From IMG/VR virus record IMGVR_UViG_3300037225_000059, positions 1 to 28,246 of that record: a stretch of DNA of 28,246 nucleotides, one strand, 5' to 3'. Shown here piece after piece: positions 1-28,246 of this stretch; position 1 is the first letter of the stretch, and each line of letters starts with the position of its first letter. This stretch comes from a virus. The notes under the pieces were generated by a model. That model searched no databases. It saw only the letters and a list, made by a program, of their open reading frames with translations, and had not been told where the DNA came from. The translations under genes were made by a program, and so were the position numbers.

Positions 1-795
1 GCCTCCAAGGGAGACCGCGCTCTAAAGACAGGCTTGGTCGATCTGGACAAGCTCATCGGTATCCAGAAGCAAGAATTGATAGTGTTAGCCGCTAGACCGG
101 GAATGGGAAAGACGGCTCTCTTGTGTACGATTCTCTTGAACGCGGCTGATATAGGGAAGCACGGGCTTTTATTCTCGATTGAAATGAGCGGAGTATCCAT
201 CACTCAAAGGTTTATCTCTCAATTATCAGGAATATCTGCTTTTCGGATTATGAATGGGAATATTCACGAGGAGGAACAGGAAAAATATCAACAAGCGGCT
301 GATATGGTAAGCGGACTGCCAATTACCGTCTGTGACCTTCCAGCGATTCGGATAGGCCAGATTCGTTCAGAAGCTCGTAAACACAAAGCGGACTTTATCG
401 CTCTGGATTATGTGCAACTGGCTAATGCAGACCAAAAGAACGACCGGCGAGATTTAGACATCGGAGAAGTAACAAGAGGGCTGAAAGCTCTTGCTAAGGA
501 ACTGGACATACCCATCCTAGCTGCTGCACAACTCAACAGAGCGGTAGAAGCACGTGGTGAGAAGAAACCGGTTTTATCCGACTTGCGAGAGAGTGGGAAT
601 ATCGAACAGGATGCGGATCAGGTTCTTTTTCTTTATAAGAAATCAGAGATTGACCCAATGGAAATCATTATCGCAAAGCATAGGAATGGAGCCACTGGGG
701 TAGTAAGTGTTTATTTCCATCCAGAAACAATGAGTTTCTCTAATGCAACAACGCGAGAAGTGGCATTGCACGATTACATAAAGGAGACAGAATGA
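1..795 (+). CDS. dnaB: Replicative DNA helicase, DnaB family (C-terminal ATPase domain, 5' end outside window)
   Basis: The reading frame is open to the first base of the window, so the N-terminal part lies outside; a TTG at 34 is not a real start. What remains (264 codons) is the RecA-like motor domain of a DnaB-type hexameric helicase that unwinds DNA ahead of the phage fork. Visible motifs are Walker A (ARPGMGKTA, GMGKT at nt 100-114), the FSIEMSG segment after the first strand-helix, Walker B (FIALDY, Asp near nt 406), the AAAQLNR sensor segment followed by DLRESGNIEQDADQ, and the C-terminal AKHRNG loop with the arginine-finger region. Complete DnaB proteins are about 450 residues, so roughly the first 190 are missing. 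The stop overlaps the next start (ATGA at 792-795). Confidence 0.95.
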   Translation, partial: ASKGDRALKTGLVDLDKLIGIQKQELIVLAARPGMGKTALLCTILLNAADIGKHGLLFSIEMSGVSITQRFISQLSGISAFRIMNGNIHEEEQEKYQQAADMVSGLPITVCDLPAIRIGQIRSEARKHKADFIALDYVQLANADQKNDRRDLDIGEVTRGLKALAKELDIPILAAAQLNRAVEARGEKKPVLSDLRESGNIEQDADQVLFLYKKSEIDPMEIIIAKHRNGATGVVSVYFHPETMSFSNATTREVALHDYIKETE

Positions 796-941
796 CTATT
801 GACCTCAGCACTTTAACTATTTATCTATTTTGTGAGAGTTGTTACATGACCTGCAAACATCTATTTGTACAGGATGATAATAAATACGAAGTATATCGGT
901 GCGAGAAGTGCGGAAAGCTGGTTAGATATGCAGTACGGTGA
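792..941 (+). CDS. Small zinc-ribbon-like protein (49 aa)
   Basis: This is a short ORF whose ATG overlaps the helicase stop (ATGA), with AAGGAG at 781-786 as ribosome binding site. The product has two cysteine pairs, CESC (plus a further C three residues on) and CEKCG, about 22 residues apart. That spacing fits a small zinc ribbon. Such mini zinc-ribbon proteins are common in phage early regions and usually have no assigned role. It may bind nucleic acid or a host protein, but nothing in the sequence fixes the function. Confidence 0.7.
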   Translation: MTIDLSTLTIYLFCESCYMTCKHLFVQDDNKYEVYRCEKCGKLVRYAVR

Positions 942-1023
942 TACGACCCCCAGTCATACCTGGTCCAAACCTAAGTTGGAAGAGTACACAGACCGATAGA
1001 ATTTGTAGAATAGGAGAAATGAA

Positions 1024-1248
1024 ATGTATCCACTTAATGGTTATACCTGCGAAAAATGCGGTGCATGGGTTCCGAATGGAACGTATCACTATTGCCAGCC
1101 CTATACGCCCTGGGCAACCAATCCACAACCTATCCCCACCGGCAATTCGCCAGTAGACTATTTCAGGCCATATCTGCCCGTTCTGGAGCGCATCGCAGCC
1201 GCCCTGGAATTGATAGCTAAAGAAATAGTAGACGGGAAGCAGTCATGA
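1024..1248 (+). CDS. Small CEKCG-containing protein (74 aa)
   Basis: ATG at 1024 is preceded by AGGAGA at 1012-1017. The N-terminal third contains CEKCG and, 15 residues further on, a single C in HYCQP, which could make a partial zinc site. The middle is proline-rich (about residues 28-45). The C-terminal part is a predicted helix (ERIAAALELIAKEI). The CEKCG word is shared with the upstream 49-residue protein. The stop overlaps the next ATG (ATGA at 1245-1248), so the early genes are translationally coupled. The function is unknown. Confidence 0.65.
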   Translation: MYPLNGYTCEKCGAWVPNGTYHYCQPYTPWATNPQPIPTGNSPVDYFRPYLPVLERIAAALELIAKEIVDGKQS

Positions 1249-1352
1249 TAATTTATTCCGATGGTGCAATATGGGAAGTGCCCGATGATACTATTCTGTA
1301 TGTCGGACCCGACGATTTGATACTCTACCCGCTGGAAGAAGAGGAGAAATGA
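1245..1352 (+). CDS. Tiny acidic hypothetical protein (35 aa)
   Basis: The ATG overlaps the preceding stop (ATGA), and its own stop overlaps the next ATG at 1349. The product is very acidic and ends in EEEEK. It contains the near-repeat VPDDTILY / GPDDLILY, two copies of a PDD-x-ILY word, which suggests a small beta-hairpin. The gene-to-gene overlaps on both sides are the main reason to believe it is expressed. The function is unknown. Confidence 0.5.
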   Translation: MIIYSDGAIWEVPDDTILYVGPDDLILYPLEEEEK

Positions 1353-1660
1353 TGGATAAACAATTAGAACTCCCTGACTACGATCCATTCTTTGACGAAG
1401 ACTATCAATCGGTCTGTGGCAATCCAGATGTGCCAAAGCGTGAGTTTTGCGAAGCAGACCAACAAAATTGCACTGGATGTCCATTTTGTGTAGAAGAAGA
1501 GCCGGCGTCCATAAGGAATACAAAATCAGCAACGTCAGAATTTCGGGAAGTATCGAAACAGACGTGTTTGTCCCGGCCTCCAACAAATCGAGCACATATC
1601 GCAACCTGTGGGTTTACGTGGACGGAAAAGTTGTCTGCGCCTGGAACTGGCATTATCTGA
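1349..1660 (+). CDS. Small cysteine-rich protein (103 aa as read; C-terminal part doubtful)
   Basis: ATG at 1349 has GAGGAG at 1340-1345 just upstream, within the end of the previous gene. The first 50 residues look real: acidic, then four cysteines in a CEADQQNCTGCPFC cluster that could hold a metal. After about residue 52 the composition becomes low quality, and a different frame (from about 1510 on) takes over with protein-like sequence. Either this gene simply overlaps the next one for about 180 bases, or one base is missing or extra near 1490-1515 and the two form one gene. The function is unknown. Confidence 0.45.
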   Translation: MMDKQLELPDYDPFFDEDYQSVCGNPDVPKREFCEADQQNCTGCPFCVEEEPASIRNTKSATSEFREVSKQTCLSRPPTNRAHIATCGFTWTEKLSAPGTGII

Positions 1661-1863
1661 CCGTCGCCATTGACGACCCGGTAAGCAACCAACTTGACGC
1701 CGGCGACACTTCCGCGCTGCTCTACATCCCTGGTGCGTGGGTTGCATCGGCGCTGGCCCTGCAGTCAAAAGCGGAGCAGGCTCGCATCGGGATTGCGCGG
1801 ATGGCGGAAGTCGCGGAGCGGGACAGGTTAGCCCGGCGGTTGCTGGTCGGGATGGAGGTGTGA
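1477..1863 (+). CDS. Hypothetical early protein (about 128 aa; start uncertain)
   Basis: This frame is convincing from about nt 1510 to the stop at 1863. It has a beta-rich part (YKISNVRISGSIETDVFVP, then LWVYVDGKVVCAWNW), a small alanine-rich helix, and an arginine-rich C-terminal helix (ARIGIARMAEVAERDRLARRL). The start is not clear. ATG 1477 has no good ribosome binding site; TTG 1486 has a weak GGATG ahead of it. The alternative is that translation comes from the 1349 frame through a sequence error or frameshift. Its end is one base from the RusA-like gene start and contains that gene's ribosome binding site. Confidence 0.5.
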   Translation: MSILCRRRAGVHKEYKISNVRISGSIETDVFVPASNKSSTYRNLWVYVDGKVVCAWNWHYLTVAIDDPVSNQLDAGDTSALLYIPGAWVASALALQSKAEQARIGIARMAEVAERDRLARRLLVGMEV

Positions 1864-1864
1864 G

Positions 1865-2311
1865 GTGAGTAAACGACAACCAAGCCTCAGGGAATTGATC
1901 AGCCTGCGCACCGGCAGGATCAGCGAGGAACTGGCCGAAGCTACGGTCACTGGCATAAACCTGGTATTTCCCTGGCCGGATCGGGAACTTTCTCCCAACG
2001 CCCGGAAAAACTTCCGCCAGAAGGCCAAATCCGTGAGCATATCCCGTCAATATGCACGCTTCCTGACGCTTTCGGGGCAGCCTCAATTAGTATTTTCTCC
2101 GTCTGCACGACTGGAAACCACCCTGACGTTCTACCCGCCCGACAATCGCAAACGGGATATTGACAATTTACTCGCCTCGATGAAATCCAGCCTGGACGGG
2201 ATTTTCGATGCGCTGGAAATGAATGACAACTGCGTGCGGCGGACTGTTCTGGAATGGGGCGACACAATCGCTGGTGGCAGGGTTACTATTGAAATCCAGG
2301 AGGTCAAATGA
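1865..2311 (+). CDS. rusA: RusA-like Holliday junction resolvase
   Basis: The product is 148 residues, close to the usual 120-150 for RusA. The family resolves four-way DNA junctions as a dimer during phage recombination and packaging. The diagnostic core is RKRDIDNLLASMKSSLDGI (residues 95-113) followed by ALEMNDNCV. In RusA the aspartates of the DxD pair and of the later acidic segment bind the metal; here these are D98, D100 and probably D121. The start is GTG at 1865 with GGAGGT at 1853-1858. The next gene's ATG overlaps its stop. Compared with E. coli RusA there is a longer N-terminal leader of about 30 residues. Confidence 0.88.
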   Translation: MSKRQPSLRELISLRTGRISEELAEATVTGINLVFPWPDRELSPNARKNFRQKAKSVSISRQYARFLTLSGQPQLVFSPSARLETTLTFYPPDNRKRDIDNLLASMKSSLDGIFDALEMNDNCVRRTVLEWGDTIAGGRVTIEIQEVK

Positions 2312-2649
2312 TTTCTCCCTGGTACACAATGGCCTATATACCACTCGAACGTATCGCTTGGCGGCATGGTTACGTTCTTGCTCTACATGGTTCAATGGGC
2401 CGCGATTTGGATATTATCGCCATACCATGGACAGAGGACGCGGACAACCCCGAGAAACTGCTGAGAGCGTTCAAACGATTTATCACCAGCAAGGCAACTA
2501 TCAATTATCGCATACCACAACCAATAAAAAAGCCGCATGGCCGCGATGCGTATGTCCTGCCAATTGGGTTTGACGGCCAATATATCGATCTATCTATAAT
2601 GCCGCGCGCTAACAAGGGGTCGTTCCGTTTAGCTGATAATTCACTGTGA
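2308..2649 (+). CDS. Phage protein with nucleotidyltransferase-like GS...DLD motif (113 aa)
   Basis: ATG at 2308 overlaps the RusA-like stop and has AGGAGG at 2298-2303. The product contains LALHGSMGRDLDIIAIPW (residues 24-41). Its GS-x-x-RDLD pattern resembles the GSxxxxxDxD metal-binding turn of minimal nucleotidyltransferases. Similar HGSM-RDLD small proteins are, from memory, widespread in phages without a tested role. The rest is mixed helix and strand. It is the last gene of the rightward early run and faces the late genes tail to tail. Enzymatic activity is inference from the motif only. Confidence 0.7.
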   Translation: MISPWYTMAYIPLERIAWRHGYVLALHGSMGRDLDIIAIPWTEDADNPEKLLRAFKRFITSKATINYRIPQPIKKPHGRDAYVLPIGFDGQYIDLSIMPRANKGSFRLADNSL

Positions 2650-2847
2650 TCTGTTTATTTATGTTGAGAATCTTTCCCATTATCTTTACAATTACGCCGT
2701 GCTATCTTTACAATTCCCGCCGCTTATTTGAAAGTGATAATAGTGGTGAAAGTTATTATCAAAAGTGATATACAAACTCACTTATGGCTCATAGGTGATA
2801 GACAACTTGGGGCAGTAGGTAATAGCCAGTAACCGACTCGATACAAA
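2650..2847. repeat. Convergent intergenic region with two sets of short direct repeats and a hairpin
   Basis: This region separates the rightward early genes from the leftward late genes. It is AT-rich. A 13-base word TATCTTTACAATT occurs at 2681-2693 and 2703-2715 (period 22). AAGTGATA occurs at 2732-2739 and 2763-2770, and AGGTGATA at 2793-2800 (steps of 31 and 30). An 8-bp perfect inverted repeat TGATAATA/TATTATCA spans 2735-2761 with an 11-base loop. There is no U-tract, so a classical terminator is not evident. Near-integral helical spacing suggests protein binding (operator or iteron-like). Confidence 0.45.
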
Positions 2848-3081
2848 TCAATTCGTGAGTTTGTACACCACCGTCATGCGAAAATCTATATATCGCTTGG
2901 GCGGCCTTTCAACCGCACCAATCTGTTTGAGATATTCAAGCGCCGCCCCTGCTTGCTTGGCGGTTAGGCTGTTTGCCTTGGCGTACTCTGCTATTGTAAA
3001 TTCTCCGGGTTGACGTGCGGGATGGCTGGCTTCGTGTAGTTGGCGAAGTGCGGCGGTTAAGGTATCTTCGGTGATGGTCAT
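2848..3081 (-). CDS. Small winged-helix-like protein (77 aa)
   Basis: The last gene of the late run; its ATG overlaps the stop of the metallophosphoesterase gene by 4 bases. The central segment FTIAEYAKANSLTAKQAGAALEYLKQIGAVER (about residues 28-59) reads as a helix-turn-helix followed by a short wing (YIDFRMTVVYKL). This is typical of small MarR/ArsR-like or replication-adaptor winged helices. It could regulate transcription near the adjacent repeat-rich region at 2650-2847. No close family is recognised, and the DNA-binding role is inference. Confidence 0.65.
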   Translation of the reverse strand: MTITEDTLTAALRQLHEASHPARQPGEFTIAEYAKANSLTAKQAGAALEYLKQIGAVERPPKRYIDFRMTVVYKLTN

Positions 3082-3908
3082 AGTTTGATTATGCGCCTTT
3101 GTCCAGGGGCCGCGAAATATCGCAACTTCGACAAGTCAAGCGATCCATCTGGGAGGATGATAACGCCTCCAATATCTGACCTGTGTCCGGCTGCCATTCG
3201 GTAACCAAATGCGCCGCGTAGCGTCCAAGAAGGCATGGACATTGCGCGGGTTCCTGCTATCTTTAAACCAGAATCATCACAAAGATGGTTGTGTCCGCGG
3301 AACACATAGGCTGGTTGTGGTCTTGGCGGCCTGTCAGTCGCAGCGTCCATAATAGCCTCGGTTGCCATAGATGCGGCGGCAGATGTCCAGTCCCGTCTCC
3401 CGGCCCGTCCGTGATGCGCAACGTCTATGACTGTCCCGTCAATATCGAATATTCCTTCCCACGTGCATTTACATCCCAAGGAGGCGGCAATGCCCGCCTC
3501 AGATTGCGCACCCTCGCCTGCGTGCGCTTCCGTTCCACGGATAAACCAAAGCGTCCCCTTGGTTCTACTACATAAGTTTGCAATTGGCTTGAATAATTCG
3601 ATTGCCATTCCTACCTGGTCCCCTACGTTCGGCATTGCCTGTACTGTGTGATGGTGATTTCCTTCGATAATGTCTCCGGCGTGTATTACAATTAATCGGT
3701 GTTTCCGCCCACATAGTTTTTCCACGTAGCTCCAATAATCCGCCCAACATTGATAAATCCAATCTTGCGCCAGAGTCGCTGTATAAGTCTGCATGATGGG
3801 CGTTCCGTCCTCGTGGACTTCGCCAGTGTCGCATTGCCATTCATGCAGAGACAAAGAGACTAATCCGCCGATGTGGGTGTCTGATATTAACGCTACCACT
3901 GAAGACAT
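3078..3908 (-). CDS. Calcineurin-like metallophosphoesterase (276 aa)
   Basis: The fold is recognised from ordered metal-binding motifs counted from ATG 3908: D10-x-H12 (ISDTHIGG), GD79-IIEGNHH (78-86), GTEAH at 125-129 in place of the usual GNHD/E, a histidine pair at 165-166, and GHNH at 205-208. These enzymes use a dinuclear metal centre to hydrolyse phosphoesters or phosphodiesters; the substrate cannot be read here. An upstream in-frame TTG at 4031 would add 41 residues of low-complexity sequence with no fold signature, so ATG 3908 is preferred, although its ribosome binding site is weak (GGATGG). It sits after the lysis genes, an unusual but not unknown phage location. Confidence 0.85.
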   Translation of the reverse strand: MSSVVALISDTHIGGLVSLSLHEWQCDTGEVHEDGTPIMQTYTATLAQDWIYQCWADYWSYVEKLCGRKHRLIVIHAGDIIEGNHHHTVQAMPNVGDQVGMAIELFKPIANLCSRTKGTLWFIRGTEAHAGEGAQSEAGIAASLGCKCTWEGIFDIDGTVIDVAHHGRAGRRDWTSAAASMATEAIMDAATDRPPRPQPAYVFRGHNHLCDDSGLKIAGTRAMSMPSWTLRGAFGYRMAAGHRSDIGGVIILPDGSLDLSKLRYFAAPGQRRIIKL

Positions 3909-4034
3909 AAGCCATCCAAGAGAACGCCCCGGAAGGTCAAGCCTTGCCGGGGCTGATGAGTAAATTATGCCCTGCCCCGCCGGGGATGGATTGCCCGGAC
4001 GCCAGGAGGATAGCCACGGGGCAGGGGTCAAACA

Positions 4035-4502
4035 CTAGGGTGCGGGTGGAGTAGGCGGCGTTGTTGAAACCAGCGCGGTGTAGGTTGTCTCGCTGGAGGT
4101 TGGCGCAGGTGGCACCGGCAGGAAATTGTTATATAGCCATAGGATGCAATTGGCGCGCTTCACAGGGTCCAAGATGTATCCAAGCAGCAGGTTATAAATC
4201 GCCATTGCCGATCCAATATAGGGGGATAGAGCCGTAAGCAATAGCGAGAACCACGCCGAGAAACTCGGAAAATCCCAACCGAGAAATTTTGGCAACGTTG
4301 CCGGGTACCACCACCAGGCCAGCAGGAACGCTACGGCTCCCACGATAATGGTCTTGACGAACCGGCCCAGGTCGATGGTGACTTTGACCTTCAGGAGGGT
4401 CATCAATTTCGGCAACCCGGTTTCCACCAGCCATGAGATGAGCGAGGTCAGCACAAGTGCAACCACGCCGACGATGAGAAGTTGGTACGATGTTAGGTTC
4501 AT
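4035..4502 (-). CDS. Membrane protein, probable holin (155 aa)
   Basis: ATG 4502 has AAGGAAAA immediately upstream; a longer frame reaching 4622 only overlaps the neighbour. The product has three hydrophobic stretches: about residues 8-26 (LLIVGVVALVLTSLISWLV), 52-67, and a long one at about 80-110. A proline/threonine-rich tail follows. Small multi-span membrane proteins directly beside the endolysin are usually holins, which pore the inner membrane to release the lysozyme. There is no sequence-specific holin family match that I can name, so the call rests on topology and position. Confidence 0.6.
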   Translation of the reverse strand: MNLTSYQLLIVGVVALVLTSLISWLVETGLPKLMTLLKVKVTIDLGRFVKTIIVGAVAFLLAWWWYPATLPKFLGWDFPSFSAWFSLLLTALSPYIGSAMAIYNLLLGYILDPVKRANCILWLYNNFLPVPPAPTSSETTYTALVSTTPPTPPAP

Positions 4503-4525
4503 ATTTTCCTTTCCTTTCTGAGTGT

Positions 4526-4798
4526 CTACCTCATTTTCGAGGCGAGAATAATGCTGACGATGGTTACCGTCAGCCCCCAAATACCCGATCCAATTGCAAA
4601 GACCATGTTGATCCGACCCCACAACTTCGATAATTGCTCTTTTGCGCCCGTATGGCCGTTGCCGTTGACGAATTTCTCATGCTCGTCGATGCACTTTGCC
4701 TGGCGCTCCTGCTCCTGCTCCACCAGTGCCAGGCGTTTATCAGTACTGCGCGCCAGTTCCAGTAATTCCCGTTTTTCATCTGCGGTGAAGACTGCCAT
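4526..4798 (-). CDS. Small coiled-coil plus membrane-anchor protein, XhlA/holin-like (90 aa)
   Basis: The N-terminal two-thirds is charged and helical (about residues 5-45, heptad-like LLELARSTDKRLALVEQEQ). It contains an NGNGHTG turn. The protein ends in one membrane segment (about 65-86, VFAIGSGIWGLTVTIVSIIL) and a short basic tail. This soluble-coil-then-anchor layout is that of the XhlA/hemolysin-type lysis accessory proteins. The gene lies between the GH25 lysozyme and the second membrane protein, so the three form a lysis cassette. It could instead be a spanin-like or antiholin component. Confidence 0.65.
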   Translation of the reverse strand: MAVFTADEKRELLELARSTDKRLALVEQEQERQAKCIDEHEKFVNGNGHTGAKEQLSKLWGRINMVFAIGSGIWGLTVTIVSIILASKMR

Positions 4799-4807
4799 GT
4801 TTTAGTT

Positions 4808-5722
4808 TTATCCTTGCTTTATGAGATACGGCATATAAACCCATCCGCCGCTCTGGTACTGGGCGTTTGGCTGGAAATGCCCGTAATTGCCGGTTATCGT
4901 GTCGATGGAAACAGCGCTTCCGGACAGGATGTATCCGAGCACTTTTGATGTTCCATCTGGGGAAACATGCACGTTCGGGTTCTGGCCGGCCACGACTTTA
5001 TAGGCCGGGTAGAGCGGAGCGGGCGCAGAAATGACTGGCGGTGTTACGGGGCCTGGCACTGGCGCCGGAGCATTCGCCCAGGCTTGGAGCGCGGCCAAGT
5101 CGCCATTGAACCAGTCCATGTCGAGGCTAAGCGCCTGCGTGCCATACTGAGGCCCGTTGCCATTCCCGGTATACTGCCAGATTGTCCAATCCTTCCACGG
5201 CTTTGGCGCGCCGTGAGAATAACCTTTCAATAGGCTGATAAAGTTTATGTAAGGTTCGCTAGCATACCACGCCAACCAGAACGGATACTTCAACCAGCCC
5301 TTGTCGGGTGTCATCCACTGAGTCCAGAACGATGCCCCAGCGTAGATAATTGGTACGCGTCCAGTTGCCTTCTCCACGGCTTGCAACCAGTTCCATACCT
5401 TTCCTTGCACCAGCGCGGGCGATAGTTTGAACGGTGCGGGATCCATTTCCAAATCGAGCATCGGCGGCAATTCCCCGATGTCGCCGCCGATGGTATCGCA
5501 GAATAATTTCGCCTGCGTCAATTCAGAACTCCGCCAGTCCAGATATGCAAAGGCACCGCGGAGTAACCCCGCCTGTTTCATCGCCGGCCAGTAATTCGAG
5601 AATTGCGCGTCCTTTTGAATCTGGCAAGATTTGGCCCAACAGAATTCCATACCAGCAGATTTCATTTTGCCGAAGTCGGTTTTACCAGACCAAGAAGATA
5701 TGTCACATCCGAGGGTTCTCAT
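4808..5722 (-). CDS. Endolysin: GH25 muramidase with C-terminal SH3-like wall-binding domain
   Basis: The product is 304 residues. The N-terminal GH25 domain (about 1-212) shows the expected landmarks: GCDISSW with D7, the strand-end LPPMLDLEMD carrying D90 and E92 (the catalytic acid region), PFWLAWYA, the WTIWQYTG segment and the closing DMDWF. GH25 enzymes cleave the MurNAc-GlcNAc bond of peptidoglycan. A Pro/Ala linker (about 218-240) leads to a C-terminal module of about 60 residues resembling a bacterial SH3 domain that would bind cell wall. No signal peptide is visible, consistent with holin-dependent release. Confidence 0.92.
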   Translation of the reverse strand: MRTLGCDISSWSGKTDFGKMKSAGMEFCWAKSCQIQKDAQFSNYWPAMKQAGLLRGAFAYLDWRSSELTQAKLFCDTIGGDIGELPPMLDLEMDPAPFKLSPALVQGKVWNWLQAVEKATGRVPIIYAGASFWTQWMTPDKGWLKYPFWLAWYASEPYINFISLLKGYSHGAPKPWKDWTIWQYTGNGNGPQYGTQALSLDMDWFNGDLAALQAWANAPAPVPGPVTPPVISAPAPLYPAYKVVAGQNPNVHVSPDGTSKVLGYILSGSAVSIDTITGNYGHFQPNAQYQSGGWVYMPYLIKQG

Positions 5723-5731
5723 TATTCTCCT

Positions 5732-6832
5732 TTATGCCGAATGCAGCGCCACGCCGTCGGCGCTCACGGTACTAGCACCCGCAACGGTAACCGTAAAATT
5801 CACCGATGTGCTGGTGGCAACGGCGAACTGAACATCATATGCACTGGAAGAACCAACTCCTGTGATTAGAAGTGTCTGATTTCTTCCAGAGAAACTCATC
5901 CCCGTCCCACGAACCGTTACGCACAAAATAACATAGTCTCCGGGCGCACACGCAACTGTAACATTTACCGCACCAGAACCTCCCTGATGCGCCCACGCTC
6001 CGAAGGTGTTTGCGCCGCCTCCTTGATTGACGCCGTTCAATGCCAATGTTACCGCTGTGCCGTTTTGGCTTGTGTTGTTGAACGTGCCTTGGAAATTGGA
6101 AGTTGCAGCCGATGAACCCAATAGATACCCTATATATGCTTGATTGGAAGCGTCTGACGCAACAAGTGTCGGTGTCAACGAGTTCCAAGTTGGACTAGTC
6201 AACGCAGTACTGTTGTACGCAAAAAACAGAAGCAACTGGTTAGCGGTGGCGTTGGCTACGTTCGCATTGAAAGTTTGCAATGTGGTAGACGGGATGTCAT
6301 TTGCACCATACTTGTTTGTCACGACTTGGGCGGCGGTGAAGAATAACGGGTAAGCCCGTAACAGCGCGCTGATGGTGGCATTACCAGACGGACTCGTCCC
6401 CAATGCCCATCCCAGCGTACCGTAGTCGTTCCCGCCCCCGCCGGAATCTGCCGCATAATGTGCTGATGCAGAAGTGATTAACGAATGCCCAAACGCCACC
6501 GCGCCGGTCACGTTGATATTGGTCAGGTAAAAGCCGGGGAAATATACCAGTCCGGTCGCGTGGCTACTGATGGAAGATGATATAACGATGCCGGTGGCGC
6601 GATAATCCGGAGAGTTGGTGGTGGACTTGACCCCCAGCCCGGAAGTATAGAGTGGATCCCAAACTATCGGGTCGTATTGATTCAGGGTAATCGAGTCGTT
6701 GTTATAGGCAGAGATGGATAAAATGTCTGTCTGGGATTTCAGATATTGCGTGTTCCCAGATAGGTAGGTATTCAGGTTCGCAGCGGTCAGGGTTTGCCCA
6801 ACTGTATACGTATAGATCGCGGTCCATGTCAT
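5732..6832 (-). CDS. Tail fibre / receptor-binding-type virion protein (366 aa)
   Basis: ATG 6832 has GGAGG at 6841-6845 and begins two bases from the upstream stop; an in-frame extension to 6886 would overlap that gene. The N-terminus (TYTVGQTLTAANLNTYLSGN) matches a motif often seen at the start of tail-fibre and minor tail proteins in phages. The remainder is rich in Ser, Thr, Gly, Asn and Ala with many predicted beta strands, and the last about 100 residues look like a beta-sandwich. It lies between the tail-tip genes and the lysozyme, the usual place for host-recognition proteins. The receptor is unknown. Confidence 0.75.
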   Translation of the reverse strand: MTWTAIYTYTVGQTLTAANLNTYLSGNTQYLKSQTDILSISAYNNDSITLNQYDPIVWDPLYTSGLGVKSTTNSPDYRATGIVISSSISSHATGLVYFPGFYLTNINVTGAVAFGHSLITSASAHYAADSGGGGNDYGTLGWALGTSPSGNATISALLRAYPLFFTAAQVVTNKYGANDIPSTTLQTFNANVANATANQLLLFFAYNSTALTSPTWNSLTPTLVASDASNQAYIGYLLGSSAATSNFQGTFNNTSQNGTAVTLALNGVNQGGGANTFGAWAHQGGSGAVNVTVACAPGDYVILCVTVRGTGMSFSGRNQTLLITGVGSSSAYDVQFAVATSTSVNFTVTVAGASTVSADGVALHSA

Positions 6833-6833
6833 G

Positions 6834-7208
6834 TTATTTGCCTCCGTTGGCAATGGATACCTGCGGGAGAGTTGGCCCCACCCCATGTATCACGTTGTCA
6901 TTTTGCAGGTATTCTACGGTCTCACCGGGTAACCAATTCGAGTTCTCGATTAGCCTGTAATTCAGTGCTTGCTCTATTTCCATTAGATTGTCCGGCCACA
7001 CGATGGTATGAACGTTCCCGGCTGCGTTTGCTGTGGAGAAGGCCGTACTGTCCGGAATGCGCGTGGCGCTTCCGTTCAGGTTGTGATAGCACTCGCCGCA
7101 TACGAATGTAAAATCATGGCCAGGGAATACCTGCACCGCGTGAGTAGTTGGTGATTTAGGACATCTGACAATCCATCTTCCATGGTTCATTTCAGCTTTG
7201 ATTTCCAT
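6834..7208 (-). CDS. Small putative tail-associated protein with CP-x-CGEC motif (124 aa)
   Basis: ATG 7208 is preceded by AAAGGAT. The N-terminal half has a CP pair partner at C16 and CGEC at about 37-40, a possible metal site in a beta-rich segment. The C-terminal half is mixed with a helix (NLMEIEQALNYRLIENSN). It is wedged between the large tail-tip protein and the fibre, with the next gene starting right at its stop, so co-translation with tail genes is likely. No family is recognised. Confidence 0.6.
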   Translation of the reverse strand: MEIKAEMNHGRWIVRCPKSPTTHAVQVFPGHDFTFVCGECYHNLNGSATRIPDSTAFSTANAAGNVHTIVWPDNLMEIEQALNYRLIENSNWLPGETVEYLQNDNVIHGVGPTLPQVSIANGGK

Positions 7209-7218
7209 AATATCCTTT

Positions 7219-8766
7219 CTAAAAAGCTAATACTCCGATACCCGTGTCAAGCACCCCGTATACCGCGTCGTCTAATATAAAACTTGGCGTGCTGTTGGCG
7301 GGTTCCGGGTAGTAGCGCATTAACACGGTTGGGTAGCCATTCGCGGCGGCTTGAATGGTGATGTCAATACCCATGATGTTGTAATCTTGATTAATTCCGG
7401 TGACGCTTTCGGTGGCAGTATAGCGATTTCCGATGTCCAAAGTGACTGCAGCCGCGGCGGTGGTAGCGTTCCGGTTGGCATAGTATTCGTGATATTCGGA
7501 AACAGGAATGGGCAAATGCCACATACTTAACCAGTGGTTCGCCATGTCATTCGCCACGCTTTGGCTGGACTGGTAATACATCGAATACTGCAAAACATTG
7601 TCGCCGTATTTGGCGATATTTGGCGCGGTGTCCATGACTCTTACATCGATCTGGTTATACAGGCGCATGATAGTTCCGCGCAACACGAACGGGTTGATGA
7701 AGATGGCCTTACTGGCATTGTCAGTAAACACCACCAACGCATACGAGGCGTACCATGTCACGGCGATACTCAATGATGCGTTGGCGTCCTGCACCGCTTC
7801 TCCTCCGGAAGTGAATGAGGCTTTCCAGTCCGTGCCTGCCACGGGTGCAATGCCAGAGCCCGGTACGACTCGTACTTTGTTGGAAGAACCCTTCCCGGAC
7901 GTCGGGTCGGAATAGTTACACTGCATGGCGATTGGATTGCCTGGGTTGACCACTATTTCATTGCTTACCTGGTACAAAGTTTCCGGCCCCGTTCCAACCG
8001 CAGCGGGGAACGCGGAAACAATGATGTCATTCAAAACATTCTTTTCGTCAGTAAGGACATGTGCTGTATTCATATCAGCCGATATGGTCAGTCCACTGGC
8101 TTGTGTCTGCCGATACCAGCGGGTGTGATAAGACATGGTTTCCCCAACAGTCGAATCGCCTGCCGGGAAAATATAACCGGCGTCCGTCATCGCCAAGTGC
8201 TGTAATGCAGTAATTAACATCGTTGTGGGAGTGATGTCATCGAATAGATATGGGCAGGTATCCGGGGAGGCTTGTAAGTTTTTCGCCAGCGGCGCAACGG
8301 GAAGTAGTGCCAGTACCGTTGCCAGCCCCTGGTCGGGCCTCTGGTTTACTTGTACTGCCAGGTTTGTGGCCGGTTGGGTGGCGAAATAGTCCATAATGTC
8401 ATAGGCAGTTATGGCGGTCTGGCGCGCGCCGCGCGTTCCCGGAACCGGGTCAATGGTGGCGATATAAAATCTCTTATATTTGGTCGTGCCACCGTAAGTC
8501 ATTTTTAGTACAACCGGGGTCTTGGCGGTAAAGCCACTTCTGGCACTGGCATTACCGGGTGAGTAATAGCCGATGGTTTTGTTACTATTGCATTGTGAGT
8601 TATTCAATGTAAATGTGAACTGCCCGGTATCGGCTACGCGTGTCTGTGGGTCACAGGCGGTATTGCCCCAATTGGCGTGAAGATCACCCGCGCTGAGTAC
8701 GTCGGCAATGACAGAAACAAGTCCGCCGCCGAAGTCCATCAGTACGTCCACAATGATATTTGCCAT
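7219..8766 (-). CDS. Tail-tip / baseplate-hub-like minor tail protein (515 aa)
   Basis: It follows the tape measure gene with a 1-base stop/start overlap. In siphophages this place holds the distal tail and hub proteins. The sequence is beta-rich. Between residues about 95 and 130 it has a YKRFYIATIDPVPGTRG segment followed by AYDIMDYFA. This resembles the hub domain of minor tail proteins, where a barrel is followed by an A-x-D-x-x-x motif. The C-terminal third has a repeated IGNRYTATES/GINQDYNIMGIDI pattern typical of such hub proteins. It probably closes the tail tube and carries the fibre. The call rests on position and architecture. Confidence 0.75.
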   Translation of the reverse strand: MANIIVDVLMDFGGGLVSVIADVLSAGDLHANWGNTACDPQTRVADTGQFTFTLNNSQCNSNKTIGYYSPGNASARSGFTAKTPVVLKMTYGGTTKYKRFYIATIDPVPGTRGARQTAITAYDIMDYFATQPATNLAVQVNQRPDQGLATVLALLPVAPLAKNLQASPDTCPYLFDDITPTTMLITALQHLAMTDAGYIFPAGDSTVGETMSYHTRWYRQTQASGLTISADMNTAHVLTDEKNVLNDIIVSAFPAAVGTGPETLYQVSNEIVVNPGNPIAMQCNYSDPTSGKGSSNKVRVVPGSGIAPVAGTDWKASFTSGGEAVQDANASLSIAVTWYASYALVVFTDNASKAIFINPFVLRGTIMRLYNQIDVRVMDTAPNIAKYGDNVLQYSMYYQSSQSVANDMANHWLSMWHLPIPVSEYHEYYANRNATTAAAAVTLDIGNRYTATESVTGINQDYNIMGIDITIQAAANGYPTVLMRYYPEPANSTPSFILDDAVYGVLDTGIGVLAF

Positions 8767-10643
8767 TACTTAGCCTTTAGAATAGCGTCCCGGAAAGCGG
8801 TCTGTAACCAGCGTCTGTCCTGGTCCGAGAATACCCCGCCGATGTTGCCACCACCCGCCATGGGGGGCGCGCCGTGTCCACTCATCTGGCTTTGGTTGTA
8901 GACCGTCGCGCCATGGGGGGCATAGACGTATTCCGTGAATGGGGTAGTGCCTCCGCCGGGCGCATCGCCTACCATCGCCCAACCCGAGAATGAACCACCG
9001 CCAGCTTTTTTGTCTGCCCCGGGCCATTTTCCCCCAATTGGACCCAATCCTAACATTGCCAAAAAGTTATCAACCGATCTAAGAATGTCGTTACCAAAGT
9101 TATAAAACGCTGTATTTACTCCTGCGGTTGCTTTATCCATATCGCCTGCCAGTGTTTTCGCGCTTATTTCCACCGCATTGATGATAGGGATAACTAAAGA
9201 ATTGTCAAACCACACCGCGGCCGCTACCGGGTCGATAATAATAATCGGCGTAGTAAACCAAGTCGCAATATCGGTTCCGGTCTTTATTACAAATCCTTTA
9301 ATGGCGGTCTCGGCTGGGTCCAAAATATCGAAATGCCATTCGCGCGCTAATTCCGTCGCAACTTGCTGATTGCCCGCGGTGTTATTTTTAAGTAATCCTT
9401 GAATAACGACCGACCAACTGTCCGCTTGCGCGGGTACAAGATGGGGATTTTTAGCATCGTTAGAACCGAAACCCAACGAACCACCCACCATATTAGCATT
9501 TTTAATTATCTGTGCAACGTAACCTCCAGCCGTTTTGAAGTCACTTGCAACCTGTCCCCAATTCACCGACGTTATCGCAACAACAAACGTTTTAATTGAG
9601 TTTTCAAACGGGGTTAACTGAAGTTGGTCTGGAGAAGCTCCAAAATCATGTCCAGTTCCACCACCACTTCCTGCGGTTCCCGGAACGTAGTATTGATCAG
9701 GATGCGCTAAGGCATAGGCTTTATCCGCCGCAGTTGCCCACGGCGCAAGCGTCTTTCCACCCGGACTTCCAGATGCGGGTGTTCCTCCGCCTCCTCCGCC
9801 GCCGGTTGCCGCCCCCAATGCCCCCGCGGGCGCGCCCGTCAGCATTGTCAAGAATTGCCCAAATTGTGTAATGGCGGGCATTTCTGCCGCCAGCATTTTC
9901 TCAAACCATGTCACAAGGTTTTGTAGCACTGGAATAAATGTCACCCCAAGTGTGACTTCGGCCCCCTTGAAAGCGTCCTGCAGGATTGCCATCTGTTCGG
10001 ATACTTGATGTATCTTATCAATCTGATTATTGTCAAGCGCCAGCCCTAATTTTTGCGCCTGGTCAATGTAGCTCTGCATCCCACCGTTGGCAAGGTTGAT
10101 GAGCATGTCGTCCATCGCCGCGCCGCCGCGGCCAAAGATGGTCATTTCTGCATTGTTACGGGCGGTGACATCGGTAGTTTTTACGAACCAATCCGCCACC
10201 GATTGCAGCAGTTCCGTGCTGGTCATCATCGTGCCATTGGCGTTCTTGTAATTGATGCCCAGGTCGGCGAGTTGTTTGGCGCTTACGCCCATCTTCCCGT
10301 TGGTGGATTGCAGACCCTTCTCGAACATCATCATGCGGGTGGTAACCGTTTCGATGGATACGCCAGAAGCGTCCGCGGCCAGCGTCAGCCCGGCGGCTTG
10401 GGCGGAAGTGGCTCCGAGAACAACCATTGTGTCGTGCAGCGATACGCCCCACGCCAGTGTCGTTTTCGTGACCTGCACAATGGCTGCGCCCGTGCCAACG
10501 ATAATAGCCGTCGCAGCAGCGGCCGCGGCGGTGATAAGGCTCAATCCACCAGACACGGAGCCAAACGCACCCTGTGTCTGGTCAATGGCCTTGATGAGTA
10601 TGTCTACTTCCGGGGTGGAGCCCATTCCAAGATCGCCAAGCAT
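8766..10643 (-). CDS. Tape measure protein (625 aa)
   Basis: This is the longest tail gene, lying directly after the frameshifted chaperone pair. It has an N-terminal coiled region, a hydrophobic Ala/Ile stretch (about 33-60, LITAAAAAATAIIVGTGAAIV), and TMPphage-type features such as GATSAQAAGLTLAADASGVS and TIFGRGGAAMDDML (about 170-184). A central Gly-rich linker (about 283-300) and a C-terminal Gly-rich segment follow. Tape measures set tail length at about 0.15 nm per residue, so 625 residues would suggest a tail near 90 nm (rough inference). ATG 10643 has AAAGGAT upstream. The 247-codon frame antisense to it is a shadow. Confidence 0.92.
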   Translation of the reverse strand: MLGDLGMGSTPEVDILIKAIDQTQGAFGSVSGGLSLITAAAAAATAIIVGTGAAIVQVTKTTLAWGVSLHDTMVVLGATSAQAAGLTLAADASGVSIETVTTRMMMFEKGLQSTNGKMGVSAKQLADLGINYKNANGTMMTSTELLQSVADWFVKTTDVTARNNAEMTIFGRGGAAMDDMLINLANGGMQSYIDQAQKLGLALDNNQIDKIHQVSEQMAILQDAFKGAEVTLGVTFIPVLQNLVTWFEKMLAAEMPAITQFGQFLTMLTGAPAGALGAATGGGGGGGTPASGSPGGKTLAPWATAADKAYALAHPDQYYVPGTAGSGGGTGHDFGASPDQLQLTPFENSIKTFVVAITSVNWGQVASDFKTAGGYVAQIIKNANMVGGSLGFGSNDAKNPHLVPAQADSWSVVIQGLLKNNTAGNQQVATELAREWHFDILDPAETAIKGFVIKTGTDIATWFTTPIIIIDPVAAAVWFDNSLVIPIINAVEISAKTLAGDMDKATAGVNTAFYNFGNDILRSVDNFLAMLGLGPIGGKWPGADKKAGGGSFSGWAMVGDAPGGGTTPFTEYVYAPHGATVYNQSQMSGHGAPPMAGGGNIGGVFSDQDRRWLQTAFRDAILKAK

Positions 10644-10644
10644 G

Positions 10645-11276
10645 TTAATCCTTTAGTAATTTGTATTCCAGCGCGAGCCGGTGGGCAGTTGTTAGCGCCG
10701 CGGCTGATTCCGGGTTTTCATTCGCCCATTGCGCCGGGTTCTCCGAGCGTTTGCGCTCGTCATACCAGTGGGATATATTCTCGGCAATCGCCATGAGCTT
10801 GATTTCCTTTGCGCCGAGAATGTCACGCCCTAGGACGGCCCGGACACCGAAACGGTCGATGCAGTTGAGGATGTAGATTTCTCGGGGCTGCTCTCCATCG
10901 CCGCAGGCATAGGCATAGGCTGCGGCGGCAATGCGTTTGGGGCTTCCGGTTCCACCGTGTCTTGATATAACTTTCCGACTTCGGTCAGCAGCCATGCCAC
11001 CAAAGCAGACACCGCCACGCGCGGGCGGGTGGGCCAGGTCTGGACGGTCGGATTTTCGGGGATGCCCGGAATATTCCACTTCTCCACGCAGGCCAGGATA
11101 CCCGGCAGAATGGCGGCGATTATGGCAGACGCCCCGATCCCACCCAAAGAATCCATCTCCCTGCGCATGGCTGCATTGGCGCGCTCAATGGCGGCTTCCT
11201 GTTCCAGCGAAAGCGGGTCAGAAAACGTGACAGAGCCGGTAAACGGTTCGTCTTTGTACAGATAGACTTTGCTCAT
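10645..11276 (-). CDS. Tail assembly chaperone, -1 frameshifted fusion product (gpG-T type, about 210 aa)
   Basis: Translation would begin at ATG 11276, read the 148-codon frame up to Asn114, slip back one base on CCCAAAC (10941-10935) and continue in the overlapping frame to the stop at 10645-10647. This adds 96 residues (RIAAAAYAYACGDGEQ onward to LLKD). The T part has no credible start of its own: the open stretch from 10936 up to 11079 is out-of-frame sequence of the first gene. In lambda and most siphophages this fusion binds the tape measure and recruits tail-tube subunits. Position just before the tape measure fits exactly. Confidence 0.85.
10830..11276 (-). CDS. Tail assembly chaperone, unshifted product (gpG-type, 148 aa)
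   Basis: ATG 11276 has AAAGGACT upstream. The first 113 residues are a plausible domain: a beta-rich start (SKVYLYKDEPFTGSVTFSDPLS), a helix (LEQEAAIERANAAMRREMD), then a hydrophobic helical region and ALVAWLLTEVGKLYQDTVE. The tail after residue 114 is low-complexity Pro/Met/Ser (QPMPMPAAMESSPEKSTSS), as expected of a region whose other frame is the conserved one. It is made in excess over the frameshifted form in known systems. It lies between the tail-tube genes and the tape measure. Confidence 0.88.
   Translation of the reverse strand: MSKVYLYKDEPFTGSVTFSDPLSLEQEAAIERANAAMRREMDSLGGIGASAIIAAILPGILACVEKWNIPGIPENPTVQTWPTRPRVAVSALVAWLLTEVGKLYQDTVEPEAPNALPPQPMPMPAAMESSPEKSTSSTASTVSVSGPS
10899..10941 (-). 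promoter_or_regulatory. Programmed -1 ribosomal frameshift signal
   Basis: Read on the minus strand, the slippery heptamer C CCA AAC occupies 10941-10935 and is in the zero frame of the chaperone gene (codons Pro113 and Asn114), matching X-XXY-YYZ. A 7-base spacer follows. Then comes a perfect 8-bp stem, CGCCGCAG at 10927-10920 pairing with CTGCGGCG at 10906-10899, around a 13-base loop. The new frame after slipping is the one that continues to 10645. Heptamer frame, spacer length and stem all fit canonical -1 frameshifting. Confidence 0.9.
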
Positions 11277-11306
11277 CGCAGAGTCCTTTCTCCGGCGATT
11301 GCCGGA

Positions 11307-11816
11307 TTACGTGAAGGCGGCTGTGGCCCAGGTCGGAGCAGCAGAACCAGGATACATGGCGAGCTTGGCGGTGTACTTTCCACCAACCACATCCACCTGG
11401 TAATCAGACACAAGAAATCCGCTGGTGGCGCTGGAAGTGATACCGAATACCGGGTCTTGTCCGGTTGTCCAGTATTCACGCATACCGACATAGATATTGA
11501 CGGTAAGCGGAACAAGCAGACCATTGATGGCGCTCAGGACGGTGTGTGAACCCGACAAGGCCGCAACCAAACCAGACGCAGCCGATGCTACTACTGCGGT
11601 GGTATCGAATGGTCCGCCGAATGTTACAGCGACAGTTCCTTGTCCGAGCAGGAAGCCTTTGAGAACATCCTGCAACGCGGTCAGGTCTACTTCGGGATAT
11701 GTGACACCAACCCCGCCAATTGTTTCCACCGGGATATCGCGCTGTGTTCCGCCCGAATCATCGATGGAAAACCTGAAAAACTTTCCTACGGTACGACCAA
11801 CTTGTAATGTGGGCAT
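11307..11816 (-). CDS. Major tail tube protein paralogue (169 aa)
   Basis: The product shares a recognisable core with the gene just upstream: TYPEVDLTALQDVLKGFLLGQ here versus TFPEVDLTVITDPLHGFLPGQ there. It then diverges and lacks the neighbour's extra domain. Length and beta-rich composition fit a siphophage tail tube subunit, which polymerises in hexameric rings round the tape measure. It is followed by the chaperone genes, the standard order. Which of the two paralogues makes the bulk of the tube is not determined by the sequence; the shorter one could be a tail completion or cap subunit. Confidence 0.75.
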   Translation of the reverse strand: MPTLQVGRTVGKFFRFSIDDSGGTQRDIPVETIGGVGVTYPEVDLTALQDVLKGFLLGQGTVAVTFGGPFDTTAVVASAASGLVAALSGSHTVLSAINGLLVPLTVNIYVGMREYWTTGQDPVFGITSSATSGFLVSDYQVDVVGGKYTAKLAMYPGSAAPTWATAAFT

Positions 11817-11830
11817 GTTGTTTTACTCCT

Positions 11831-12604
11831 TTATTGATTGCCGCGAACGAAGGAACAGACAAAAGTACACGTAGTCGCGCTGCCTAGTGAGATATTCCAG
11901 CGGGTGAACTGCCCAACCGTGGCAGTCTTGGCAAGTGCGACAAGGATATGTTTGGGGGTGGATGAAGCATCCAATGACCCGGAAGTGATAAGGTTGCTGA
12001 AACTTCCGTCTACGTTGGTGGTGGTGCTGTGTTGGACCGCCAGGGTTACGGCGTTATCTGAACTCATCAGGTGAAAGACCGCATAGCCACCCAGGGCGGT
12101 CCCTGCGCCCCAATCCATACCGATGGCGGTATTGGCAGCGGTTTCTGCGCCTAGCGCGTGCTGTAGCCTGCCCCACGGGTTTCCATACGCATTTGAAGCC
12201 GCAGCCGCGTTCCACCCACCAAACGGCATGGCAACTGTTACGCCGCCGGCTTTGTCAATCGCTGCGGTGAAGGCTTTCTGGTCGAAGGTGCCAGCAAAGA
12301 CCGGATCACCTGCGGCGGGTACTGCCTGGATGCCGATTGCCACGGAAATATCATGTCCAAGGCCTTTGCCGGCATCTCCAACCGTCACAATATCGCCAGC
12401 GGTGTCCTTGGCAAATATGCCCGTATAATTTCCTGGCGTGATATTGGTTTGCCCGGGCAAGAAGCCATGCAGCGGGTCTGTTATCACGGTCAGGTCAACT
12501 TCCGGGAATGTGCAGGCCAGCGGGCCAATGGTGCGCTCGTAGCCGCTTATGTCATATCCGTCATAATAGGTGCGGGTGAACTTAATTACTGTTCTGCCGT
12601 TCAT
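11831..12604 (-). CDS. Major tail tube protein (257 aa)
   Basis: ATG 12604 lies inside the end of the previous small gene, with GGAGGT at 12618-12613. The N-terminal part (YDGYDISGYERTIGPLACTFPEVDLT) is a tail-tube start. The middle contains MPFGGWNAAAASNAYGNPWG. The C-terminal part (VTLAVQHSTTTNVDGSFSNL ... TRWNISLGSATTCTFVCSFVR) matches a beta-sandwich pattern that I associate with tail proteins of this type of phage. The 169-residue gene downstream is a shorter paralogue. This longer copy is the best candidate for the main tube subunit with a surface domain. Confidence 0.78.
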   Translation of the reverse strand: MNGRTVIKFTRTYYDGYDISGYERTIGPLACTFPEVDLTVITDPLHGFLPGQTNITPGNYTGIFAKDTAGDIVTVGDAGKGLGHDISVAIGIQAVPAAGDPVFAGTFDQKAFTAAIDKAGGVTVAMPFGGWNAAAASNAYGNPWGRLQHALGAETAANTAIGMDWGAGTALGGYAVFHLMSSDNAVTLAVQHSTTTNVDGSFSNLITSGSLDASSTPKHILVALAKTATVGQFTRWNISLGSATTCTFVCSFVRGNQ

Positions 12605-12776
12605 CTGTGGTTACCTCCGCGCTTTTGTCAAACGCACGCCCGTCTGATTTCCATTCCGCCGCAAGTTCGGCGGTAACGGTGGCGTCCTCTCCCGGCAGAT
12701 AGTGCCGGCCTCCGTCCCAACAATCCGGGCCGGTTATGCGTACAGTTACGAGTTGATTCGTTTTTGTCTTTACCAT
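12582..12776 (-). CDS. Small protein between tail terminator and tail tube genes (64 aa)
   Basis: ATG 12776 is chosen; a longer frame to 12887 only shadows the upstream gene. The product begins VKTKTNQLVTVRITGPDCWDG and contains HYLPGEDATVTAELAAEWKSDG. This reads like a small beta-fold with a GEDA-x-V turn, similar to small head-tail proteins in which a value such as YxxGExxxV is followed by a short helix. Its end overlaps the tube gene start by 23 bases, so the two are coupled. The role is unknown; a head or tail joining accessory is plausible. Confidence 0.6.
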   Translation of the reverse strand: MVKTKTNQLVTVRITGPDCWDGGRHYLPGEDATVTAELAAEWKSDGRAFDKSAEVTTDERQNSN

Positions 12777-12780
12777 ATTT

Positions 12781-13227
12781 TCACGCTTCCAGGAATTGCA
12801 TAATTGTGATGGCGATTTCAGCGCCAAGATACATATTTCCAGCCGGGTCAGACACCGGCCCCATCGTCTCAACAATCGGATCTTCACTATCCACTGAGCC
12901 GTTCAAGGTCGTATGACTTGACAGTGCCACGAGGATGGCTGCCAGATTGGTCAGCATTGCCGCCCAGGATTGAGTCATATTCACCGACCCGATCGCACAG
13001 TGATAGTAGCGATAATGAAGGGTGTACAAAAAGTTGTTCTGTTGTTGCGTCTGTTCGACATGGATAAGTCGGACTCCAGTTACGAACTTTTCAGGGCGTG
13101 GGGCGAGGACGGCGGCATTCGCCATCATGCTATCTGCTACACCAGACTCGCCGCGTACGGTCACGCCTGTAATAGTTAGCCCAGCAATGGAACTCATTAC
13201 CGTGGCGATATCTACAGTCGTTGTCAT
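12781..13227 (-). CDS. Tail terminator / completion-like protein (148 aa)
   Basis: It occupies the slot between the gp10-like joining protein and the tail tube, where siphophages carry the tail terminator. The length is typical. The sequence alternates strands and helices (a helix near DIATVMSSIAG, strands LYTLHYRYYHC, a helix WAAMLTNLAAILVAL, then strands toward AEIAITIMQFLEA), compatible with the small alpha/beta fold of that family. Its ATG overlaps the stop of the upstream gene by four bases. The call rests on synteny rather than a diagnostic motif. Confidence 0.6.
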   Translation of the reverse strand: MTTTVDIATVMSSIAGLTITGVTVRGESGVADSMMANAAVLAPRPEKFVTGVRLIHVEQTQQQNNFLYTLHYRYYHCAIGSVNMTQSWAAMLTNLAAILVALSSHTTLNGSVDSEDPIVETMGPVSDPAGNMYLGAEIAITIMQFLEA

Positions 13228-13718
13228 TGTGCTTGCCCTTTCAGAAATGCTGCCAGCATCGAACTGGCGTGCCGGATAGCCCCGGCCATGTTCGTACTCA
13301 CAACCTCGGACACACGCCTCCAGCCTACAAGATTAGGCTGGTTGGCTTGCGTCGAATTGCCCATTGTCCACTTAGCGGCGGCAGTCGGATTGCTTATCTT
13401 CCAAGAATTTGCCGCTGCGGGTGCGCTTGTCCAGGCTTGTGCCATCGCGCCGGTGCGCTGGTTTGTCCACGGGTTGATCAATCCAGAAGCCTTTGCCCAG
13501 AAGAACCAGCGGCGCTGTTTATCGGTTTGGAAAGACCTACCATAAGCAGCAATTCGAGAAACCACCTTGTAACCGGGATAGTGCTTCAGTCCGTGGTTAT
13601 CATCGCCTATGATGTATTCAGCAATCCACCCCGCGCATTTCTGCTGACTCATATACCCAACAGTTTTAAGGTATTCAATCGCCTCAGGAATCCCACGGGT
13701 CGTTATTCCGGTGTCCAT
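13224..13718 (-). CDS. Head-tail joining-type protein, gp10-like position (164 aa)
   Basis: It lies between the connector and the tail terminator, with a 1-base overlap upstream and a 4-base overlap downstream. The sequence is helical, with many Trp and Lys residues (RWFFWAKASGLINPWTNQRTGAM) and repeated W-x-I/M-x-N words (SWKISNPTAAAKWTMGNST). The C-terminal helix (EVVSTNMAGAIRHASSMLAAFL) is the sort seen in neck proteins. HK97 gp10-family proteins occupy this slot, but no clear family motif is visible, so the call is by position. Confidence 0.5.
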   Translation of the reverse strand: MDTGITTRGIPEAIEYLKTVGYMSQQKCAGWIAEYIIGDDNHGLKHYPGYKVVSRIAAYGRSFQTDKQRRWFFWAKASGLINPWTNQRTGAMAQAWTSAPAAANSWKISNPTAAAKWTMGNSTQANQPNLVGWRRVSEVVSTNMAGAIRHASSMLAAFLKGQAQ

Positions 13719-14560
13719 TACGCCACTCGCCTCAAGTCATCAATAATCTTGGATGCCAGCGGGGGCACATCTTCCGGTCTAATTACCACACCGCCGGCAG
13801 TGACCGTGATTTTTCCGCTGGAGGCCTGGCCGGCACGTTCTTGATACATCGACTGCGCAATCGCAAGGACTGCAACCTTGACTTTACTCATCACATTCCA
13901 AATATAGACAGTCGCGCCGATGATGTGTATGGCGGCAGTAGATCCATTCTCTCCACGCGCCGAAACCGTTACCGTGTCGCCACCACTGGTCTGACTGACA
14001 GATGCGACGTTGAGGAATTCATTGTCTATCTTCACCAGCATATCCGCCAGGATTTGCCCGGACAATACGGTTGTGAAGGTCAGTCCATTGGTGGTAGTTA
14101 TGGCGGCCTTGAGCGTGTCGCCAATTGACCAAGCACGAGTAGCGTACTGATCGTGATAGCCCCACACGCCCGCGAGCGATAGAGCCTGTTGAACCGAACC
14201 GCCGGAGTTTGACAACCATCCTACACTGGAGGTGTCACGCAAGCCAACCGCCCAATAAGGCGGGTTGTTGATTGACTTCAAAATGTAATCGGTCGAAGCA
14301 ATTACTGACGCGTCGCCATTTGTAAAGGTGGTCAGAGAAAGTAAGTCATCTGTCAGCCATATCTCGCCACCACGCGGAATGTCGAATAGTTGCGTTTGTA
14401 CGATGGGATAGAAATGCCGAAGTGTTTCCCCTTCGATGTACCGGCAGATGGAATCAAGAATGAGCGCGATACTGATATCATCTATAGTATCAGTGCTGAT
14501 AGTCTGCCCACGTTGGGTTACCCAGTTCTTGAAATCTGCAACGGTCGCATATAAATTCAT
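13718..14560 (-). CDS. Head-tail connector (gp6-like adaptor, 280 aa)
   Basis: The N-terminal residues 1-55 (MNLYATVADFKNWV... DDISIALILDSICRYIEGETLRHFYP) are the helical start typical of gp6-type adaptors that dock beneath the portal: ATxxDFKxW, then a helix with I-x-R-x-I-E. A beta-rich domain of about 150 residues follows, longer than in HK97 gp6 (about 110 residues). The C-terminal helical segment (MSKVKVAVLAIAQSMYQERAG) resumes the gp6-like helices and ends in VPPLASKIIDDLRRVA. The beta domain therefore looks like an insertion. Position after the capsid fits. Confidence 0.72.
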   Translation of the reverse strand: MNLYATVADFKNWVTQRGQTISTDTIDDISIALILDSICRYIEGETLRHFYPIVQTQLFDIPRGGEIWLTDDLLSLTTFTNGDASVIASTDYILKSINNPPYWAVGLRDTSSVGWLSNSGGSVQQALSLAGVWGYHDQYATRAWSIGDTLKAAITTTNGLTFTTVLSGQILADMLVKIDNEFLNVASVSQTSGGDTVTVSARGENGSTAAIHIIGATVYIWNVMSKVKVAVLAIAQSMYQERAGQASSGKITVTAGGVVIRPEDVPPLASKIIDDLRRVA

Positions 14561-14561
14561 A

Positions 14562-15290
14562 TTAAGCCTTTGCCGGTTCCCCGGTGTTCTTGAAGTCAGA
14601 AATGCTTGACCATGCGATAAAATCAGCCGCGCTGCTTGGGATGTCTCCTACCAGATGACCAACCCCACAGGAGCGATCTACATAGGCGGGAAATCCAACC
14701 GCGCGAGCGTTCTCAAAGAAGTTTCGATCTTCCCCGCCGCCATTGAGTTCGTTGTCGTATTTGAACCACGTATCTGCTACGCTCTCTCGCATTGATTCCA
14801 ATACCGACCGATGAATGAGGCAGCAAGATGTGGACGTAAAGTCAATTTCAGCCAGAGCGTCTTCCGGTCTTTGGTCTAACACATACGGTCCGAACCTCAC
14901 CGCGTCGTGTTCCATAATCCATTTGAAGGTGTCTTGTACCCGAATGGCGTAGGGCTGCTTGTGACTATCTCCGTAGCTATTCCATACGTGCGGTATAACC
15001 GGGGATTGACGCATAAAGACCAGGGCGCTTATAAGTGGCTTGTCCCAGGACAAAAGTCGTTCTAATGTTTGAGGAACAAAAATAATGTCGTGATGACACG
15101 AAAAAAGCCAATCGTTCTTACTGTCAAGAAAGTCCTTGACAACCTTATTCCAAAATATTTTTATATCGCCCGGTAAAGAGCGGGTGAAATCAAGCGAATC
15201 GCCCCATTGTCTTTGTAAATCCATCCATGACAGAACGCAGGGCCAGCGTGGAGCATCGCCGGAAGATGGAACCCATAAAGTGACCTTCAT
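14562..15290 (-). CDS. Glycosyltransferase-like protein, GT-A type (242 aa)
   Basis: ATG 15290 (weak ribosome binding site GTGAATGAGCG). The layout resembles GT-A transferases. After about 60 residues comes NDWLFSCHHDIIFVPQTLERLLSWDKPLISALVF (about 59-92), in which H-H-D-I would be the metal/nucleotide-sugar turn followed by the helix-strand seen after the DxD. A later EIDFTSTSCCLIHRSVLE segment and GGGEDRNFFENARAVGFPAYVDRSCGVGHL (about 185-214) match the acceptor-side E-D...A...G and final H of family-2-like enzymes. Lying between capsid and connector genes, it could glycosylate the virion or host polysaccharide using sugars made by the accessory block. Confidence 0.72.
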   Translation of the reverse strand: MKVTLWVPSSGDAPRWPCVLSWMDLQRQWGDSLDFTRSLPGDIKIFWNKVVKDFLDSKNDWLFSCHHDIIFVPQTLERLLSWDKPLISALVFMRQSPVIPHVWNSYGDSHKQPYAIRVQDTFKWIMEHDAVRFGPYVLDQRPEDALAEIDFTSTSCCLIHRSVLESMRESVADTWFKYDNELNGGGEDRNFFENARAVGFPAYVDRSCGVGHLVGDIPSSAADFIAWSSISDFKNTGEPAKA

Positions 15291-15307
15291 CGCTCATTCA
15301 CTTTCTA

Positions 15308-15334
15308 CAGGGGCGGGTTGTTCGCCCGCCCCTG
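15308..15334 (-). terminator. Strong hairpin after capsid genes (possible attenuator or processing site)
   Basis: CAGGGGCGGG (15308-15317) pairs perfectly with CCCGCCCCTG (15325-15334) around a 7-base loop: ten base pairs, nearly all G-C. It lies between the small structural gene and the glycosyltransferase gene. No U-run follows on the minus strand, so it is not a classical intrinsic terminator. It could partly reduce transcription of downstream genes or protect the capsid mRNA 3' end. Confidence 0.5.
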
Positions 15335-15345
15335 TTACTAAAGGA

Positions 15346-15753
15346 TTAGATGGTTACGATCTGCTGCGGAGCCGTGTCCAAGACATGCTTGACTTCCTGG
15401 TACAGGTCATACGTTACCGAGGCCGGCCAGTTACTATTGGCGGCGGCGGCAGAAACTTGCAACCAGGGATGTGAGCTATCCACAGCCATATCAATTACAG
15501 CTACACCGGAACCAGCACCGGCGGTAACTTGCGCCAGGGATGCGCTGGTAGCCGCGGCAAATGTCGCGCCACTGGTGGCAGCCTGAAAGATGGAACCATT
15601 GAAGGAAGCGCCGCTCAGGGGCGCGCCCAGTGAAAAGACGAAGCGGGCACGCGTGGCGCCGGTCGCATTGATCAACGCACCGGTCAGGGCACCGCTAGAG
15701 GTCAGCGGGGCTGCGGCCAGTCCGGTTATAACCATATCAGCTAACTTTTTCAT
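15346..15753 (-). CDS. Small virion protein next to capsid, possible decoration protein (135 aa)
   Basis: It follows the capsid gene by 34 bases. The composition is very rich in Ala, Ser, Thr and Gly, with short strands. The start MKKLADMVITGLAAAPLTSSG is hydrophobic; a signal peptide is unlikely in a structural operon. The C-terminal half contains VIDMAVDSSHPWLQVSAAAANSNW and TYDLYQEVKHVLDTAPQQIVTI. It resembles the abundant small head-associated proteins found at this position (decoration or head-fibre proteins). No defining motif is visible; the call rests on position and composition. Confidence 0.55.
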   Translation of the reverse strand: MKKLADMVITGLAAAPLTSSGALTGALINATGATRARFVFSLGAPLSGASFNGSIFQAATSGATFAAATSASLAQVTAGAGSGVAVIDMAVDSSHPWLQVSAAAANSNWPASVTYDLYQEVKHVLDTAPQQIVTI

Positions 15754-15787
15754 GTTATTTATCTCCTTATGATCTTAGATTAGTCGA

Positions 15788-16996
15788 TTAACCCTCGACC
15801 ATGTAGTAGAACCCTTCGCCCTGGAGGACAGCGCCACCGCGGAAGATGTTAGCATAGATGTGCACAATGCCGTTGCCCATTTCCACGTAGGGGTTACGCT
15901 GGATCATCATGCCGGGTTTTTCAATGACAGCATACTGAGTCCAGTTGCCATAAACGACAGACTTGTTTCCGGTCGTGTCATTGGCGGGCATGTCATCACT
16001 GACAAAGGCGGGGTATCCGAAGAAGCCGGGTTCGCCAATCGTGCCACCGTAACCAGCATTCGGGCCGCCGACGGGGGTCGGGACAAATGCAAAGTAATTG
16101 GAGGTCAGGCCCTTGGCATACCATTTGCTTTTGTTCGCCATCAGGAAGCCAGTTTCGCCCATGACGTTGTAACCAGCGCCCAGGTAACCAATTAACTTGG
16201 AAAGGTCGCCAGCGACAAAGGCATGAGTAGCTGTTCCGGTCGGGCCAAGAGTTGCGCCGGTCAAAACGCCTTGCGCTTCGCCAGTTCCGGTACCGTTGGT
16301 GTACAGGGTATTCTCAGTCACACCTACGGCGCGCCCGAGGGCAGCGGTAAGCCAAGCGTCGAAGTTCGTGTCTTGATAAGTCAGGAACTCTTCGCTGATG
16401 GGAACATCCTTGGTGTACTTGAACAGCTGGATGTCTTTCTGTGCGACAGTCGGCTTGTTCTTGTTGTAAGCTGCGAGTTCGGCGGTCTTGACAAAAGCCG
16501 TGAACTTCGTATCTTCGACGGGGACAAGCAGGTGATCGCTGGGGGTGCTCAAGTGCTGGGCGGCAGTCTGGCGAATAAAACTCACCAGGTCGCGCTTGGC
16601 TTGAATGGTCTGGTACAAAGGATCAGGAACCAGATAAGCGCCATCAGCGCCGGAGTTCGACACGAAGGTTGAGCCCTTCATGTTGACCGGGAGGGATTTC
16701 ATCCAGAGTTCGTCTGGCTGAATTAGGCCTTCGTTCTTCTCGCCAGTGCCCATCCAGGACTTGAATGCCTGCACGCCATCGTTATCATCGCCGGTTTTCT
16801 TGGCGTCGGTGGTGTGATAGGACTGGCGGATCATGCCTTTATCTTGCAAGGCCTTGATTGCCTTTTTCTCAGCAGCGTCAGCGATTTCTTCGTCGTGCGC
16901 CTTTGCATCCGCTTCGATCTTGGCCGCCTTGGTGTCAGCGTCGCGCTGTTCTTTGAAAGCGGCTTCCAACATTGCCTTAACTTCATTTGATTCCAT
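15788..16996 (-). CDS. Major capsid protein from internal start (402 aa)
   Basis: Within the fusion frame, ATG 16996 (residue 304, MESNEVKAM) is preceded by AAAAGGAG (17013-17006) nine bases upstream, a much better ribosome binding site than that of the full ORF. Starting here gives 402 residues: a helical delta-like domain of about 100 residues and the HK97-fold domain. This is the normal size of HK97-type capsid proteins (HK97 gp5 is 385). The stoichiometric need for about 400 capsid subunits against few proteases argues for this second product. The feature is in frame and nested, so it is an alternative translation product, not a separate locus. Confidence 0.75.
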   Translation of the reverse strand: MESNEVKAMLEAAFKEQRDADTKAAKIEADAKAHDEEIADAAEKKAIKALQDKGMIRQSYHTTDAKKTGDDNDGVQAFKSWMGTGEKNEGLIQPDELWMKSLPVNMKGSTFVSNSGADGAYLVPDPLYQTIQAKRDLVSFIRQTAAQHLSTPSDHLLVPVEDTKFTAFVKTAELAAYNKNKPTVAQKDIQLFKYTKDVPISEEFLTYQDTNFDAWLTAALGRAVGVTENTLYTNGTGTGEAQGVLTGATLGPTGTATHAFVAGDLSKLIGYLGAGYNVMGETGFLMANKSKWYAKGLTSNYFAFVPTPVGGPNAGYGGTIGEPGFFGYPAFVSDDMPANDTTGNKSVVYGNWTQYAVIEKPGMMIQRNPYVEMGNGIVHIYANIFRGGAVLQGEGFYYMVEG

Positions 16997-17905
16997 AGTA
17001 TGTATCTCCTTTTGAGATTGAATAGGGTTTGCACTATCATCATCACCGTGGGCAACGCCGCCGGGTAAGGTGAGTAATGATTTCAGGGAAATAACTTGAT
17101 TACGTGGCTCGGCCGGGGAGGGAGTAAAACTTGCATCCGTTCCCAGCGGCCAGGTCTTGATAAAGAACTTTCCATCGCCGGCCGCTTCACGGTCAACGGT
17201 ATGACTGGCAGTACCAGACGACCAATCCATCTTTCCTGCGCGTACTTGACTTGCAATAAACCCCTCATACTCGTCGCGCAGGTCAAGCACAGTCTCAGCC
17301 CAAATGCCGAAGTCATCTTTCTTGAGCGAGACAGTATTGGAAAGCGCCTTCTTAAGCGCCGGCATTGTTTTTCCGTTGGTCAAGGCTGCCTTCTGTCTGT
17401 GATGGAACCATGCGATTGACTCGGTAGCGGGCCCGAAGTTGGTGTCTTTGGTGAAGAAGTCACCAGTCAAGTCAGGATCTGCGGCAGTTGAAAACCTAAC
17501 CAAGTACCCACCGACTTTCCCGCCATCCAATGACTTGACTTCTCCGCCTAAGTAAACTAATTCTTCATCAATGGTTTTTGCTTTAGCCAGACGTGAAAGA
17601 AAAACGGACTTAGTAACCGCGTCCCATGATTGTTTTCTAACAACCTCTATTTTTCCATCCCCGAACGAAACAACCCCATTTGAATCTGTTTTATAGGGAA
17701 CTTTATAATATTTTTGCCCCTCACAAATTACAACCATTCCTTCGTCTGGGAAAACGTCAACAATCCAGTTGTCTGATGGGGAATTTACTGCGTTGGTTGA
17801 TGGGTGGGACTCACCCCATGCTCTGTAAATAGAGTCTTGAATTTCATTTAGACCCATAGATTTCTTGCTTTTTGTCTTATACTCATCACGTTCAGGCATA
17901 TTCAC
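15788..17905 (-). CDS. Prohead protease - major capsid protein fusion (705 aa)
   Basis: Three parts are visible. Residues 1-100 are an N-terminal domain with VFPDEGMVVICEGQKYYKVPY. Residues 110-280 are an HK97-gp4-type serine protease with the His-containing AWFHHR (164-170), the Ser-containing MDWSSGTASH (226-235), and the VISLKSLL end. Residues 304-705 are a charged delta/scaffold-like helix (KAMLEAAFKEQ...EKKAIKALQ) followed by an HK97-fold capsid (GADGAYLVPDPLYQTIQ; VPISEEFL; GRAVGVTENTLYTNGTG; FGYPAFVSDDMP; QRNPYVEMGNGIVHIYA). The protease would remove the delta domain. The upstream ribosome binding site is GAGGTG. An internal start at 16996 probably makes capsid alone; see that entry. 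Confidence 0.9.
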   Translation of the reverse strand: MNMPERDEYKTKSKKSMGLNEIQDSIYRAWGESHPSTNAVNSPSDNWIVDVFPDEGMVVICEGQKYYKVPYKTDSNGVVSFGDGKIEVVRKQSWDAVTKSVFLSRLAKAKTIDEELVYLGGEVKSLDGGKVGGYLVRFSTAADPDLTGDFFTKDTNFGPATESIAWFHHRQKAALTNGKTMPALKKALSNTVSLKKDDFGIWAETVLDLRDEYEGFIASQVRAGKMDWSSGTASHTVDREAAGDGKFFIKTWPLGTDASFTPSPAEPRNQVISLKSLLTLPGGVAHGDDDSANPIQSQKEIHTMESNEVKAMLEAAFKEQRDADTKAAKIEADAKAHDEEIADAAEKKAIKALQDKGMIRQSYHTTDAKKTGDDNDGVQAFKSWMGTGEKNEGLIQPDELWMKSLPVNMKGSTFVSNSGADGAYLVPDPLYQTIQAKRDLVSFIRQTAAQHLSTPSDHLLVPVEDTKFTAFVKTAELAAYNKNKPTVAQKDIQLFKYTKDVPISEEFLTYQDTNFDAWLTAALGRAVGVTENTLYTNGTGTGEAQGVLTGATLGPTGTATHAFVAGDLSKLIGYLGAGYNVMGETGFLMANKSKWYAKGLTSNYFAFVPTPVGGPNAGYGGTIGEPGFFGYPAFVSDDMPANDTTGNKSVVYGNWTQYAVIEKPGMMIQRNPYVEMGNGIVHIYANIFRGGAVLQGEGFYYMVEG

Positions 17906-18056
17906 CTCGTAAACGCAAAAAAACGCCGGTCAAGTCTGCACAATAAATGCAGCTCAACCGACGTCTCAAAGTCAAGGTCTCGGCCTCTCCGACTTCACAA
18001 GTCAGAGAGTGCTAGTTTAGAATGGCGTACCCCTTGCCATTACTGCGAACATTTTA
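17906..18056 (-). promoter_or_regulatory. Structured leader before the protease-capsid gene
   Basis: About 150 bases without an ORF. Reading the minus strand there is a candidate extended -10, TGATAAAAT at 18059-18051 (its TGA is also the stop of the gene before; no good -35). Hairpins follow at 18041-18021 (6 bp), 18009-17985 (9 bp with one G-U) and the terminator at 17963-17917. Transcripts from such a promoter would begin just before the first hairpin. The arrangement suggests attenuation or antitermination of capsid transcription. It could equally be a simple terminator for the accessory block with the capsid promoter unseen. Confidence 0.5.
17917..17963 (-). terminator. Intrinsic terminator directly upstream of the protease-capsid gene
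   Basis: On the minus strand an 11-bp arm CGTCGGTTGAG (17963-17953) pairs, with G-U wobbles, with CTTGACCGGCG (17934-17924). Stacked on it is CTGCA/TGCAG with a 7-base loop, and one A is bulged at 17935. Seven T residues follow at 17923-17917. This is a textbook stem plus U-tract, only 11 bases before the ATG at 17905. Confidence 0.8.
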
Positions 18057-18566
18057 TCACAGAATTATATTTTCGTGTGACACTTCGCCTGGTGGACGCA
18101 TTGTTATTTTCGGCATTACTTCATCGTGAGGAACATTGACAATCCGAATATTGACTCCGAATGCAATACCAACTTTTTCTATATCCGGGAATGTCGCACC
18201 TTCGGATATTCTGCCGAACCATTTCATCTCTGAATTGTGGATACTCATGTACCCGCCATTCTCAATAACGATAAAGCGGATATTCAGATTCAACCGATGA
18301 ACGACTTCCAACTCCGCAATACACTGCATGAACGAGCCTTCGCCGTCCACGCAAACGATCCGCTTACCACTAGCCAGCGCACAGGCAATTGATACCGGAA
18401 TGGTCGCACCCATCGCGCCCTGTGCGTAATTGGAGTAAATCATCCGCGCCGCGCCGTGGTAATTATTAATAAAAACTTTCACAGCCGTTGTCGAACATCC
18501 GATTACGAGAATATCATCAGCAGTAAGCGATTGATTCAGTTCTTCGCAGAGGTCGTATGTATTCAT
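18057..18566 (-). CDS. TPP-dependent enzyme, pyrophosphate-binding (PP) subunit (169 aa)
   Basis: The product is a stand-alone C-terminal half of an acetolactate synthase/decarboxylase-type enzyme. It has NYAQGAMGATIPVSIACALA (46-65) and the pyrophosphate-Mg motif DGEGSF (74-79) followed by N103 in IENGGYMSIH. The motif is normally GDG-S; here the second position is Glu. The start overlaps the stop of the partner subunit by 4 bases. Two-subunit TPP enzymes of about 170+180 residues without the middle domain include sulfopyruvate and phosphonopyruvate decarboxylases. Beside RfbH and an SDR it more likely transfers a two-carbon unit to, or otherwise modifies, a keto sugar; the substrate is inference. 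Confidence 0.85.
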   Translation of the reverse strand: MNTYDLCEELNQSLTADDILVIGCSTTAVKVFINNYHGAARMIYSNYAQGAMGATIPVSIACALASGKRIVCVDGEGSFMQCIAELEVVHRLNLNIRFIVIENGGYMSIHNSEMKWFGRISEGATFPDIEKVGIAFGVNIRIVNVPHDEVMPKITMRPPGEVSHENIIL

Positions 18567-19093
18567 TCTAGCGCCTCTGCCTGTTGTATGTCAATGGGAA
18601 TATTTAACCAGCACGCGCCCTGTGGTTCTGCCAGGGCGAGTTTCCAAAGAATGTCTAACCAAACCTGTGCGCTATGGGCAGTCATTACGGTGACAACTTT
18701 CTTTGTGACCGCCTCCGCAATCCTGTCAATCTTTACATCCTGCTGCCCGCCCTGGCGCAGCTCTTCCTCTTCGCGCTTGACTATCAGGTCAGTCGCTATA
18801 TCCCCTGATATAACGAACATTGGAACATAATCCGAGAATGCCGAAGCCACGCCAGAGATCGCGTTCGTCTGTGCCAGGCCACTGGTCACGCATAGAACAC
18901 CCATCTGCCCGGTGCATAGCGCATGACCATAAGCCGCATAAGACGCGCCGGACTCGGTCAGCATGTAGGCGGGCTTCAAATCGGAGTGACCTATGCTATC
19001 GTTCAAGTGCTGGGAGAATCCGCCTTGTAGTGTGAACAGCGTTGTCACGCCGCGCCGGATAAGTTCTTGCACAATCCAATCAGAGACGCGCAT
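18563..19093 (-). CDS. TPP-dependent enzyme, pyrimidine-binding (PYR) subunit (176 aa)
   Basis: This is the N-terminal-type domain of acetolactate-synthase-like enzymes: TLFTLQGGFSQHL (18-30), then LTESGASYAAYGHA with E47, the conserved glutamate that activates the aminopyrimidine of TPP. CVTSGLAQTNAISGVASAFSDYVPMFVISG (about 68-97) is the family's second landmark. The protein ends where the middle (FAD or regulatory) domain of full-length enzymes would begin, so the enzyme is split with that domain absent. It overlaps the SDR gene by 14 bases and the PP subunit gene by 4. The two subunits must combine, since the active site lies between PYR and PP domains. Confidence 0.85.
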   Translation of the reverse strand: MRVSDWIVQELIRRGVTTLFTLQGGFSQHLNDSIGHSDLKPAYMLTESGASYAAYGHALCTGQMGVLCVTSGLAQTNAISGVASAFSDYVPMFVISGDIATDLIVKREEEELRQGGQQDVKIDRIAEAVTKKVVTVMTAHSAQVWLDILWKLALAEPQGACWLNIPIDIQQAEALE

Positions 19094-19805
19094 AAGCCAC
19101 CGTTCTTTCTATCGCTTCCATGATACCGACTGTCTCCTTGCACCCCAGTTCCAGTGCCCGCGTCACATCGGGCATATAAATGCGCGGCTTGCCGGTTTCC
19201 TGCGGAAGGTCTTCCACTGCCTCACATCCGCATACCTGCGCAACCATCTGCGCTATATCGCTCATCTTGAACGCCAACGAAGCACCCACGTCATAGAATG
19301 CGCCGCTCTTGCCATCCAATAGGATACGCCAAAGCCAATTCCCCATATCCGCGCCGTACATGTAACTACGAATGCATCCGGCATCATAATAATGCACCGG
19401 TCCGCCTTTGACGCCTTCCCGGATAAACTGCATTATCGAATAGGTATCTTGCAGGCACTCTCCCACGAAGCAGAACGGGCGAACGGTCACCACGTCTACG
19501 CCGCTATCGGCACATTCCCGTTCCCATTTGCGCTTGTTGTCGCTGTATTCGTCATGCCGGTCGTAGACTGCTCCGGACGAAGCGAACAGGACGCGAGTGC
19601 TATGCTTCTGCGCGTACGCAAGCACGCGGGTGGGGGAGACGGGGGCGAGGTGAACGATGGCGTCCCAAGCCTCCTCGAGATACCAAGACTGATTATAGGC
19701 AGAACGATTCAGCCACAATACCTTACATTCTGGCGGCTGGGTTTGTTCCATCCAGTGCGCAATGAATCCCGATCCTCCCGTGCATAACACTTTTTTTGTT
19801 GTCAT
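19080..19805 (-). CDS. NAD(P)-dependent sugar epimerase/dehydratase/reductase, extended SDR family (241 aa)
   Basis: The N-terminus has the Rossmann nucleotide motif CTGGSGFIA (8-16). The catalytic set is SSGAVY (76-81) and Y87-x-x-x-K91. RPFCFVGECLQD and YMYGADMGNWLWRIL are the extended-SDR substrate-side segments. At 241 residues it is shorter than the usual 300-330, with deletions in the N-terminal domain. Such enzymes act on nucleotide-activated sugars as 4-reductases, epimerases or dehydratases. The context (RfbH, TPP pair) suggests reduction of a CDP-keto-deoxysugar. ATG 19805 has AAAGGAA. The HNH promoter on the other strand overlaps this start. Confidence 0.85.
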   Translation of the reverse strand: MTTKKVLCTGGSGFIAHWMEQTQPPECKVLWLNRSAYNQSWYLEEAWDAIVHLAPVSPTRVLAYAQKHSTRVLFASSGAVYDRHDEYSDNKRKWERECADSGVDVVTVRPFCFVGECLQDTYSIMQFIREGVKGGPVHYYDAGCIRSYMYGADMGNWLWRILLDGKSGAFYDVGASLAFKMSDIAQMVAQVCGCEAVEDLPQETGKPRIYMPDVTRALELGCKETVGIMEAIERTVAYARL

Positions 19806-19827
19806 ATTTCCTTTCTAGTGATATAAT
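19799..19827 (+). promoter_or_regulatory. Sigma70-type promoter for the HNH gene
   Basis: On the plus strand TTGTCA (19799-19804) is separated by exactly 17 bases from TATAAT (19822-19827), which also has an upstream TG (19819-19820), making an extended -10. Transcription would begin near 19834, just before AGGAG (19836-19840) and the ATG at 19848. This is the strongest promoter match I found in the window. It runs against the surrounding late genes. Confidence 0.8.
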
Positions 19828-19847
19828 GTATTCATAGGAGATAAACA

Positions 19848-20369
19848 ATGAGAAACAAAAATGGAACTTTTGCAAGAACGCTTCAAATCTGGACGCTCGA
19901 CAATTGGGACAATGGATATATGGACAATCGGGGCAGGTTTAGGGTTTATCGCCCAGACTACCCGAGAGCGTATAAGGGTGGTTTTGCTCTTCGCGCCCAT
20001 GTGGTGTATTGGCTCGTAACCGGACAACCACACCCAGCGGGAACAGAACTTCATCACAAGAATAGAATAAAATCCGACGACCGCTTTGTAAATCTTATTG
20101 TTCTTACGCATTCCGAACACCAGATTGACCATAAGGCGAATTGGGTTATTGTAACATGTGCCCATTGCGGAAAACAATTTCGGGAACATGCCTGGAGGGT
20201 TGCTGAAAGAAACGTCCGTTTCTGTTCTCAAAACTGCTATCGCATTCATCCACGCTCTCCAGAACATAAAGCCAATATTTCTGCTGGAATAAAACTTGCC
20301 TATAAAGAGGGGAGGCGGTTGCCGAACGGGCCTCACTTAAAGAAATTGCGTATGGTCTCCACGCTGTAA
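19848..20369 (+). CDS. HNH homing endonuclease (173 aa), antisense in the accessory block
   Basis: The protein carries the HNH nuclease core ELHHKNRIKSDDRFVNLIVLTHSEHQIDH (about residues 67-95), with the paired histidines before a N-x-x-L-x-x-L helix. A C-terminal CAHCGKQF...RFCSQNCY zinc finger (about 104-127) follows, then a NUMOD3-like DNA-recognition segment (SPEHKANISAGIKLAYKEG). This is the usual build of free-standing phage homing endonucleases, which cut a recipient genome so that their own gene is copied in. It lies opposite to its neighbours with its own promoter and AGGAG, and its last 37 bases overlap the 3' end of the rfbH-like gene. Confidence 0.9.
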   Translation: MRNKNGTFARTLQIWTLDNWDNGYMDNRGRFRVYRPDYPRAYKGGFALRAHVVYWLVTGQPHPAGTELHHKNRIKSDDRFVNLIVLTHSEHQIDHKANWVIVTCAHCGKQFREHAWRVAERNVRFCSQNCYRIHPRSPEHKANISAGIKLAYKEGRRLPNGPHLKKLRMVSTL

Positions 20370-21496
20370 TCCAGCATCTCGGTAGTCAGTCCGGGCCAAC
20401 ATCCAACCCAGATGACGTGTTCATAAGCATAATTGGCATTCTTCAACTCCCCCACGGCGCGGCAGTCAATGTTCTTGTATGCTGAATGCCGCAGGATGTT
20501 TCCTCCGAACAGCGGGCGATTGCCAACGCCATGCGCGTCCAGATAGCGTGCCAGTTCGTTTCTATCCTCCGTTCCGAATGCGAAGCCGAACCAGGAAGGG
20601 CGGCTGTTGGGTGATACTACTGGCAGTACTATCGGCAAATCTTTCAGCCAAACATACAAATATTGCCAGTTCTCGTGCCTTGCTTTCACAAACTCATCCA
20701 GCCGCTTGATCTGCTCACAACCTAGCGCCGCTTGTAAATCAGTGGCTTTCAAGTTCCACCCAATGCGGGAATAGGTGTAACGATGGTCATACTCACCATC
20801 GAAGCGTTTTCCACAGGTGTTATCGCGCCCGCCTTCACACCAGCAATCCCGGCCCCAATCCCGGTATGACTGTGCTATCTTGGCGAGGCGCGGGTCATCG
20901 GTAAGCAATGCTCCGCCTTCGCCGGTCGTGATCTGGTGGGCAGGGTAGAATGAATAGGTTGAGAAGTCACCCCATGAACCAACGGGCTTACCGTCAAAGG
21001 CGGCGCCTGCGCTATCGCACGAATCTTCTATCAGGCGTAACCCGCGCCTTTTACAGAACGCGTCTATCGAAGTCATTTCACACGGATTGCCCAACGTATG
21101 CGTGATAATCATTGCCTTCGCCGTGAGTGGAGTTGCTTCCAGCTTGCTTGTGTCAATATTCCACGTCCCCGGCTCGCAGTCTACGAACACGGGCACGAGT
21201 CCAAGCTGAATTATTGGGTTAACGGTGGTTGGGAATGCACAGGCGGAGGTGATGACCTCACTCCCCCTCGGAAGTTCCAGCGAGGCCAGCGCCAAAAGAT
21301 TGGCAGATGAACCTGAGTTTACGAATAAGGCATTACGTCTGCCGAAGCGTGTTTGTAGTGCTTGCTCGAATTTATGAGTAAGCGGCCCCGCTGTTAACCA
21401 ATGCAAATCTACTGCGTCGTGCAACGCTTGCCAGTCCTCGTCTTCTATGACTGAACCATGAACGGGCACCGGGGTTACGCCGGGGATAAATTCCAT
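20333..21496 (-). CDS. rfbH: RfbH-type CDP-4-keto-6-deoxy-D-glucose 3-dehydrase (E1, PMP/[2Fe-2S])
   Basis: The DegT/AHBA aminotransferase fold is clear: WLTAGPLTHKFE, SGSSANLLAL (61-70), HTLGNP (133-138), LIEDSCDSAG (155-164), SFYPAHQITTGEGGA (182-196). At the position of the PLP lysine stands H187, and a C-x-C-x7-C set (C218, C220, C228 in DCWCEGGRDNTCGKRF) matches the iron-sulfur ligands of E1. Together these distinguish RfbH/AscC from aminotransferases. The enzyme removes the C3 hydroxyl of CDP-4-keto-6-deoxyglucose. It has 387 residues versus about 437 usually; the N-terminal arm of about 35 residues is missing. The reductase E3, cytidylyltransferase and 4,6-dehydratase are not in the window. 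The start overlaps the ferritin gene stop (TAATG). Confidence 0.9.
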   Translation of the reverse strand: MEFIPGVTPVPVHGSVIEDEDWQALHDAVDLHWLTAGPLTHKFEQALQTRFGRRNALFVNSGSSANLLALASLELPRGSEVITSACAFPTTVNPIIQLGLVPVFVDCEPGTWNIDTSKLEATPLTAKAMIITHTLGNPCEMTSIDAFCKRRGLRLIEDSCDSAGAAFDGKPVGSWGDFSTYSFYPAHQITTGEGGALLTDDPRLAKIAQSYRDWGRDCWCEGGRDNTCGKRFDGEYDHRYTYSRIGWNLKATDLQAALGCEQIKRLDEFVKARHENWQYLYVWLKDLPIVLPVVSPNSRPSWFGFAFGTEDRNELARYLDAHGVGNRPLFGGNILRHSAYKNIDCRAVGELKNANYAYEHVIWVGCWPGLTTEMLDYSVETIRNFFK

Positions 21497-21969
21497 TATC
21501 CCCCTGCTGCTTTCTCCGCATACTCGCGGTCCAGAACAAGCAACCCGTCCGGTCCAACGCGCTTGAGTTCCAACAACGCGTCGATTAATTCCCTCTCGCT
21601 GCTAGTCTGCTCTGCAATTGTCCATGAATACAAGAAGTCTGCTGACTGCCCGTCACTCTCCGCAAGCAGGTCAAGGATGCTGGCAGTATTGGCGCGTTCC
21701 AAGTCCAGCGCAGCCTGGAAGAACGGAATCGGGTCGTTGCCATCCAGGTGCGCGGGTTCATCCAGTGCGGTACATACCGGAGTCTGATTCCGAGAAATCA
21801 GATAGTCCGCAAACTTGCCGGAATGAATCAACTCATCCGCAGCCGCCTTGCGCATCCATGCCGCGAAGCCCGGCCAGTTCGCGCTTTCAAGTGATTGCGC
21901 GAAGTCGTAATACTGCGCCTGATTTTGTCTTTCCTTATTTTGTTGTGCTTGCCATTTTATAAAGTCCAT
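21496..21969 (-). CDS. Ferritin-fold protein with altered ferroxidase site (157 aa)
   Basis: The length and helix pattern match bacterial ferritin (about 165 residues). Retained elements are E46-x-x-H49 in DELIHSGKFADYL (helix B), LDEPAHLD, E91 in ALDLERANTASIL (helix C), and DFLYSWTIAEQTSSERELIDALLELKRVGPDGLLVLDREY (helix D-E). By eye against E. coli FtnA, the helix-A iron ligand E17 falls on Ala18, and the third-site glutamates after EQ are Ser-Ser. The N-terminal helix is Gln/Asn-rich. So the cage may form but iron oxidation may be weakened. ATG 21969 has AAGGAG. It is translationally coupled to rfbH. Confidence 0.8.
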   Translation of the reverse strand: MDFIKWQAQQNKERQNQAQYYDFAQSLESANWPGFAAWMRKAAADELIHSGKFADYLISRNQTPVCTALDEPAHLDGNDPIPFFQAALDLERANTASILDLLAESDGQSADFLYSWTIAEQTSSERELIDALLELKRVGPDGLLVLDREYAEKAAGG

Positions 21970-21979
21970 AATTTACTCC

Positions 21980-22186
21980 TTAGTCATCAATATCGTTTGT
22001 TACGACGCTCTCTGGATGCCTTGAATGTTCAATTGTTATCTTCCCGTTGTCGCGTCTTATAATCTTGAACCATACGCCCAGAGGAAGTTCTTTCGCCCAT
22101 AGTCTAAAAATTTCACCACTATAATTTATACCCTCGATTGTAATAACGTCTTTCAGAGCATCGTAATTATAATCAAGTGCTTTCAT
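21980..22186 (-). CDS. Small hypothetical protein (68 aa)
   Basis: ATG 22186 has AGGACTGGAGA upstream. The product is YDALKDVITIEGINYSGEIFRLWAKELPLGVWFKIIRRDNGKITIEH, a compact alpha/beta fragment. The L-P-x-G-x-x-F-x-I-x-R-R-x-N-G-x-I-T pattern looks conserved-phage in style, but I cannot name the family. It is placed between the minor head protein and the ferritin gene with 10-15 base gaps on each side, so it is part of the same transcript. The function is unknown. Confidence 0.6.
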   Translation of the reverse strand: MKALDYNYDALKDVITIEGINYSGEIFRLWAKELPLGVWFKIIRRDNGKITIEHSRHPESVVTNDIDD

Positions 22187-22200
22187 TCTCCAGTCCTTTC

Positions 22201-22875
22201 TTATTGCGTAAATTGATTACCGTCAGAATCAAACCAGCCGTGCTCACAATGCCACCCTCCACAAACGAAGTTAGTATTTCCTTGGTATGGAAACAAGTCT
22301 CGTGCTATCACTTCCAAAGCCGGCAACGTAGTGCCCTTCAGCCCCTGGCAAGATTCGCAGCTTTCCATGCCGTCGTCTCCACCGAAAGTAAGCAGTTTGT
22401 TCTTGGCTCCGTATAACTTTCCCATCGAATAAACGTCACCCAGGGTGGATGTGTATCCGCCCGACCTGTCCGAGATCCACGAACCAATGTCAACGGGCGG
22501 GTCGATCGCCATCTGTTCCTTGAGTGTGCGAAACAAGTCAAGGATGTTCTGCCGTTCCTGGTCTTGCCTGTCTCCCAACCAAATGCTGGCCGCCTGCGCT
22601 ACGTTGTCAGGATCTCCCCCGCCATCCGCAATGCCTGCATCGAACGCATCCATGAAACTATTCGCCATCGACTGGATGAAGTCATTGCGCGCTTCCACCA
22701 TGCCCATGCTTCCATCTGCGTAGTTGTGCAACGCTTCCATCAGCATACCGCTGTAATCTGCCGATACGGAACTAATGCCCAAGTCCTTCAGGTTAGCAAG
22801 AAGGTCTTGAGGAATGGGGACACGCTGCAAACGCAGATGTAGAAGAGCGGAGCGGAGGGCAGGAAGGTCAGTCAT
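22201..22875 (-). CDS. Minor head protein, MuF/gp7-like (224 aa)
   Basis: ATG 22875 is chosen because it overlaps the stop of the small basic ORF upstream (ATGA); an in-frame extension to 22935 is likely not used. The C-terminal half has the MuF-style cysteine arrangement: ESCESCQGLKG, then FVCGGWHCEHGW at the end, which would form a zinc-stapled hairpin. The N-terminal part is helical, with GDRQDQERQNILDLF. MuF-like proteins sit at the portal and are packaged in small numbers, sometimes ejected with DNA. Position after the portal fits. No toxin domain is present at the C-terminus, unlike some MuF fusions. Confidence 0.75.
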   Translation of the reverse strand: MTDLPALRSALLHLRLQRVPIPQDLLANLKDLGISSVSADYSGMLMEALHNYADGSMGMVEARNDFIQSMANSFMDAFDAGIADGGGDPDNVAQAASIWLGDRQDQERQNILDLFRTLKEQMAIDPPVDIGSWISDRSGGYTSTLGDVYSMGKLYGAKNKLLTFGGDDGMESCESCQGLKGTTLPALEVIARDLFPYQGNTNFVCGGWHCEHGWFDSDGNQFTQ

Positions 22876-23003
22876 CGCTTTGTCACCAGTTTCCATGCAA
22901 CCCAAAGGCGGGTGCGGAACGGTTGACGAAACCACACAGTCAGAGTTGACGAAATCCGGCGGCGCTCCAACTGGCGTAGTTTCTTGGCTTCGCGTTGGTT
23001 CAT
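22872..23003 (-). CDS. Small basic protein (43 aa)
   Basis: A short ORF linked on both sides by 4-base ATGA overlaps (23000-23003 with the gene before, 22872-22875 with the minor head protein), with GAGGGAAGA as ribosome binding site. The product starts NQREAKKLRQLERRR, continues with Trp/Arg/Lys-rich FRQPFRTRLWVAWKLVTKR, and has about one third positive residues. Such size and charge could suit nucleic-acid or portal binding, or membrane association. The coupling, not homology, is what supports it as a gene. Confidence 0.6.
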   Translation of the reverse strand: MNQREAKKLRQLERRRISSTLTVWFRQPFRTRLWVAWKLVTKR

Positions 23004-23206
23004 TTCTTCCCTCGAATAACGCTCAACTCAACCGCATCCGACACGACCATAAACTTGACTTTACTTGGAAGAACGCCACGCACATAATCCTCAACCGCCT
23101 TCACGGTTGCGCCATCCGTTCCTTGCTTCAGACGAATGACAAGCACGTCCGCGGGAGTCAGAGTCAGTTTGTTGATTTCCAATTTGATTACTTCAAACTT
23201 TTCCAT
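23000..23206 (-). CDS. Small hypothetical protein (68 aa)
   Basis: ATG 23206 has AGGATGAG upstream. The product has a strand-rich start (EVIKLEINKLTLTPADVLVIRL). A middle helix (TVKAVEDYVRGVLP) and a final strand (VKFMVVSDAVELSVI) complete a small alpha/beta fold. LTPADVLVIRLKQG reads like the first strand of a DNA-binding or signal-type small phage protein, but no family is recognised. It lies in the portal-minor head run of tiny coupled genes. Confidence 0.6.
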   Translation of the reverse strand: MEKFEVIKLEINKLTLTPADVLVIRLKQGTDGATVKAVEDYVRGVLPSKVKFMVVSDAVELSVIRGKK

Positions 23207-23212
23207 CTCATC

Positions 23213-23311
23213 CTACTTTCTGCTTATCAAAAGCATTAATCCGATTAATATCATAAGGCCGATAGCACAAGCCCATGCACCCAAAAGAATAGCGAGACCA
23301 ATCTCAAACAT
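23213..23311 (-). CDS. Tiny membrane protein (32 aa) after portal
   Basis: ATG 23311 follows the portal stop (TAG at 23313-23315) by one base. The ribosome binding region is GTGAGTTAGG, partly in the portal end. The product is almost entirely one hydrophobic helix (GLAILLGAWACAIGLMILIGLMLLI) with an SRK end, so it would span a membrane once. The small size and the lack of homology leave its role open. Genuine overlapping expression signals make it worth annotating. Confidence 0.5.
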   Translation of the reverse strand: MFEIGLAILLGAWACAIGLMILIGLMLLISRK

Positions 23312-23312
23312 C

Positions 23313-24977
23313 CTAACTCACTTTCTGCGCTTTCAACAGCGCCATTGTTTCTATCCGCATCGCCTCCACGAGGGACGCGGTATCACTCTTGGTACTAACA
23401 TCGAACGCCTTGATTATATCCGATTCGTTCTTGGCTTCAGCCAACTTCAGACGAACGGGGGCGGCGTATTCTTCCGGCAATGCCTTACATTCAAAGTCAA
23501 CCGCCGTTGTACCCTTCTTGCGGAAACAACGAACCGCAATATCCTTCCACAATGCTAGATCTTTTATCATGTCAGCGTCCAGTGAAATTGACTTGCCGAA
23601 CGCTGCGGGTGCTTCCGGTCTATCTGCTGGAGGCTGGACTGCATTTTGTAGTGGTGCGATGGGCTTGTCCTTGTTCTTCAACTCGACATCGAACATCTCG
23701 TCCAGGTCTTTGTAGTTTGCGCCCTCTGGTAAATCCAAGCCCAGCATGCCTCCGGCAATGGACGGTCTCATTCCTGCAGAAACATACATGCGATAAGCCG
23801 CGCCGCGCTTGGTCTCGTCCTCTTGGAACGCCTTCAGGGTCTCAGGTTTAAACTGCATCCGTAATCCCCAGCGCGAGAATAACTGAGAGTTTAGCGTACT
23901 TTGAATAGTGTTGTAAATCTTGACAAATATTCCATTCTCCAGCCACTGTCGGATCATTGGGGAGACCTCAGAAGCGAAGGCCATGTCAGACATAAATATA
24001 GCTGACGGGATACCAAAGGCTGCGCCGATACTTTCTTTCTGTTCTGAAATCAAGTCCTTATACGCACCTGCACCCATGTCCTTCAATCCAGCCCCTACCT
24101 GGTGAATCTCCATTTTGTCGGAGTTGATTAATTTAGCTACATACTTCGTGAACCCACGAATAAAGCTATTCCAGGTCGCCTCTGCCTTATCACGTTCCCC
24201 TTGTGCAATGTTCCCGCTTACTCCCAACAGAGTCGGGGGGATAAATCCACGATCTGCTAAAAGGTCAATGGATAGATCAGCCTTGCTCAATATCTTGGTA
24301 GCCAATAGAGCGGTAGCCATCGGGTAGTTCTTAGCGGGTCCGATTTCAATGTCGCTATCGGGTAACCAGAAATACAGCATCTCGCCACGGAAGTGACCAC
24401 CGGTTACTTTGACTGGCGCGCCATTGGCAGTATATACTTCGTTGCTATCAATTGGAGTTGCCGCAGTTCCGTCGTACTCATCACCCGCCCCGAAGCCCAA
24501 CCCAGCCGGCGCATAGATCCCGGCCTGCCCCCAATCCGCAGTTCGGGGAAACATGCTCAAGCCTTGCGTGGTAATCAACGGAACTACAGTATGCGGCGCA
24601 CAGTATTGCAGATTAAGCAGACTCTTTCCCATTGTGATGGGGATGACGTAAGCCTTGCCCATGCACAGAGACTCGGCGATCAATCCGATGATTCGGGAAG
24701 GATCTGCCATCCCGCCTATTTTATTCTTCCACTTGGTTGACTCGTCGTAGACTTCATCGTTTTCGTCAAGTATATTGAATGGAAGGTTGGACACGCGCGT
24801 CGCCGTCATGTCACAGGCTTTTGCTATCCAGGGCACTACCCTGCGAAGCAAAGAGGGTATCTGCGTACCGCCGCCCCCGGTTGATGTTGCCATGAGGAAG
24901 TTATCGAATCCACCCCACGCGGTGTAATCAATTTCCTTTAATTCAAATTGGTCAGATTTATAGATTGATTTCGACAT
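23313..24977 (-). CDS. Portal protein, HK97 type (554 aa)
   Basis: The portal forms the dodecameric DNA gate at one capsid vertex. The HK97/SPP1 portal look is clear. There is a wing/clip region with LRRVVPWIAKACDMTATRVSNLPFNI (about 44-69), then GKAYVIP (107-113). The stem/crown follows in FGIPSAIFM (about 322-330) and EDETKRGAAYRMYVSAGMRPSIAGGMLGLDLPEG (about 387-420), the tell-tale end. The C-terminal about 100 residues are an extra helical extension. AGGAGC precedes the ATG. It is between the terminase and minor head genes, as usual. Confidence 0.9.
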   Translation of the reverse strand: MSKSIYKSDQFELKEIDYTAWGGFDNFLMATSTGGGGTQIPSLLRRVVPWIAKACDMTATRVSNLPFNILDENDEVYDESTKWKNKIGGMADPSRIIGLIAESLCMGKAYVIPITMGKSLLNLQYCAPHTVVPLITTQGLSMFPRTADWGQAGIYAPAGLGFGAGDEYDGTAATPIDSNEVYTANGAPVKVTGGHFRGEMLYFWLPDSDIEIGPAKNYPMATALLATKILSKADLSIDLLADRGFIPPTLLGVSGNIAQGERDKAEATWNSFIRGFTKYVAKLINSDKMEIHQVGAGLKDMGAGAYKDLISEQKESIGAAFGIPSAIFMSDMAFASEVSPMIRQWLENGIFVKIYNTIQSTLNSQLFSRWGLRMQFKPETLKAFQEDETKRGAAYRMYVSAGMRPSIAGGMLGLDLPEGANYKDLDEMFDVELKNKDKPIAPLQNAVQPPADRPEAPAAFGKSISLDADMIKDLALWKDIAVRCFRKKGTTAVDFECKALPEEYAAPVRLKLAEAKNESDIIKAFDVSTKSDTASLVEAMRIETMALLKAQKVS

Positions 24978-24989
24978 GATTGCTCCTTT

Positions 24990-26246
24990 CTAAGACATTA
25001 ACCACGAAGCCCCACCCAATAGATCGTCCAGATATCTCTCTGCGTCATTGGCGTGGTCATTCTCTTTTAATGGTTCGTCTTTGGATATGCCCGCTGTGGT
25101 TATCTTCCATGTGTATGATTCTTTTTCATTGATGACATTATAACACCCTGGATCGACCGTATAACGTGGTTTTCCATCCCCTTGTATCTTCATCCGGTCT
25201 TGCATGTGCTGTATTCCATCAAGTACACGTCCTTTAGCAGGATAGGCAGGAAGTCCAGCATCGCGCATGGCCGCAATCAGGCCGGCCGCCGCCTCATCAC
25301 ACGCAATGGACTGGCAACCCTTCTCAAGATACCATTCTCTAGCCTTTGCAACTACCGCACTTTCAAGCTGGTTACGCTCGTACCACTCACGCGCAACGTG
25401 CCACCTTCCGTCACTATCCAGGCCAATCAATAAAATAACCGCCGGGTTAGTATATCCTTCGTCCATTGCTAGATACCAGGATACCATCTCTGAATCTGGG
25501 CGCGTCTTTACGTGTACGTTCGGGTCAAATGTATCGTAGACAACGCCCTCAGCCGTTGCCCAAATACCCTCGAATAGTCTTTTACGGCGGATTCCTGATA
25601 AGTTACCCAGCCTATCAATAGTCCGTTGTCCCTGTGCCGTAAGTTGTCCGTCTTCCGTGTAAAGCGTGGGGTTGTCTCTATGCGTGGTGTGGATCAATCG
25701 AAGAACTTTGGACTTGCTCCGCTCCTGAATCCAATGTTTGGATCCGCCCGGATTGCAATCTCCGAACAATTGCGGAAACGGTACTACTGCATTGCGCCCG
25801 GTGGTACGGGTAGTTAGACTCTCCCAATCATCTAAAACCAACTGCTCCGCCTGGTTGACATACATTCCGTCACGTTCAGACGATAAGACTTTGCCGGGGT
25901 TATCCATCCCAGCTACCCAGACAGTCGCGCCATTGTTGTACTGGTACTTCTCTGGCTTCTCTCCGCCGTAAGTTGTCACCGGCGCGGCGCGGATGACGCG
26001 TTCCCATGTTTGAAGAACTGACCCGTATAGATCGCGCTGAATTTTGCGCACTATTACCCATTGGCTAGCTGGATACTTCAATGCAAGTAAATGCAACTTC
26101 CAACAGGCCGCCAACGTTTTACCGGTCTCGGCGCTTCCTTCGACTATCACCTCGGGATCGTGAGCGTATATCAACTCCTTGCACCCACCCCGCGGGGTAT
26201 AGTCCGATTCTGCCTGCCCCTCACCCGCTAAAATCTGATAGCTCAT
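24990..26246 (-). CDS. terL: Terminase large subunit (418 aa)
   Basis: It packages phage DNA through the portal. The ATPase domain (1-220) has Walker A GSAETGKT (37-44), a Walker B-like GMYVNQAEQL (127-136) and the coupling FGDCNPGGSKHW (161-172). The nuclease domain (about 235-418) has acidic RNase-H-type sites in AMDEGYTNPAVIL, CDEAAAGLI and NDHANDAERYLDDL. The length of 418 is typical of compact HK97-like terminases. ATG 26246 overlaps the small subunit stop by four bases. Which packaging strategy is used (cos or pac) cannot be told. Confidence 0.92.
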   Translation of the reverse strand: MSYQILAGEGQAESDYTPRGGCKELIYAHDPEVIVEGSAETGKTLAACWKLHLLALKYPASQWVIVRKIQRDLYGSVLQTWERVIRAAPVTTYGGEKPEKYQYNNGATVWVAGMDNPGKVLSSERDGMYVNQAEQLVLDDWESLTTRTTGRNAVVPFPQLFGDCNPGGSKHWIQERSKSKVLRLIHTTHRDNPTLYTEDGQLTAQGQRTIDRLGNLSGIRRKRLFEGIWATAEGVVYDTFDPNVHVKTRPDSEMVSWYLAMDEGYTNPAVILLIGLDSDGRWHVAREWYERNQLESAVVAKAREWYLEKGCQSIACDEAAAGLIAAMRDAGLPAYPAKGRVLDGIQHMQDRMKIQGDGKPRYTVDPGCYNVINEKESYTWKITTAGISKDEPLKENDHANDAERYLDDLLGGASWLMS

Positions 26247-26782
26247 ACCTTATCTGGATTTATGCCAACGTGAACAATAACTTCACTACCCGGCGGAAGG
26301 TCGCCTATTCCGCTATCGTGGAACAACTTCAAATGTCTCCCGATCTTCTCGCCGGCAGCTTGTGCATCATACAACTCTATCTCCAGCTCATGCACTTCCC
26401 GGTCTTCATCGCTTTCTTTCTTAGCTAGGAAGATGGTAGTTTTCTGTTTTACTTTCTTTATCAGCTTGGTCAGCCCACGCTTCTTTGCTTCCTGTAAATC
26501 CAGATTGAAGCCCATCCCGGAAACGTCGAGAAATTCGCCCATGTCGCCGCGGGCATGGTCTGCAAACAACTTCAACACTTCATCCTCCCCCATATGCATT
26601 TCTTTCAGGCGTCTTTCGTATTCTGCAATAATGATAGCGTTTGATAGCAGTTTCGATGAATTTACCTGCGAAGATTTGACAGAAGCGTGAGGATATACGC
26701 GTTTATATGCCTTAGTTGCATTGAAACAACGTAGATATTCGTCTAAAAACGCGCTGTGTTTCTTTGATAGGGGCTTTGCCAT
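26243..26782 (-). CDS. terS: Terminase small subunit (179 aa)
   Basis: It recognises the packaging site and controls the large subunit. The N-terminus LSKKHSAFLDEYLRCFNATKAYKRVYPHASVKSSQVNSSKLLSN is the Terminase_2-type helix-turn-helix (residues about 5-50, FxxxYLxxxNATxAYxxxYP). A central helical oligomerisation part and an acidic tail follow. ATG 26782 is preferred: TATAAT lies six bases before it on the same strand and no ribosome binding site is visible, so it may be translated from a leaderless mRNA. A TTG at 26809 would add 9 residues. Confidence 0.85.
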   Translation of the reverse strand: MAKPLSKKHSAFLDEYLRCFNATKAYKRVYPHASVKSSQVNSSKLLSNAIIIAEYERRLKEMHMGEDEVLKLFADHARGDMGEFLDVSGMGFNLDLQEAKKRGLTKLIKKVKQKTTIFLAKKESDEDREVHELEIELYDAQAAGEKIGRHLKLFHDSGIGDLPPGSEVIVHVGINPDKV

Positions 26783-26922
26783 GGCGATATTATACCCTAT
26801 TTTCAGCAACTGAATTTTAAAATATATTCGTTTGATACTCTTATCTGATTCTAAGGTTTCTCCCCGTGGGCGTGCTATTGTGATAGTAAGACATATCCGA
26901 ATTAGACAAGAGGAGATTAGCT
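26783..26922. promoter_or_regulatory. Divergent control region between late (leftward) and early (rightward) genes
   Basis: The minus strand has TATAAT at 26794-26789 (no good -35), six bases before the terminase small subunit ATG. The plus strand supplies AGGAG at 26911-26915 for the next gene. A CTAT-TGTG-ATAG mini-palindrome lies at 26875-26886. This is the probable switch point between the two transcription directions; the exact plus-strand promoter cannot be assigned. Confidence 0.5.
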
Positions 26923-27051
26923 ATGACACAAAAAGTAAAGTATGATGCACCGATCTGGTCCAAGTTCATGTCGTGCGGATGCTGGTTATCCATAATCACT
27001 GTGGTTGGGATAATCCTGCTTATCGCATTCGCCTCTGCCGGCAGTCATTAG
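26923..27051 (+). CDS. Tiny membrane protein (42 aa)
   Basis: ATG 26923 has AAGAGGAGA ahead. A soluble start (TQKVKYDAPIWSKF) contains CGCW, followed by one membrane helix (LSIITVVGIILLIAFASAG). It is the first gene of a rightward early cluster of four tiny ORFs. It may act at the host membrane (superinfection exclusion or host takeover), but nothing in the sequence shows which. Confidence 0.55.
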   Translation: MTQKVKYDAPIWSKFMSCGCWLSIITVVGIILLIAFASAGSH

Positions 27052-27061
27052 GAGCGCAGCC

Positions 27062-27175
27062 ATGAAAAAATGGTATTACGTCTGGAAACCGGGCAGTTTA
27101 GCATATCAATGCCAACTCACCGATAAAGAAGCCGATGAATACAGGAAGAATGGATTCTATGTCTCCCGGGTATGA
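27062..27175 (+). CDS. Tiny hypothetical protein (37 aa)
   Basis: AGGAGCGCAGCC precedes ATG 27062. The product is WYYVWKPGSLAYQCQLTDKEADEYRKNGFYVSRV, a strand-helix-strand pattern (aromatic start, LTDKEADEYRKNG helix, short end). Phage early mini-proteins of this type are usually uncharacterised. It overlaps the next ORF by about 17 bases. Confidence 0.5.
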   Translation: MKKWYYVWKPGSLAYQCQLTDKEADEYRKNGFYVSRV

Positions 27176-27353
27176 GTTTATCACCGTCGGCGACATGGTA
27201 AACAGGATCCTGGACCTGGAACAAGCGCTCCAGGATGTTATGGATCTAATCCATGAATTGTCGGGGCCGACCTCCGAATATTACGACGTCGTGCAGCGCG
27301 CCCGGAAAACACTTAATCGGAAAGTAGGCGAATATGAATCCAACACCAAGTGA
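27159..27353 (+). CDS. Small coiled-coil protein (64 aa)
   Basis: I choose ATG 27159, with AGGAAG at 27142-27147, rather than ATG 27135, which lies deeper in the previous gene. The product is a mostly helical FITVGDMVNRILDLEQALQDVMDLIHELSG followed by a second helix EYYDVVQRARKTLNRKVGEYESN. A leucine/isoleucine spacing of about seven suggests a coiled-coil dimer. The function is unknown. Confidence 0.5.
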   Translation: MSPGYEFITVGDMVNRILDLEQALQDVMDLIHELSGPTSEYYDVVQRARKTLNRKVGEYESNTK

Positions 27354-27420
27354 CATAATTTTGACCGTCGCGATTGTCATGCTGGCTATTGTAGCGATAG
27401 TGATTTGGCTGTGTGCCTAA
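27334..27420 (+). CDS. Tiny membrane peptide (28 aa)
   Basis: ATG 27334 lies in the end of the coiled-coil gene (20-base overlap), and the stop overlaps the oppositely running next gene by four bases. The product is a single hydrophobic helix (IILTVAIVMLAIVAIVIWLC) after a short NPTPSD start. It resembles the other tiny membrane peptides here (after the portal and at 26923). Expression is not proven; position at the end of the cluster is the only support. Confidence 0.4.
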   Translation: MNPTPSDIILTVAIVMLAIVAIVIWLCA

Positions 27421-27968
27421 CGCCACTCTTCCAGCTTAGCCACCCACTCTCTTAGTACCTGGAGAGAGGTCTTAGTCAATGCCCGGAGCAATTCGGGCAT
27501 TTGAATTGATTCACATTCTGTCCAGACCAATTCAACCAGTTTACTTATCTTGTCGATCCTTTTGAAGAAAGACTTTCTAGCATCTTCTTCGTAGGCTGCC
27601 GATATTTCCATTGACATATCCCTGACGCTCGCGCCGGTTTCCTGTACCCAATCCAGCCAGGTTATGCAATCTTCGTCGGTAAGGTTGAATTTGTCTTTCA
27701 GGCGCGAAAGTGTCGCAAAGTGCGATACTGGGATTTCCGATGCGTATCGTAACCTTGATTTCAGATCAAAAGCGTCTCGGAGCGCATAAATCATATCCGT
27801 GCTTCGTTTCAGGCGCGCGCACAATCCTGCGGTAAGTCCTCTCGAATATGGCTTGAATTCTACGTATGCCGTTGACACCGCTTCGGCCAGACTCCATTTT
27901 GACGCCTCGGTTTTATCGGCAAGCGCGCCTATGGCTTCAATAACTTCGTGCAGGGCTTCTTCACTCAT
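27417..27968 (-). CDS. Helical DNA-binding-type protein (183 aa)
   Basis: The sequence is almost entirely helical: EALHEVIEAIGALADKTEASKWSLAEAV, then a central RLRYASEIPVSHFATLSRLKDKFNLTDEDCITWLDWVQETGASVRDMSMEI. I associate the last part (S-H-x-x-L-x-x-L, W-L-D-x-x, G-x-S-V-R-D-M) with a ParB/KorB-like or phage regulatory family in which a WSVRELR-type end helix is common. It probably binds DNA and acts as an early regulator. The gene before it overlaps by eight bases. Confidence 0.6.
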   Translation of the reverse strand: MSEEALHEVIEAIGALADKTEASKWSLAEAVSTAYVEFKPYSRGLTAGLCARLKRSTDMIYALRDAFDLKSRLRYASEIPVSHFATLSRLKDKFNLTDEDCITWLDWVQETGASVRDMSMEISAAYEEDARKSFFKRIDKISKLVELVWTECESIQMPELLRALTKTSLQVLREWVAKLEEWR

Positions 27969-28245
27969 CAGTATTCCGGTTTCTATATTCTTTTAGTCGC
28001 GAGGGAGTAAGCGAACCAGAACCCCCGCAAAGAGGACATTCCTCGCTGTCAATTTCGTCTAGTTGTACAACCAATTCTCCACAGTTCTTACACTTCCAAA
28101 GAGACTGAACAAGATTTTCCCCAACTTTCCTGGAGCTATAGCCTCCGACCATAAGAAGATGACTGTGGCAACCATTGGGGCAAGTTTCGTCATGCCTTGT
28201 TTTAGGTATATCCCTGAATAAATCGTTGTTATCCATCTCACTCAT
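27961..28245 (-). CDS. Zinc-ribbon protein (94 aa; start may lie outside window)
   Basis: Three cysteine pairs, CPNGC (22-26), CKNCG (52-56) and CPLCGG (70-75), suggest one or two zinc ribbons. The ATG at 28245 is one base from the window edge, so a longer N-terminus and its ribosome binding site cannot be excluded. The C-terminus is basic (PSRLKEYRNRN). The small CxxC proteins at 792 and 1024 share this style. It overlaps the next gene by eight bases. Confidence 0.6.
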   Translation of the reverse strand: MSEMDNNDLFRDIPKTRHDETCPNGCHSHLLMVGGYSSRKVGENLVQSLWKCKNCGELVVQLDEIDSEECPLCGGSGSLTPSRLKEYRNRNTDE

Positions 28246-28246
28246 C

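Follow-up and report, generated by a model that had tools for sequence, protein, structure and literature searches.

A phage cassette among head genes for a putative branched CDP-deoxysugar, with a derived two-subunit YerE-like ThDP enzyme

A virus record of 28,246 nt carries, embedded among head genes, a four-gene cassette that on balance we take to make a branched CDP-deoxysugar by means of a derived two-subunit YerE-like carboligase, a reading that we favor with modest confidence. The record (IMG/VR IMGVR_UViG_3300037225_000059) was analyzed complete and is called the window here; its outermost reading frames seem to be cut at both ends. In the proposed pathway, RfbH would remove the 3-OH of CDP-4-keto-6-deoxyglucose, the YerE-like ThDP carboligase would decarboxylate an α-keto acid and attach its acyl unit at the 4-keto carbon, and the SDR would reduce or epimerize the product, which a glycosyltransferase may then use on the virion (as a capsid glycan) or on the host surface. 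The carboligase itself would derive from a fused PYR-M-PP ancestor that was split and lost its FAD-binding M domain, leaving PYR and PP proteins that would rebuild the ThDP site between them, probably as an α2β2 assembly, and would work independently of FAD. A sugar similar to yersiniose had been proposed in a preliminary description of this DNA; the recurrence of the gene set, the YerE/JanthE-like family, and the absence of M support that proposal in part. In it, pyruvate would be the donor, CDP-4-keto-3,6-dideoxyglucose would be the acceptor, and the SDR would reduce the branch.

All four cassette genes lie on the minus strand at the positions first described (Table 1), and their Pfam matches to DegT/DnrJ/EryC1 (295 bits), Epimerase, TPP_enzyme_N, and TPP_enzyme_C all exceed the cut-offs. 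Overlapping or nearly overlapping genes had been described; this holds for SDR and PYR (14 nt) and for PYR and PP (4 nt, ATGA), but RfbH does not adjoin the SDR gene. The two lie 527 nt apart, and the gap holds a previously overlooked HNH_3 gene that is antisense to the cassette and overlaps the 3′ end of RfbH by 37 nt. In the related virus locus L003, RfbH and SDR overlap, with no HNH gene between them. The cassette had also been placed between minor head and capsid genes. The major capsid protein gene is indeed its direct 3′ neighbor, but on the other side a ferritin-like gene precedes RfbH, its stop sharing one base with the RfbH start, and the “minor head” label of the head-region protein beyond it is unproven because that protein has no Pfam or PHROG match; a homologue is present in virus locus L005. 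The portal gene (positions 23313 to 24977) and TerL were confirmed in the window.

Table 1. Cassette genes and neighboring features in the window
Feature	Position	Strand	Evidence
Conserved 242-aa protein, predicted GT-A glycosyltransferase fold	14562..15290	-	AlphaFold model vs PDB
Major capsid protein, with upstream extension	15788..17905	-	PF05065 99.5 bits; phrog_10
PP (ThDP-diphosphate/Mg binding) subunit, 169 aa	18057..18566	-	PF02775 71.3 bits
PYR subunit, YerE-like ThDP enzyme, 176 aa	18563..19093	-	PF02776 84.8 bits
Extended-type NDP-sugar SDR, 241 aa	19080..19805	-	PF01370 29.1 bits; PHROG nucleotide-sugar epimerase
HNH_3 endonuclease gene, 173 aa	19848..20369	+	PF13392 33.9 bits; PHROG HNH families
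RfbH-type CDP-4-keto-6-deoxyglucose 3-dehydratase (E1), 387 aa	20333..21496	-	NCBIfam NF011936, PDB 3bcx/3bb8
Ferritin-like protein	21496..21969	-	PF00210 56.7 bits
Head-region protein (“minor head” in the preliminary description)	22201..22935	-	no Pfam/PHROG match

The first enzyme of the cassette scored 478 bits against the curated NCBIfam RfbH equivalog model (cut-off, 423) and matched PDB 3bcx/3bb8 at an E value of about 1e-100. The residues first pointed out (H187, C218, C220, and C228) are all present, and a fourth cysteine, C160, must be added to them; all five align with their counterparts in the Yersinia E1 (3bcx), giving a catalytic His where the PLP lysine would be, plus four Fe-S cysteines. 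The extended SDR was likewise borne out by its TGGSGFIA, SSGAVY, and YSDNK (YxxxK) motifs. The E3-type NAD-binding reductase domain (PF00175) is absent from the window and from 38 other virus records (39 tested), an observation that weighs against the main reading, and the E3 partner of RfbH may come from the host.

As described from the outset, the ThDP enzyme is split, with PYR and PP on separate genes, and its middle domain is missing: PF00205 (the M domain) was found nowhere in the window record, nor in those of the viruses L002 and L197. PYR keeps the conserved Glu47, and PP has ENGG at position 102, with Asn103 and Gly105 retained. The Mg2+-ligand motif of PP reads GEG (75 to 77) rather than GDG, a replacement that L002 has as well, and PP is shortened at its C terminus. 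Both features count against the main reading, as activity could be lowered or changed by them. An intron at the PYR/PP split is unsupported, with no Rfam intron in the window, L002, L003, L005, or L197.

When used alone as queries, the single PP or PYR sequences ranked acetolactate synthases or BbmA first. A profile of the fused family, in contrast, matched JanthE at 528 bits among solved structures, with the runner-up at 403, and the top PDB match (Foldseek) of the PP AlphaFold model was also JanthE (8rph). The YerE-type assignment was therefore right in kind, since JanthE, a YerE-like carboligase, is preferred by far over other solved structures. The CDP-deoxyhexose gene context of YerE-like enzymes is also found in the window, with RfbH and SDR upstream. 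Known members, such as YerE of Yersinia pseudotuberculosis, ErwE, and JanthE, attach an acyl unit to ketones or, in a CDP-dideoxysugar, to the carbon of the 4-keto group. They differ from the phage enzyme in architecture: YerE is a single flavoprotein (PMC4753412), and JanthE is a PYR-M-PP chain that binds FAD, two FAD-contacting residues being important for its activity (PMC12188165), whereas the phage enzyme consists of two chains without M; the motif that reads GEG in phage PP is CDG in JanthE. We therefore file the window enzyme as a derived YerE-like relative rather than as a standard member. The flavin of JanthE and YerE, set beside a pair without M, is a further observation against the main reading.

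Fission with loss of the middle third was seen in viruses only, within the sample examined. The bacterial loci encode one PYR-M-PP protein of ~600 aa in 75 of 79 cases, and none is clearly split: the sole apparent bacterial split (L130) looks like a frameshift because its PYR and M+PP frames overlap, and three other loci (L113, L117, and L136) start at a contig end. A locus titled Peptococcaceae (L104) is split but resembles a phage, having TerL as well as minor head genes. Viral arrangements, in contrast, include fused genes, PYR|M+PP, PYR+M|PP, PYR|M|PP, and the M-less PYR|PP of the window; in the three-piece viruses (L042, L162, and L170), a free M gene lies between PYR and PP. In a tree of ThDP enzymes rooted on IlvI/IlvB/Gcl, the window and L002 group together (support, 100/100) and are joined by the split L003 (99/94), then by the fused L068/L070 (99/95), and then by the fused L066 (100/100). 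This strongly supported nesting of the M-less pair inside fused relatives indicates that the gene was split, and M lost, secondarily. Placed apart in the tree (99/99), L197 represents a second, independent M loss. Phage enzymes split by homing endonucleases (Aeh1 NrdA, T4 topoisomerase, and phage 25 gp43; PMC2988022) are alike in being a gene cut into probably co-assembling chains, but in the YerE-like family fission recurs at different domain borders and is then followed by domain loss. In L005 and L029, GIY-YIG-like open reading frames do occupy the very junction of PYR and M; no endonuclease gene lies between the window PYR and PP, the HNH gene being only nearby.

The set of RfbH, SDR, and ThDP enzyme recurs in many viruses, and bacteria carry it too. 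RfbH was found in 62 uncultivated-virus loci, most with a relative of the window ThDP enzyme, and it is in view in 15 of the 16 split-gene virus loci that have more than 6 kb of upstream DNA. The outcomes that the preliminary description had named as contrary to its reading, namely, relatives of the sulfopyruvate type or a link of the pair with another pathway in the majority of genomes, were thus not seen. Its suggestion that the upstream enzymes come from the host need not hold, since some related viruses encode RfbF/RfbG-like enzymes; one (L014/G006) combines RfbF, RfbG, and RfbH with an SDR and a fused ThDP enzyme. Bacterial RfbF-RfbG-RfbH-SDR-NeuB-HAD-ThDP clusters (e.g., L073 and L088) hold the same enzyme set, presumably for surface polysaccharide synthesis, but their ThDP enzyme is fused and no head genes were recognized nearby.

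The yersiniose analogy could fail in detail if an enzyme of the same family used another donor or acceptor, either a long α-keto acid from a NeuB-like synthase and HAD phosphatase, as for caryophyllose or erwiniose, or a nonulosonic acid-type substrate. We consider this somewhat unlikely. In bacteria, a NeuB homologue lies at most 2.5 kb upstream of the ThDP enzyme in 52 of 79 loci, with an HAD phosphatase between them in both loci read, which points to longer keto acids, and ErwE favors 4-hydroxy-2-oxo acids relative to pyruvate (PMC12247030). Among the viruses, the fused L066, L068, and L070 have NeuB within the same locus, and L002 (an 8-kb fragment), the sole other member of the window's M-less clade, adjoins NeuC and NeuB with no RfbH visible, an observation against the main reading. 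The window record, on the other hand, has no NeuB, and L003 and the capsid relatives L005, L009, and L010 have RfbH and SDR with NeuB not in view.

The architecture admits other readings of the pair. A remnant pair in decay, or inactive already, following M loss would fit the missing M, the altered motif, and the short C terminus, and broken copies do occur (e.g., L064, with RfbH and a ThDP gene in pieces). We regard this as unlikely, as constraint on both subunits counts against decay: between the window and L002, which are 61% identical over the aligned domains (71% for PP and 57% for PYR at codon-aligned sites), the frames are intact, the 4-nt overlap is common to both, and pN/pS is 0.25 for PP and 0.39 for PYR, with synonymous sites saturated. 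The retained Glu47, Asn103, and Gly105 and the second M-less pair of L197 point the same way. Slightly less probable still is a pair that cannot work without an M domain provided in trans, whether from the host or from unsequenced phage DNA. The record is a fragment, M could in principle lie outside it (which touches the main reading as well), and free M genes exist; but these lie between PYR and PP, exactly where the window and L002 genes overlap, and the 37-kb L197 record also lacks M. Very improbable, finally, is a two-subunit decarboxylase of the ComDE/RhiEF type, acting on sulfopyruvate or phosphonopyruvate and outside the YerE line. ComDE and RhiEF (9iz3/9iz4) are known M-less two-chain ThDP enzymes (PMC12141560), the structure search added AzcBC (9u8q), and all have PYR and PP on separate chains with no M/TH3 domain; the score of window PP with the sulfopyruvate beta model (TIGR03846) is 32 bits. 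That score is far below the cut-off of 221.5, no coenzyme M or phosphonate genes were recognized in the window, and the tree sets the pair inside fused YerE-like proteins. ComDE, whose substrates are different, is regarded as ancestrally two-chain (PMC12141560), whereas the phage pair is two-chain secondarily, from a fused ancestor.

The characterized YerE-like enzymes in the cited literature are bacterial, and a 2025 review lists viruses as one of the sources whose orthologues have yet to be explored (PMC12247030). Among 50,697 annotated phage records, RfbH-like genes are present, mostly in cyanophages; the ThDP enzymes there are only distant acetolactate synthase-like genes, with about 30% identity or less to the fused L070 among the matches listed and at most 38% to the window PYR. 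Several of the listed records resemble host DNA. What is new here is the architecture of the ThDP gene, with split and M-less forms in phages.

It is possible, although we put it forward only tentatively, that phages repeatedly took apart the three-domain YerE-like carboligase and twice independently reached a still-working two-subunit form that lacks the FAD/TH3 domain and resembles the ancestral state, with phage glycosyltransferases decorating the capsid with the sugar. If so, these phages would supply a natural deletion series in which to test directly what the FAD domain does in this superfamily. YerE-like enzymes are valued because they make chiral tertiary alcohols, and the phage series, which begins with fused enzymes, passes through three kinds of split, and ends with M-less pairs, offers natural constructs for studying the purpose of the FAD domain and the minimal ThDP ligase. 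A further suggestion from the cassette is that exotic nucleotide sugars are made by uncultivated phages as their virions are assembled. A candidate user of the sugar, on the strength of its predicted fold, is the 242-aa protein encoded near the capsid gene. It has no Pfam match, but its AlphaFold model (mean pLDDT, 67) matches PDB glycosyltransferases at an E value of about 1e-6, and its relatives are 46 to 60% identical, most having a capsid gene in view.

The window, which spans an entire IMG/VR record (28,246 bases), carries on its minus strand all four genes that the preliminary description had assigned to a branched CDP-deoxysugar pathway, namely, those for the 3-dehydratase RfbH, an SDR, and the PYR and PP subunits of a YerE-like ThDP enzyme. 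RfbH scored 478 bits, above the curated NCBIfam cutoff of 423, and its C160, H187, C218, C220, and C228 align with the Fe-S and His positions of Yersinia E1; the SDR, PYR, and PP proteins exceed their Pfam cutoffs. The described overlap or near overlap of the genes holds for SDR/PYR (14 nt) and PYR/PP (4 nt, ATGA) but not for RfbH and SDR, which overlap in viral locus L003 but are parted by an HNH_3 gene here. Beyond the ferritin-like gene, which has relatives in loci L009 and L010, lie portal and TerL genes, and the major capsid protein gene lies downstream of the cassette.

Features of the window and of related loci (M, middle domain; a slash marks a gene border)
Feature	Locus	Position	Strand	Context
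PP	window	18057-18566	-	
PYR	window	18563-19093	-	
SDR	window	19080-19805	-	
RfbH	window	20333-21496	-	
HNH_3 endonuclease	window	19848-20369	+	RfbH/SDR gap, antisense to cassette; own ribosome-binding-like AGGAG
Ferritin-like	window	21496-21969	-	Upstream of RfbH; one-base overlap with its start
Conserved 242-aa protein, predicted GT-A glycosyltransferase fold	window	14562-15290	-	Just past capsid gene; no Pfam match
Second, independent PYR/PP pair without M	L197	9483-10612		Just upstream of portal and window-related capsid protein
PYR/M/PP as three genes	L042; L162; L170	7404-9012; 3-2271; 3163-4728		
GIY-YIG-like endonuclease ORFs	L005; L029	5579-6565; 335-1006		Exactly at PYR/M+PP junction
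Consecutive genes for NeuB-like synthase, small HAD phosphatase, and YerE-like ThDP enzyme	L073; L088	5494-8675; 5369-8675		Beside RfbF/RfbG/RfbH

A profile of six fused relatives of the ThDP enzyme matched JanthE (8rph), a bacterial carboligase, at 528 bits and the next structure at 403. JanthE was also the first match of an AlphaFold model of the window PP (mean pLDDT, 75), which matched AzcBC and RhiEF, two-chain enzymes that lack M, as well; the sulfopyruvate beta model scored far below its cutoff (32 versus 221.5 bits). The window and viral locus L002 have GEG in place of GDG, a motif from which JanthE, with CDG, itself departs (PMC12247030). As described earlier, the pair lacks the middle domain: Pfam found no TPP_enzyme_M in the records of the window, L002, or L197, and the domain was seen in fused and split relatives. 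Over codon-aligned sites, the window and L002 share 71% (PP) and 57% (PYR) identity, with pN/pS values of 0.25 and 0.39, respectively, at saturated pS; these ratios and the 4-nt overlap common to both argue for a functional pair.

The anticipated recurrence of the gene set was borne out. RfbH relatives occur at 62 virus loci, in many of which an SDR and a ThDP enzyme adjoin RfbH, several amid head genes, and RfbH with a ThDP enzyme occurs in bacterial loci too; RfbH has already been listed among viral auxiliary metabolic genes, according to titles and abstracts. A PP-based search that did not depend on RfbH yielded 73 virus loci, on fragmentary records whose IMG/VR virus calls may include errors, and 80 bacterial loci (the best 80 matches rather than a census), with some overlapping or near-identical contigs in the tallies; neighbor genes lacking a Pfam scan were identified from phmmer homology to individual proteins or from sequence reading. 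Among virus loci with >6 kb upstream, RfbH was in view at 15/16 split-gene and 19/31 fused loci. A minor-head, capsid, portal, or terminase homolog was in view at 25/27 split versus 3/40 fused virus loci, a tally that underdetects other phage types because its structural queries were drawn from the window and related loci. One virus record (G006) holds RfbF and RfbG above cutoffs, an SDR, a fused ThDP enzyme, and RfbH together; an E3-type NAD-binding reductase domain was not found in 39 virus records, nor was RfbH within the 20 kb examined at L197. Radical-SAM proteins recur in phage sugar cassettes (L002, 2340-6331, with NeuC/NeuB; L005, 1869-2918; L042, 3826-4740).

The enzyme is fused in 75/79 bacterial loci, and the other four copies are cut by contig ends (three) or appear frameshifted (one). 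Viral genes take five forms: fused, PYR/M+PP, PYR+M/PP, PYR/M/PP, and PYR/PP. The endonuclease ORFs at the PYR/M junction resemble the known splitting of phage enzymes, which stay active, by homing endonucleases (PMC2988022). With E. coli IlvI, IlvB, and Gcl as the root, a tree built from 62 PYR+PP rows groups the window with L002 (100/100), then with split L003 (99/94), fused L068/L070 (99/95), and fused L066 (100/100), and places L197 with three-piece and PYR+M/PP viruses (99/99); a larger tree (156 rows, unrooted) gives the same picture. On these two trees, M loss is thus derived and occurred at least twice, opposite in direction to the proposed superfamily history, in which a two-chain ComDE-like form was fused and gained the extra domain (PMC12141560). 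In L162, the pieces are separated by small unrelated ORFs, and a fused gene lies directly upstream of the capsid gene in L232 (678-2537), from a relative of the window phage. L155 and L156 are one 44-kb contig (IMGVR_UViG_3300042876_000083) with ThDP genes near both ends, perhaps through terminal redundancy, and RfbH and the ThDP gene of L064 (8200-10815) are in several broken pieces, reflecting decay or sequence errors.

By analogy with YerE, the donor may be pyruvate; alternatively, it may be a longer keto acid, a reading suggested by the presence of NeuB in bacterial loci and L002. Among the 79 bacterial loci, a NeuB homolog is in view at 63 (in 52, it precedes the ThDP gene by ≤2.5 kb), RfbH at 38, and any of RfbF/RfbG/RfbH at 45. 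In bacterial loci L073 and L088, the small HAD phosphatase was read from sequence between NeuB and the gene for the ThDP enzyme; together with the NeuB-like synthase, it may supply that enzyme with a keto-sugar acid donor. The cassette itself seems to move between phage types: in L005 and L010, which have capsid proteins related to that of the window, the ThDP enzyme belongs to another clade, and the RfbH closest to that of the window (71%) is in L003, a locus that, in these searches, shares little of its head-gene set with the window.

As for where the sugar goes, the model of the 242-aa protein (pLDDT, 67) had PDB matches dominated by glycosyltransferases, suggesting with modest confidence a GT-A fold, and relatives with 46 to 60% identity occur at 15 virus loci, most of which have the capsid homolog in view. 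Capsid decoration is thus plausible; virion glycosylation is known in mycobacteriophages, according to a reference given in PMC11256854. The sugar may instead modify the host surface. L221 carries two tandem copies of the candidate glycosyltransferase.
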